Origin: Tetraselmis striata
Lineage: Eukaryota; Chlorophyta; Chlorodendrophyceae; Chlorodendrales; Chlorodendraceae
Length of the DNA stretch: 64,000 bases
Direction of reading: 5' to 3'
Assembly (NCBI GenBank): GCA_006384855.1
Contig: VCJN01002224.1
Location: 1 to 64,000, forward strand
Part shown: piece after piece, positions 1 to 64,000 of the stretch
How the letters are laid out: each line of letters begins with the position of its first letter
Position numbering within the stretch: position 1 is the stretch's first letter
Notes under the pieces: model-generated
The model's input: the letters and a program-made list of their open reading frames with translations, nothing else
Told to the model about the DNA's origin: nothing
The model's database searches: none
Program-made: the position numbers and the translations under genes

Positions 1-557
1 CACGAGGGGGGAAGGGGAGCGTACATTCATGCTGTGTATGTAGGTCATGCCCGACGCCACGTCCAGGGCGAGCGTCAGGGCGGCCGGGATGTGCGGAGGA
101 TTGGGCTCGCCGTCCGCCCCGCGCTTCTGCCCCTCCAGCCCGCCTCTTTTCAGGACTCCGCGCAGATCCCCGCGGCTGCAGTACTCTTGCACGACATGCA
201 CCTTGCAAATGAGGGAGTCCGCCTGCTTTCGCCACCGGCATGTGGGGCAGGTGGTCAGCCACGGCCAGCTGCCCTGGTGGGCCCCAGCAGGTGAGGGTGC
301 GCTGTGGACCATCGCCAGCAACCAAACCTCATTGGCCATGTGCTTGGAATAACCGGCACTGCTTAGCCCGTCCGCGCCCGCCATCATCATCTGCATTGAT
401 GCAAAGAGGGGTCAAAAAACAGTTAGGAGCTCAACCACAAACGAGATGGCAAAAGCTGCCAAATGCCTGGGTTGGTGGACATGGCAGTACGCCCCTTGCC
501 CCGGCCTCCTTCCGGGTCAACCTTTCACAGGCTGATGCAAACTCGTAAAACTCGTGG

Positions 558-595
<38 letters not shown>

Positions 596-1985
596 GGGCA
601 GCTCACAGTGTCGCGGCAATCGTTCAGCTGTACGATCTCAGACCCATATACTTGTACCACGTTAGGGTGCCGCAGCGACTCCCCGAGAAGGCCCTCGATG
701 GTGGGCACCATGGACTCCGCTGCGCTGCGGTCCAGGTAGCATACTTTCAAGGCTACCTCCACGCCACGCCATCGCCTTGCAAACGGAAATGAGCTCCATT
801 ACGTATGACGCCAGAAGCTCAGAGACAGAGATGGACAGAGAGAGTTGGTGGTGGGGGATAGGGAGTGGGGGAAGGGAAAGTGGAAGAGTGTGTCTTTGAA
901 AACCTTGCCGGCAGCCCCTCTGCCGATAAGCCCCTCCACGGAGACATCTAGCTTTGGCCCCACTGCAAGACGCCGCGAGCTCTTGGGCGAGCTCGCCTGC
1001 CTCGCCTGCATGGCCTCGTCAGGCTTTTCCCGTGCTTGCCCTGAACAGCAAAGGTGACGCGGCCACGTGCGTCCCCGTTGAGAACAAGCGCAGAATCGAG
1101 CCAGCACATTCGAACTGCCGCCGACGCAAGCCTGGTCGCGCGAGGTGAACCCCCCCCCCCCCCCCCCCCCCCCCCGGCCATTGGAGACCGGCCCAGCCGA
1201 GAAGGAAATAAAATAGTCGTGGCAGGCAAACCCCACCTTGGTTCGCCTCCCGTCCGGCGTCTGCGGTGCTCCTCGGCCCCCGCTCGCCTCTGCCCGGCGC
1301 CAGGCGCAGCGCCTGCCTGGGCGCCGACAGCACGACCCGCGCCAGGAAGCCCCCTACCCTGCGGAGGAACTGCCACACTCCGCCGGCCGCCGTACTAACC
1401 GGCGCGGTGGCGCAGTCGGTCGTTGGCATGGAGTGCGAGCTCAATGTGCGGATTAGAGTGTGGTTGTTGTGGTGGAGCTTGGCCACCCTGGCCTGGCTTC
1501 TGAGGCAAGCCAGCAGCGACGGCCCCGTGACTGGCTTGAAGAGGCAGGAGGATACGGCTTCGTTCTCCGAGGACAGCAGCAGCGTTGTGCGAGGCGGAGC
1601 ACAGCGTGACAGGAAGCACGGCATCGGGGTAGCGCTCGCTGATGACCCCTGCCGCGTCCTCGCCCGACATTCCAGGCAGGCACAGGCCCATGATGACCTG
1701 CTGCGGGAAGGCGGACGCGTCGCCGGTGCGGCTCCACCGCTCTGCAAGAATGCGTAGCGCCTCCTCCGCCGAGCCCGCCAGCGTACAGCACATGCCGGCT
1801 TTCACGACTATACGTTTGTACAGCAGCAGCTGCACCGCGTCTTCCACGCACAAGACTTCCACGCCCAGCAATTGATTCGGCGCTCGCTGCGAATCGCCGC
1901 CGCTGCTGCTGGTGCCAGAAGTGACGCTTGTCTTCGAAGTGGTGAATCCGTCTGGGTTGTGGGGAGGCATGCTATTGCCCCCCAT
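1..1985 (-). CDS. Receiver-domain / protein kinase hybrid, 3' end outside window
   Basis: A split minus-strand gene starting at ATG 1983-1985. The first exon (about 1985-1450) encodes a two-component receiver fold: VLCVED supplies the acidic pair, PGMSG is the loop after beta-3, and FKP is the conserved lysine. The phospho-acceptor aspartate is replaced by glycine (VIMGLCLPGM), so phosphorylation is unlikely. The FKP segment lies in another frame from the preceding part, so one base is gained or lost near 1570. Kinase pieces follow: glycine loop GRGAAGKVF (about 896-960), VALKV with the ATP-binding lysine and helix C to HPNVVQVYG (about 605-760), then hinge and helix E, VVQEYCSRGDLR to GMTYIHS (about 15-205). 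The HRD loop lies beyond the left edge. The introns hold a 35-nt and a 26-nt homopolymer. The kinase resembles algal tyrosine-kinase-like enzymes. Exact splice sites were not resolved. Confidence 0.72.
560..594. repeat. G homopolymer (35 nt) in kinase intron
   Basis: An uninterrupted run of G on the plus strand, hence C on the sense strand of the kinase gene. It lies between the exon ending after NVVQVYG and the hinge exon. A 26-nt C run (1150-1175) sits in the preceding intron. Lengths may be assembler estimates. Confidence 0.9.
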
Positions 1986-2512
1986 TTCTGCGCTTTGATG
2001 CGGATGTCGTACGAATACCGCGACGAATAATTCTCAAGACCTCCGACAGTCGCCACCACATACAAAGAGGGATTTCACAGCTCGGTAATGACGCAAGTTC
2101 GTAGGAGACGCAACGCACGTAGGAGAGCGGCGGGCAAGTTGCTCGCAGTTAGCACTCACTCGGAACACAACCGAAAATGACCTGAGGGTGCAGTTGCTGG
2201 GGTGGATAAACTAAACGCCATCATCCTTCTGGTGCTGCTAGGCTGCGGCACACGGCGCGGATACTGGACGCCGACCGGGCGCCCACGCGGTGTTGCGCAT
2301 CATACTCAATCACTTAGCGGGTGGTGCTGGCTGTCGGCGTAACAGCCAGGCGAAGCCAGGCGGAGATCCGGTGCTCTGCTGCTTGCGATCTCCCAACAGC
2401 ACAACTCCTCCACGCTCACTCGCGTGGCCCTCGGAACCTGCACACCTAGGAATTGCCCCAGGTGGAAACGTGATGTGCTGGCGGCCCTTGCCGCGCCAGC
2501 ATCGCTAGCGAC
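1986..2512. other. Intergenic, no gene seen
   Basis: Lies between the 5' end of the receiver-kinase gene and the end of the DIRS element. No coding frame with recognisable protein character is visible. It should contain the kinase promoter, but no specific motif is identifiable. Confidence 0.5.
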
Positions 2513-2540
2513 TTAGACAGAGTGCGAGTCACGTTGCCAG
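2513..2540. repeat. DIRS split repeat B2
   Basis: A 28-bp copy identical to 2852-2879. It forms the 3' outer end of the minus-strand element, 60 bp beyond repeat A2. Confidence 0.8.
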
Positions 2541-2600
2541 AAGCGAGTGTCTTGTCTTACAAGCCCCTCGCCACACCAAACAAGATGGGTGGGACGGGTG

Positions 2601-2854
2601 GGTGCGTGAAGCGCAACAGCAAAAGGGATGAGCGCTATGGTCTAGACAGTTGGCTAAGTAGTAGCTGCAGGCAGGCAGGGAAACAGGTCGGGAGCTGGTG
2701 CGGTCGCGAGTCCGCTGCTCACTGTCCCATCCTGGAAGATTCTAGACAGAGCCGATGACTGGCTACTGTGCTATATTTTCCAGGTGGTAGTCGTTCGACC
2801 GCACAACTCGGTCCGTCGTCTGACTAAACTCAGTTAAGTACTTAACAACGATTA
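2601..2854. repeat. DIRS split repeat A2
   Basis: A 254-bp direct copy of 7177-7430 in the same orientation with one mismatch seen (T versus C near 2629). It joins repeat B1 directly. Confidence 0.9.
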
Positions 2855-2879
2855 GACAGAGTGCGAGTCACGTTGCCAG
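2852..2879. repeat. DIRS split repeat B1
   Basis: A 28-bp copy of 2513-2540, located between the recombinase stop codon and repeat A2 and overlapping A2 by three bases. Confidence 0.8.
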
Positions 2880-2916
2880 GCAAAACCGGAAGGCCACAGT
2901 TACCGGTGAAAACCAG

Positions 2917-4090
2917 TCACTGTGAAAGATTAGCAGCGGAACGCTGCGGTGCCAGGGAGCCGAAGAAGTAGCGGGCCCCAGCGGAGTCCAGGATGCCTGG
3001 CACGATGTAATTGAGGACCACGCCGCTGCCCACTTTCCAGCCGCCAAGCCAGCGAATCGTAGGCATAGGGACGCCCGTGGCCGAGGCCGCGGACGCCCCG
3101 CCACTGCGAAGGCTGTGCGACGACCAGCAGAAACCAGCAGGCGGGGTAGCGTCAACTGCCAAGGCAGCGGCAGTTACCCATTCGGAGACAGTAGCCGCGG
3201 TCCACGTGCCGGGATCATCATCAGGGAGCTGCCAAAACCGAGTAGCACCGGGCAGCACGTGATCGCGGCAGCTGACGAAGAACTCCAAAAGCTCCGCGAT
3301 TTCGGGGTGCGCCTCGCGGGAAATTTGCAGCACCGGACGAGGCGCACCGGAAGGCTTGCCCTTAAGTACTCGACGGTACAGCGTAATGCTGCGGGAATCA
3401 ACCGCGAAATCGCGCACGCCGCACCCCGTACTGGTACCCGCGCGGTGACAAAAAAGGAAATTGACCGCGGTAACGAGCAGGGCACGGAATGTGGGCAGGT
3501 CGCACGCGATGGACCTGTGAGAAACCAGCCGCCGCGCACGCCGAACACAGGCGAGGGCGACGTCCGCAGGCAGAGGCACCCGGTAGTCCGGGGCGTCCAG
3601 CACCTGCTGAGCCAGCTCCCAACCGCGCATCGCCTGGTTGACGAAAGGCCCAAGCGCCGGCGGCTCCTTGAAATTATCGGTGAAAAAGGCGTTGATCGCT
3701 GAAAGGTAGGGTCCAAAGGCACCAGCCTTGTTGCGGCCACGTGCCGCAACCCAAGAGATGTACCGAACGATGAGCGGCGGATCCGCCGTGTCCGGCAGTC
3801 TCCCATTTTGCGCGCAGAACTCGCAGAATAGGTTGAATTCAGATCCGTAAGACTGCACGGTACGTTCCGCGCGCGAAGACATCAAGAAATCCGCGGCACG
3901 GCGCCCAACCTCGTCGTCGCCGAGTAACCGCAGTAGCCCAGGTCGCATAATCGCTGCCCATGGTGCAGACGGTACGTTCGATTTCAACCCGTACCGCACA
4001 GCCGGGCGGTGTTGTCTGCTGTGAGCATCTGTACGGGAGATCTGAAAAGCGTCCGCGGAAACGTCCAAGGTAGCAGCCGCAGCACTTAAC
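2917..4090 (-). CDS. DIRS tyrosine recombinase (integrase)
   Basis: Encodes the lambda-integrase-type recombinase that inserts the element. An N-terminal SAM-like DNA-binding part (RTVQSYGSEFNLFCEFC to YLSAINAFF) is followed by the catalytic domain. Visible are the first catalytic-arginine region (CGVRDF), the H-x-x-R box as HSLRSGG, the WLGGWK box, and the tyrosine nucleophile in LNYI. The frame stays open upstream to 6042, but that part is arginine-rich and antisense-like and overlaps the RT gene, so I do not count it as coding. A start near 4090 or at ATG 3946-3948 fits best. The stop lies just before repeat B1. There is no frameshift or missing catalytic residue. Confidence 0.85.
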
Positions 4091-6140
4091 GCCCCGTAAC
4101 CGGCGCGTCGCGACCGGTAGAAGAAGGACGGAAGGGAAGGCGGAAGAGCATCACGCTCCAGGGCGGCGGCCCGACGCCCGCGCGGCGCCCGAGCAGCCCG
4201 GGAAAGAACAGATCGCGGGAAGGAGGGTAGTGCAGTACCTCTGTAGCCATCTCGTGTAGCTGCTGGAGCCAAGGGCGGCCGTACCAGGCCGGGGCGACCA
4301 CGGTCGCCGCGGCCCCCGATTGCTGCAGCTTTAGCACCAGATCGTCCAGCAGCTGCCAGGGGGGATTGCACCAGTTCACTTCGGCGCGCCAAGTGGCGTC
4401 CGACTGGGCCAAGGAGTCCACCGCCTCGGTACCTGGGACCGTCCACCGGGAGTTGTACCGAGGTAACAAGGCGTTCTCCATAGTTGCGAATCGGTCGACC
4501 GTATGAGGTCCCCAGATGCGATCGACGTACCGGAATATACGAGGATTGATCATCAAATCGGAAAAGTCCTTCTCTCGCGAAAGCTTGTCCGCCCATGCGT
4601 TCGCCGCCGCAGATCGAATGTACCGTGCTCGTAAACGAATATCGTGTACATCCAGCAAATACCATAGCTTGCGAAGTTCCGCCATAAGCACCGGTGACCG
4701 AGTAGTCAAATTGGACAGGATATGCACCACCGCCTGATTGTCCTCGTACAAAAGTACGCGGCGCCCCATCAGCCGTGGCAAAAATGACTGTATGGCGAGA
4801 CGTACCGCTTTGAGCTCCTTGTACGTTATATGACGTCGACGATCCTCCTCGTACCAATATCCGCGTGCCTCCGTAGTTTCGCACAGTACCGCACCCCAGC
4901 CGTACTGGCTGGAGTCCGTGTGGAGATAGGCTGTCTCCGCCGGGCGCAGAATCGGTGCGCCGTTGTGGCGCGTGGGAACATCGCGCCACCACTCCAAATC
5001 GCGAATGAGCTGACGCGTCAGAACGACCTTGCCGCTCGGAGAGGAGCATCGGCCCAGGACGGTGTGCGCCTCGCGGAGGTAGAAACGTGCCGGAGGCATC
5101 GCGAGGTAGAGGAACTGGCCCTGCCCGGCGAGAGACGCAAGGAGTTTGGCCGGCGCGTGGCGGCGGCGGCGCGCAGCGATGCACAGGAGGTCGCGGGCCA
5201 GGTTGGAGAGCCGACGCAGTTTCGCCGCTGGGGCGCGGAACTGCATAGTGACCAGGTCCAAGTCCATGCCTAAGTGCTGCAGCTGCTGGGTGGGCTCGGG
5301 GTGCGCCTTGGTGGGGTGCTTGGCCAGGCCCAGGCGCCCCCAGAGTCGCTCGACCTCGGCCCGTAGGCGTAGAGCCAGCTGGCGCGACGGTGCCAGAAAC
5401 AGGAAGTCGTCGATGAACGGTAGGAGGCAAACGCCGCGCGCCTTGCGGCGACGCAAGCGTCGACGGAAGGGCCGGCCGTAGCTGCTGTAGGTCGCGAAGT
5501 CTGGTTGACGCAGGTAGCGCACCATGACCGCCATCAGAGTGCAGAAGTAGTAAGGGCTTAGCGACCAACCCATGGGGAGGGCCGCGAAGCGCCACAGGGT
5601 GCCACGTACGTTGATTGTAAAGAAGTCGCGGACGTCCTCCCGCAAGCCCAGGGCGTAGTAGCCGTCCTGCAGGTCGAAGGAAAACGCCCAGTCGCCGCGT
5701 TTCGCCAGGTACCGCAGGCGACGCAGAGTTTCGAATCGCATGGAATAGACCGCGCAGTAAGAGTTTAGATGGCGCAGGTCTATTACAAGGCGCCACTGGT
5801 TGCCGCCCGGCTTTGGTACTAGGAAGACTCGCGACACGTAGTGCTCGCGCACGCCAGGTTCTAGCGCGCCGACTGTTACTAGTCGCTGGCTCTCCCGCTC
5901 CCACCACTCGAGCTGCTGAGGCGTAGCGTCCTGTAGAGAGACGCCCCGGTGGAAAGGTGTGGGCGCCGCGCCAGAGAAAGGTAGCGGCACTCCCTCGCGA
6001 ACCCACCGGAGCACGCGCCCGCTCGCCCCGATTCGCCGCCACTCCCGCCAGTTCTGCCGCACGCGATGGCGCAGAAACGTGGAGGGGCGTGGTAACGAAG
6101 CGGAACGGCGGGCCGCACCGTCAGGCCTTGCCCTTGCCCT
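4086..6140 (-). CDS. DIRS reverse transcriptase - RNase H - methyltransferase-like polyprotein
   Basis: Reverse transcriptase of the DIRS element. Blocks visible in order are FLVPKPGGNQWRLVIDLRHL, FDLQDGYYALG, LPMGWSLSPYYF and the polymerase active site FIDDFLFL (near 5403-5420). RNase H follows with HTDSSQYGWGAV, YKELKAV and YEDNQAVV. The C-terminal third carries VDRFAT, NWCNPPW and VVAPAWYGRPW, the signature of the Dam-like N6-adenine methyltransferase domain typical of DIRS elements. The frame is open to 6782, but its first 200 codons are antisense-like and overlap gag, and no ATG lies near the gag stop. Expression by frameshifting from gag is therefore plausible. The stop lies at 4086, at the start of the recombinase region. 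Confidence 0.88.
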   Translation of the reverse strand, partial: RARARPDGAARRSASLPRPSTFLRHRVRQNWREWRRIGASGRVLRWVREGVPLPFSGAAPTPFHRGVSLQDATPQQLEWWERESQRLVTVGALEPGVREHYVSRVFLVPKPGGNQWRLVIDLRHLNSYCAVYSMRFETLRRLRYLAKRGDWAFSFDLQDGYYALGLREDVRDFFTINVRGTLWRFAALPMGWSLSPYYFCTLMAVMVRYLRQPDFATYSSYGRPFRRRLRRRKARGVCLLPFIDDFLFLAPSRQLALRLRAEVERLWGRLGLAKHPTKAHPEPTQQLQHLGMDLDLVTMQFRAPAAKLRRLSNLARDLLCIAARRRRHAPAKLLASLAGQGQFLYLAMPPARFYLREAHTVLGRCSSPSGKVVLTRQLIRDLEWWRDVPTRHNGAPILRPAETAYLHTDSSQYGWGAVLCETTEARGYWYEEDRRRHITYKELKAVRLAIQSFLPRLMGRRVLLYEDNQAVVHILSNLTTRSPVLMAELRKLWYLLDVHDIRLRARYIRSAAANAWADKLSREKDFSDLMINPRIFRYVDRIWGPHTVDRFATMENALLPRYNSRWTVPGTEAVDSLAQSDATWRAEVNWCNPPWQLLDDLVLKLQQSGAAATVVAPAWYGRPWLQQLHEMATEVLHYPPSRDLFFPGLLGRRAGVGPPPWSVMLFRLPFRPSSTGRDAPVTGR

Positions 6141-7089
6141 TGCCCTTGTCGGCGTCGTCGGCTGTGGGGCGGAAGTCTGGGCGTGGGCGGCGTCCGGAGG
6201 GCCGGCGCCGTCGCGCTCTGGATGGTGGCTCGTCGTCGTTGTCCTCCTCCTCGTTGGGGTCTGGTCCCACGCCGAAGCGCTGTTGTACGGCTGCCTTTGC
6301 CGCCGCCGTGACGCTGTACTCGGCCTCGCGGCGCAAAAGCTCGTCGCTGAGCTGCGCCACTGCTTCCGAACCATAGTCCGCGAAACCGGGCTTGAGGAGG
6401 CTGCGGCGAACCACCTGTGCGACTGTCTTGGTCCGCGCATCCGCATCGTTCGACGCGTTGAGGCGGATAAACGCCAGGAAGTCGCGCCGGTGTTTATTTG
6501 AGGCGTCGTAGGCCGCCACGCCCGCTTCAAGGAGGCGAAGGTCCTCCTCACCAGGGGGCTGCGCCGCGCTTGCCGCTCTCTTAATCGACGCGAGCGCCTC
6601 GCAGAGAGCCGCGTGGGCCACCGCATCGTAGAAGCCAAAGCAGTACAGAGAGCGGTACTGATCCAAAGTGGCCCAGTGCCGACGCGCGATGAGCTGGCGG
6701 TGCGTCTCGTCAGATGAGATGTCGTACAGTTGGGGAATCGGAGAGAGGCCGGGACTGGGCTGGACGGAAAAGCCGGGGCCAATTAAATGAGCCCACTCCT
6801 CCCAGACTAAGGAAGGGGCAGCGGCACTAGGGCCACCGCGCTGGGGCTGGGGCACGGAAACCTGCTCTGCGCGAGCCGGTGCGTCGTGCTGGGAGCTCGC
6901 CGCGGCAGCGCTACTAGCGGGCGCGCGGGGCTCGGCAGGAGTAGAACCACTAGGCCGCTGAAGGTCACTTCGTAGGGCTTCCAGAAGCTCCGTAAGCCCC
7001 GCGAAACCGGCCTCCAGCGCGGCGATGCGGTCTTCGGCTAGGCCACTAGGGGCGTCACCGGAGTTGTCAGGCATACTGAGCCCTGACAA
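6121..7089 (-). CDS. DIRS gag-like protein
   Basis: A 322-residue first gene of the DIRS element. It has an N-terminal helical segment (RIAALEAGFAGLTELLEALR, likely coiled coil), an Ala/Pro/Ser linker, then a folded middle part (WEEWAHLIGPGF, ARRHWATLDQYRSLYCFGFY). The tail is very basic and ends in repeated GKGK, suited to nucleic-acid binding. There is no zinc knuckle, as is usual for DIRS gag. The role as capsid-like protein is inferred from position and composition. It overlaps the open RT frame at its 3' end. Confidence 0.75.
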   Translation of the reverse strand: MSGLSMPDNSGDAPSGLAEDRIAALEAGFAGLTELLEALRSDLQRPSGSTPAEPRAPASSAAAASSQHDAPARAEQVSVPQPQRGGPSAAAPSLVWEEWAHLIGPGFSVQPSPGLSPIPQLYDISSDETHRQLIARRHWATLDQYRSLYCFGFYDAVAHAALCEALASIKRAASAAQPPGEEDLRLLEAGVAAYDASNKHRRDFLAFIRLNASNDADARTKTVAQVVRRSLLKPGFADYGSEAVAQLSDELLRREAEYSVTAAAKAAVQQRFGVGPDPNEEEDNDDEPPSRARRRRPSGRRPRPDFRPTADDADKGKGKGKA

Positions 7090-7176
7090 TGCCGTGCGCA
7101 GGGCGTCGTGCTAGCGCAGGCGGATAATATCGACAAGGATCGCTTCCCCTCGCGGCAGAGGTGCCGCGCGATTGCT

Positions 7177-7430
7177 GGTGCGTGAAGCGCAACAGCAAAA
7201 GGGACGAGCGCTATGGTCTAGACAGTTGGCTAAGTAGTAGCTGCAGGCAGGCAGGGAAACAGGTCGGGAGCTGGTGCGGTCGCGAGTCCGCTGCTCACTG
7301 TCCCATCCTGGAAGATTCTAGACAGAGCCGATGACTGGCTACTGTGCTATATTTTCCAGGTGGTAGTCGTTCGACCGCACAACTCGGTCCGTCGTCTGAC
7401 TAAACTCAGTTAAGTACTTAACAACGATTA
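7177..7430. repeat. DIRS split repeat A1
   Basis: The 254-bp 5' terminal repeat of the minus-strand DIRS element, matching 2601-2854. The outer boundary is placed at 7430 because similarity stops there. Confidence 0.9.
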
Positions 7431-9709
7431 AAACCAGTAGCGGCCACGACATCATCCATCATGATGCTGGATGTAGTAGTGGTGGCTACTAGTGGCGGTG
7501 GCTGAGAAACAACGTACACCCTTCCACATAAGTCCCAGGCCCCTTTATCGCCAAATCCGAGCTTACGAATAGTAGGGCAGCTGAATCTAGGGTTTATGAC
7601 CTGAAATCCTGAAGTGTTGCACATTTATGCTCAGCCTTTTATCACCATAGGGTGTAAGCAAGCCCTTTGGCCCTAACAAGTGTCCTACACGAGTGGCACT
7701 TGATGCGCCACACTGAGCGACGTCGTTTCCATTATCGTCCCCGCAACAACGGGGGTTGGTGCCCCGCACGTCCCGCCGCGCATGCATAGACCGCCATTGC
7801 ATGGTAGTATGTCCATGGGTGGGCGAGGAAACATGTCCACAAAGAGGCTAGGGGATTTTTGTTTGGGGTGGGGCCATAGTGGCGTGCGCCCTTGCACGAC
7901 GTGGCGTGGTACCATCGGCACTGTGGTGCCGCCTTGTGGTGCAGCTCTCAGAGGCAGCTCGCGGTATTGCTCCGTGCGTTGAGAGGAAGCGCCAAAACCA
8001 TTTTCATATAAATACCAATAAATACTACGCGAGCAGGGCTACGAATTCTACAATGGCAGCACGGTCGTTCGAGGCCATTATTATTAGGCACTTTTTCGAT
8101 ATTTTATAAATAATCTATCGAAATCTGGCGTCTGTGTTAGCGTGATGTGGTCAACACGTTGGCGTGAAACTTTCCGCCAAGGGAATCTCAAAACCTGCTA
8201 CACGGTGGCGGGACAGTAGTGTGTTGTGTGTACTTGTGCACGGACCACTCGTACTTGGCACATGCCCCCCTTGAGCGATGCCCACGGCCGCCATGCCGGA
8301 TTCCCCCTTCACAACATTATTTCCACCAGCATCGACGCATGAGGGTGCACGCAATAACCGCCCTACATGGCTCACCATGGCGCGCTATGAGCATGCGGCC
8401 ATGGGAAAGCTTTGGCCTACGGCAAGGAGGCCGCGAGAACCCTCTCCCGCCTGCGCGTGCAACGATCACAAATTCACAACCGCATTTGGCCCATGATTCA
8501 TTTGCCCACAAACCATCGTCATCGACACGTAGGGCTTGGTCCAGGTCGTGAATGACCTAATTTCAATGCCCTACGTGTATGGTGGATAGTGATCATACCA
8601 AGGGTGATCTGGTATGAGTACGGGGGCATTGGCGTCCCATGCCTATTTATGCACACGAGTGCCGCAATTTGTGGTTTTGAAGCGCTATAACCAGGGCTCA
8701 TAATTACACTGTAACACTAGGCGCGATATATAGCTAGCGCCAGCAGCCTTGCTTTTGCCTGAATGAAAGTGTTGACGGCAACGGCTACCGCATGGCAATA
8801 TGGGGTGTATCACGCTATCGCGGCATTTCCCCCCAGCCGTACGACCCTGAGTAACACGCATGCACGCGCGCACGGTCTCAGTGTAGCCACGCATGGGCGT
8901 GTGGATCAAATTCTCAAAGCCCGTACTTGTGTGGAAGGGTGTATAAATATAAAACCATTAACAGCAATAATACGGATTTTATTCCTGATCAGCTTTTGCG
9001 GCTATAGCTCATGTAACTATCATTATCAGCGATACTACCAGCGATACTAGCAAGGCAGAAATTATGTTAAATGATAGCAGGTGGGGTTTCTTTTCCCCCG
9101 TCGTCTACTTGGCAGACGCGTACAGCGCAAATACGGTGATAATATGTCCGGTGCTAGTATGCCGTACCGCCCGAGGGGCTGCATCGACCCCGCAGCGCCT
9201 CGAGGAGCTGCATCGACATCGTACTTCCGTGCGGCACCACCGTGTGCGGTTCCCGACGCAACCATCCCGGGTAGCGCGGCTCCCGCATGTTGCTTCGTCG
9301 TGTGCTTAAAAGCGCCAGGGGCTTGTCTGTCCCCACCTTCCTTTGTCGCGGCGCACCAACCATGGGGTCGCGCCGCCACAGAGCTCGTGTCTCCGTGACA
9401 CGCAAGGCCTTTAATTTTACATGCCACTCAGAAGTGATGCCTTGCGCCAAGCTCGAGGACATGTCTCGCTGGCCGGGAAGCGGTCGACGATCATCAAGAG
9501 AGCACCGTACGCCGGCTCCTCGCGCCGTCAATCAGTGTCCCACATGGACAACCGCTCGGCTGATTCAAAGGGACCGGTCTTCACGCCTCGCGACACAAGA
9601 GCCCCCATGCCGCCGGCCTTATTCGGCTCACCAATTTCGGCTAGGAACGATTCATGTTAGTGGAACCGCGCTACGCGGCGCGCCACAAGCGGGCTGCCCC
9701 TCGCAGCCC
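7431..9709. other. Gene-poor stretch, no supported gene
   Basis: Short open frames on both strands have no recognisable motif or consistent coding bias. The base composition is lower in GC than the flanking genes (for example 7990-8120). It looks like decayed intergenic or transposon sequence. Confidence 0.5.
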
Positions 9710-10440
9710 CAGGAACACATCTGATCGGCGCCAACCGGCCACTACTGTATGTATTCCGCCTCCGGGGACCCGCGCTGATCGGCTATATCAGGCCGTCCCT
9801 GCACCATGTGCCCCGGCCGCTACTTCCGCGGCCCAAGCACGCAGCTGCTAGCCGGCGCCAACTGGCCGTCACTGCACCATGATGTGCCCCAATCGCTTCC
9901 GCGGCCCGGGCACGCAGCGAATCGGCCCCGTCAGGCTGCCAATGCAACATGCGACCCGGTCGCCTCCGTGGCATGCGCACGCATTTGGTCGGCGCCAACG
10001 GGCCGTCACTGCACCATGTGCCCCAGTCGCTTCCGCGGCCGGCGCACGCAGCTGGTTGGCGCCAACGGGCCGCCACTGCATCATGTGCCCGGTCGCCTCC
10101 GCGGCTCGGGCACGCAGATGGCCGATGCCAACGGGCCGGGCCCGCCGCTGCACGCTTTGCCTCGGTTGCTATCACAGCCTCGGGCACGCAGTTGGTCGGC
10201 GACATCATGCCGCTAATGCACTGTGTGCTCCGGTCGCTTTCGTGGCATGCGCATGCAGCTGGTCGGCGCCAACGGGCCGCCACTGCACGATCGCCTCCGC
10301 AACCCAAGCGCGCAACTGGTCGGTGTCGTCATGCCCGCCCGTCCTTGCGCTATGTGTCCCGGTCGCCTCCGCGGCATGCGCACGCGGCGCCGAAGGGCCG
10401 CCACTGCACCATGTTCCCGGTCGCCTCCGCCGCCCGGGAA
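9710..10440. repeat. Degenerate minisatellite, about 70-bp units
   Basis: About nine imperfect head-to-tail units. Each contains a core like CACCATGTGCCCCGGTCGCC, then a CCGCGG and GGCACGCAG block, then GGTCGGCGCCAACGGGCC. Unit length varies and several units are rearranged. Open frames on both strands through the array are by-products of the repeat. Confidence 0.8.
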
Positions 10441-10547
10441 GGCAAATTGAAATTGAAATTGATTATAACGTGGCTGCTAGTCTGCTGCTCTCAATCGCCT
10501 CGAGAGAGATTTGCTCCTCAGACATGCCATCTGTAACCATAGTAGGA

Positions 10548-10548
<1 letters not shown>

Positions 10549-10596
<48 letters not shown>
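10549..10596. repeat. (AC)n microsatellite
   Basis: A perfect dinucleotide AC run of 48 bases just beyond the minisatellite. Confidence 0.95.
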
Positions 10597-10601
<5 letters not shown>

Positions 10602-10708
10602 TATAGTGTAATTACAGCTCAAGCTTCCGGCCATTCTCTTTCGTTTCCAAACCCCGCCTCCTTATTCCATCACGTGATCAGTAGATGTGTTATTTTTCGG
10701 ACAACTAC

Positions 10709-10736
10709 GGGTAGTCGCAAATACGAGCGACTACCC
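10709..10736. repeat. Perfect 10-bp inverted repeat (hairpin)
   Basis: GGGTAGTCGC and its exact reverse complement GCGACTACCC are separated by 8 bases. No T run follows, and no gene ends here, so a terminator role is not supported. Confidence 0.6.
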
Positions 10737-10739
10737 CTA

Positions 10740-13236
10740 ATTGGCAGTACGGGATCACGAATGCAGTACTCGCCCGCCCGCCCCCGAAACGGTTTTCGTG
10801 TACATTGGCAATGCACCGGCACCGCGCAATCTTCGGTCGTCGTGTTGCGTCTTGGCTCCACCTGCCGCCATCACTGAAAATATCCTGCGGGTCGCGGCGT
10901 TGATCGCCCCACCACGCCGGCTGTGGCGGTCCGCCGGCCTTGGCCGCGGTCCGCAGATGCTGCCTCCTTTCATCTCGACCGCCTGAGCTCTTGCGGTAGG
11001 ATCCCCAAGGGGGTATGGAGGGGAAAGGCGGGCACCCCCCCCCCCCCCCCCCTCCGTCCGCATTCGTCGCTCCGTGGTTGGCAGGCCGGTCCTGCTCGCC
11101 CGCGCGCTGCTCGCCTCCACAGCGCGCCTGTTCGCTGTAGCCGCTCGTCCAGGGTCAGACCGAGCTGACCGCCAGCTGACTCCTCCCATTGCATTGTTGC
11201 GACTCCCTTAGGGCACTCCGGCTCCTGTCTCTTGGCCCCTAACGAGTCGCTGCCATGCCCGGTCTCTCCGCTCCCGAACTCCCGCCCCGCCTTTAAGTGC
11301 CGGGCTCCTGTCTCCTCGCGCTTGCCGCCGCCCTCACCCGTTCTCGCAGGACGGCTGAGGGTTTCCCGGGTGTTCCGAGCGGGTCGGCCGCAGGGCGCCG
11401 CCGAGCACTCCGCTGTACTAGGCCAGGATTAGAGTGATTCACAGATGGAACGCATACGGATAATGGGGTAGTGCACCAGATATTATATGGATATCGGTCG
11501 CGAGTCTTTCCGAGGTAAAATGAGAACACGATTAACCACGATGATTTTATTTCGAACAACCCTCGCGAGTAGGCCGCCCCCGTCCGAGTCGTACACATCC
11601 CCTCCCCACCCGTAGGCGGATCTCGGACAGGCCGACGCAGGGCCGAGGTCGTACGAGGATTACTTTTAGCAAACCCCCGTACATGGATGCTGCCCGGCGG
11701 CGCCAGAAGGCGCTACCGGGACTACGAGTATTATTTGGAAAATCCCCCGTAGGGATCCTCGGTCGTTCGTAGGATCCGAGGACCCGCCACAACCGGCCAC
11801 CCTGCTCAGCCCCCTGCCGCACCCAACCGGGCACGGGTCATATAGGGGTTACCAGCGTCCACCACGTGGAGGCTGGGGTAGTGCCGCTAGGCCTACCGCA
11901 CTTAGGATCCTTCGCTCGTGGTGGGGCGCTGCCTGGCGACGGGCGCCTTGCGATACTGGCCGATCTCGGCACGAAGAGTGGCATGTAGGTAGTGCGTTGG
12001 GAGCCGATGGGACTGTGAACATTTGGGATAATCTCGAATAGTAGGGGAAACACAGTTTACGGGCTAAGATTGGACACGGACCAAATCGCACGATTCTTGA
12101 CCCACGCTTCACGAAACATCCCATTGTTCACCCGATGACACGGCCCCTAAAGGGCCAAGGGTGGCGGGTCTACAGTTTTTGTTCGCGTCGTGTGCATTGC
12201 TTGTGGCCGGTTCACGGGTCAGATGGAGGTGGTCCCTGCGCGGGTCCATGAGACACCGTATGTATGCGATTTTAAATACCGGGCAACTGCGCCGTGTAGT
12301 TTTTCCAACGCTAAGCAGGAGAGCCGTCGCACGGCCCGGCTGCATGAATTGCGCATAGAAGAGCCGGCTACTTGCGCAGTGCCCGAAGCATATGCAACTC
12401 TATGAAGACCATGTCCCTATTCCCCCCTGCCAACAACCGGCGCAATGATTCCTCATGGGCTGCGCCCCTCATACTGAATATTGAGTTGTGTCCCCAAGTA
12501 TCCAAGGCATCCATCCTCCCTTGTGGTAGGGAGGTTGTGAGGGGCGCCAACCCCTCAACTCGCTTAGCGCGCAGCGATCCCATCTTCCCCCGCCCCCACA
12601 TCCCACTGCATATCCGCATCTAGCAGAGCGGTAACATCACATTACATACGCTGCTTTTTGTATGGCAAAGTATGGATATTTCTTCGGTGGTACCCGGGTA
12701 CTACATCTGGACTTCCGTGCTCGTCCCTGGGGCGTGCGCATGCTTCTTCCGCGGCGCCACGATATTGGCGATGCCTCGCCCGTTGGGGCGCGCCACCGCC
12801 TGAGACGCCGCCGCCGCCTTCGCCAGCCATGGTCCACCGAGCCGCCGCGGCCGCAATGAAGCGATCAAATATCCAAAACCTCCGACCCCTGCTCGGGCGC
12901 GCTGTTGACGCCAGCGACCGGGCCCATTATAGCTTCCCCCTCGTTGTCTCGCTCCGTGGCCGCCCGTGTTATTGTCTTGCGCCTTTCGCCTCCACGAACT
13001 TGGGGGTGATGCTGCCGGCCGTGACGCCTCGCGCCGCGGGCTCGCCCCCAACTCCGCCTCCTCGCGGTCCGCAAGACCGAAACAAAGCTGGATCGGCTGC
13101 CGGGATGCCAGATCGTGGTCATCGGACTTGCCGACGACTCTCGGTCTCGGTCTCAATATCGGTCTCGAGTATTTTCCGGTCGATATTTCGGGAGTCTCGC
13201 TGTGGCTCGAGTCTAGATCTAGCGGCTGCATAGAGA
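10740..13236. other. Long intergenic region, no supported gene
   Basis: Open frames such as 12701-13231 on the minus strand are arginine/alanine-rich, have shadows on both strands and show no family motif. A 16-nt C run lies near 11035-11050. Nothing here can be assigned a function. Confidence 0.45.
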
Positions 13237-13373
13237 TGTTGAGATATCAAGCACGAAAAAGGCGCGGATCGGACTTGGATGTCATCACCCGATATTGTAC
13301 AACTTGTAGCGCTATACGTTCTGAACCGGGCCGAGAACCACACCACATGACCGTACAATGGACTGTCCCAACA
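13237..13373. repeat. TRIM LTR (left copy)
   Basis: 137 bp, TGTTG...CAACA ends, roughly 80 percent similar by eye to 13639-13776. Confidence 0.65.
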
Positions 13374-13638
13374 CCCCGCTTAGTTCCGAGGAGGGAGGAC
13401 CGGAAAGTATGGGTAGTGATCCAAGGACATCAGCCATAGGAGCCGGAATCGTCCGCACTTGAGCCTTGATTATGTAGAAGAATCTTGGGAATTGATCATC
13501 GCATCACCGGAAGCTACGAATCGGACTTAAACCGGATATAGCGGAAGAAGGAAAACCCAGGAAATCTGGAAATGCTTGAAGCGGGAATTGCACCCCCGTT
13601 TCTTGCCATACAGGCTCGCCACCTTAGCTCCGAAACCA

Positions 13639-13776
13639 TGTTGAGATATCAAGCTCGAATTTCAAGGCGCGGATCGGACTTTGATGTCATCATCTGACAT
13701 TGTATTAGAGCTTGTACACCGGTCTGAACCGGCCCGAGGACCACACCACAGGACTGCACAAGGTACTGTCCCAACA
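13639..13776. repeat. TRIM LTR (right copy)
   Basis: 138 bp, the direct partner of 13237-13373. It is the 5' LTR if the element is read on the minus strand. Confidence 0.65.
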
Positions 13777-14443
13777 AGGGGCTAACGGTTGTTCGCAGAC
13801 AAGCGCGGGCGCAAATGCTCCCCTGATGCGCGCGCCGCGCCTCCCCGGTTGATTCGATCATATGCATAGCTCTTGGTCACTTGCTTTCTCATTCATATAT
13901 GCGGTTCCACAGTGTGGCTGGGTAGCGATGTGGCCCGGCAGTAGGGCCAGTTAGGCGGTCATCGGATGTGCCTAGGATCTTTTTGTACTCGGTTGTGAGG
14001 CAGCGATAGCAAGTGGGCGACAGTTGCCCATGGAGGTGGTCGGACGCCCACCAAGGGCCACACAGGTAGGGCCCCCCATCCAACACGCTAGCAGCGAGTG
14101 CAGTACTTTGGCAGTATTTCCGGCAGTGATACGCACGTGTGACGAGGTGCGAAGAAGGGCCACATAGTTGGTGCCGCCCGGCGGCCATGGCGCTCCAGGA
14201 TTGGCTGCCAGACCGGCGAGGCGGGCACTGTGCGGCCTATGAATGGATGTGGGCACATCGCATCGCAAGAATGTATCAACCGCAATACCCAGCCAAATGC
14301 ACATTATCATCACGTTATGACATCATCAACATCATTCAGTGCTGCATGTCTGAGGGATAAGAGGACGGTATCCGCAAAGTATGCTGGCGCGCCAATGCAA
14401 TCGAAAGGTGGATGTTTCAAGGAGTTTTTGGGCGCTACGGGTG

Positions 14444-15107
14444 GTAGGCGGAGAAGCTCCGCTCAATAACTAGTATGGCTAACACTGCATTAGTACCTAA
14501 AAGCAGAGTACTGGCCATCACCCACCCACCCACAGACACAGACACAGACACACAGACACACACATATACCCATCCACATGTACGATACAGAGATTGCATA
14601 CCTCATGGTCTCTTGCCTATCAATATTGGCGGCCCGTGATTGCTGTGGGCACAATAGCCTTCCGCACAAGCCGGCTCATACATGTACAGACAACGTGCCG
14701 TATCCATAGAGCGGCACACTGGCGTCAATTAATCCTGACAAGTGGAACTAAGTCCTCAGATCCTGCCCTGGATCTGCGCACTTGCAAGCTGCTGGGTAGG
14801 CGGAGAAGCTCCGCTCAATAACTAGTATGGCAAACACTGCATTAGTACCTAAAAGCAGAGTACTCGCCATCCAGACACACACACACACACACACATGTAC
14901 GATACAGAGACTGCATACCTCATGGTCTCTTGCCTATCAATATTGGCGGCCCGTGATTGCTGTGGGCACAATAGCCTTCCGCACAAGCCGGCTCATACAT
15001 GTACAGACAACGTGCCGCATCCACAGAGCGGCACACTGGCGTCAATTAATCCTGACAAGTGGAACTAAGTCCTCAGGGTCTGGATCTGCGCACTTGCAAG
15101 CTACTGG
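14444..15107. repeat. Tandem duplication, two units of about 350 and 312 bp
   Basis: Unit 1 (14444-14795) and unit 2 (14796-15107) both open with GTAGGCGGAGAAGCTCC and stay nearly identical except for the length of an internal AC-rich microsatellite and a small deletion. They carry no gene. The second unit ends close to the 3' end of the LRR gene. Confidence 0.85.
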
Positions 15108-15211
15108 GGCAGGCTTCAAAGCCGCGGCGCGAATCAGCCATGTACATCTCGCTGCTGCCCGTGTCCCGCCGACATGCTCCCGCTGATGTCCCCGCTAGAC
15201 TTGCACAGTGC

Positions 15212-17407
15212 CTACCACGTTGTGCCGGATGCCTGGTGGTGGTGGCAGCCCTCCGTAGCCCAGGTGAACACAGGCGTCCGGGCACGGAAGGTAATATGAA
15301 CACGCGGCAGCTGCGACAGCAGCAGGCCCACGCCACACGCTGTCACGGAGCAGCCGCCGGCGTTGAGGTGCGCCAGGCTGGGAGCTGCCTGCAGCTCCAG
15401 CAGTCCCGCGTCGGTGACTCGCACGATGCAGCTGATGTCGAGTGCCGTTAGCTGTGGGAGGCTCGCGAGCTTGCCCAGCCCCTCGTCCGTCACCTGGCGA
15501 CAAACACACAGAAACGCCACTACGCTCTGACAGCTGCAGCGATACTCCTCCCGCTCCCTGTCCAACTGTTCGCAGTCCCACGTCGAGACCGTCGAGAGGG
15601 CAGATATCCTCAGGCGCCGGCATGGCTCCTTTCCCACATGTCATCACCCCCCCCGCCCCCCCCCCCCCCTCCCATACCCCTCCCGCGCCCCGTACCCACT
15701 CCCCCCCCCCCCCTCATGCCTCTTCTGCATCCAGCCCCCCGACCCCCACCCCTCCTCCTCTCCTTCTATTGCACCCTCTCCCCTATCCATCCCAATCCCT
15801 TCACCACCCATATCCCAAATGACCCGCTCTCAAATGGTTCCTTTCCCACATGCCACATGTCCTAATCACCCCCCCCCCCCCCCCCCCTCTCCCCCCCCTC
15901 TACCACCAACACCACACCACACCACACCTCCTTGATCCCCCTCCCATACCCCCTCCCGCGCCCCGTACCCGCTCCCTCCCCTCATGCCTCCTCTTCATCC
16001 AGCCCCCCCGACCCCCACCCCTCCTCCTCTCCTTCTATTGCACCCCCTTCCCTATCCATCCCAATCCCTTCACCACCCATCTCCCAAATGACCCGCTCCC
16101 AAATGGCTCCTTTCCCACATGCTATGCGCGCACCTGGTAGCACTTGGCGAGCGAGAGGTTGCGCAGCTCCGCGCATCCGGTGAGTGCGCCCAGCGCCTCG
16201 TCACCCACCTTGACGCACGAGTCCAGGCAGAGGGTGTTCAGGTGGGGGAGCAGGTGCAGCGGTGCGAGGTCCGCCGCACCAATGAGGAAGCAGTCCGCGA
16301 GGTCCAGGGAGCGCAGCCTGGGCAGCGCCCCCAGCAGCGCGGCGCTGAGCTGCAGGTCCTCGTTCTCGCGCAGGCTGAGCTTGGTAAGGCTGGGCAGCCG
16401 GCCCAGTGCGCCCAGGTCGCCGCCGACGAGCGCGTCGCAGCCCGCCAGGTAGAGCGCCGACAGCGCTGGCAGGCACGCGGCGCCCGCCAGCAGGCCCGGC
16501 ATGCTGAGGTGGTAGCAGTGCGTGAGGTCCAGCTCCGTCAGCGCGGTCAGTGCCGCGAGGGAGGGCGCGCCGGCGGACAGCATGTCGTAGCAGTGTGCGG
16601 CGCAGAGGCTCTGCAGGCTCTGGAGCGGGGCGAGGGAGGGCAGCACCCCGTCGGTCACCTGGCTGCACCCTGTGAGCTCCAGCCGCTGCAGCCGCGTGAG
16701 CCGCGACACCGCGGCGGCGACATGCTGGTTGGTGAGGGCGTCGCAGTAGCTGAGGTCCAGGGAGGTGAGGGTTGTCATCCCGGAGAGCACGGCCATCGAC
16801 GCCATCACCCCGCCAGCGCGTCGGTGGATGCCATGCTCGCCAGCTCCGCGCCGCCGTAGCAGCCGGTGTGGAAGCAGCTACGCAGGCGGAGGTCAAGCAG
16901 GCCCGGCAGGTCTGAGAGTGCGGTGAGCTGTGGCGCGCGGAGCCCGCGCGGGCCGCCGCAATCGGAGAGGTCCACGGCCGTGAGGGACGGGCAGATAGCC
17001 GCTGATATCTGCGCCACAGTGGGATGCACGCCGCCCTCCTCATCCTGCGCCCCTTGCTGCTGCTGATCCAGTCCCTGCCCAGGCTCCAGCCGTGAGAAAG
17101 AGATGGCTCGCAGCCCAGGGAAGTGGCTCTGCCAGCCTGGCGGCCCGGGCAGCCACGCGGGGTGCAGCTGGACGCACAGCGCGGCCGCTGCCGCGATGTC
17201 CACCGCGAAGCTTCTGCACGCCAGGCGGGCCGCCCACGCCGCCGACGCCTCCGCCGACGCCTCCGCCGGGTCCTCCACGCCAGCGGCCCCCCGCCGGTAC
17301 CACAGGCGCGGGAACACGTGCCGGCGCCACACCTCCCGAGGCAGCTGCGCCGCGCTGCCCGTCAGCGCCGCCGTCTCGCCGCTCCCCGCCCCCTCGGCCG
17401 CTGACAT
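15212..17407 (-). CDS. F-box-like leucine-rich-repeat protein (AMN1 type)
   Basis: A two-exon minus-strand gene (17407-16134 and 15493-15212) with a phase-0 intron at KCYQ/VTDEG. It starts MSAAEGAG, followed by an F-box-like segment (LPREVWRRHVFPRLW). About ten cysteine-containing leucine-rich repeats follow, for example SLTAVDLSDCGG, TSLDLSYCDALTNQ, LRSLDLADCFLIGA, LRNLSLAKCYQVTDEG and LTALDISCIVRVTDAG. This is the AMN1/FBXL pattern of proteins that bind substrates for SCF ubiquitin ligases. The reading frame shifts once near 16800-16810: the first part stops in TDALAG and the repeats continue in another frame with no intron between. That is either an assembly indel or a disabled gene. Function is inferred from the fold. 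Confidence 0.75.
15622..16125. repeat. Pyrimidine-rich tandem repeat filling the LRR-gene intron
   Basis: The intron (15494-16133) consists of two similar blocks of about 230-260 bp. The boundaries are marked by three copies of GGCTCCTTTCCCACATG (near 15622, 15838 and 16106). Blocks contain C homopolymers, CCGCGCCCCGTACCC, and CTCCTTCTATTGCACCC. On the sense strand this is a long purine-rich tract. Confidence 0.85.
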
Positions 17408-18253
17408 CGCGCCGTACCCTCACCCGGAACCTTATGCCACTACTCAGTGCCGAGCCGTTGCATTGCGGGCGGCAGCCCGTGGACGCTGCGGGCGCCCTGA
17501 GGATGATTGAGGGATAAGTTACACGGGGAAGAGTCGGGTGAAGGCAGAGTACTACGGGCGGCAGGAAGTGGAAAGAGAGGTCTTCGCGGTGTTGGAGTTG
17601 ACGCCGACGAATGATTCGTCGGCGGTGTGTCGCCTCACCTCTGGCAGAGAACGACCATAGTTTACTCTACCCCATGTAAGTAAACCCATCACCGAAGCTT
17701 ACCCACACGGGATACGCCCGGATACCTGCAGCGACCAAAGAGTATCCTTTATACCTGCAGCGAGGCGGCCTGGGGTTACTCGACCTCGAGGAAGACAGTA
17801 CAGGTAATGGTTTCGGAGCAGTAATACTCGAGACGGGCGCGTTGCCATCAGGCGGGGGCGCAGTCCGTACCCCGCCGGCGCGGGCGATGTGCTGCGTGCC
17901 GTCTGCCAAAAATGAGAGCCGCCCGCCGCGGGCAGATTATCAGCCAATATGGTCGCTAATCCTTGAAACAAATAACGTGAGATAGAGTCGGCGATACGAA
18001 ACAGGCCCCCTTCAGACCCATCCGACACTGCTCCAAGTGACCGTCGTGCGACAGCACGGCGCCCCCGCGAACGAAGCGATCGTCAGCACATCGCAGTTCC
18101 ACCCCCGAGCGTCCCCGCAATGGTAGCTGCGATGCAGGTGGCCGATGACTCGCTCGCCTTTCCGCTCCCACTGTTCGCGCTCTGCTTCGACTCGATTGGT
18201 GGCGCGTTTGCGTGCTAGCTCACTTGCGCACTTCTCATAACCCTCTTGCCCCC
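17408..18253. other. Intergenic region between divergent LRR and hydrolase genes
   Basis: Should contain both promoters. Two short direct repeats of ATACCTGCAGCGA occur at about 17722 and 17751. No coding frame is convincing. Confidence 0.5.
17603..17623. repeat. Perfect palindrome, 10-bp arms
   Basis: GCCGACGAAT and ATTCGTCGGC flank a single base. It lies about 200 bp upstream of the LRR gene start, so it could be a protein-binding site. Function is unknown. Confidence 0.6.
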
Positions 18254-19725
18254 ATGTTGCGCTCCGTTCCCCGGCAGGGCACGCTCTTCAAGTATGGCCC
18301 CGGCTCGATCCATTCCGCGTTCATGGCAGGTGCGGAGCGCTGGCGTGCCTTTTGATCCGCAATCCGCCACTACCAACCTGAGACTCGCCGCATTTCATAT
18401 GATCAGCGACTGTATTCCTGTCGAGCGAATGCAGGCAAGGATTATCACTAGGGTATAATGAGCAAGAAGTCCATGTTACAAGAATGATCCCCCGATATAT
18501 ATTGCAACCCTTCTGACGCCATCCCTGCTGCGGCTGGCTGGGGCCTGAAAACAGTAGTATACACTGGAATGAAGCAAGAATAAATGCGGGCGAAGCAAAG
18601 CAATAATCAGGATGCACCCGCTTAATTTGCAGGGTCGGCGGCAAAGGGAAGACACCACGCGGTCTTTGTGCCCGGCCTGACGGATGGCCTGATGTCGCAC
18701 ACGTGAGCCCCCAATCGCTTCACCGCCCGGCTGCACGCACCACTGGATGTCCGCACCTTCTGAGCTGCGGTGGCTGGCGGCGGCTGCGCCAGGTACTTCA
18801 AGCCGCTGGGCGAGGCGCTGGACGCGGCGCAGTGGTCGCTGGTGCAGCCGCTGCTGACGTCCAGCTACACCGGCTGGGGCGTGTCCTCCCTGGACCGCGA
18901 CGCGGACGAGCTGCTGATGCTGTCGCAGCACCTGGCGACGCACTACGACTCGCAGGGCATCGTCATCGTGGGGCACTCCACAGGTGAGGACCAAAGCCGC
19001 CGCGTGCGCCTGCCGACCCCGATGCAACCAACATTGCTCAAGTTCCTCTCACTCATCTGTGTCCCGTGCGGATGATTGCCTTGATCTCATCGCTCATTGG
19101 CCCTTCTGTGCCCCCCCCCCCCCCCCCCCCCCCCTGCTTCCATCCCAACCTCCCTCCCTTCTCAACCAGGCTGCCAGGATGCTGTGCGCTATGCGCAGCG
19201 CTGCGCATCCGACAGCTCCGCCGCGCCCATGGTAGGCGTGGTATTGCAGGCGCCGGTGCGAGGACCCCCCTCTGCCCCCCCACCCCCGACAGAACACACA
19301 CGCACCCTCGTTACTCTTTGCATGGCGCGCCGCTCCGACCTGAGCAGCCCCGTCGCGACACTCCATGCACCAGGTGAGCGACCGCGAGTTCATGAGCCTG
19401 CAGCCCGACTTCCGTGAGCTGCTGGTCAAGGCGGAGGGCATGGTGGCGGAAGGCAGGGGTGAGGACATCGTCACGCGGTGCGGGCGCACCCGTCTCCTGA
19501 TGCGGAGCGCTTTCTGTTCTTTCGTCCCCCACCTTCCTGGCTTCCACTGCCCAAATATTATTCCAGCACCCTCCGTAACTACTCCACAGTCGACTCCACT
19601 GCTGTACGGTGTTCATTCTGAGGGGGCCATCATTGGAAGCCAAATGCATCCCACCATGCGCTAGCTGGGCGCAGATATTGTGGCCATGCTGCATGCCTTT
19701 CAGCGCCCCCCCCCCCCCCCCCCCC

Positions 19726-19756
<31 letters not shown>

Positions 19757-20164
19757 CTTACCTTCCCTATCAGCCGGGGCTGAGGCAGCCCGCTGTGTGC
19801 CAGGGACATCTTTGGCGAGGGTGTGCCAGCCTTCATGAGCGCGCGGCGGCTGGTGTCGCTCATGCAGCGCGGCGGCGACGACGACATGTTCAGCTCCGAC
19901 CTCAGCGACGCGGAGCTAGCGGGGCTGCTGGGCCACGTGGGCGGGCAGTGCCCCGCGCTGGTGCTCGTCTCGGGCGCAGACGAGTATGTACCGCCGGGCG
20001 TGGACCGGGAGCACCTGGGGCGGCGGCTGGCGGCGGCAATGGAGCCGTCGGCGAAGATGGAGATCGTGGAGGGCGGCAACCACTCACTCCTGGGAAAGGA
20101 GCCTGAGGCGGTGGCGGCCATCAGCAGCTTCTGCATGCATGTGGCCACAGGCGAGAACGCTTAG
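18254..20164 (+). CDS. Alpha/beta hydrolase, DUF1749 (UPF0613) family
   Basis: Six exons join without any frame problem: 18254-18329, 18633-18702, 18793-18983, 19170-19255, 19374-19477 and 19804-20164, giving 295 residues. All introns are GT-AG. Family blocks appear in order: GTLFKYGPG at the N terminus, VFVPGLTDGL, the nucleophile elbow GHSTG, VSDREFMSLQPDFRELL, MFSSDLSD, the acid loop VSGADEYVP, and the histidine in GGNHSL. The Ser-Asp-His triad is therefore complete. Plant and fungal relatives are uncharacterised cytosolic hydrolases, so the substrate is unknown. Two introns carry C homopolymers (19111-19134 and about 19707-19726). ATG 18254 was chosen because it leads directly into the conserved GTLFKYGP block. 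Confidence 0.9.
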
Positions 20165-21049
20165 AAGGCTTGGCAACCCGGCTACGTCATGTATGGGTTC
20201 TGTTTCCGTAGAGTCACACAACGGCAACGCAACGGCAAGGCTGGAGTTGACGCGTGATTATCAGCAAGCATCTTTTGCCCATCCCCCCCGCCCCCCCCCC
20301 CCCCCCCCCCGCCCGCCACAACCCTAATCCCGAAATGGAATACAGGGAGCGCGTGTGGACTTGGCAGAATCCGCCATGTCCTCTGCCGAGGTGTGAAGCT
20401 GTTTGAGAACTGCATGCGGAGTTTGCTGGTGGTGTGATTGCTGATGGCCGATTGCCGATAGCTTGTAAAGCATCGCCCGCCCAGGCATGTCACATTGCGA
20501 GGGGCAATCCCGTGGCCCAGGTTGAGGCAATGCTGAAAGGATGGCATTGGAAGCAACCTGGCAGATGTGGACCTGCTGGATAGTGCAGGCCAACATGATG
20601 GTTGCATAGATGCGTGATCAGACGGGGCTGGGAGAAAGCCAGGGTGCGGGGGTGCATGCGCGCAGCTGGGGACGCTACGTGGCATGGGCTACTCCGCTGA
20701 GTGCTAGGGGCGCACTGTAGTGCTGGTGCAGATGGTGCGTGCCACTCATGCAGAGCTGGCATGGCATTCTGTTTGCGTGCACCCAAATGTCGCGTGCGTG
20801 ACGTTAGTTATACTACACTCCGAACGCGATTAGGCGTATTAGGAGCACTGGTACATGTATTTGTTAGTACAGGTACGCAAGGTAGAATATGCTATCGTAT
20901 CAGCAGGTACGAGTAGCGCAATCCGTATACAATATCCATCAATCGATTCATATATTCGTATTCGTATTCGTATATTACCTAAGGCGGCTGGTAGGACAGT
21001 CCCGGAGCAGTAAGTTGGACGGTAAAGCACTAAGACAGTAAAGTTCCTA
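20165..21049. other. Intergenic, no supported gene
   Basis: The hydrolase 3' flank. It holds a C-rich tract (20283-20311) and a TGTAA motif (about 20464), which is the usual green-algal polyadenylation signal but lies 300 bp past the stop. No gene is visible. Confidence 0.45.
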
Positions 21050-21258
21050 GGCTCTCCCTTGCTTGTTGGCTCCCTGGCTTCCTGCTCGACCTTGCTTTCA
21101 GGCTTATAAAATCTGCTACGTTAGGGCTTTAACATATGCGCACTACAAACAAAACAAACAGGAACGATGAAAGGTTGCCAGCAAAAGAGAGACATAAAAG
21201 CATGAAACCAAGGTCGAGCAGGCGCAGGAGGCCAGGGAGCCAAGAACCAAGGGAGAGC
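21050..21258. repeat. Foldback inverted repeat, arms about 50-55 bp
   Basis: The left arm (21050-21100) begins GCTCTCCCTTG, and the right arm (21203-21258) ends CAAGGGAGAGCC. They pair with few mismatches across CTCCCTGG and CTGCTCGACCTTG. The right arm overlaps the inner end of the terminal inverted repeat of the next element. Confidence 0.75.
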
Positions 21259-22359
21259 CAAGGGAACCACGAAGTCGCCAAGCTGCCAGGAACCAAAGGG
21301 ACCGCCGCCCCGGGGTAGGCCATCAGCCGCGGCGAGGACGCTTGCAACCAATGACCCGGGTCATAGCAACACATGCCGACAGGCGACGCGACGCAAGCGC
21401 AGGAGCAACATCACGTGCCGCGCGCGCGGCCACGACCCCGCCAAGAACGTTATTTGCATGTGCCATGTTGATGAGCAAGGAGAAACGGCGGCGCCACGCA
21501 GACAAGAGCTGGCCGATTTTTTGGCTAGTGTGTGCGGCTAGCTTTCGCGAGCTCCACCAAGAAGGCCTCAGCGTGCGGGGTCAACGGGCCGAACTCGGAA
21601 ACGGCGAAAGGAACAAAGCGAAGCATGCCGGCGGCGTTTCGGACACCCTTGTCATACTTCTGGATTTTGTGGTGCTCTGCAGCCCGCAATGCAGTCGCTA
21701 AATCCGAGCTTGACACGCCGAGGATAGGGGCAATGGTGGTATCGACAGCAACTGTGTTTCCGCGGATACCACCATACCCAAAAAGCCCAACATCGGCCGG
21801 CCAGCCGTCGCTGCCCTTCGGAAGAGAAACAAGCACCGACGGGTCCGTGAGGATCTGGACACCCACGCGCCCAGGGCGCACTTCACGTCGTGGCAAACGT
21901 CGGAAAGGCCATGTGCCGCCCACTCGTGTGCGGCGTGATTGGAGTCGCCCCCAGAGCAACGTGCCACGTGATCAGCGTACGCGACCGCCCAAGCTGAAGG
22001 AGTGAAATCCACGCCAACTTCCTCAAAACGGCCAGCATGCCTTGTACCGAGAAGAAACACAAGGGCAAGGCTCGCCAAGGGAGAGGACAGGAGCCGCTAG
22101 AAGGCGCCAAATGGGCGGCAAGTGGCAACGCGGAACAGGGAATCGTAGTACTCAGGGGAACGCTCACGGACTTCACCAAGGCAACCCTCACTTGGAGGAT
22201 ATATAAGTCACCAGGAATGTTGTCGCAGCGCGGAAGAGGCGGCCCCGGAAGCGGTTACTGATAGGGCCGCTTGTATATTGGTTTCAGGCTTATGTCTCTC
22301 TTTTGCTTGCAACCGTTCATAGTCGCTGTTAGTTCTGTTTGTAGTGCCCATATGTTGAA
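21129..22359. mobile_element. Terminal-inverted-repeat element of about 1.23 kb with retroelement fragment inside
   Basis: The ends are imperfect inverted repeats of about 80 bp: 21129-21210 and 22279-22359. Both read AACATATG then GCACTACAAAC from the outside, with GCAAAAGAGAGACATAA further in. The interior holds a degraded retroelement-like coding fragment on the minus strand. No transposase is present, so it would depend on an element elsewhere. The superfamily cannot be assigned, and no clear target duplication was found. Confidence 0.6.
21525..22078 (-). pseudogene. Fragment resembling the C-terminal domain of algal non-LTR retroelement proteins
   Basis: Two frames together give a coherent protein: a His/Cys-containing segment (HVARCSGGDSNHAAHEW, VCHDVKCALGAW), then LPKGSDGWPADVGLFG, VAVDTTIAPILG, AEHHKIQKYDKG and FVPFAVSEFGPLTPHAEAFL. 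This series recalls the region after reverse transcriptase in algal non-LTR retroelements, including a D...VDxT...K pattern like a restriction-type nuclease core. A frameshift near 21850-21880 separates the halves and no RT is present, so it is a relic. The identification is from pattern memory only. Confidence 0.45.
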
Positions 22360-22816
22360 AAGCACTGGTGTAAAAAGTTACAGTAAAGCAGACCTAACGA
22401 ATTACGTAATCATCACTGTCGCGTCCAGACCGTGTACAGTAGGACGATAGAACTTCAGGAAGAACAAGAAGAGAGTATGTACAGAATAATACCGAAAAGA
22501 ATAGATAATGGAAAATAAAACTCCGCGTCAGTACCTGCGCTGTAGCGAAATATGGGCTTTTTCCTTCCCCAGTATTTTCCGTGATTTTTCCGGAAGCTTT
22601 CCCTGTAAAACCCACAGGCGGAGCAGGCACGCGGCGTGACAGTCGCGTTGTACCGGTACCGGTAGCTTCCGGCGGCGAGACGATCCGACGAGAGTAGGAG
22701 GTGAGATGCCGCCGACCAGCTGACTCCGTGGCTGCCTGATCGCCGCCACATGTACCACAGCTTCAGCCAGTTCAACCCCTCGTACCAGTAGCGTTCCGAT
22801 CTTGTTCTTCTGTACC
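22360..22816. other. Upstream region of prolyl-tRNA synthetase
   Basis: No coding feature. It is expected to include the promoter and 5' UTR of the synthetase gene. No TATA-like or other diagnostic element could be assigned. Confidence 0.4.
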
Positions 22817-25800
22817 ATGGTGCGTGCCCACGATGATACCCACGGTCCCGGCGCCCCTTTTCTGGGCGTCAGGGCGTTTTGCCCGCTCGTCGCTGGGCCT
22901 GACTCGGATCTCTCCCCCCCCCCCCCCCCCCCCGCCGCAAACACACACAAAACTCCTACCTGCTTGCTCCCTTTCACCGCGGCAGCGCGCTCATATCTGC
23001 GTCTCCTCCCTGCGCTCCCATATCTGCAGGCCGACACAGCCGCCCCGCCCGCAGAAGAGGCTGCGCTGTCGGCGGCGATGGCCGACGCCACGGTGGGCGA
23101 GAAGCCCAAGAAGGAGAAGAAGCCCAAGGAGAAGAAGGCGCCCAAGGAGAAGAAGCCGCAGGGCGGCGGCAAGGAGACCAAGCTGGGCCTGCGGGCCAAG
23201 AAGGACACCGAGTTCGGGGACTGGTACTCCCAAGTGTGCGTGGAGTCGGAGATGATCAGCTACTACGAGGGCGTCTCAGGTCCCCCCCCCCCCCCCCCCC
23301 CCCCGCCACCCCGATGGCTCCACCGCTCTGTTTCTCGGCTGTTTCTGTTTTGTCTTTTTGTGATCGTTGCATCTTTACCAACAGTGGGCGGCTTTGGCCT
23401 GCCTCCGGCGGTACGGGCAGGCATTGTGCGGTATGTGCCAGCATTTGTGTCCGCTGATGTCTGCTGGGCTCGCCTTTGTAGCTGGGAGGCAGGTGGCATG
23501 GGGACCCGATGACGGGCACTGTTTTTCTTAGGTTCAATCCTTGTCGCGTTTGGGCCGGTACATGACAGAGGGGGGAGGTGTCGGGGTGCGGCCTGCCTTT
23601 GGTGGAATGGGCACACATTGTAACACGTCGCGGCTGCCGGGGTCTCTGCTACGCGTATATGCTCGGAGGCAACCAATGACGGCCAGTTCCATTATTTGTG
23701 TATGCATGGCTGGTCGCATCTGCACCGGGAGGCAGCTTTGGGCTGCTCGCTGTGGTTATGGGCTGTCGTTCCCGCGTGCGTGGTGGTTGGTGCACCTTTC
23801 TGGGGGTGCGAGGCTGAGGCGGGCGGGCGGGGGGGGGGGGGGGGGGGGGGGGGGGCAGATGTCTTGTTTTCACACAGTGGCTGAACCCCTCCCCCTCCCC
23901 TCCCCCCCCCCCCCCCCGCCTCTCTCATGGTCGCTGTCGCGGTTGCTCTGCCCCCACTTTCAGGCTGCTACATCCTGCGCCCCTGGTCCTTCTCCATCTG
24001 GGACACCATCAAGGACTGGTTCGACGCGCGCATCAAGGGCATGGGCGTGCAGAACAGCTACTTCCCGCTGTTTGTGACGGAGGCGGCGCTGACAAAGGAG
24101 AAGGATCACGTGGAGGGCTTCGCCGCGGAGGTGGCGTGGGTGACGCGGTCGGGGCAGTCGGAGCTGGACGTGCCGCTGGCCATCCGCCCCACCTCGGAGA
24201 CGGTGATGTACCCCTACTACGCGCAGTGGATCCGCAGCCACCGCGACCTGCCGCTCAAGCTGAACCAGTGGACCAACGTCGTGCGCTGGGAGTTCAAGCA
24301 CCCCACGCCCTTCATCCGCAGCCGCGAGTTTCTGTGGCAGGAGGGTCACACCGCCTTTGCCACCAAGGTGGGGCGGCCGTCCCACCACAAACATGCCCCT
24401 TTATGCCCCCCCCCCCCCCCCCCTCCCCCTTCTTCGCCCTGTCTTCACCGCATGGGTGGGCTCATTATGGAGGCCATGTCACTCTTTACGGGCGCCGGCA
24501 TGGTAATACGAACATTGGGGACGTGCCATAGGTCGTGTCTGGACAAGGCTACCGCGGGGCTGTTGTGAATGTTGTTACAGCCGGCATGCAACAGGCCCAA
24601 TCTGAGGCGTATGATAGCAGCTCTCATATGCGAGTCGGCACGCGTAGGCGGCGCGCAGCCCGATGGCCGCCCGCCGGCGTCTGACCCGGGTGCCGCTGCT
24701 TTGGCGGTGCAGCCCGAGGCGGAGGTGGAGGTGCGGCAGATCCTGGACCTGTACAAGGGCGTGTACGAGGAGCTGCTCTGCGTGCCGGTCGTCCAGGGCG
24801 TCAAGTCCAAGGCGGAGAAGTTTGCCGGCAGCCTGTACTCCACGACGGTGGAGGCCTTTGTGCCGGCCACCGGGCGCGGCATCCAGGGCGCGACCTCGCA
24901 CTGCCTGGGCACGAACTTTGCCAAGATGTTTGAGATCGAGTACGAGGCGGAGGACAAGAGCAAGCAGCTGGTGTGGCAGAACTCGTGGGGCCTCACCACG
25001 CGCACCATCGGCGTCATGGTCATGGTGCACGGGGACGACAAGGGGCTCGTGCTGCCCCCGCGCGTCGCGCCCTGCCAGGTCCCCCCCCCCCCCCCCCCCA
25101 TGCCTCCACCCCACACTTAGCCCGCACGCTGTGAGCCGGTGCTCTGTTGATGAGCCCTACATCGGGCCTTGGCATGAGAAGAGTGCGCACGTATCCACCA
25201 TGTGGCGATGAGCGTTTATACGTGAGTGTGTGTGTGACCGCCTGCAAGGGTTTCTACATGTGTAGGTCACAAGCGCCTTCGTTGCTGTGACCTGTGCCAT
25301 ACGGTGTGAACTATTGATTTAGCACCATGCCGTTCATCTGCCTTTGCAGGCCCAAACACTGGTGAACGTTTTATATCATTGCGATGATGCTTCCGTGGCA
25401 CGGTCCTCTTATCATTGCATGGAATACGTTGTATAGATTATCTCTTTTCTGAGTGGTCTACGGGGTAGTGAGAGGCATGAAGTTGATCGCTCATCAATTA
25501 GAACCGTACTTGGGGTATTCATTGAGCACCGCGCTGACAGTCCCCCCCTCTCCCCCCGCCCTTCGGTCTGCCGGGGCGCGCAGGTCATCTGCATCCCGAT
25601 CCCCAACAGCAAGATGACCCCCGAGCAGCGCGAGGGCCTCAACGCCAAGATCGACGAGGTGACCGCGGGTCTGGCGGCCGCGGGCGTGCGCACCAAGAGC
25701 GACACGCGCGAGAACTACACCCCCGGCTGGAAGTACAACCACTGGGAGCTGAAGGGCATCCCCATCCGGCTGGAGATCGGCCAGCGTGACATTGACAACG

Positions 25801-26948
25801 GCAAGGCGGTGCTTGTTCGGCGCGACACTGGCGAGAAGATTTTAATCGAGCAGACGGCGCTGCTGGAGGAGGTTTGCCCCCCCCCCCCTTCCCCCCCCCT
25901 CCCCCCCCCCCCCCCCCGCCCGCCCACCCCCTTGCCGCGGCCTTTGGCCCATCTGGCAGCCGTCAAGAGCACTGAAAACAAGTGCCGTAATCGCCTCCCT
26001 TGCGTCTAGGTCACGCAGGAACACGATAACGGAATGTTCTCAGTACGGGACCAGCAAGTCTCTGCTAGCAAAGTTACAAATTCGGCCGTTGACTTGTCGT
26101 GGTGTCGTTGGTGTCATTGCTGCTATTGCAAGAGTGTATGGTGATGTACATGAGGTTTGGGCGGATGCGTCACGCTGATTAATGGGAAGGTCAAGTGAGG
26201 ACCGGCGCCGATGTTTCGAGTGCGCGGAGTACATATGCTCCGGGGGACGCATCCCAGCTCCGCCGGATCGAAGCTCTGCAGTTTACTCACGCATCAGCGA
26301 TAGCCTATGGCGATGGCAATTAAGGCACTTCCCACTCACCCGTCAGAATCCTTACTAGTCAGACGCCTCGAATAACCTCGCATAACCTATAGGGGACCAT
26401 TCTCCGTGGTTCCGCAATTGGTTCCTCCACGACCCCTAGCAGGCAGGGCAGGCCCGCAGTGTCGGTGTCAGCACACGTACCCGGAAAATGCCCGTAAGCT
26501 GATAGAAAAGCGGAGTCTGGTTCCCGCCTCGTCCTGATGCTCATCCTTTGGCTAGGCCTGAGCGGCCGGAGGCACAAGGCGCCCTCGGTGACTCTGACCG
26601 GCTCGCTGCCGCTGCCGGTGTGTGCGGCCACAGGTGCAAGCGCTGCTGGCAAAGATCCAGACGGAGATGCTGGAGCGCGCGCGCGCGGAGCACGCGCAGT
26701 GCGTGGAGACGGTGACCACCTGGGACGAGTTCATGGCGTGCCTGGACCGCAAGCACTGCGCGCTGGTGCCCTGGGGCGACGAGGAGGAGATCGAGGAGGA
26801 CATCAAGCGGCGCAGCGCCGTCGGCGACGCGATGGGCGCCAAGTCGCTGTGCATTCCGTTCGACCAGCCGGAGCTGCCGGAGGGCACCAAGTGCTTTGCC
26901 AGCGGCGGGCTCGCCAAGAACTGGGGCCTCTTCGGCCGCTCCTACTAG
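22817..26948 (+). CDS. Cytosolic prolyl-tRNA synthetase, eukaryotic/archaeal type
   Basis: Attaches proline to tRNA(Pro) in the cytosol. Exons 23030-23279, 23964-24367, 24713-25078, 25584-25871 and 26634-26948 join in frame with GT-AG introns. A tiny first exon, ATG 22817-22819 followed directly by GTGCGT, would complete a 541-residue protein. Otherwise translation starts at ATG 23078. A lysine-rich N-terminal tail precedes the class II core: [28 protein letters not shown], motif 2 ([24 protein letters not shown]), the proline-specific loop [15 protein letters not shown], and [10 protein letters not shown] near motif 3. The anticodon-binding domain ([15 protein letters not shown]) follows. 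The C-terminal domain typical of eukaryotic and archaeal ProRS ends in [12 protein letters not shown], including the terminal tyrosine. There is no bacterial editing insert. No frameshift was found. C or G homopolymers occupy most introns. Confidence 0.95.
23280..23963 (+). other. ProRS intron with C run at the donor and G run inside
   Basis: The donor is G/GTCCCC running straight into 23 C (23282-23304). A 27-nt G run follows at 23829-23855, then another C run near 23900-23917, then acceptor CAG/GC. Opposed G and C runs in one intron could pair in the pre-mRNA. Confidence 0.8.
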
Positions 26949-27507
26949 ACCGCCGCGGCCGGGAATCGCTAGGGCCCTGCCGTAGGGCCCTGCCGTCATT
27001 TAATCAACGACAATGTCACCGTGGTGCCCCATCCTGCTCAACATGCCCGCGGTCGCTCCCCGGGGTCGCTCTTTTTTATGGCTCGACGCCGCGTATCTAT
27101 ACAGACTCGATGGCTGATGTGATGTAGACATGGGTTGAAGTCAAACAGCTTGGGGATGTGCGGATCAACAACAATGCTATGCTGGTAATCAACAATTCAC
27201 AACTCCCCCCCCCCCCCCCCCCCCCCCCCAAATGGAGTACATGCACTCAAGCAGAATTCTCGATTATTTATGGGGATGCTATGCCGTGGGCACAGTGTCC
27301 CGCTACTCACCCTGCATTGGATTAGGCAGGGCGACGATTGCAAACAAGACGAGGAGGCGCGAATGAACTGCTCCGAAACCACGCGATGTGCCCGGTGACC
27401 TCCATATCCAGCACGTCCACCGATGCAAGTAATAAGGACAGGACCCCGCCCCCCCCCACCCGCCAAAGTGGAGGAAGTGTAGGAGTACAACCGGAGCATG
27501 ACGTGAT

Positions 27508-27585
27508 CCATTGTCGCTTATTTACAAGCACGGGCGGTGCTGCCAGACCCGATCGTCTACGGCCGATATAATATTCACACTATAT
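27508..27585. repeat. 78-bp sequence shared in inverted orientation with 60051-60128
   Basis: Begins CCATTGTCGCTTATTTACAA and ends in TATAATATTCACACTATA. It matches the distant copy with one difference seen. It may be the terminus of a dispersed element. Confidence 0.75.
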
Positions 27586-27894
27586 GTCTGAGTAACCAAC
27601 CGGCGGCGTCACTCACGCACGCCCGTACAGCATCGCCCTGCGGCTCCCCAATGATGCTGAACTTTCTTGCTTACAGCACGCACAGGAATACTTTTAATCA
27701 GCGTTTCCGTGCTCAAGGACCAAGACTAGCCGGTGGGCGCGCATTGCTTTGTGGCCGCCATGTCAAATTGGCGAGGCGCAGAGGCCGGCCACACAGGGCC
27801 AATCATAAAGGAAGGGGAAGGGGGGGGGGGGATCTACTTGCCGGCGCGTGGCAACTACCAACACGCAGCAGTTGGCCCGGGGAGCGCAGGCCTC

Positions 27895-27965
27895 GTTGTC
27901 TATCCGCTCGGTAGAGCGGAGGTCTCTTGACCAAGAGGCCCCCCGTTCGATTCCCGGTCCTGTCC
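27895..27965 (+). ncRNA. tRNA-derived sequence, possible SINE head
   Basis: A tRNA-like A-box region (CTCGGTAGAGCGG) is followed about 35 bp later by a B-box match (CGTTCGATTCC), the spacing of an internal RNA polymerase III promoter. The anticodon and T stems do not pair properly, so it is not a functional tRNA gene. A SINE or tRNA relic is the better reading. Confidence 0.35.
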
Positions 27966-30625
27966 TTTCAGGGCAATATCGACCAGGCGTGCCCACGGTA
28001 TACCTGGTTGATGCATTAGCCCTTCGGGGATCGAATGAGGCAATGGTCTGTGGGCTATGCCAGACCTATACGACTGCAGTTGGCGCACGAGGTCAATTGC
28101 TGGGGCGGCTTCGGCCGATGTCCCGAGGCGAACTATAACCATTTACCATTCGAAACATGTATTGGTCTGAGGTGACTGGTGTGCGATTATTGACTGGATA
28201 TACTAGATCATATGTTTATTTATTTGAGAGATTCGCACGAAATTTCCAAGTAATAAATCAGATATGCTCATCGTGTTTGATGATGCATCGATTTCTACCT
28301 GGTGACTCAGCTGCTGCTTGAATTCACAGCAAAATGGGACATCACTACCGCTGACTTCGTTAGTAAATGTCATAGTAGTCGTGATGCGGAATCAATCCTC
28401 ACAATGCTGAGTAGTGCACAAAATAATATATATTGGCGCCCCTCTAGTTGCTCCTGCTGGCATGTATAGGGTTGCCTGCGCGACTACTTTTTGCTCTCAG
28501 TACCGACTCGCCTGCAAATTGATAAGTAAGAACTACGTGATAAATCCGTGTGTGTACATTTCGTATGTATTTGAGCTCTACACAAGGCACGGCGTGTCCT
28601 CGTGGGCCCGAGTCCTTGCAGTCGCGCACTATCGCCGCCGTAGAGCCCCGAGTAACAGTATCGGGCCGCCGACTACAGTACAGCCGCGTACATCATATTT
28701 GAGACCCAGCTTCAGGGGCTACGGGTAGCGCCAGGAATTAGTAGATGAGCGCTCGCGCGCGCTACTGACGTGGTCGTATGGCGTCGTCGTTGCACGTACA
28801 TATACTCCGCCTCGCACACCGAATATTTATTTGTTCGCACAGCAGCCTGGTTTGTTTTGCTGCTATTCGCATTGCCCATGCATACGCAATAGGGGTGTGT
28901 GTGTGTGCGTGTGTGCTGGGGGTCCGGCGCAGGTAGCACTATCTGCACATAAGCCACCACGGCGCGCGGTAGGCTTTTAAGCTTTAAAACCCTAAATTCC
29001 ACGTATAACATTGCTGCTACCTTTTCCGCAAAAGAAACTGGTTTATCCTAGCCATGGGTTTGCCGCTGCTTGCATTTGGAATCGGTGGAGGTGGGCGTGT
29101 GTGTAAGTATGATGGTGGGGGGGGGGGGGGGGGGGGGGCAATGGCCAACACCACGGCGCAGGTTTTCTGGTTTCAGAACACGTCAGGGTTTAGCAGTAGC
29201 CCTGGATTGTAGTGCTTGCAGTTGCCATGGGTGGTGATGAGGGGGTGCCATGTGAGGTAAGAGGGGGGAAGGGGGTAACGAACACTAGATATGTGTGGTG
29301 GTGTTCCGCGTATACTCTCTTCCACCCAAAGTGCGCTCGTATTTGGGACCTGGGTTGCGCTTGCGTTATAAATTATTGCAATTGGTGTCGGCGGTCAAGC
29401 AAGCGGTGGTGGTGTGCGTGTGTAAGTGCTGTGCAGAGGGCAGGGGGTGCTACCAGTGCTCAGTGTATACTTCTCCACAAACAAATATCGCTCTTTGGGG
29501 GGGTCTGATTGTGCTTCCAGTTAATACCATTGGATCATTGGATCATCCCGTTGGCAACTGTGGTGGTGGTGTGTGTGTGTATGTTGGAAAGGGGGGGGGG
29601 GGGGGGGGGGGGGCTTAGTGCTGCATGCGGTGGACCGAAGCGCAGGATTCGGATTGTGCACATGGGACCAGCCTGAAGCCTCCGAGAGGCATGCTTTGCG
29701 GGACGAATGGTATGGCGCGCGACTGACGGATTGCCGCTCGGGCAATGCGGCAGAGGGCGATCCCACGGCCCAACCGCCACGGCGCGCTCCGTGATTGGAG
29801 TAAGCTTGTTGTGCGCAGCGTCCCTACCAACGTCCCTGCCATGGGCGGGTCCCGGCGCGAGCCGGGCAGTGTGGGAGGGAGCATGAAGCGCGGAGAGTGG
29901 CTGGTTACAGAGAAGTGACCAGGCCCGCCTGGGCGCCGCATGCATATAGGCAGGCGTTGCGGTGCCTGGTGCGCGCGCAGTGCTAGTGCGGACCATCAAT
30001 GAGGGTATGTACTTAAGCACTAAGGCATACCCTAGCTACATTGTACATATGCAGTAGTGTGCCAACACTAATGTCAACAAAGCTCACGCCCTCCAGCTAT
30101 GTGGCACCGCGCTCATTTCTACACGCGCACAGTGACTGCTGAGTGGGTGTGACTGCCTCCTCTGCCGAATACAATCCCTGCACTTCCAACGCGCCCTTCC
30201 AATCACCAGAATGCTGTGCGCTGTCTGTCCCATTCCGTGCGTCTGTGCTCTTCCCATCCCTAGTATGCTAAAATTTGAAAATGCATTCCCGGAAGTTTAA
30301 ACCGCACAGGCCGGCTGTCTCACGGCGCGACCACATGACCCCGCGCAGGAGATGGGGTTGCCCCCTCCCCCCCCCCCCCCCCCCCCGCCCCTCCTCACGG
30401 CCCGACGGGAGCGACGCTGCGTCGCCGGTGTTGTTCTCCTGGCGCCGTTTGTTTTCTAGAGCGTTTGGTACGGCGTTGGTTCATTGAGCGCAGCTCAGCG
30501 ACGGCGGCGCTGCGGATGTCCCTCCCCGCATGACACCGTCCTGCAGCGGGGGCAGCCGCCTAGCGAAGGCAGGGAGCGGGGTGGAGGGGCGCTCCCGCCC
30601 TCCTCCGCCGTGGCGGGTGCGGTGG

Positions 30626-31939
30626 TCACCGGCGATGCGACGGCACCCATCTCGCTGCCCAGGCACCTGCGTCCGCCGCCGTGGCGCGCAGCCAAGCGGC
30701 CGCCTCGCGCGCCCCGCTCAGCGCGTACAGGTTGGCCGCCCACTCGTGGCGGCGCGGCGGCGGCGGCGGCGCCCGCCGCTGGAAGAGCCCCCCGCGCGGC
30801 GTGGTGGGCGCGCCGCGCGCCTCGCTGGGCGCCACCTTGCCCGCGCTGTGCAGGAAGACGAGCACGCCGCCGGCCAGCGCGCCGCGCGTGATGACGAGCA
30901 TGCCGCGCGACTTTAGCGCCACCACCCACATCGTCAGGTTGGCGGCCAGGTAGATGGCGCGGTACTCCCAGCTCTGCGGCGCGCCCGGCGGAGGGTAGCG
31001 GGCAAAGGCGGCCGACTGGTCAGCGGGTCGACCGGAGGGTCAGCAGGGTGGCGGCATACCTAACTAAACCCCTGGACTCCCCTCCGAATCGGACCCCGCG
31101 GAGCGCACCTCCTGGTCGATGTGCCGCGCTGCGGTGTACGTGCGCATGTAGTCCCAGATGAGGAACATCAGCAGCAGGCCGACCGCCGCCAGCGGCGTCA
31201 TGTACCTGCAGGCAGCCGCGCCCTGGCCTCAGTGCGGAAGAGCTACCACCGCGAAGACGGGGAAGGCGGGGTGGGGGGGGAGGGCTGCGTACAGGACACA
31301 CGCCAGGCAGACCGCCAGCACGCGAAGGTAGTTTGGCTGCGGGGGAGGTAAGTGCGGTGGATTTGGGCCCGGGGGAGAGGGGTGGGGGGGGGAGGGGGGG
31401 GATCAGATTCCGCTGCTAAATCTCGGAAAGAGGAGGCGGGGAGGGGGGGGGGGGGGGGGGGGGCACGGCACAGGCGTGGGTGGGGTGGGTGGCGCAAGAT
31501 GGATCAAGGAATGGTGGATGCCCTTAGGCTTGTCGAATATTCAGCGGCACTGCTACTGCGAATCCTTACCAGCCGCTATGCCGTTTTGTGCTAGGCATGC
31601 TGCTACTCTTCATCCAGACAGGGATCAACTTACCAGGAAGCGGACCAGGTTCTCCTCTGCGCGATCCCATAGCGTCGCCCAGCTTGGCGGCACGCTGTAC
31701 GCGCCGCCCCACCCAGCCTGCCCCTCAAAGAACTCCCGCCAGGGGCGCGGGGCCGCGGTCAAGTGATCCACGGTGAGCTGGTCCAGGTGCGGGCCGCGGT
31801 AGCGCCGGCACCGCGCGAACTCCGCCGCCGGCAGCGTGCGCTCCAGCTGCCGCAGCCCCGGAACGGTCTCGCTGCCGTCCAGCGGGACGGCCGCCGCCAG
31901 CGGACTGGCGGCCAGCTGGTGGCCGCGGCGGAACACCAT
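30626..31939 (-). CDS. PRA1-family (prenylated Rab acceptor) membrane protein
   Basis: Four exons on the minus strand, 31939-31634, 31336-31293, 31205-31109 and 31015-30626, join in frame to 278 residues. The family core is visible: RPWREFF, then RAEENLVRFL running into NYLRVLAVCLACVLY, the first hydrophobic hairpin (MTPLAAVGLLLMFLIW), and a second pair of membrane segments (YRAIYLAANLTMWVVALKS, LAGGVLVFLHSAGKV). PRA1 proteins sit in ER/Golgi/endosome membranes and act on prenylated Rab GTPases in vesicle transport. At 278 residues it is longer than the usual 180-220, with extra length in both tails. The C-terminal part is Pro/Arg/Ala-rich. Intron 1 carries a G homopolymer (sense C). Introns were placed by continuity of the family core. 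Confidence 0.75.
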
Positions 31940-33569
31940 CCTGGCTGATGCAGCTGACGCGCGCGCTTGGCCGCCCGAGGAAGGGACAGGGGGGGTCGGG
32001 ATTTTGGCGGAGGGGTCTGAGCGGGAGGAGTCAGTGATTAGTGGGGAGAGTGTGAGGAGCTTGTGTCGCTAGGGACAGGCTAGGGACGACTAATCCATAC
32101 CGCTAGGCGGGTTCTTGTATATACGAAGGCGGTGCAAACGTGCAAACCAGTTCCATCAGTAGGGTTGCGCTGAAGTTTATTATCTATTTACTTCAGTAGT
32201 TCAGGTACCATCCGCAGGCGGTGCAGGCACTTCAGGCTGAATTGAATTCAGTTCCGCCTGAAGTGAAGAATGTAAAAACTTGGCGTGAAGTGGCCTGACT
32301 GAAGTCCCCCACTCCCCCTAGAAAATCCCAGAAAGCTCCAGAAAACTCGTGGTGAACGAAGCTCGATTTAATTCGTACAAAACCGATGAGATGCACCGTA
32401 CAACCACGGCAAATTGAAATTTGACACGGGCGGCGCGGGGGCACTCATCCTTCAGCGTGCATATTCTGGAGGCAGATCTCAGGGAGTGCCCCCTCGGGCG
32501 CCCGGCGGGGGGGGGGGGGGGGGGGGGCGGGCGGCACGCGCGCCGATCCGCACTCCGGGCTTTACCTGTACCCGCGGGGGCACTCCTGTTGCCGCACCTC
32601 GCCGAATCCCAGGGCGCCACGAGCGCTGTCCCACTGTCCCTGGTGGGACAGCAGTCTCCACGCGCACGGGGGAGGTGTTAATCGTGCCCCCAGCAGCCCC
32701 ACCCAGCGGTAATAATTCCATAAACTCCTAATGAAGAAATCGCAAAAACATAAAGAATTCCATCATTTTATATCTCTGAAAAAATGATATAAAGGGTAGA
32801 GGGAAACCTCACAGAAGGAGACTGCTGTCCCAGGTGGGACAGCCACCGCAACCGGAGGTAGGTGCACCGGCGCCCCCTCCCCCCCCCCCCCCCCAGCGGA
32901 GGTATGTGAACCGGCGCCCAGGTGACCATGCGCCCCTGCGGAGGTGGGTGCACCGGCGCCCTGGGCGCCACGAGCGCTGTCCCCGGCGCGATCAGCACTT
33001 CCCCCGTGCGCTGGGGACAGCAGTCTCCCCGCGCAAGGGGGAGGTGCTGATCGTGCCCCCAGCAGCCTTTCTTCTCTTTTTTTTCCTAAAAAATAGTGTC
33101 AAGGGTAGAGGGAAACCTCCCACCAGGTGGGACAGCCACCGCACGCGGAGGTGGGTGCACCGGCTCCCAGCAGAGGCCGGGCGCGCTCAAGCGTCAGGAA
33201 GGGCTAGATTTATAAAAAAAGCATGAGCAACTGCTGTCCCAGGTGGGTTGTCGCCTCTCGGTGCATCTGACTCGTAGCTCATTATATGCTTACATTTGGA
33301 GAAAATGCTGTCAGGTATGAGACGCGCGCGGGAGGGCAGCAACAGCGGGCGTGTGCAGTGTGATCTAGCTGTGCGGCGGCGCGCAGCGTGTTATACCGCG
33401 CTGCCAGTGAGCGTGGTGGAGACTTGGCGGACCCATGGTGTCAGCAAACAATTCCAGAATGTAGTTTATGGGACACTAGATGGCTACATCCTAATACCCC
33501 ATCAGTATGCTCGAGCACTCGCCCACCGAGTCTGTGTACACGTACTCCAGTCTGTTGTTCTCGGGGTTT
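31940..33569. other. Intergenic region with local repeats
   Basis: Upstream of the PRA1 gene and downstream of the Fic gene. No supported coding sequence. Repeats CTGAAGT and TTCAGG recur at 32160-32310. The region 32600-33160 is a duplicated block listed separately. Confidence 0.45.
32600..33160. repeat. Imperfect tandem duplication of about 300 bp
   Basis: Two blocks share GGGCGCCACGAGCGCTGTCC, GACAGCAGTCTCC, GCGCACGGGGGAGGTG-like sequence and GTGCCCCCAGCAGCC. Each is followed by AAGGGTAGAGGGAAACCTC and CAGGTGGGACAGCCACCGCA (near 32788 and 32829; 33100 and 33124). Smaller GTGCACCGGCGCC units lie between. Noncoding. Confidence 0.75.
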
Positions 33570-34199
33570 TCATGATTTCATTTGCTGGTAGGACAACGCA
33601 GTCCCCAGAGAAAAGTCGGCACTTTCTATCAGCAAAGCTAACAATGCGCAGGGGCGGCTTAGTGTTCCACCTTGCTCTGGTTGGCACGCGGTTATCGTTT
33701 CAAGGAAAGTGTCACGACTGATACACTCACTTGGGATCCAGACTGGAAACCCCAGCTCATTCCAAAGCAAGTAGTTAACAGCCAGCCTGGCCACACGTCC
33801 GTTTCCATCTGGGAATGGGTGGATGATGAGGAACCGAGCCCAAAAGTGTGCTGCGATCTGAAACATGCGCTTTAGATCGTGTGCTCTGTCTATCTCGGCA
33901 TTCACATCATCCACCAGTCCTTGTAGTTCCTGCTCGCAGGTGGATGGCTCGATATAGTAGTACCGACCAGTTTGCCTCACGGTGAAGGCGTCAGAGCTTC
34001 GGAAGGAACCGCCATAAGGGTGGAGGTTCGCCAACAGTGTCTTGTTCCATTGGAGCAACAGCGGGACAGTGAGCAGAGATCGCTCACCTTGCTGCCTCGC
34101 GGCCACCACGCATTCCTCCGCTTGTCTCAGAGCTGTGTACGTATTGGCGGTTTCCTTCTCAGCCCTGGAAGAGGCGGCGACGGGGTCCCCTGCAATCTG
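33570..34199 (-). CDS. Fic-domain protein (putative AMP- or nucleotidyl-transferase)
   Basis: The C-terminal exon on the minus strand carries the complete Fic active-site motif HPFPDGNGR followed by VARLAVNYLL. Upstream lie YGGSFRSSDAFTVRQTGRYYY, which matches the substrate-flap region, and the helical N-terminal part (ANTYTALRQAEE). Fic enzymes transfer AMP or similar groups to protein side chains, and the motif histidine is the catalytic base. The coding frame extends above the ATG at 34107-34109 to about 34199, where a TTGCAG acceptor is followed by GGGACCCC, so earlier exons are needed. No clear inhibitory S/T-xxx-E-G/N motif is visible in this exon. The target is unknown. Confidence 0.8.
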   Translation of the reverse strand, partial: QIAGDPVAASSRAEKETANTYTALRQAEECVVAARQQGERSLLTVPLLLQWNKTLLANLHPYGGSFRSSDAFTVRQTGRYYYIEPSTCEQELQGLVDDVNAEIDRAHDLKRMFQIAAHFWARFLIIHPFPDGNGRVARLAVNYLLWNELGFPVWIPSECISRDTFLETITACQPEQGGTLSRPCALLALLIESADFSLGTALSYQQMKS

Positions 34200-34604
34200 C
34201 CTTCACACCGGTTCGCGTAGGTACTCGTTTCTGAAGACCGTAAACGGGTCTCAAATCCGAGATGTGTAGCTGGCAACGCTTTTTGGCGACGTGGCACGCG
34301 CTACGTGCGTAATATTAGCACGTGACCGCTTGCTCTCCTCCCTCATCATCCCGCCGCCAGCCCCATCCCTGCCCGCGACACACAAGACGAGGCACCTGAA
34401 CGCCACCATATGCCTACGTTAGCGCGCTGCTACCGCGGTATGCGCGTGATGGTGCCGGCCGGTGTGTTCGATTGGCATCGGTGGGGCGGGATGGGTTGGC
34501 GAGACGGGTGGTCACGTGGGCTCCGAGCTTTGATCAAATGACGTTATATTTGACTGTATCAACCGGATACTAATCACTATTCGCACTCGTTTCGGTAGGT
34601 GCAG

Positions 34605-34952
34605 CTCAGGATTGTGACCCCGCTGTACACAGCTTAACCCCGGGAGGATTTCATTTAGCGAGTACCCGGGGAACCGGTGTGTTGTTCTGACAGCGTCCTG
34701 CACGCCAACGTCCTCGCCATTGTCGGAGTGGAGGACGTACAGCAACCGAAACTCTTGCAGAGTTTCTGTGGTGACAGCCAGTGGTATATGGTCACTGACA
34801 TGTTGCAACATGGAGGAAGTGGACCGTGAATGGGCTCGCCTCCAGCCCGGTTGTTCTTCTGGCTCATAAGCCGTGAGTGTTTTAGGAACCTCGTAAGTGT
34901 ACCTCATGCCCGCCTGTACAGGAAGGGAGGGCAAAAATGGCGAGATCCGCAC
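34605..34952 (-). CDS. Possible upstream exon, unidentified (perhaps of the Fic gene)
   Basis: An open minus-strand segment with protein-like composition (YTYEVPKTLTAYEPEEQPGW, VLHSDNGEDVGVQDAV, HRFPGYSLNEILPG) ends near a GTACAG donor about 400 bp upstream of the Fic exon. I do not recognise a domain. It could be the 5' part of the Fic gene or an unrelated gene fragment. It would need transcript evidence. Confidence 0.3.
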
Positions 34953-34959
34953 GCGCGGA

Positions 34960-35777
34960 CTGCCGCGCTCAGCCGCGGTGTACAGCGTGTATGCTGGAAA
35001 GCAGTCCCCACTAGGCAGAAAAGAGAAAACCCTAGGAAGAACCCCGGCGGCACACGCCGTGCTCCCGGTTCACGCGCGCAGCATCGCCTATTCCGCGAGA
35101 CGTCAGGCAGCCTGAGCCTTCTCAGACCGCCAGGCACCCTCAAAGCCGCGAAGTTGCACCTTCGAGATTCAGTGCTGATCGCGGCGGTCGGGGTGCGGCT
35201 CGCCTTGACCTCCGCTGACGCCCTTGCGCGTTGCCCCAGGTGCACTCCCGCGCTCCCAGATGCCAGGGTGCGCGACACCCACGGCACTCCTGCAGCGCGC
35301 CTGGAGGAGTGCGATGACCCACTGTCGGGATTCGGTTCAGATCCGTCGCGGCCCGGGCGTGACTGGAAGGGAACGTGGATACCCAGGCGAGTACCCCACC
35401 TGGCGATACCTTCTCTGTACGTTCAACGTGAATCGCGGAAGCAAGGCGCCAGCCGAAAGCACCGCGCGCCCCAAAACGCCAGCGCGGCCGCCCGGCACAG
35501 GTGAGGGAGACGAGCGGTGGTGGCAAATCTGACTCGCGCCGGCAGCGCGCGCTACAAGTATCTCCAGAATAGCGCACTGGAGCGCGGAGGCACGCACGCC
35601 CCCTGGCGTGCGGCCACGCTCGAGCGCAAAAACACCTCAGTAACGTTACCGCGGGGCTCGGCGGCTAACTTCAAGTACCCGGGTACCACGCAGGTCCAAG
35701 CAGGGCACCGGCGCCCTGCGCGCGGCGCAGTGGCACGCGCCGGCTTCGCGCCGTGGCGTCCCAGGTTAACGTTCAAA
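34960..35777. other. Intergenic, no supported gene
   Basis: Open frames on both strands overlap each other and have no family motif. Confidence 0.4.
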
Positions 35778-37160
35778 GTTGAGTCTGGTTTTGCCAAAAA
35801 GGTCGCGCAGGCTGTTTTACACGGTCAAGAGCCGAAATTGGCAGGAAGGTAAAGTGAAAGCGTGGAGGGAAAACGGAGTCGCGGGGGCGATGCGTGTAAC
35901 GCAGTGAAAACTGGAAGATAGCAGGCTTAGCTGTTATGGCCGCTTTTATGTCTACTCGTGCTGCACCCAAAAAGGGCGCAATGACAGGTGCCTAGTTCCC
36001 GTACCACTGAGCAGCACTTGTAGCCGAAAAGCGGTTAGGTCAAGGGAGGAAACCCCATAAAGTAGTTTAGATCATTTCAAAGCTGAGTCTGGTTTTGCCA
36101 GTCATGAGCGAACGGAGAGAGCGGTGGGTTGACGGAGAAGGGGTAGCGCCAGGTCATGAAGGAGGCACCGGGAAGGCCACCGCTGCGGAGTCATGTTGGA
36201 CTTGGAAGTTGCTGAGGGGCGCGATGTGGCCAACGAAGAACCACGCGCCATGTGTAGGAAGAACGTTGGGGTCGATGTAGTCCAGAACGACGTCGGAGTT
36301 AGTGGCCCAGCCGCCTTGGTAGCGAATGTGGGACAATGGAGCTCCGATGGCGTTAGCGGCAGACGCTGCTCCCTTGCGAAAGCTGTGTGAGGTCCATGAA
36401 GTGCCGGCGGGAGGGGCAGCACCGAGGGGCAAGACGGACGACGGTTGCAGTACAGAGCGAGTCCGACATTGTAGCGGCGGTCCAAGATTTGGACTGCTCG
36501 CTTGGGGTGACCGGCCAGAAGTTTGTTTCAGCCCAGGCAACATGAACCTGGGGGGCAGACTGTACGTGGTCGATGAAGTGGTGCAGGAGACGTGCAACGC
36601 GGGGGTGTTCTGACACGGGAAGGACCAACACATGCATGTCGTCAAGACCCCGTCGGCCAGCGCGACCTTTCTCGCGGTACACATGCAAGGTAATGTTGTA
36701 ATCGTCGACATGCACATCCCGCACTCGGCATGACACGGCAGTAAGTCCCATGGCAAAGAACATGAAGTTGACAACCGAGGCCAGCACGAGGGCTCGGAAG
36801 TGGTACCGGTACTCTGTGGTGGGAGCAGACACGATAAACTCGGCCCGCTCGACGTAGATGTAAGCTACATCAGTAGGTAGAGGAACTCGTAAAGGGGCAG
36901 CCTCTAGGCGACGCTCCCGTAGCATCAGCCCATACCGAGCTGCAATAAGGTGCAAGCTGTCCTTGGCGATCGTCGAGGGTCGAGGATGTGTAGCTCGAAG
37001 AACGTGTTGATTGCAGACAGGTAGGGCAGCAACGACTTAGCCCCAATGTGCCCCCGCTCACCAATCCTGGCAACGTACCGGACGACAGTAGCAGTGGTCG
37101 CCTCCAGCAGGCTGATGTTCTCGGAGTCGTGGCAGAACTCCGCGAACTGGGAGAGTCTGC
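35778..37160 (-). mobile_element. Truncated second DIRS-type element (3' end)
   Basis: A 19-bp motif ending GAGTCTGGTTTTGCCA occurs at about 35779-35797 and 36080-36098, about 300 bp apart. A decayed recombinase gene abuts the second copy. This mirrors the B2-A2-B1-recombinase order of the intact element at 2513-4090. The element is cut at 37160, where the LTR retrotransposon begins. Confidence 0.6.
36101..37160 (-). pseudogene. Degenerate DIRS tyrosine recombinase
   Basis: Reading three frames in turn recovers FAEFCHDSENISLL and LLPYLSAINTFF from the N-terminal domain, FRALVLASVVNFMFFAMGL and SCRVRDV from the catalytic part, then SHSFRKGAASAANAIG (H-x-x-R box), YQGGWATNSDVVLDYID with the tyrosine. 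At least two frameshifts (near 36430 and 36960) break it, and the N terminus is cut off by the adjacent LTR at 37161. It is clearly homologous to, but diverged from, the recombinase at 2917-4090. Confidence 0.8.
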
Positions 37161-38169
37161 TGCCGCGGCATCTGTCATATCCGCGTGCGCATGAAGAACG
37201 GGACAGCCAAGCCCTTCCGGGTCGGCTAGGGTTACAAGTAGGGTTCCATACCCGGTTGAGACCACAGGCAGGGCACCTGATTGGTTAAGGTTCCATACCC
37301 TGGCCATAACCCTGAGCGGGGCGCAAGGAGACATACCCGAGATCAGAGACCCGCCCAAGCACACCTCGGCGGGACTTCTAAGGGAACTCAGATAGTACCT
37401 CTAATCGGGACATGTAACTGGGACCCCTAAGGTAGACTACCTGCAGAAGACGAAGTATTGTACTGCTGCTGGTACAAGGCGCAAGACTCACTGTAGCCGC
37501 GGCCGAGTAGTAAGAATTAGTAAGGATTATATGACTTAATGAGTACAACTAGACAGGGGCATTGCGTAATGCGTCTATCTGGCGCGCGGTGCGCGCACGG
37601 CACGCGTGCGATTAGCACTTAGCGTGACGTGCGGCCGCCTTGCCATGGCCGCGATCGCGTGCTTATAGAGGGCCTCCGCCTTCATGCGGTCCCTCTTTCC
37701 CCTTGTCTTGCCTATGTGTGCCTGTGTTTGCCTATGACATGCATAGGCAAGAGCATGTGTACGGGACGGAGACGGTGTAAGAGACGGAGATCGGCTTGAG
37801 GAACGAGGGCCAAAGGTAACCACGGTAGCCTGCGCGCTTGTCGTACGGTCGCACGCATGCTGCTCGCTGCATCGTGCGCGCGCGCTGGTGGTGGTGCTGG
37901 GTTGTCACCATTCGACGCGGTACCGACGTAACGTACTGATAGTGTGATCGGTAATTAGCTGCCTTAGTATAGGCAGTATTGTTGGAACGGTTGCTAGCCG
38001 CAACCAACACTGCATAAAGTACTGCACGGCGTGGCGGTGACCTGTGGTGAGAGGCTTTATTGCCACTGGCATTCACCCCCCTGAGTACGGGCAAGACCAA
38101 CACCGCTGGTCTGAACTAAAGCCCTATAGGCGTCTGAGAGGTGCCTATAGTGACTTAGGTTCGCGTTCA
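37161..38169 (+). repeat. 5' LTR
   Basis: About 1009 bp, starting TGCCGCGGCATCTGTC and ending CGCGTTCA, with TG...CA ends. It aligns along its whole length to 57052-58017. No convincing tRNA primer site follows directly. Confidence 0.8.
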
Positions 38170-38538
38170 GACAAGGGGGAAGAGCTCTCGTGGGTGAGAG
38201 TGAGTGCTAGAGGTGAGGAAAGGTCTAAGGGGTGTTGGAGACAAACCTATATGGGAACTGCTCGTAAGAGTACATAAGACTCGAAGGGTGAGGGGACAAA
38301 ACCCACTAGAGGTTGGGCCAGGAAGGCCCTCGGACTAGTGAGGTGACGAGGTGTGGAGTGATTCGAGTTTCCTTTTGGGTTTGGTGACGAGCGAGAGGCA
38401 AAGGGTTTGCCACCTCTGGGGACACTTTGTGTTTGTGCTTGAGCGAGCCGTGAACAACGAGGCATTGAGTGGGCGAAGGGCACTAACGCCAAGCTAAATG
38501 TGTTGCTGAGTGGCCCTTTCACCCGGCGCGGCCTCTGA

Positions 38539-39364
38539 ATGAGAGCCACGGTGTGCCGACGCTCTTTCACCATCCCGCGGGAGGTGAGAGGGCGGCGTGT
38601 TCCTTTTGGGTACCAATTGGCATGCTCCCGTTCTTTTGGCCTGCTCCAGTTCAACAACCTGCTCATCTTCAACGGTTCAAAGACGACAGATGGTAGGAGG
38701 GAGGCAGGGCGTGAGCCCGGGAGTGGGAGGGCGCCGGCTTCACAGTCGTGCGTCAGTGCCGGAGTGCACTTGGAGGGAGCGGCATCGCCGCCTGAGGGCC
38801 CCGGCGAGGGTGACGGCTGGTGGGTGCGTGGCTCAGCTCGGTGCCAACCTCTTCGTGGTGGTGGTGTGGATCTGACGTTCATCGGCACTGAGTTACACCG
38901 GAGGTGGGAGCCGTTCGTGTATCGGCTTGAGACGGGTGTGCGCCAACACCGGCGAGGCGACGCGGCGGCAACTCTCGGATTTCTGAGGCCGCGTGGACGC
39001 AGCCCCCACTTTTGAGCTTGAGGACCCCGGCGAGGGCGACAGCCAGTGGACGCGCTGGAAGGCGCGGAGGTAGGGCGGCTTTGCCCTGGGCGACTTGTGG
39101 GCAGCACTGGACGAGCTGGAGGAAGACCAGCTGATCGAGGAGGTCGTGGAGGGGCTGCTGAATGACGTAGACGCATCCAAGCAACCAGGAGGGTGAGGAG
39201 TGCGATCACGAGAACGCATACGCATACAACAGCAGCGAAGCCGAGGATAGCGGAAACGCCAAGGATGAGCTCTATTTTTCCCCACTGCCAACACGTAACC
39301 CTAGGCGAGACACTTTGTACGGACACGCGTACTTGGTGGACGACGCAATGAGCGACGACGAGAT
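38539..39364 (+). pseudogene. 5' part of retrotransposon gag, broken
   Basis: Downstream of the 5' LTR, protein-like segments appear in changing frames: LDELEEDQLIEEVVEGLL (near 39110), then acidic NSSEAEDSGNAKDELYF and YGHAYLVDDAMSDDE running to 39364. There the CACTA-like element begins. The last codons continue in frame into the gag sequence at 49224 if the insertion and one copy of GAT are removed. Stops at 39070 and near 39197 show decay. The role as gag N terminus is inferred from this continuity. Confidence 0.55.
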
Positions 39365-39950
39365 CACTGTGAGATTCAGATGTGACGCAAGTGTGCCCTA
39401 CTGGTGACGAACGACGACATACGGGGACGATACGGGACGGACGAGGGACGTGGATTTCATACCGAGTAGCGACGACTACCGCGCGCGACCTGTAAAGTAC
39501 TATATGAATTTCTCGTTTCGATAATTTCATCAAATTGATATGCCCACGCGGGCTCGCATGTCGCGCGCCGACGCGGAGTACCCGGGCTAAGTACAGGCTG
39601 CTGCACGTACTCGCTGCACATCGCTGCACATCGCTGACCCCGCGGTGTGCGGCGATGTGCGGCACGACGGGCGGAGGTGTGGGCGGATGTAGGTGGTACG
39701 GTAGGTGGTAGGCGGTAGGTGGTGTTCGTAGATGCGCGTTTTAATGCAGCCGCCCTAACTGCTGATGATTGTGTAACGCCCCAGCACGCGCATGAAGTAC
39801 GGGGTCGCCTCACGGTCACCGCCGCTCACCGCTGAACCCAGCGCGGACAGCCGCGCACTCGCATTTGTGCTCCCTGCCGGCGGTGGGCTACATCCACCCC
39901 AACTCTCAACCCCCCCCCCCCCCCCCCCCCGCGCGCACGCGGCAGCTGGC

Positions 39951-41626
39951 ATGCCGGGAGAGGGATGGATATCGAGTGTGTCGAAGAATGGCGTGTACAC
40001 ATGCAAGCACTGCCACGGCATCGTGACGGGCAGTAGTGAAAGGACGGCGCGAGAGCGGCACTTCCGGAAATACCCGAACTGTAGCCAGTCGTTGAAGCGT
40101 GTGGCTAAGTTGCACCGCAAGGCCGCCTTATTACAAGCAGCAGCAGCAGGGCGGCAGCAGCAGCAGCAGCAGCGGCAGGGGCGGCAGCAGGAGTAGCTGC
40201 AGCCGTCGGAAACGGCCCGCCGGCGCCGGTCTCGGAGGACGATGTGATGGGTGTGGGGGAGGACCCCGTTGGCGAAGACGGTATGGACATCGACGCGCCT
40301 GCGTGGTCGCCGGCGGACGTGGAAGCTGCCGATGAGGGCGTGATACGGAAAGGCGATCCCGGTGACTTCTACATGAAGGTCATCGCCAAGAAGTTCCGGG
40401 GAGTATGGCACTACGGCGTGATAACCGGCGTCGTTACCGAGTGGGTGTTGGAGGACTACGGCGGGGCGACCCAGTGGCGCGCTGTTTTCGAGGACGGTGA
40501 CATTGTGGACCTTCTGCGTTCAGAGGTGAGTGGGCCCGGCCTGCGTGCGGGTGGCACCACTCAACTGCGGTTGTATGGAATCACACGCACCCGCCCGGTC
40601 GGCGTGGCAGGTTGTGGAGGCTATGGCGGCTGCCCAAGAGCACCCCCCTGTGGATGCGGACGGGGAGGCTCGCTTGGTAACCGTCCATGAAGGCGATGAC
40701 TTGTCCAGTGAATCACGCATCTTGCCCGGCGTGCGTTCAACACAACCCGGCTGGCGGAGGCCAAGCAGAACACTGGCTGCCATGGCGTGTGCCATGTGCA
40801 TGTGGTCCTGGGCTATGTCAGCATGGTCAACCTCTTCCCCCTCGCGCCGTTCCACCTGTTTTTTTTGGCTTGGAAAGGGACTTCTGGAGGAAATTTGTCA
40901 CCGTGCAGGGCCACATTGGATTCCAAGCTATGAAGCAGGAAGACCGGCGCCAGGCTTTAGTCCCGATACCCAGCAACTTTGGACGGGGGTTGCGCCCTTC
41001 GTTTGCGGTGTCCAAGAAGTCGAAAGGTAACCCCCCCCCCCCTCCCCCCCCCGGGCGTGGGCGTGGGCGTGGGCGTGACGGCATTCCCCTTCATGACTGC
41101 AGGGTCAGGCAAGGTGACGGTGCAGTCCGGCTGGGTCATGGAGGACTGCTTGCACCACATGGAAACGTTTTCCATTCTTAACGCCGGTCCGTTGTTCGAG
41201 GAGGCCCGGGTGAAGGCGATCATGACCGAGAAGGAGCTCGCGTCCCCAGCGGTGGTGCGTTCGGTGTCGCGACTGGCGGTGCTTGGGCACATGTACAAGC
41301 GCCTGCAAGGAGCTGCGTGGTTCGTCCCGCGGTGGGGGTTGCAGAATGTGGTGACGGAGGAGGACGGCCCCGAGCGCAAGGCGCAGGTGGACGCGCTCAC
41401 CAGGGAGGGGAGGACTCGATACCCAGCGCGGCGCCAAGGCGCGGCGGCCGGGGCAGCGCGGCGCCAACGCGCGGCGGCCGGGGCAGCGCGGCGCCAACGC
41501 GCGGCGGCCGGGGCAGGCGGCGCCAACGCGCGGCGGCCGGGGCAGCGCGGCGCCAACGCGCGGCGGCCGGGGCAGCGCGGCGCCAACGCGAGTGGGATGG
41601 GCGGGGCAGCGGTTGCTACCGAGTGA
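39951..41626 (+). CDS. CACTA-borne gene: zinc-finger plus Tudor-like protein
   Basis: A spliced plus-strand gene starting MPGEGWISSVSKNG. A zinc-finger-like segment (YTCKHCHGIVTG...HFRKYPNC, C-x2-C...H-x5-C) resembles BED-type fingers. After a CAG-repeat stretch, where the frame changes, an acidic segment leads to KKFRGVWHYGVITG and WRAVFEDGDIVDLL, a pattern like the PTM/DIR17-type Tudor domain. The donor at 40527 (GAG/GTGAGT) and intron GTAACCCCC...CAG (about 41027-41100) are clear. Later exons include FFGLERDFWRKFVTVQGHIG and WVMEDCLHHMETFSILNAG. The tail is the 30-bp repeat encoding GAARRQRAA. It may be a TnpA-like DNA-binding protein of the element. That role is inference. Exact exon ends between 40720 and 40850 are unresolved. 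Confidence 0.5.
41430..41590. repeat. 30-bp GC-rich minisatellite
   Basis: About five copies of a unit containing GGCGCCAACGCGCGGCGGCC then GGGGCAGCGC. They lie in the 3' end of the Tudor-like gene. The reverse-complement array recurs at 63872-64000. Confidence 0.9.
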
Positions 41627-41763
41627 GGCGTAGCATCGTTTGCAATAGCAACGCAGCCTTTCCGGTTGCATAGTGTGACACCGCCTGGATGTAACCCAGC
41701 AGTACGCGCAAAGTGCAAGTGTTACACGTCCGTGTGCCCCACCCAATGACATTGCGCCCGACC

Positions 41764-42656
41764 TCACTGACGGCATGTCTCGCTCTCCTGCATCTCCTGG
41801 GCCGTCCGCCGCCTCACCCTGCGCACCCTACCAGCCGCGCGTGCCTTCTCGGAAGCCTCACACACGGCGGCGCGAGTCGCGTCGTGGAACGCGTCCCTGA
41901 CATGGCGGAACTCCGCCCTCACCGTGGCCGTGGTCGAGCAGGGGACTGCCCGCTGATGGGTCGCCATGCATGGGTACTTGGGGCCGCACAAAGCCGGGGT
42001 GCCGTCGCAGCAACACTCCTAGTCCGTCCGTTGGCCGCAGTCCACGCATGACGGGCGTCCGGCCAGGACACGCACATGATAGTGCATGTGGCCGCCTCCC
42101 GCCACTGCTCGTAGTGCTCCGGTCAACATGGCGACGAGCAAGTCGGCATGTCCCGCAGGTGGCTGCGGGGCGGGTGGCGCGAGCGCAGCCTCGCTCGCCT
42201 CAACAACCCCCTCAGCCCGATCAGTCGCCTCGACCACGGCCTCCTCCGCCTCCTGACGCGGCGCACCAGGCGCATCATCGTCGCCTGGCAGGGCGCCCCC
42301 CCCCCGCAACGGCGCCGTCGGCGGTGGCCGACGCCGTCGTGGCGGGGTGTTGTGAGGAGGTGGCCCTAGACATAGGTGGGGCCGGCACCGCCATGTGTTG
42401 CTCCACATGCGGTGCGGTTCCTGACGCGACAGCTCCGTCGCACCAGTACCGGCGCCGGCACCCCACGCCTGCTGGGCTTACCACCAACCGGCATGTTTCC
42501 TTTGGGAGGCGGTTCATCCGCGTCGGAGGTGAGCGGCGGTGCCTGTGTGGGTGTCGATACTGCCCGGCCATTAGGGCTCCCGCCGCATGCCGCTCCGCCG
42601 ACCCACGCCGCGGCGTGTGCTGCGCCCCGCATAGTCGCCTCGAATATATTATACAT
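41764..42656 (-). pseudogene. Broken copy of the Cys-rich CACTA gene
   Basis: The reverse-strand counterpart of the intact gene at 62202-62903. It shows the same ALRAVAGGGHMHYHVRVLAG and CVDCGQRTD, but the following Trp codon is TAG (near 42020), and a C-run length change near 42298 alters the frame relative to the other copy. The tail CMATHQRAVPC and AEFRHVRDAFHDATRAAVC survives after the stop. Confidence 0.7.
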
Positions 42657-42700
42657 GACGCGGGGGGGGGGGGGGGGGGGGGGGGATTCGTGCGTTTCGT

Positions 42701-43003
42701 ATGTCGGCGGAACGGCGTGCGAAGCTGCGGCTGGCGAAGGTGGTGGAAGTAAGCGTGGCGGCGTCGGCGGCGTATTACCGTGCGTGCATGCGTGCGCAAC
42801 CCCGCGGCAGCAAGCGCCGGACTCGGCGTGTGCCGGCGGCAGAGTTGCGAAGCCATGGACACGGTACGGGATGCCAAGTCTGGCTAAGCAACTGCCGAGG
42901 CTGGCGGCTTAACCCCCATGTCCGGCGGTTGAGGGACGGAAAGTGCGTAGAAGTTGATCGGCAAAGCGGGCATATAAGCCTGGCTGTGCTAGGTTCCTAT
43001 TAA
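42701..43003 (+). CDS. Small basic protein, unidentified
   Basis: A 100-residue frame starting MSAERRAKLRLAKVVEVS, then RACMRAQPRGSKRRTRRV, rich in Arg and Lys. The same frame is present in the inverted CACTA copy (61973-61647). It is divergent from the Cys-rich gene across a G/C run, so the two could share a promoter. Composition suggests nucleic-acid binding. No domain is recognised. Confidence 0.3.
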   Translation: MSAERRAKLRLAKVVEVSVAASAAYYRACMRAQPRGSKRRTRRVPAAELRSHGHGTGCQVWLSNCRGWRLNPHVRRLRDGKCVEVDRQSGHISLAVLGSY

Positions 43004-43461
43004 GTAATGGCGGTTTGTGCTAAGTAATTCGTAGGGGTGGACCATGCAGCGCAGGTAGGGGGCGGTATAAATGAGGCCGGGCATATATACTGCTCCACGA
43101 AACGACACTGTCGCACGTGTAGTTGAATAGACCCCCCCCCCCCCCCCCCCCCCCCCCCCACCCCCCCGGGTCGGCCCGCCGGGTCGGCCCGCCGACCCGC
43201 CACGGCATGTAATATCTGTCATGCATCGCCGGGGTATATGTGAGTGGATGCCCCGCCGCCTCCCCCCCCCCCCCCCCCGCCCCCCGCCACATGCCCCGAC
43301 GGCAGCTGTCGCGAATATTGTAATTCAAACATTCTTCGGCAAACCGCTGCCTGCCCCCGCCCTCCCTCTCGCGAATATTTATGTAACGTGAGCACTCTTT
43401 GGCAAAACTTGGCAGCCAAACCGCCCATCTGATGACCTTTGATCGGACGGCTGGCAGGCCC

Positions 43462-43470
43462 GTTCAGCAG
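43462..43470. repeat. 9-bp target duplication, left
   Basis: GTTCAGCAG, repeated at 48811-48819. The uninterrupted site survives in the inverted CACTA copy near 58815, as CTGCTGAAC followed by GGGCC. Confidence 0.9.
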
Positions 43471-43767
43471 GGGACTGGGACAAGATTATAGCGTAAACGG
43501 TACAGGCCACTATACTTCACTTGTGACTCACTGAAAATGGGACAATTTACTAGCCTTAAACCCTGTGCAGGTTTTTAGGGTTCGCGTGTACTAGCGCAAA
43601 GTACATGATCATTTGGTGGCGGCGGAACGAGGCAAAGGCGGCGGGTCGAGGCAGGTTCTCCGAAGGTAGGTAGGTAGGTTGCCGCGAAGTCGAGGCAGTT
43701 CTCCGCCTCCCACACCTGTCTAACCGTTCTCGCTGAAACAAGTAGGAAGTAGGGCTGTGGGGTCGGT

Positions 43768-44312
43768 ATGGGTTCCCCCTTGCGGGCTATACACGAACTT
43801 CGCGCTGCACTTGGGGAGGTGCGGGAACTCCTTCAAGATCATGAGGGAATGTTGAGTAGGAAAGTTCTTCTCGAGATGGCAACAAGTTGTACGGGTCTGC
43901 CGTCGGGCGGCCCGTCTCCTCGCGTGGGGCAGCCTTGCGTGATGTTGCGACCTTGGAAGAGTCGTTAAGGGGGAGTGGCCAGCGCCCCCCTGCGTCTTTG
44001 GCCGAAGTAGTGGCGTCTGAAGAGGGTGCCGCAGGCAGCCCCGGTATGCAAAGCAGCGCTAAGCGTTCCGACACGGCAATTGCAGGGGGCACACGGCCCA
44101 CCCCGGCTGGGGCTGAGGTACAACCACACCATATCGGTCACTGGCTTCCTGCCGAAGACGGCCACACTGAATATGCCGACTACAAAGCGGTCAAGTCGGT
44201 AACCTCAGGCCTCCCTACTAATTGGCGGTTCTTGTATGACTCGGCGGCTACAAAGGTATGCTGCCCCTCGTCAAATTATTTCCGCGTGCCGGTGGCAGTC
44301 ACCTGCGGTTGA
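43768..44312 (+). CDS. Unidentified frame in the Mutator-like element
   Basis: Starts MGSPLRAIHELRAALGEV, a helical, coiled-coil-like segment, and continues in another frame with REVATLEESL-like and LPAEDGHTEYADYKAVKSV, NWRFLYDSAATK. One frameshift near 43890 separates the parts. No family is recognised. It could be the N terminus of an element-encoded protein whose remaining exons are lost in the satellite array. Confidence 0.3.
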
Positions 44313-44319
44313 ACCAACG

Positions 44320-45500
44320 GATACATTGCAGCAAGGCCGCCCACCTTGCGACTGGCGTCGCTTCTTTTGAGGCCGGTTGCGACTATGCGGCAGCAAGGCG
44401 AGGGGGTACGTCGCTCGTGCAGCTAGCAGTCGGGGGGATGTGGGTAGGTTGAACGCGCGATGGCGACATAAGTAGCAAGCCATAAAAATGCAAAGGTGAA
44501 CAACATCATTATGTCGCAGCAAGGCCGACCACCTTGCTTGGCGATGTGCGTCGCTTCTTTTGAGGGCGGTTGCGACTCGTTGGCGGCGGGCGAGGAGATG
44601 CGTCGCGTGTGCCAGCTTTTGCACTCGGGGCTGTGGGTCGAATGTGCGATGGCGACATTATAATTAGCAAGCCGAAATCTGAAACAGCCCAGGATAGCCT
44701 TACCTCGCAGAAAGGCCGCCCACCTTGGCGACTCGCGGCGCCTCTTGCAAGCCGGCTGCGACTCGTCGGTAGCAAGGCGAGGGGGTGCGTCGCTCGTGCC
44801 AGCTTTTGCACTCGGGGGCTGTCGGACGAACGTGCGATGGCGACATAATTAGCAAGTCGGAAACTAACTAAAACAACCAAGCATAGCCTTACAGCATCGC
44901 AGTAAGGTCACCGACCTTGGCGACTCCCGGCACCTCTTGCGAGCCGGCTGCGACTCGTCGGCAGCAAGGCGAGGGGGTGCGTCGCTCGGGGGCTGTGGGT
45001 GGAACGTGCGATGGCGACAAAATTAGCAAGCCGGAAACTACAGTAGCCTATAACCCATAGCCTCACATCACAGCAAGGCCGTCCACCTTGGCGACTGGCG
45101 TCGCTTCATTTGAGGCCGGCTGCGACTCGTCGGCAGCAAGGCGGGGGGGTGCGTCGCTCGTGCCAGCTTTTGCAATCGGGGGCTGTGGGTCGAACGTGCG
45201 ATGGCGACATAATTAGCAAGCCGAAAACAACAGAAGCCCAGGATAACCTTACATCGCAACACAACGGCCGCCCACCTTGGCGACTGGCGTTGCTTCTATT
45301 AAGGCCGGCTGCAACTCGTCGGCAGCGGGGGCATGGAGTGCGTTGCTCGTGTCAGCTCTTGCAGTCGGATGCTGTCGGTCGAACATGCTATGGCGACATA
45401 ATTAGCAAGCCGTAAAAATACAAAGGTGCACCACAACATTATATCGCAGCACGGCCAACCCCCCCCCCTTCCCACCCTGCCCTCCATCCCGCCTATTCCG
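44320..45500. repeat. Satellite array 1, about 190-bp units
   Basis: Six units share GCAGCAAGGCCGCCCACCTT, GGCGACTGGCGTCGCTTC, GAGGCCGGCTGCGACTCGTC, AGGCGAGGGGGTGCGTCGCT and GATGGCGACATAATTAGCAA. Frames running through it are repeat artefacts. Confidence 0.9.
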
Positions 45501-45801
45501 CATCTCTTACAATGGGCATGGTGGTTGTCGCGCCTTTAGCCTCCGAGCCGCTGGCATCCGGCACGCCCTCACCCCCGCCTAATGCGAGCGCAAGTCCAGA
45601 GAGTGTGGCTGCCGACGCGCCGGCTCCTTGCCCGCCGCTCTCCCCCGCGTGGCTATCGCCAGGCGTAGGCAAGCCCTCGGCCGCATCGCCAGCGGCAGCC
45701 GCCAAACTCGGCGACATGTCTGCCGCTGGCGGGCCCTGCCCCTGCTGACGCGCCACTGCATGCGTATCGGCCCAGCTAGGTCCAATGGCCAGGGCCGCCA
45801 C
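45493..45801 (-). pseudogene. Duplicate of the 47837-48448 frame
   Basis: Encodes the segment around GPPAADMSPSLA, GESGGQGAGASAATLSG and SGSEAKGATTTMP, nearly the same as the C-terminal part of the frame at 47837-48448. It is evidence for a higher-order duplication of about 2.4 kb (satellite array plus this block). Confidence 0.55.
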
Positions 45802-46101
45802 GCGACGATTGCGTTTGGCATGCGGGTCAGGAGCAGCGCCGCGAGGGGGTTCGTCGCTCGGGCTAGCTTCTGCGCGTGGGGTCTGCGGGGGCCAACGTGC
45901 GATGGCGACTCAATTAGCATGCCGTAAAAGTAACAAGTGCGCAACGGCAACAAAGGTGCAGCGGGTCCAACCCACCTTGGCGACATGAGGCGCCCCTGTC
46001 GAGGCCGGCTGCGACTCGGGAGCAGCGCTTCGAGGGGGTGCGTCGCTCGGGCAAGCCTCTGCGCTCGGGGTATGCGGGGCCAACGTGCGATTTCGACTCT
46101 A

Positions 46102-46557
46102 TTAGCGAGCCGTAAAACTAATAGGTGCGCAAGGGCAACACGTGCAGCGGGGCCAACCCACCTTGACGACTCGCGGCGCCCCTATCGAGGCCGACTGCGG
46201 CTCGGCAGCAGGCACGCGAGGGGGTGCGTCAACACGACTGCCATACAACACGACTGCCACTCCGAGTACCATGTCACCCAGGCGCGCATTGTCGCGTATA
46301 CCAACAGTAGGCGAGGATTGCTGCCCCAACCTTGTCGCTCCTTGCAAGCCGTCCACAGGGTTTGTTGTTGACTGAAGTTCGTTTCTGCGGGCGACAATGG
46401 GATTTCCTGCGACTACGACGAGTCCAGAAGGTGCCGGCAGTGCAGCCACCTTATCTATGACGGGCAATTTTGCATACATCACCAGGGTCTCAGGCTCCGC
46501 TGCGCCCGGCACCACTTCAGCGGTGCCCACCCCATAGTAGAGCTGGCCATCCTGCAC
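46102..46557 (-). CDS. Unidentified frame between satellite arrays
   Basis: The N-terminal half has protein-like composition and is unique in the element: MQDGQLYYGVGTAEVV, TLVMYAKLPVIDKVAALPAP, SGLVVVAGNPIVARRNEL. The C-terminal third is satellite sequence. No homology is recognised. It may be an exon of an element gene. Confidence 0.3.
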   Translation of the reverse strand: MQDGQLYYGVGTAEVVPGAAEPETLVMYAKLPVIDKVAALPAPSGLVVVAGNPIVARRNELQSTTNPVDGLQGATRLGQQSSPTVGIRDNARLGDMVLGVAVVLYGSRVDAPPRVPAAEPQSASIGAPRVVKVGWPRCTCCPCAPISFTAR

Positions 46558-46799
46558 TCCGCCCTCTTCCTCACGGCCGCGCTTGGAGCCAGCACCACCC
46601 TGCCCGCGTTTGCCCTTGCCTTTTCCCCTGTTTGCTTCTCCCGGCCTGCACAGGCGTCACCAAAGGATTGTGAGGGTCGTTCGGGCCTTTTGCAGCGGGG
46701 GCAGCGGGTGCGTCGCTCGTGCCAGATTTTGCAGTCGGGGGGTATGGGTCGGATGTGCGATGGCGACTACATAATCAGCAAGTCGGAAACTAAAAAACC

Positions 46800-47760
46800 C
46801 CAACATAGCCTTACATCGCAGCAAGGCCGCCCACCTTGCGACTGGCGTCGCTTCTTTTGAGGCCGGTTGCGACTCGCCGACAGCAAGGCGAGGGGGTGCG
46901 TCGCTCGTGCAGCTAGCAGTCGGGGGGGGGGGGGGGGTAGGTCGAACGCGCGATGGCGACATATTATTTAGCAAGCCATAAAAATGCAAAGGTGGATAAC
47001 ATCATTATGTCGCAGCAAGGCCGCTCGCCTTGGCGACGTGCGTCGCCTCGGTTGAAGCCGGCTGCGACTTGTCAGCATCGGGCGAGGGGATGCGTCGCTC
47101 GTGCAAGGTTTGGCACTCGGGGGCTATCGGTGGAACGTGCGATGGCGGCATTATAATTAGCAAGCCGGAAACTGCAAAAGCCTATCTTAACCTTACCTCG
47201 CAGCAAGGCCGCCCACCCTTGCAACTGGTGGCGCCTGCGAGCCGGCTGCGACTCGTCGGCAGCAAGGCGAGGGGGTGCGTCGCTTGTGCCACATTTTGCA
47301 CTCGGGGGCTGTGGGTGGAATGTGCGATGGCGACATAATTAGCCAGTCGAAAACTAAAACAGCCTAGCATAGCCTTACATCGACGCAAGGCCGCCCACCG
47401 TGGCGACTAGCGTCGCTTCATTTGAGGCCGGCTGCAACTCGTCGGCAGCAAGGCAAGGGGGGTGCGTCGCTCGTGCTTTGCAATCGGGGGCTGTGGGTCG
47501 AACGCGCGATGGCGACATAATTAGCAAGCCGAACACAACAGAAGCCCAAGACAACATTACATCGCAGCAAGGCCGCCCACCTTGCTTGGCGACTGGCGTT
47601 GCTTCTTTTGAGGCCGGCTGCAACTCGTCGGCAGCGGGCGGGGGTAGGGAGTGTGTTGCTCGTGCTAGTTTTTGGAGTCGGGGACAGACTGTCAGTCGAA
47701 CGTGTAATGGCGACATAATTAGCAAGCCGTATAAAAATGCAAAGGTGCACCACACTACCA
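46800..47760. repeat. Satellite array 2, about 190-bp units
   Basis: Five units homologous to array 1. The first units of the two arrays share private variants (for example GTGCAGCTAGCAGTCGGGG, and AAAAATGCAAAGGTG with AACATCATTATGTCGCAGC), showing that the arrays arose by one large duplication. Confidence 0.9.
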
Positions 47761-47836
47761 CAGCATTACACCACAGCACGGCCACAACCTCCCCCCCCCC
47801 CCCCCCCCCCCCGCGCCCCCCCGGCCTCCATCCCGC

Positions 47837-48448
47837 CTATTCCACAGCTCTTGCCGTGGGCATGGTGGTTGTCGCGCCTTTAGCCTCCGAGCCGCTGGCA
47901 TCCGGCACGCCCCCACCCCCGCCTAATGCGAGCGCAAGCCAACAGGGTGTGGCTGCCGACGCGCCGGCTCCCTGCCCGCCGCTCTCCCCAGCCTGGCTAT
48001 CGCTATGCGTAGGCCAGCCCTCGGCCGCATCGCCAGCGACAGCCAAGCTCGGCGACATGTCTGCCGCTGGCGGGCCCTGCCCGTGACCCGCCACTGACTG
48101 CGTATCGGCCCGGCTAGGTCCAACGGCAAGGGCCGCCACGCGACGAGAGCGTTGGGTGGGGGCACGTCCAGCAGACGCAGCCCTTGGTCGAGCGGGTCGG
48201 GCGGACCGGCTGGCAGACTCTCGAGAGGGTGGCCGCGTGCGGGGGGGAAGGGGGGGGTTGCTAGGCACCTCCATCGCGATGGGACCTACCCCAGCCTGCA
48301 TGGCAGTAACCGATAGCGTGAGCTGCAAGTCTCGCGACATGGCAGGGAATGCAGGGCAAGTAAGGCACAGGGACGCAGGGACGTAAGAGGCGGCAGCATG
48401 CCTACTCACCAGCCGTGCAGACCTACGCCGAAGGTAGGCGGAGTCCAT
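47837..48448 (-). CDS. Unidentified Ala/Pro/Ser-rich frame of the Mutator-like element
   Basis: A 203-residue frame starting near the right terminus and reading inward. It contains MSRDLQLTLSVTAMQAGVG, a Pro/Arg-rich middle and a Gly/Ala tail that is duplicated at 45493-45801. Its position suggests a first exon of an element gene. The function is unknown and coding status uncertain. Confidence 0.3.
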   Translation of the reverse strand: MDSAYLRRRSARLVSRHAAASYVPASLCLTCPAFPAMSRDLQLTLSVTAMQAGVGPIAMEVPSNPPLPPRTRPPSRESASRSARPARPRAASAGRAPTQRSRRVAALAVGPSRADTQSVAGHGQGPPAADMSPSLAVAGDAAEGWPTHSDSQAGESGGQGAGASAATPCWLALALGGGGGVPDASGSEAKGATTTMPTARAVE

Positions 48449-48810
48449 TCATGTCACGGATCCGGGCGTTCGCGCTATTTTGTGTAAGTTAAGACCCTGC
48501 ATGCCTGTGTCGCGTGGGATCCTTTCCTAAGAATAACTGTCTGCCACGGCCCGGTTTGGGTTTCTGGGCAGCCTTGGCGGTGGTGGAAAGGTATACCAGT
48601 AGCGACTAGTAGTACTGCGCAGCCGACCTCCACGAGTGGGCGGGATAAGGGATGGCGGCGGCGACGGCGAGTATACAGTACTTTGCGCTGTATATATTTG
48701 TCTGTAGTACATTGTTTGGCGCGCGAGCTAGTAAATTGTCCCATTTTCAGTGAGTCAAAAGAGAAGTATAGTGGCCTGCACCGTTTACGGTATAATATTG
48801 CCCTTTTCCC

Positions 48811-48819
48811 GTTCAGCAG
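48811..48819. repeat. 9-bp target duplication, right
   Basis: GTTCAGCAG, the partner of 43462-43470. Confidence 0.9.
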
Positions 48820-49223
48820 TACTAGCTATAATGTACACAAAATTCCCCAGTGTTACCAAATACGTACGGCTGCGATTTGCGCTCCCATGTACTAATAGTC
48901 GTAGTTATCCACAGGACGACTCGTCATCGCGCCCGGGTTCGTACTAGATACCCGGTACCGGCTTAATGAATATATCGCGTACTACCCGGTACTACACGGA
49001 CAACCTTGTACCTTATACGTCAGTGCCATGTAACACTTCACCGGGCTGGTACGACTACCAGAATGATGACAAAAAGGATTTATCGCCCGCCGGCAATAAC
49101 GCCGGATGTACTCGCACGTAACTGGATGGACGTGCCGCCACCAGCAGCAGCCTTCACGGATAAATAATAGTCGCTAGTAGTAGTGCTTCGTCACCCGTAT
49201 GTCACATCTGAATCTCACAGTGG

Positions 49224-51108
49224 ATGGAGCCGCGGAGGGGCAAGGGCTCCAGCGGGAGGCTGTGGGCGGGTCACGAGAAGGCGACCTCAGAGCACACGTT
49301 TGAGACGTGGAAGAACTCTACGGACTGTGCCATGGAGAAGGAGCAACAACAGGCATTCGACCGCAACAGACCGTTCAACGAGATCCACGAGGTTCACGTG
49401 TTGCGAGGCCGCATTCAGCCGAAGTACTTGGAGTCGCTAGAGACTATACTCATCAGCCGGGGCATCAAGTACGAGGACTCGAGGATAGTACAGAGGTTGA
49501 AAGGCGCAGAACGGCTCGACTACTACTACCGCCGGTTGTTGGACGGCATGTGGGAGGAACTCGTCAACATCACCGAGCAGATCGAGCTGCATTCGGAGCG
49601 GTACAAGTGCCATCGCTCGCCTGGTGAGACTGTGCGCGACTTCCGCAATCTGTTGCTAACGCACACTAGGGTCAAGAACCTGGTCACTGAGGAGACGACG
49701 CGCATTGTGGAGATATCGCGCGTCAACACGGAGTTCATCGCGCGGGCATGGGGCAAGACGCGTTTCAGCCCCTGCATCAAATTCGCGCAACAACAACTCG
49801 TGGACTACACGATGGACACCCAGGTGGACATGACTAAGGATATAGCTGAGTGGCTCGACAAGCAGGAGCGCGGCATCATTCACATAGGCGCTCACTCGCG
49901 CGTCCAGAGCGGAGGCGGCGGGCGCAGTTTTGACCACGAGGAGCACACGGCCTCGGTGGCGGTCGCGGCACCGACAGCCATGGTCGTGGAGGCAGCCACG
50001 GAGAGGGTGGCAACTACCATCGACGTGGAGGTGGAGGAGGTGATCGTAGAGGCGAGCGCACGGAGAGGAGCGCTTACGCCCGTGATGGAGATGATGGTGG
50101 GCAAGGCAGCCACGTCAATGAGGCAGGTTGCTGTGGTTGTGGGTCGAAAGATCACTACAAGAGCGACTGCCCTCTGTGGAGCAGACGTGCTCTGAGTGCG
50201 GCAAGAAGGGTCACATTGCCAAGCGTTGCTGGAAGGCCAACCCTGATCTCCGTCCGGAGACCGCCATGGCAGCAACCAATCCCGGGGAGCACATCAGAGT
50301 GCGCGAGGAGCCCAAGAAGCCGGACCGCAAGTCGTGCATGATGTGTGGCAAGGATGCGGGCCACACAACTGAGGAGTGCGGGAAGCTGCGCAAGTTCGTT
50401 GCGAACCTGCAGGCGACAGACGGCCACAAACCCAAGAACCCGCAGCTCAACGGCTATGCTCAAGTCGTCGGCGGCGAGGAGGGCAAGGTGGTGGGGTTGG
50501 CAGCCGCCAGCCAGTTGCGCCCACAGCGTAAGAGCACGGAGGCTCAATGGCCCACAGGCCATGGCGTCAACACGGTGCGCATGGAGGACGGAGAACGTGA
50601 GGCCAGGCAGCGGAGGCTGCCTCGCGGCTTCACCACCTCATCGATGGAGATGGCGCAGCAGATGCAGAGCCGTACAGAGCTGACGGCGAGGCTCACTAGC
50701 GCAACACCGAGCGTCACGGAGCTTGTGTCACTGGCCAACGGCGGTGGACAGCCGCGCATGCCGCTGATGGAGATCGCCAAGCGGCTGGTCAAGCACGAGC
50801 CCGTGGAAGATAGCTGGCAGAAGCATGCTGTCATGCGTGCTCTGGAGAGCAAACGAGTCTCCATCAGCTTGATGGAGGCTTACCAGCTCGAGCGCAGCGG
50901 CGGCGGGATGATGGAGAGCGTCATGGCAACAGCATGGGGCGGCGGTGCACTGAGTACCGAGTCGATCAGCAGCCACGCTCAGTCAGCCAGGACCTCAAGC
51001 GGGGAACGCGCCTTCGAGGCAGCGCTGATGACGGTGGAGGGGGTCGCTGACCAACAAAGCGGCGGCAAAGTCTACCGCGGAGGAGAAGACCGCTGGCGGA
51101 GAGGCTGA
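49224..51108 (+). pseudogene. Retrotransposon gag with three CCHC zinc knuckles, one frameshift
   Basis: The capsid-like part runs from TFETWKNSTDCAMEKEQQQA through YYYRRLLDGMWEELVNITEQ to SPCIKFAQQQLVDYTMD. Three knuckles of C-x2-C-x4/5-H-x4-C follow: CCGCGSKDHYKSDC, CSECGKKGHIAKRC and CMMCGKDAGHTTEEC. The first knuckle is in a different frame from the other two (shift near 50150-50200). The ATG at 49224 is only the point where sequence resumes after the CACTA insertion. The true start is upstream of 39365. The C-terminal part (to 51108) is Ser/Met-rich without known domains. Confidence 0.8.
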
Positions 51109-51120
51109 GACTGAACTGTC

Positions 51121-52038
51121 TTGCCATTTACCGGCCGGGTCAACTCGCGAGACAATGCGAGGAGGAGGAAGATCGCAAGCGCGCAAATGCGCAGCGTAAT
51201 GCCAGCATGGCGGTTGAGGAGGCATAAGTATGTCGCCGCAGCGGCAAGTGGGAACCCGCCACTGACTATCGACGAGGCAGACATCAGGGAGCAAGCACTA
51301 CGGCTGCCCAAAGGGTCTGAGACCCGACGCTGCCTGGAGCAGCAGGCGGAAGTCGCCAACAAGGGCATTTTTGCCCTTCAGCCCACGGGGGCTGAGGCGA
51401 AGGAGCAGCCGGAGACGGGTCGGCTTGACACCATCACGTGCGAGTTGCACGCCAACAACACCCTGCTGCAGTGCGAGACCATTTTCGACGGCGGCAGCAG
51501 CCACACCCGCATGAACGCGTCAGCGATGGAACCAAGCGCGGCGGAGGCCGTGGTGAAGGGCACTGGCGGGTGGTTTGACGTAGACATGGTGGTGGTGATG
51601 CTCGCCAATGGCAAGCGCTCATGCGAGCAGCAACGACGATTGCGGGATGGCGTGGTCTTCACGCTTCGGCCCGTCACCTCAATCATGGCAGCTCATCACG
51701 CACCGCGCGCGTACGAGAATGGAGGCGAGGCACCGGGCTTGTTGCTCGGTGGACCTACCATCACAGCCCTCGGGTTGCGCCCGGACCCGGCGACCAGAAT
51801 CTGCACTTTCCGCGCACCCAACCGACCAGCCGGCAGAGTGCCGCTTCTCAGTCAAACGGCGTGGGAGCAGCGGGTCCGCGAGCACCAACCTGTGGTGCGC
51901 GTGGAGAGAGCAAGCTACTGCCATGGGGTGGAGCTCGGCGATGATGAGATGGGGGAGGAGAGTGGGGGGGGGGGGGGGGGGGGGGGCAGTGACGTGTCTC
52001 ACAGCCACGCACGCCGCCCACGAACCCTCACGCCGTGA
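51121..52038 (+). CDS. Retrotransposon aspartic protease region
   Basis: Retropepsin-like: the active-site triplet is FDGGSSHTRM (usual form D-T/S-G-A/S), followed by an alanine/valine-rich strand and the LLLGGPTITALGLRPD block that matches the second psi-loop of Ty3-type proteases. It cuts the polyprotein in the virus-like particle. A G run (51965-51986) lies just before the stop and probably shifts the frame, as the following methyltransferase motif continues in another frame. Confidence 0.65.
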   Translation: MPFTGRVNSRDNARRRKIASAQMRSVMPAWRLRRHKYVAAAASGNPPLTIDEADIREQALRLPKGSETRRCLEQQAEVANKGIFALQPTGAEAKEQPETGRLDTITCELHANNTLLQCETIFDGGSSHTRMNASAMEPSAAEAVVKGTGGWFDVDMVVVMLANGKRSCEQQRRLRDGVVFTLRPVTSIMAAHHAPRAYENGGEAPGLLLGGPTITALGLRPDPATRICTFRAPNRPAGRVPLLSQTAWEQRVREHQPVVRVERASYCHGVELGDDEMGEESGGGGGGGGSDVSHSHARRPRTLTP

Positions 52039-52039
52039 C

Positions 52040-53115
52040 ATGCAAGAGTCCAAGACCTGCGAGCCGGCAGACCTACCGCCTTTGCGGGAGGTGCAGAGCC
52101 TGCAGCGTCACGGGCTGGCGAGACTGAGCACCCGCGAAGAGGGCATCAGCATGTACGAGCCATGCGGCGGAGGCTACGTTGCCGTGCTGAATGCCATGCT
52201 GGCCAACGGTCAAAAGGTGGCCAGATACCGGCATTCGGACACCGACCCGGCAGCCCGCAAGGCCGCTGGGCAGCGTGTTCAAGGACCTCAGTAGAAGATA
52301 TCCGGATCTACCACCAGCTAGCGCGATCAAGGGGTGGGACTCGTTCCCACAGGACATCACGGCGATCACGGCGGAGGACATGAGGCGCCTGCCATATACA
52401 TAGACATAGTGGGGTGTGGATGGCCCTGCCCAGACATGAGCAGAGCCAACCGCGACGCGCTGGGATTGTGCGACCGGAGGTCATGTTTGCTCTTTCACGT
52501 AGCCGCGTTCATCGAGATGCTCGAGGAGAAGCAGCCCACCGGCGTGGGGTGGTTGCTGGAGAACGTGGATACGAGCGAGGACGATAGACTGTACATCAAG
52601 GAGTCTGAAAAATACATCACGAAGATCATCGGGAGAGCGCTCGTGATTGATGAGGCGGGCTGTGGAGCAAATCATCACCGAGTGCGACGGTTCTGGACGA
52701 ACATGGGGGACGTGGAGAGGCTGAAGTTGGCGTGGGAGAAGCGGGCGGACATGCAGCCGCGACTGCTGCGAGAGGTGCTGCCACCGCACCTACGGCCGCA
52801 TGTCAATCTGCCGACACCACCCAACGGAGTTCGCGTCAACAAGCAAACCGGGGCAGCCACGCGCGTTGCCAACAATCTTGGCGCGAAAGGACTCAGATGC
52901 CTACTCCGGCGAGGGGGCCGGCATGTTGTTCAACATCAGCACGGGCACGTGGGAACGGCCCACTGTCCACTTGAAGGAGGAGCTTTTCGGTTACGAGCCG
53001 AACGTGATTCACGGCATACCGCTGCCGGACCATGAGCGCCTCGTTGGCAATGCCATGGGTCTGCACAGCGTCGCGTGGATCGTCGAGCAGCTCTTCGTGG
53101 AGCAACAGCGACTGA
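52040..53115 (+). pseudogene. Cytosine-C5 DNA methyltransferase (DNMT-like) domain in retrotransposon
   Basis: All landmark motifs of a DNA C5-methyltransferase occur in order. SAM-binding motif I is SMYEPCGGGYVAVLNAML with HSDTDPAARKA. The pre-motif-IV segment has FKDLSRRYPDLPPASAIKGW and DITAITAEDM. Motif IV has the catalytic cysteine in VGCGWPCPDMSRAN. Motif VI is LLENV, motif VIII is HHRVRRFWTNMG, and motifs IX-X are ILARKDSDAYSGEG, LFGYEP and ERLVGNAM. The layout resembles DNMT3-type enzymes. Three frame changes (near 52265, 52400 and 52860) break it here. It sits between protease and RNase H, where reverse transcriptase is expected. It would methylate cytosine in DNA, possibly the element's own copies. 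Confidence 0.82.
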
Positions 53116-53539
53116 GGGACTTGGAGGAGCTGGAGCGCGCAGCCCGGGCTGCCCAGGCAGCTCGGAGCGCGGAGCGAGAGAGACGAGAGCAGCGCAGGAT
53201 GCAGAGATCCTGCGGGAGAGCATGGCAGCAGCTGTGTCAACATGCGCTATGCTGCTGGCTGCTGCTCATTTGGTTGGGCGGCACGTCAATGCACTTCAGC
53301 GAGGCGAGTCGTCTCGGCAACACCACGGTGTTGACCATGTCCGTGGCAGTGATGGTGCGCGCGAGCGCGCGCTACCGCCGCGAGGTGACGGCGACAAGCA
53401 AGGCGGGGCGCCGAGCCTTCGGCGCCAACGCCGTGTCGGATGGCGGCGGGACTGCGGAACGGAGTAGCGCTGCCGCGTGGGCCAATCGTGGCTACACGCA
53501 GGCAAGCATGAATGATCACGTGGAGGATGTTCGCAGCCT

Positions 53540-53975
53540 GAAGGATCCTGCGAAACACTGGCGGTGCTGGCGCAGGAGGACGACGAACGACATGAGTACG
53601 TTACGTGGTGGAGTTTGCGAGCCGCACCTGCCAAGGCGCGGAGCCAAACTATGCCAGCTATGAGGGATGGTGCTGCGGGAGCTGCAGGAGCTCATCCACC
53701 AGCACTCCAAGCTGGAGCGCGTGGGCGAGAGCTTTCAGGTGTGTCGGTAGGGTGAGTGTCTTGCCATGTTGTATGGCATGGACAAGTTCGGATACTACCT
53801 GTTTGGCAGGCAGTTTGTGGTGGTGACGGATCATCGGCCTTTGGACTGGCTGATGAACATCGCTCAGCTTCGTGGGAAGTTGGCGCGGTGGGCGATGAGG
53901 CTCAGCGAGTAAGACTTCGTGGTTCGCTATCGGAAGGGCGTTCACCACGTCAACGCAGATTGTCTGAGTCGGGGG
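53540..53975 (+). pseudogene. Retrotransposon RNase H remnant (reverse transcriptase deleted)
   Basis: Recognisable Ty3-type RNase H pieces are VLAQEDDERHEYV, VEFASRTCQGAEPNYASYEG, FVVVTDHRPLDWLMN and VVRYRKGVHHVNADCLSRGP. The first catalytic TDAS block is missing: LKDPAK runs almost directly into VLAQ. Upstream, only about 420 bp separate this from the methyltransferase and contain no Y/F-x-DD or other RT motif. An in-frame TAA at about 53910 and frame changes add to the damage. Confidence 0.75.
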
Positions 53976-53979
53976 CCCG

Positions 53980-55410
53980 TGAAGGGCGACCCAACGGAGC
54001 TGGATGGGTGCGGTGAGTTTTCACCGGAGGGCACCGTGCGACATGCGGCAGCCTTTTGCTGCGCAACGGCTCAGAGCAGTCGGCAGCCGGAGCTGTCAGC
54101 GTGGGCACGACGCCGCGTGCTGGACACCGCCCATGAGGGCGCGGCCGACGGCGACTTGGTGGCGGTTACCGGCGAGCTGACGGCGGGACCGCGGAGAGGC
54201 GATCCGTGGATGGACGCGGAGGCGATGGCGGAGCTGCAGGCGGGCAACGTCAACATGCCGCGACCTTATGCCCGCTATACATGGAGAAACAACATCTTGT
54301 GGTGTTTACACAAGGACGGCACGCACCGCGAGGTACCGCCATCTAGTGGGCGAGACACCGTGATTATGGATGTGCATGTCAAGATGGGCCATGCATTTGG
54401 GGCGGGATCGGCTGCGCAGTATTATCGACGCTTCATATTTCTGGCCGGGGATGGTGGAGGATGTAGCCCGAGTCAAGAAGGCGTGTCCGGACTGCGATCG
54501 GCTGCAACATCGACCCGGCGGCACCAGCGGCCGCCCAAAGGCAGCCTCGCCGCTGGACATGCAGCCGCTGCCGCACTTCGGCATGTTCTTCCGCTGGCAC
54601 TTGGACTTGGCGGGGCCTTTCGAGGCCACCCGCAATCGCAACGCCTGGGTGCTGGTGATGGTGGAAGCGGCGAGCAAGTGGGTGGAGTTGGTGCCGCTGC
54701 GCACCAAGGAGGCAGCCAACATACGACAAGCCTTTCAGGAGAGAGTGCTGGCGCGTTTCGCGGCGCCCGGCGAGGTGTGTACCGACGGCGGTACCGAGTT
54801 CAGCGGCGAGTTCCACGAACTTCTCGTGGAGCATGACACCGATCATCCGAAGCCGCTGCCCTATCATCCGCAGCCCAATGGGTTGGCGGAAGGGATGGTG
54901 AAGACAGTCAAGGAGGCACTGATGCGCTATGTGGTTCAGCCCGGCAAGCGTGTCGTGTGGGGCACTTTTCTGCCTTCCATCGAGCTGGGCTACCGGTGCA
55001 GCAAGCAAGCCAGCACCAGGTACAGCCCATACGAATTGGTGTACGGCAGGGCGCCCGTGTTTCCCGCGCAGGCGAGAGCGCTCTTTGAGGAGAGCGCCGT
55101 GGACTTCAACAACCCGGAGGGCATGTGGGAGCGGATGACAGTGCGCGTGGAGCGTTTGGCGCTCATGGTGCCGACGGCGATGCACAACGTGGAGGCGGCG
55201 CAGCATCGTGAGGTGATGCGCTATCGCAGGAGGCGCGCGGGGTTGGTGGCGCCCGGAGTGCAGCGCTTCAGCCCCGGCGACTTCGTCTACGTGCAACATC
55301 GGCAGCAAGACGCGCTCGATCCACGAGTGCGACCGGCTGTCTACAAGGTTTACGAGGTCAACGACAACGGAGTGGTGGTGCCGCCGCGCAGGGTGCAGTG
55401 CCGCGTGTAG
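53980..55410 (+). CDS. Retrotransposon integrase
   Basis: Contains the HHCC zinc domain (HVKMGH near 54375, CPDC near 54490, in two frames separated by a shift near 54400-54440). The DDE core follows, with D in WHLDLAGPFE, D in VCTDGGTEFSGEF and E in NGLAEGMVKTVKEAL, and then SRYSP-like YSPYELVYGRAP. A C-terminal SH3-like part has FSPGDFVYVQHRQ and VRPAVYKVYEVND before the stop at 55410. It joins cDNA to chromosomal DNA. From 54370 to the stop the frame is open, so the core is intact. Its position after RNase H assigns the element to the Ty3/gypsy type. Confidence 0.88.
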
Positions 55411-55932
55411 GGCTCGACCGAACCCTAGCACACCCTAGGGTCTCTCTGCCCTAGAATCTCGGGGTGGTAGGGTCTCCATACCCTGACCACCTGCCCTACC
55501 CACCTCGTGTGGGTACCACATATATTGCCCAAGAATGCTCCATTTGGACATGTGGCACTAGGAGGAATTGAACCATGATCTCTTGGCTCAAAGCCGGGGT
55601 TTGCCGTCGCGTGAAGCCCTAGTGTAAATTCTAGGGCTTCCGGAGCCCTAGCGTGTGCTAAAACCCCCACCACGAGGGGAGTTGTGACGTCACAAAAACC
55701 TAAGATACCATAAGGAGGTGGTTGAAGGTTCTCCCCCAGCGTGGGAGTTTTGGCACACGCTAGGGCTCCGGAAGCCCTAACCTTCACTCTATGGCTTCAC
55801 GCGGCCCTAGCCTCACGCGACGGCAGTGGTCATCCAAGGAGCTGATGGCGACACGGCGCGCGTGCGCGTTGAGGAGATGGCGCGGTGCGCCGTTCCATAC
55901 GTGGTATTGCCGGCATGATTTGAAGACCGAAT
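55411..55932 (+). other. Noncoding spacer with primer-site-like and inverted-repeat sequences
   Basis: Between integrase and the PHD ORF. It is rich in CCCTAG repeats. The 22 bp at 55553-55574 begin TGGCACTAGGAGG and end TTGAACC, which is the form of a sequence complementary to a tRNA 3' end. It follows GGACA by two bases, as a primer site follows an LTR. Inverted repeats GGGCTTCCGGAGCCCTAGCG (near 55640) and CGCTAGGGCTCCGGAAGCCC (near 55760) can form a hairpin with a 100-bp loop. Confidence 0.5.
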
Positions 55933-56937
55933 ATGGCGTGCGAGGAGTGTGACGGGCGCGTCAGCACCCAGCGCAACCCGATCATCATCTGCGAAGACTG
56001 TGAACGAGGCTGGCACAAGATGTGTCATCAGCCACCTGTGGCACGTGTGCCGCGGGGGGCATGGCGGTGTGCGGAGTGCAACGCTGATGACGCAGCGTTG
56101 CCGGCACAATGGACATCGGTGGTTTTAGCCGCCACAACAATCACTGACAACGACGACAGCGACGAGGAGATTCAAGGCCCTGCCCCGCCTTTGCAGCCGA
56201 CAAGAGCGGCGGTGGCAGCAAGACTGAACTGGGGCATGCCTGGCGCCTGGCACCCAGGAACTGTGACGAGAACGATGAACAACCTTCAAGCCGCCAACGA
56301 CTATCTGCCGGCGATCAGTATCCAAGTGAGCGAGTACGCTCCGCTAGCCAACATGATAAGCTGGCGCAGCCGAGTAATCTTTGGTCCGTGGGCGGGACAT
56401 GGCAGCACCGCTGAGGCCTTGCGGCCGTGCGGCGCGACAGTGATCAACAACGACTTCAACCCAATGTACCAAACTGAGATGTGCGAGGACGCGCTGGAGT
56501 CCTACGTGTACCAGTGCGCTCGCGATGTAACAGCGACCGTGGCGACGACGACGATGACGACGACGACGATGACAACACAGCCGCGGTTGGGGGCCCCTTT
56601 CGTTGTGGTGACCTCCCCGTGGTTCCAACTACTTGACATGGCGCTGCCAATCATGGCGTCATGCGCATACATCCTTTTCGTGCAAGTGCCAATCTTCTAC
56701 ATCGCGCAGGGACCTTCCCCGCGCATGCAGTGGCTACGGCGTCTAGGCGACTGTGGGCGGCTCCACATTATTGCCGGCGACGTGCAGCGTAACCGCACTA
56801 CGCGCCGATCAACTCTGTGGCTAGCGATCTTCCGCGACAACGAGCTGCAAGAGCGAGAACTGCGAGCTGAGTGGCGTCACTCCGTGGCATCAATTCACTT
56901 CCACACCGAGGCGTGCGCTGGCGACCAGCATCATTGA
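55933..56937 (+). CDS. PHD-finger / SAM-methyltransferase-like protein of the retrotransposon
   Basis: An open 334-residue frame inside the LTR element, between integrase and the 3' LTR. Residues 3-50 form a complete C4HC3 PHD finger: CEEC, CEDCERGWHKMC with the C-x2-C-x4-H-x2-C spacing, then CAEC. PHD fingers read histone H3 tails. From about residue 140 a class I methyltransferase-like fold appears: IFGPWAGHGSTAEAL (motif I-like P-x-G-x-G), VINNDFNP (acidic loop), FVVVTSPWFQLLDMAL (motif IV-like, S-P-W-F instead of N/D-P-P-Y/F/W), and LHIIAGDVQRNRTTRRSTLW. That layout is like DNA amino-methyltransferases of phages and DIRS elements. The SPWF form leaves catalysis uncertain. The middle has a Thr-rich repeat (near 56535-56580). 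Confidence 0.65.
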   Translation: MACEECDGRVSTQRNPIIICEDCERGWHKMCHQPPVARVPRGAWRCAECNADDAALPAQWTSVVLAATTITDNDDSDEEIQGPAPPLQPTRAAVAARLNWGMPGAWHPGTVTRTMNNLQAANDYLPAISIQVSEYAPLANMISWRSRVIFGPWAGHGSTAEALRPCGATVINNDFNPMYQTEMCEDALESYVYQCARDVTATVATTTMTTTTMTTQPRLGAPFVVVTSPWFQLLDMALPIMASCAYILFVQVPIFYIAQGPSPRMQWLRRLGDCGRLHIIAGDVQRNRTTRRSTLWLAIFRDNELQERELRAEWRHSVASIHFHTEACAGDQHH

Positions 56938-56994
56938 GTGTCAATTGGCACCCAGCGGCCGCTCACCCTTCGGGCAAACAACCGTTCGGGGGGG

Positions 56995-57051
56995 CCGCCC
57001 ATTGAGCTGGTGACAGCACCCCACGCGGGAATGCGGGCATGCGACGGCGGC
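56995..57051. repeat. 57-bp direct repeat, left of 3' LTR
   Basis: Contains CCGCCCATTGAGCTGGTGAC and ends GGGCATGCGACGGC. It recurs at about 58030-58086 on the other side of the 3' LTR with one substitution. It is absent beside the 5' LTR. Confidence 0.8.
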
Positions 57052-58017
57052 TGCCGCAGCATCTGTCATATCCGCGTGCGCATGAACAACGGGGCAGCCA
57101 AGCCCTTCCGGGTCCGCTAGGGTTACAGCTAGGGTTCCATACCCGGTTGAGACCACAGGCAGGGCACCTGATTGGTTAGGGTTCCATACCCTGGCCATAG
57201 CCCTGAGCGAGGCGCAAGGAGACATACCCGAGATCAGAGACCTGCCCAAGCACACCTCGGCGGGACTTATAAGGGAACTCAGTTAGTACCTCTAATCCGG
57301 ACCTCTAATTGGGACCCCTAAGGTAGACTACCTGCAGAAGACGAAGTACTGTACTGCTGCTGGTACAAGGCGCAAGACACATTGTAGCCGCAGCCGAGTA
57401 GCAGTATATGACTTAATGAGTACAACTAGACAAGGGCAGTGCGTAATGCGTCCGGCGCGCGGCGCGCGCACGGCGCGCGCGCGTGCGTTTAGCACTTAGC
57501 GTGACGTGCGGCCGCCTTGCCATGGCCGCAATCGCGAGCTTATAGAGGGCCTCCGCCTTCTTGCGGTCCCTCTTCCCCCTTGTCTTGCCTATATATGTGT
57601 GCCTGTGTTTGCCTATGACATGCATAGGCAAGAGCCTCTATACGGGACGGAGACGGTGTAAGAGACGGAGATCGGCTTGAGGAACGAGGGCCAAAGGTAA
57701 CCACGGTAGCATGCGTGCTTGTCGTAAGGTCGCATGCGTGCTGATCGCTGCATCGTGCGCGCGCGCTGATGATGGTGCTGGGTTGTCACCATTCGACGCG
57801 GTACCGACGTAAAGTATTGTAGGAACGGTTGATAGCCGCGACCAACACTGCATAAAGTACTGCACGGCGTGGCGGTGACCTGTGGCGAGAGGCTTTATTG
57901 CCATTGGCATTCACCCCCCTGAGTACAGGCAAGACCAGCAACGCTGGTCCGAACTAAAGCCCTATAGGCGTCTGAGAGGTGACTTAGGTGACCTATAGTG
58001 ACTTAGGTTCGCGTTCA
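57052..58017 (+). repeat. 3' LTR
   Basis: About 966 bp in direct orientation with 37161-38169, from TGCCGCAGCATCTGTC to CGCGTTCA. It has several indels relative to the 5' LTR, for example a 36-bp gap near 57820. Confidence 0.8.
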
Positions 58018-58086
58018 GAACCTCGAATGGGATGGGCCGCCCATTGAGCTGGTGACAGCGCCCCACGCGGGAATGCGGGCATGCGA

Positions 58087-58424
58087 CGGCATTGCAAATG
58101 AACCTGCAAGATGGGTTTTACGCGGTTGGAGTCTTCCTTGAGGACATGGATGTTGTCACTGTCGATTACCGTGGCACTCTGTACGGACTGGCTGGCCTTC
58201 CCATGGGCTGGTCTCTGTCCCTCTATTACTTGTGCCAATTCACCAACGTCCTCACTAGGGCATTGCGTCGTACCCCGGCTAAATGAAGCGCCACACCTAT
58301 TCCCCGGCGCCGATTTGGCCGACGCATGTTGCCCTACATGGACGATTTCCTGTTTCTAGCTCGGACTACTCAGGCTGAGGCCATCTGGCAACGTGACTAC
58401 ATCGAACGCCACCTCTCGGGATTT
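58087..58424 (+). pseudogene. DIRS-type reverse transcriptase fragment
   Basis: Short piece with NLQDGFYAVGVFLEDMD, RGTLYGLAGLPMGWSLSLYY and, in another frame, YMDDFLFLA, the polymerase active site. It starts abruptly after the 57-bp repeat and is cut at 58425 by the CACTA-like element. It lies on the plus strand, opposite to the recombinase relic at 36101-37160, so the two need not come from one element. Confidence 0.75.
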
Positions 58425-59099
58425 CACTGTGAGATTCAGATGTGACATACAGGTGACGAAGCACTACTACTAGCGACTATTATTTATCCGTGAAGGCTGC
58501 TGCTGGTGGCGGCACGTCCATCCAGTTACGTGCGAGTACATCCGGCGTTATTGCCGGCGGGCGATAAATCCTTTTTGTCATCATTCTGGCAGCCCGGTGA
58601 AGCGTACATGGCACTGACGTACAAGGTACAAGGTTGTCCGTGTAGTACCGGGTAGTACGCGATATATTTATTACGCTGGTACCGGGTATCTAGTACGAAC
58701 CCTAGTCGTCCTGTGGATAACTACGACTATTAGTACATGGGAGCGCAAATCGCAGCCGTACGTATTTGGTAACACTGGGGAATTTGCGTACATTATAGCT
58801 AGTACTGCTGAACGGGCCTGCCAGCCGTCCGATCAAAGGTCATCAGATGGGCGGTTTGGCTGCCATGTTTTGCCAAAGAGTGCTCACGTTACATAAATAT
58901 TCGCGAGGGGGAGGGCGGGGGCAGGCAGCGGTTTGCCGAAGAATGATTGAATTACAATATTCGCGACAGCTACCATCGGGGAATGTGGCCCGGGGGGGGG
59001 GGGGGGGGGGGGTGCGGGGGCGGGGGGACCACGCCCGCCCCGCCCCCCCCCCGCCCCCCCTCGCCGCCAGCCGCTCCCGCCTGGGGGGGGGGGGGGGGG

Positions 59100-59861
59100 G
59101 GTAAAGGGGGCGGGGGCTACTGCTTGTTCTTGTTCTTGCGTGCCCGGGGGACCCTCGCTCCGCTTCGACGATCTCGCTGCCTCCGCCTCCGCCTCCGCCT
59201 CCGCCTCCGACTCCGCCTCCGACTCCGCGACCGTCAGTTTCTTACCTCGGCGTTTCTTCACTGGCCTCTTCCGCTTCTTGTCATCCGTCAGTGTCTTCAC
59301 CACCCCGGGAGGCTGTGCCGTCGACGACGCCGCCATGAGCTTCCTTACCTTCGCGTCGGGACGCCCCCTGTGCCCAGACACCCACAACAAGCCACAATCG
59401 TTTCGCCTTTAAGCGGCTGAGGATGCGGCCTCCTCGGCCACCACGAGTTGCGCCGCTGGCACTGTGGAAGCCTTGGCGTTGAGGTGGGCCTTACGGCGCT
59501 CCCGGACGAACCTGCGCGCGGCACAAGTTAGCCACGAGTGGGTGCGTGCTAATGCGGAGGATGGAGTGTTTTGTTGCGCGCCCACCTTGTCACGGGTTTC
59601 CTCATGTCTTTCTCGTCCTCCTCGATGCCGGCGGCGCGGACACGCGAGACAACAAGGCTCGCCGCCCACTTTTGCCCGGGGGGGCGAGGTCGGCCATGGC
59701 GCTGTGAGCGGTGAAGGGGGGGGGGGGGGGGGAGGGCGGGGGGGGGGGGGGGGGGGGGCGGCCGAGGTGGAGAAACTAACACCCAGTCGACGACCGCCTT
59801 CCGCAGCAGTCAACGACACATCGGAGGCGAGGAGCAGCGCGCCACTACTATTTATATGCAC
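59100..59861 (-). CDS. Possible nuclear-protein fragment, unidentified
   Basis: Two minus-strand stretches look protein-like. One has LTDDKKRKRPVKKRRGKKL, a nuclear-localisation-type basic run, followed by an (SEAE)n acidic repeat (about 59165-59290). The other has ALARTHSWLTCAARRFVRER and AHLNAKASTVPAAQLVV, ending at a stop at 59409. They could be parts of one gene separated by an intron, or unrelated. No family is recognised. Confidence 0.25.
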
Positions 59862-60050
59862 GTATTGTCAAGAGCTAGTCGGTGCGGCATTGTGTCGGTG
59901 TAATTTCGCAATGTTTATTGTTGAAGTAGCACGGCGTAATGGATACGGCGAGTGAATCCGGGATAATGTGTGCGACGAATGTGCGCGCGCAGCGTTGTGC
60001 GGCGGTGTGCGGCGGTGTGCGGCGGTGTGCGGCGGTGTGCACCGATGTTA

Positions 60051-60128
60051 ATATAGTGTGAATATTATATCGGCCGTAGACGATCAGGTCTGGCAGCACC
60101 GCCCGTGCTTGTAAATAAGCGACAATGG
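60051..60128. repeat. 78-bp block shared with 27508-27585 (inverted)
   Basis: The reverse complement of the copy at 27.5 kb with one difference (A/G within GATCAGGTC). It directly follows the GTGCGGCG minisatellite. Confidence 0.75.
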
Positions 60129-60149
60129 GTCTAGTCTCCCGTTAGTCTG

Positions 60150-61275
60150 TGCACCGCAAGTGCACTCCGCAAGCCTCGCCTCCATCCGCGTCGGAACCGG
60201 TAGTAAGTGTTGTTGTGTGCGCACATCGTGACAACATTACACGGTGGCAATTGCAATTATTAGCGGTGGATAATGTGAAGGCGTTTTCGAAATCGACAGA
60301 GAATGTGGCGGTGCTGGCGGAGTGCATTGGCGGTGCACATAATAGCGTGTTGCTGGGGTTTTGGCTGCATCGGACGCCGTATTCCCACCCATCCGGCACG
60401 GAATGTCCGGTTTTCACACATTTGTGTGTTAATAAAGCAGTGTGGATATTACGCGTCTTTTACGCCGGGTTGATGGGCATCCGGCGTCCGATGCACCCCA
60501 ATTATTTGCAGCACGCTACTCTACGCACCCCCAACGCACTCCGCAAGCCTCGCCTCCATCCGCGTCGGAACCGGTAGTAAGTGTTGTTGTGTGCGCACAT
60601 CGTGACAACATTACACGGTGGCAATTGCAATTAGCGGTGGACAATGTGAAGGCGTTTTCGAAATCGACAGAGAATGTGGCGGTGCTGGCGGAGTGCATTG
60701 GCGGTGCACAGAATAGCGTGTTGCTGGGGTTTTGGCTGCATCGGACGCCGTATTCCCACCCATCCGGCACGGAATGTCCGGTTTTCACACATTTGTGTGT
60801 TAATAAAGTGTGAATATTACGCGTCTTTTACGCCGGGTGGGTGGGCATCCGGCGTCCGATGCACCCCAATTATTTGCAGCACGCTACTCTACGCACCCCC
60901 AACGCACTCCGCAAGCCTCGCCTCCATCCGCGTCGGAACCGGTAGTAAGTGTTGTTGTGTGCGCACATCGTGACAACATTACACGGTGGCAATTGCAATT
61001 AGCGGTGGGTAATGTGAAGGCGTTTTCGAAATCGACAGAGAATGAGGCGGTGCTGGCGGAGTGCATTGGCGGTGCACAGAATAGCGTGTTGCTGGGGTTT
61101 TGGCTGCATCGGACGCCGTATTCCCACCCATCCGGCACGGAATGTCCGGTTTTCACACATTTGCGTGTGAATATATATAGTGTGAATATTACGTAGGCGT
61201 CTTTTACGCTGGGTGGATGGGCATCCGGCGTCCGATGCACCCCGAATCTCACCAACACGCTACTCTACGCACCCC
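60150..61275. repeat. Tandem array of three units of about 370 bp
   Basis: Units aligned on TAGTAAGTGTTGTTGTG start at 60201, 60575 and 60943, giving periods of 374 and 368 bp. Identity is very high. An 80-codon frame (VVVCAHRDNITRWQLQL, LLGFWLHRTPYSHPSG) is open in each unit. Since the unit length is not a multiple of three overall, continuous translation is not possible. Confidence 0.9.
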
Positions 61276-61646
61276 CAACGCATTCCGCCAGCCCCCCCTC
61301 TTTCCGCGCAGGTCCTACGTTCCATTGTATGTATATACATACGTACATGTACTGCTCCGAAACCAGCCCAAACTTAATGAGTGCACAAGTGTAAATGGGG
61401 GGGTGGGGGGGGGGGGGGGATGTGGCGGCGGGGCATCCACTCACACATACCCCGGCGATGCATGACAAATATTACATGCCGTGGCGGGTCGGCGGGCCGA
61501 CCCGGCGGGCCGACCCGGCGGGGGGGGGGGGGGGGGGGGGCGTCTATTCAACTACACGTGCGACAGTGTCGTTTCGTGGAGCAGTATATGTGCCCGGCCT
61601 CATTTATACCGCCCCCTACCTGCGCTGCATGGTCCACCCCTACGAA

Positions 61647-61973
61647 TTACTTAGCACAAACCGCCATTACTTCATAGGAACCTAGCACAGCCAGGCTTAT
61701 ATGCCCGCTTTGCCGATCAACTTCTACGCACTTTCCGTCCCTCAACCGCCGGACATGGGGGTTAAGCCGCCAGCCTCGGCAGTTGCTTAGCCAGACTTGG
61801 CATCCCGTACCGTGTCCATGGCTTCGCAGCTCTGCCGCCGGCACACGCCGAGTCCGGCGCTTGCTGCCGCGGGGTTGCGCACGCATGCACGCACGGTAAT
61901 ACGCCGCCGACGCCGCCACGCTTACTTCCACCACCTTCGCCAGCCGCAGCTTCGCACGCCTTTCCGCCGACAT
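61647..61973 (-). CDS. Small basic protein, inverted copy
   Basis: The counterpart of 42701-43003 with the same MSAERRAKLRLAKVVEVS start and RGSKRRTRRV basic run. Here the frame is also open upstream to 62171, because the G/C run between the divergent genes is shorter. Function is unknown. Confidence 0.3.
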   Translation of the reverse strand: MSAERRAKLRLAKVVEVSVAASAAYYRACMRAQPRGSKRRTRRVPAAELRSHGHGTGCQVWLSNCRGWRLNPHVRRLRDGKCVEVDRQSGHISLAVLGSYEVMAVCAK

Positions 61974-62201
61974 ACGAAACGCACGAATCCCCCCCCGTCC
62001 CCGCGTCATGTATATTATATTCGAGGCGACTATGCGGGGCGCAGCACACGCCGCGGCGTGGGTCGGCGGAGCGACAGGCGGCGGGAGCCCTAATGGCCGG
62101 GCAGTATCCACACCCACACAGGCACCGCCGCTCACCTCCGACGCGGATGAACCGCCTCCCAAAGGAAACATGCCGGTTGGTGGTAAGCCCAGCAGGCGTG
62201 C

Positions 62202-62903
62202 GTGGGGTGCCGGCGCCGGTACTGGTGCGACGGAGCTGTCGCGTCAGGAACCGCACCGCATGTGGAGCAACACATGGCGGTGCCGGCCCCACCTATGTCT
62301 AGGGCCACCTCCTCACAACACCCCGCCACGACGGCGTCGGCCACCGCCGACGGCGCCGTTGCGGGGGGGGACGCCCTGCCAGGCGACGATGATGCGCCTG
62401 GTGCGCCGCGTCGGGAGGCGGAGGAGGCCGTGGTCGAGGCGACTGATCGGGCTGAGGGGGTTGTCGAGGCGAGCGAGGCTGCGCTCGCGCCACCCGCCCC
62501 GCAACCACCTGCGGGACATGCCGACTTGCTCGTCGCCATGTTGACCGGAGCACTACGAGCAGTGGCGGGAGGCGGCCACATGCACTATCATGTGCGTGTC
62601 CTGGCCGGACGCCCGTCATGCGTGGACTGCGGCCAACGGACGGACTGGGAGTGTTGCTGCGACGGCACCCCGGCTTTGTGCGGCCCCAAGTACCCATGCA
62701 TGGCGACCCATCAGCGGGCAGTCCCCTGCCCGACCACGGCCACGAAGAGGGCGGAGTTCCGCCATGTCAGGGACGCGTTCCACGACGCGACTCGCGCCGC
62801 CGTGTGTGAGGCTTCCGAGAAGGCACGCGCGGCTGGTAGGGTGCGCAGGGTGAGGCGGCGGACGGCCCAGGAGCTGAAGGAGAGCGAGATATGCCGTCAG
62901 TGA
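62202..62903 (+). CDS. Cys-rich protein of the CACTA-like element, intact copy
   Basis: A 233-residue open frame. An Ala/Glu-rich acidic part (REAEEAVVEATDRAEGVVEA) precedes ADLLVAMLTGALRAVAGGGH. A compact cysteine cluster follows: CVDCGQRTDWECCCDG, LCGPKYPCMATHQ. The C-x2-C-x7-C...LC-x4-C-x3-H spacing recalls the C-terminal cysteine-rich DNA-binding domain of piggyBac transposases, but no DDE core is present, so this is only a resemblance. A basic C-terminal helix ends in RRVRRRTAQELKE. The copy at 41764-42656 is interrupted by a stop. Earlier exons may exist. Confidence 0.45.
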   Translation: MGCRRRYWCDGAVASGTAPHVEQHMAVPAPPMSRATSSQHPATTASATADGAVAGGDALPGDDDAPGAPRREAEEAVVEATDRAEGVVEASEAALAPPAPQPPAGHADLLVAMLTGALRAVAGGGHMHYHVRVLAGRPSCVDCGQRTDWECCCDGTPALCGPKYPCMATHQRAVPCPTTATKRAEFRHVRDAFHDATRAAVCEASEKARAAGRVRRVRRRTAQELKESEICRQ

Positions 62904-63080
62904 GGTCGGGCGCAATGTCATTGGGTGGGGCACACGGACGTGTAACACTTGCACTTTGCGCGTACTGCTGGGTTACATCCAGGCTGCGTCACACTATGCA
63001 ACCGGAAAGGCTGCGTTGCTACTGCAAACAATGCGACGCCTCACTCTGTAGCAACCGCTGCCGCGCCTATCCCACAGCCG

Positions 63081-63116
<36 letters not shown>

Positions 63117-63270
63117 CGCGGGACCCCCGCCATCAGCAGCTTGCACTTGCACTTTGCGCGTACTGCTGGGTTACATCCAGGCGGCGTCACACCGGAAAGG
63201 CTGCGTTGCTACTGCAAACGATGCTACGCCTCACTCGGTAGCAACCGCTGCCCCGCCCATCCCACTCGGG

Positions 63271-63871
63271 ATGCTGAGAGCAGCTAAAGGGCACCGGGGG
63301 CGGGGCAAGAGGGAGCAGGGCCAATGATTGTGGAAGAGCGGGGACCCGCTTGCATGCCATCGTATTATATCTTGCACAATATCTGTTGCTGCACTCATAT
63401 CTCACATCACTAGCTTAGCTATAGTGATTCCCCCCCCCCCCCCCCCCCCCCCCCCCGCACCGCGTACGCACAAGCCTGGGTATACGCATCAACTGCCCGC
63501 CGGGATGAGAAACTGGTATTGGTAGTGTGTCTGTGGGGTGGAGGGGGGGGGGGGGGGAAAGAGCTGCCAATTGCTGCCAAGCTGGTGCGTTACATTGGGG
63601 CAGGCGCTGGGCAGACAATTGGGGCTCGCTTCAGAGCATTGTCTAGTGCCTATGCGGCTGCGCCGCCTCCGCCGCATGCAGACTCTGCGGGCTCACCAGC
63701 ACCGCCACCTCAGTCATGCGGCCCTGCATCCCGCAGCCCGCCGCCGTCAGCCAGATCAGAGGTATCCAGAAGCCAGTGCTGGGGTTGTTGCGGCATGACC
63801 GCATAGTTTTCAGCGGCTGCCGTCCACAGCTTGTAATGCATCCCTTTCCGCCGATTCCGCTGTATGCGCTG
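63271..63871. other. 600-bp segment unique to CACTA copy 2
   Basis: Splits what is continuous in copy 1 between the Cys-rich gene flank and the 30-bp minisatellite (41590-41600). It contains a C run (63431-63456) and a G run (63542-63557). No gene and no clear terminal repeats are visible. Confidence 0.5.
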
Positions 63872-64000
63872 TCTTGGCGCCGCGCTGCCCCGGCCGCCGC
63901 GCCTTGGCGCCGCGCTGCCCCGGCCGCCGCGCCTTGGCGCCGCGCTGCCCCGGCCGCCGCGCCTTGGCGCCGCGCTGCCCCGGCCGCCGCGCCTTGGCGC
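63872..64000. repeat. 30-bp minisatellite, inverted copy, cut by window edge
   Basis: At least four perfect units of TTGGCGCCGCGCTGCCCCGG plus CCGCCGCGCC, the reverse complement of the array at 41430-41590. It is more homogeneous than copy 1. Confidence 0.9.

Follow-up and report, generated by a model that had tools for sequence, protein, structure and literature searches.

The open reading frame and the element copy around it

The window analysed here is a 64,000-nucleotide stretch of a Tetraselmis striata contig (VCJN01002224.1). The ORF listing gives an open reading frame (ORF) of 334 aa at exactly 55933-56937 on the forward strand, where the original prediction had placed a complete C4HC3 PHD finger followed by a methyltransferase-like domain. 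The PHD finger is borne out. Specifically, the Pfam family PF00628 scores 30.6 bits (E 3.4e-7; curated cut-off 24) over residues 3-49 of the ORF (55939-56079, +), so that both the C4HC3 zinc ligands and a profile score over the cut-off place it in the PHD class. Its closest solved sequence relatives are the PHD fingers of DPF3, MLL3, ubi-d4, ATXR5, and KAT6A. In the window sequence, no Pfam family matches the second domain (56314-56934, +). All three strings that had been read as a class I SAM-fold pattern, PWAGHG, NNDFNP, and TSPWF, occur in the ORF; motif I reads GPWAGHG here, NNDFNP and TSPWF are kept, and the assignment to a class I SAM-methyltransferase fold comes from the predicted model of a homologue, P0003.

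The ORF lies in a damaged copy of a retroelement. The copy is enclosed by a terminal inverted repeat of ~410 bp, the left arm of which (48808-49222) is 92.5% identical to the right arm (58425-58816) reversed. All the coding parts between the arms are on the forward strand. A gag-like region (49224-51108), matched by the DNA of genomic copies, consists of two overlapping frames (ORFs 49224-50195 and 50128-51108) with a zinc-knuckle pattern (zf-CCHC sub-threshold, E 0.018). The next region (51121-52038) matches 0 Pfam families and carries a DGGSS sequence, which we take to be an aspartic-protease pattern. The gag-pro frame ends in a segment (52130-52294) with EPCGGG, presumably motif I of a DNA methyltransferase (DNMT), as judged by eye against P0022 and P0028. 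The remaining DNMT domain (52260-53110) is spread over more than one frame and thus broken; it was traced by tblastn with P0009 and P0010, and its PF00145 match is sub-threshold (E 0.0013).

At a junction at 53573-53602, 376 Pol residues are absent, which span the reverse transcriptase (RT) and the beginning of RNase H: residues 379-754 of P0010 are unmatched by tblastn, and this gap takes in the entire RVT_1 match of P0010 (468-637). The RNase H remainder and a linker follow at 53602-54392 (P0010 residues 755-989), and then the H2C2 and rve core of the integrase at 54370-55380, with PF17921 (36.5 bits) and PF00665 (35.2 bits) both over the cut-off. The integrase C-terminus is split by an insertion with an internal inverted repeat (55381-55825), seen as a gap between tblastn pieces. 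The ~445 foreign bases are followed by the final 34 integrase-tail residues, which lie in a different frame at 55826-55927 (P0009 residues 1381-1414). Thus, the ORF of the window is cut off from the integrase frame by the insertion at ~55381-55825 and a frameshift, unlike in other copies, where the frame is continuous.

Downstream of the ORF are three repeats on the forward strand: B1 (56992-57048), 98% identical to 58034-58090 and present at the equivalent position in the 10 genomic copies described below; A2 (57049-58033), matching a repeat A1 that other copies have at their left end and the window copy lacks; and B2 (58034-58090), where the element ends in ...CGGCA. The long repeats around the copy (48808-49222 and 58425-58816) are inverted and are not direct LTRs. 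The missing Pol residues, frameshifts, insertion, and a change in motif I rule out that the window copy still works as an element.

Several further repeats lie in and around this copy. The 410-bp inverted repeat that encloses the 5'-truncated copy recurs with 240 bp of its right flank in another contig region (L022, 9367-9996), where it adjoins other pieces of the element. The peptide with which the P0006 gene model closes can be read off the beginning of the right arm. A fragment of another reverse transcriptase, with YMDDF as the presumed reverse transcriptase pattern, occupies 58098-58424, between B2 and that arm. A further A repeat (37159-38171), 87% identical and followed by the start of a leader as at element 5' ends, is a second element copy or its end. 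Dispersed and tandem repeat arrays with spacings of ~190 and ~370 bp occupy 44300-48200 and 60140-61310, the former being shared with L043 at ~67%.

Pol architecture across the element family

The window ORF was searched for in the genome (224 Mb, 2903 contigs), with scoring of 120 out of 945 first-look candidates. This gave 134 match rows, in which a copy may appear more than once as separate pieces. By-eye counting places 16 of the 134 rows in frames of at least 1750 aa, one of these with two stops within the match. Ten genomic copies were fetched for their long open frames, so that counts among them are not genome-wide rates. Nine have a single unbroken Pol frame of 1767-1771 codons that opens inside the DNMT and closes with the methyltransferase-fold (MT) domain; in the tenth, the frame is interrupted once. 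In the nine, the PHD finger and MT domain follow the integrase and end close before the 3' repeats, the placement that the original prediction had asked to be checked.

These data bear on the possibility that the ORF belongs to the host as an independent gene and neighbours a retrotransposon unrelated to it. In its favour, the ORF of the window opens with an ATG of its own, downstream of a stop and the insertion, and stand-alone MT relatives, without a PHD finger in frame, exist elsewhere in the genome. The 134 match rows, even with some being pieces of one copy, and a Pol frame that is continuous with the integrase in 9/10 fetched copies and in single proteins of other sources contradict it, and we regard the chance that it is correct as negligible.

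The named homologues of the ORF come from the JGI set Tetstr1. In the public protein P0009 (1732 aa) the order is PF00145, RVT_1, RNase H, H2C2, rve, PHD, and MT domain. P0018, P0020, and P0015 have the same order, with PF00145 over the cut-off only in P0018; the predicted starts of P0020 and P0015 lie further along, and no PF00145 match is listed for either. P0022 is arranged as RT, RNase H, DNMT, H2C2, rve, PHD, and MT domain, also with PF00145 over the cut-off. P0026 has no PHD match in Pfam. In P0028, the most distant relative (30%), the PHD match is under the Pfam cut-off and no DNMT match is found at E<=0.01, a DNMT being recognised by eye only. RT, RNase H, and rve occur in this order in one frame in P0009, P0015, P0010, P0018, P0020, P0022, P0026, and P0028, as in Ty3/gypsy elements. 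Pol of this family is therefore composed of a DNMT part, RT, RNase H, integrase, PHD finger, and a predicted class I SAM-methyltransferase-fold domain. The claim that one element encodes a chromatin reader and two methylation-type domains holds for P0009, P0018, and P0022; it finds no support as it stands in the window copy, which is broken and has no LTR flanks.

Some details of the coding region vary. P0022, P0024, and P0026 contain an extra stretch between the PHD finger (or integrase) and the MT domain that looks Tudor- or chromo-like by eye, and P0022 has a weak G-patch match elsewhere. The gag-pro frame runs into motif I of the DNMT and the Pol frame carries the remainder, both in the window (52130-52310) and in the ten fetched copies (L021-L030). 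The upstream frame ends in ...QGAQ in 9/10 copies (it ends earlier in L024) and shares 101 nt with the Pol frame in the 7 listed; P0009 starts near the switch point. From the sequence, the frameshift inside the DNMT domain seems to be built in. In the public Tetraselmis annotation, the gene models of P0004, P0005, P0006, P0010 (which represents 53 sequences), and P0013 skip half of the PHD finger and motif I of the MT domain, as by a GT...AG intron. The skipped stretch is conserved in P0009 and P0018, which argues that it is coding.

Elements outside the window are organised as A1 (~955 bp), a leader of ~1.2 kb, gag, Pol, B1 (57 bp), A2, and B2. Their termini are TGCCG...CGGCA, with the TG...CA of Ty3/gypsy elements. 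Two identical direct LTRs, as in Ty3/gypsy elements, are not found: the order is A-coding-B-A-B, with B on the right only. A conventional LTR pair is thus ruled out by this order and, at the window copy, by the inverted repeats. An exact 4-bp target duplication flanks 6/8 copies (GTGT, GGTG, CGAC, GGAA, GGAG, and TGTT); the other two are unscorable, the left end of one not having been found and the other being rearranged. A1 and A2 are 95.6-100% identical in the 6/8 copies in which both could be aligned, one of these rearranged, which indicates recent transposition. The ends and target duplications fit integrase-type insertion and not tyrosine recombination. One of the six copies with a target duplication (L028 with L037) has the order A1-coding-B with a perfect 4-bp target duplication and a single B at its right end, without A2-B2.

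Fold, motifs, and conservation of the second domain

Modelled directly on a shallow alignment, the window ORF gave a poor model (pLDDT 46), which was left out of the fold searches. P0003, a homologue 90% identical to it, was modelled on a more diverse alignment and adopts a predicted class I methyltransferase fold. The Rossmann-like SAM fold proposed from the sequence is therefore present in the model of P0003, and the fold matches of that model are SAM methyltransferases as well. Neither of the two outcomes by which the original prediction was to be refuted, a model lacking this fold or copies showing an independent host gene, was obtained. Among the matches listed, the nearest solved folds include KsgA/Dim1, ErmC', and METTL5, tied with M.TaqI. 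RNA- and DNA-methylating neighbours are equal in Z, and the protein methyltransferase Mtq2 (12.4) is close.

Sequence profiles give less. The amino-methyltransferase profiles PF02086 and PF01555 are sub-threshold, and phrog_799 matches one member only (E 4.5e-4); the weak matches that bear names in the profile searches are DNA methyltransferase families. A PDB sequence search with P0003 and with the profile of alignment A5 found nothing convincing; with A5, a triosephosphate isomerase came first (E 0.027), and the E values were 0.11 for a modification methylase and 0.33 for an N4-cytosine methyltransferase. The PHROG scan with P0001 and P0003 gave nothing useful, and scans of viral contigs with A2 and A5 gave 16 and 9 pattern matches, of which 0 were confirmed.

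The substrate class can be weighed on these matches. Methylation of RNA (for example, of adenosine in the element transcript or primer) instead of DNA would agree with KsgA/Dim1, ErmC', and METTL5 standing among the nearest folds, tied as they are with M.TaqI. We consider it rather improbable, since the named weak sequence matches are DNA methyltransferase families and the element already has a DNA methyltransferase-type domain. Methylation of protein, such as histones near the insertion site, is very improbable: the named profile leads are DNA enzymes, and no histone methyltransferase is among the 50 structural matches listed, although this does not exclude one.

Conservation of the motifs was followed in 20 genomic copies, the best-scoring of the 134 match rows and hence not a measure of the genome-wide rate. 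DPWAG is intact in 18/20. L020 has V for A, and in the window (VIFGPWAGHG) G stands in place of the motif I aspartate, a residue that the other 19 copies retain. DPWAG, INNDFNP, DAL, and TSPWF occur together in 17/20, the exceptions being the window, L005 (TSPWL), and L020. Across more distant members, DP.A, D, D.L, and SPW are invariant together in A5, an alignment of 7 domains that were chosen as intact, with degenerate ones excluded; P0015, P0019, P0020, and P0025 are included in a separate alignment, A4. Chance as the source of the motifs is ruled out by the predicted fold and the conservation.

The motifs are kept in several distant element lineages and gone in others. They are degenerate in P0015, P0019, P0020, P0025, and P0027, and P0023 stops directly after the PHD finger, which indicates that some lineages dispense with catalysis. 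Motif IV of the domain is SPW[FY]; the usual motif IV of amino-methyltransferases is [NDS]PP[YFW], and the departure casts doubt on catalysis. Both observations would suit a pseudo-enzyme, whose fold serves the integration complex as a structural or DNA-binding component while the PHD finger does the targeting, all the more as P0015, P0019, P0020, and P0025 remain alignable across the MT domain despite the loss of motifs. We consider a pseudo-enzyme rather unlikely, because the motifs are kept jointly in the 7 domains of A5 (chosen, as stated, for being intact) and all four strings persist in 17/20 best-scoring copies.

Selection was estimated from pN/pS. In the 20 best-scoring copies including the window, the values are 0.20 for the MT domain, 0.15 for the linker between PHD finger and MT domain, and 0.33 for the PHD finger; in the 16 of these with long frames they are 0.22, 0.05, and 0.67, with 0.52 for the upstream 400 codons. 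The PHD value reaches 0.99 in a 6-copy comparison and, like the others for this domain, rests on very few changes. The purifying signal on the MT domain is suggestive rather than decisive because the counts for the PHD finger and linker are small. In addition, the linker is conserved as much as the MT domain or more (0.15 and 0.05), and with so few PHD changes selection on the PHD finger and MT domain specifically is not proven.

The MT domain also occurs alone in other multicopy repeats of the genome, with 36-40% identity to the window ORF. The stand-alone types include one of 273 aa and one of 231-232 aa; examples are L045 4526-5221 (+), L046 3536-4645 (-), L041 2038-2730 (+), and L042 163-981 (-), in which the motifs DPCSG/DPCAG, SD, and TSPWF are kept. 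L045 and L046, which represent the 231-232-aa-type repeat, share three aligned blocks of 0.7, 2.9, and 2.8 kb at 93.9, 96.3, and 93.5% identity. Searching these two repeats by tblastn with 8 gypsy Pol proteins detected the MT domain alone and no other part of Pol. The ORFs adjoining stand-alone MT domains have no useful Pfam match; those beside the L045 and L046 domains resemble a MULE-type transposase and a Ulp1-type protease in sequence pattern.

Proposed role and relation to known systems

The window ORF corresponds to the C-terminal Pol module of a multicopy gypsy-type family. On balance, we lean towards a reading in which the PHD finger tethers integration and an amino-methyltransferase, together with the DNMT, marks the cDNA or insertion site. 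By analogy with the chromodomains of chromoviruses, which take the corresponding place, the PHD finger behind the integrase would anchor the integration complex on nucleosomes whose H3 tails are in a given state. The C-terminal domain would be a putative base-amino (N6-adenine or N4-cytosine) methyltransferase, and it and the DNMT may modify the element cDNA or the insertion site. A new copy might then resemble host DNA, or escape silencing or degradation. None of the proposed tethering or modification is possible for the window copy. Counting against this reading are the departure in motif IV, the lineages in which the motifs are gone, the gene models that skip half of the PHD finger and motif I, and the equal standing of RNA- and DNA-methylating fold neighbours. 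More tentatively, gypsy Pol proteins with C5 and amino DNA methyltransferases and a histone reader may be a feature of green algae and relatives, the amino module shared with other repeats serving as a kit for counter-silencing or cDNA marking; we hold this broader proposal to be possible rather than probable.

Retrotransposons are known to capture DNMTs. With a PHD reader and a further methyltransferase fold in one polyprotein, ideas of self-marking and targeted integration become directly testable in a culturable alga, and the lineages with kept and lost motifs provide a natural comparison.

Chromoviruses are gypsy elements with a chromodomain at the integrase C-terminus. The Tetraselmis elements resemble them in having a reader-type domain directly behind the integrase. 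The difference is that this domain is a PHD finger; none of the listed Pfam matches of P0009, P0015, P0010, P0018, P0020, P0022, P0026, and P0028 is a chromodomain. Compared with the solved adenine methyltransferases M.TaqI, KsgA/Dim1, and METTL5, the MT domain has 3-13% sequence identity in the rows listed, a motif IV of SPW[FY], and a fusion to integrase and PHD finger.

A DNMT inside gypsy Pol has been published as KnitGypsy-Dnmt3 of Klebsormidium nitens (de Mendoza et al. 2018, PMC5890265). As described in that article and the legend of its Fig. 4, KnitGypsy-Dnmt3 likewise has the DNMT within a gypsy-type Pol frame and a DIRS-like repeat order with gypsy domains. In the Tetraselmis elements, DNMT motif I lies in an overlapping upstream frame. 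No second methyltransferase is mentioned for KnitGypsy-Dnmt3 in the passages compared. The main text of PMC5890265 contains no word beginning with 'PHD' or 'Tetraselmis'. Its discussion argues that DNMTs in Pol may methylate cDNA.

The same article describes the A-coding-B-A-B repeat order in SymbioDIRS and the existence of DIRS elements with Dam-like adenine methyltransferases (PMC5890265). SymbioDIRS-Dnmt3 and the Dam-bearing DIRS elements are thus similar in combining a retroelement with a methyltransferase and, for SymbioDIRS, in repeat order. They use a tyrosine recombinase according to its text, whereas the Tetraselmis elements have an rve integrase and 4-bp target duplications. The latter are not DIRS elements: rve and H2C2 are present, and no phage-integrase match is among the Pfam matches.

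Titles and abstract openings searched, a scope outside which most subscription papers and bioRxiv preprints fall, contain no description of a gypsy element with a PHD finger and a second methyltransferase. The DNMT part is already known; what appears to be new here is the module of PHD finger and second methyltransferase on a DNMT-bearing gypsy element with DIRS-like repeats.
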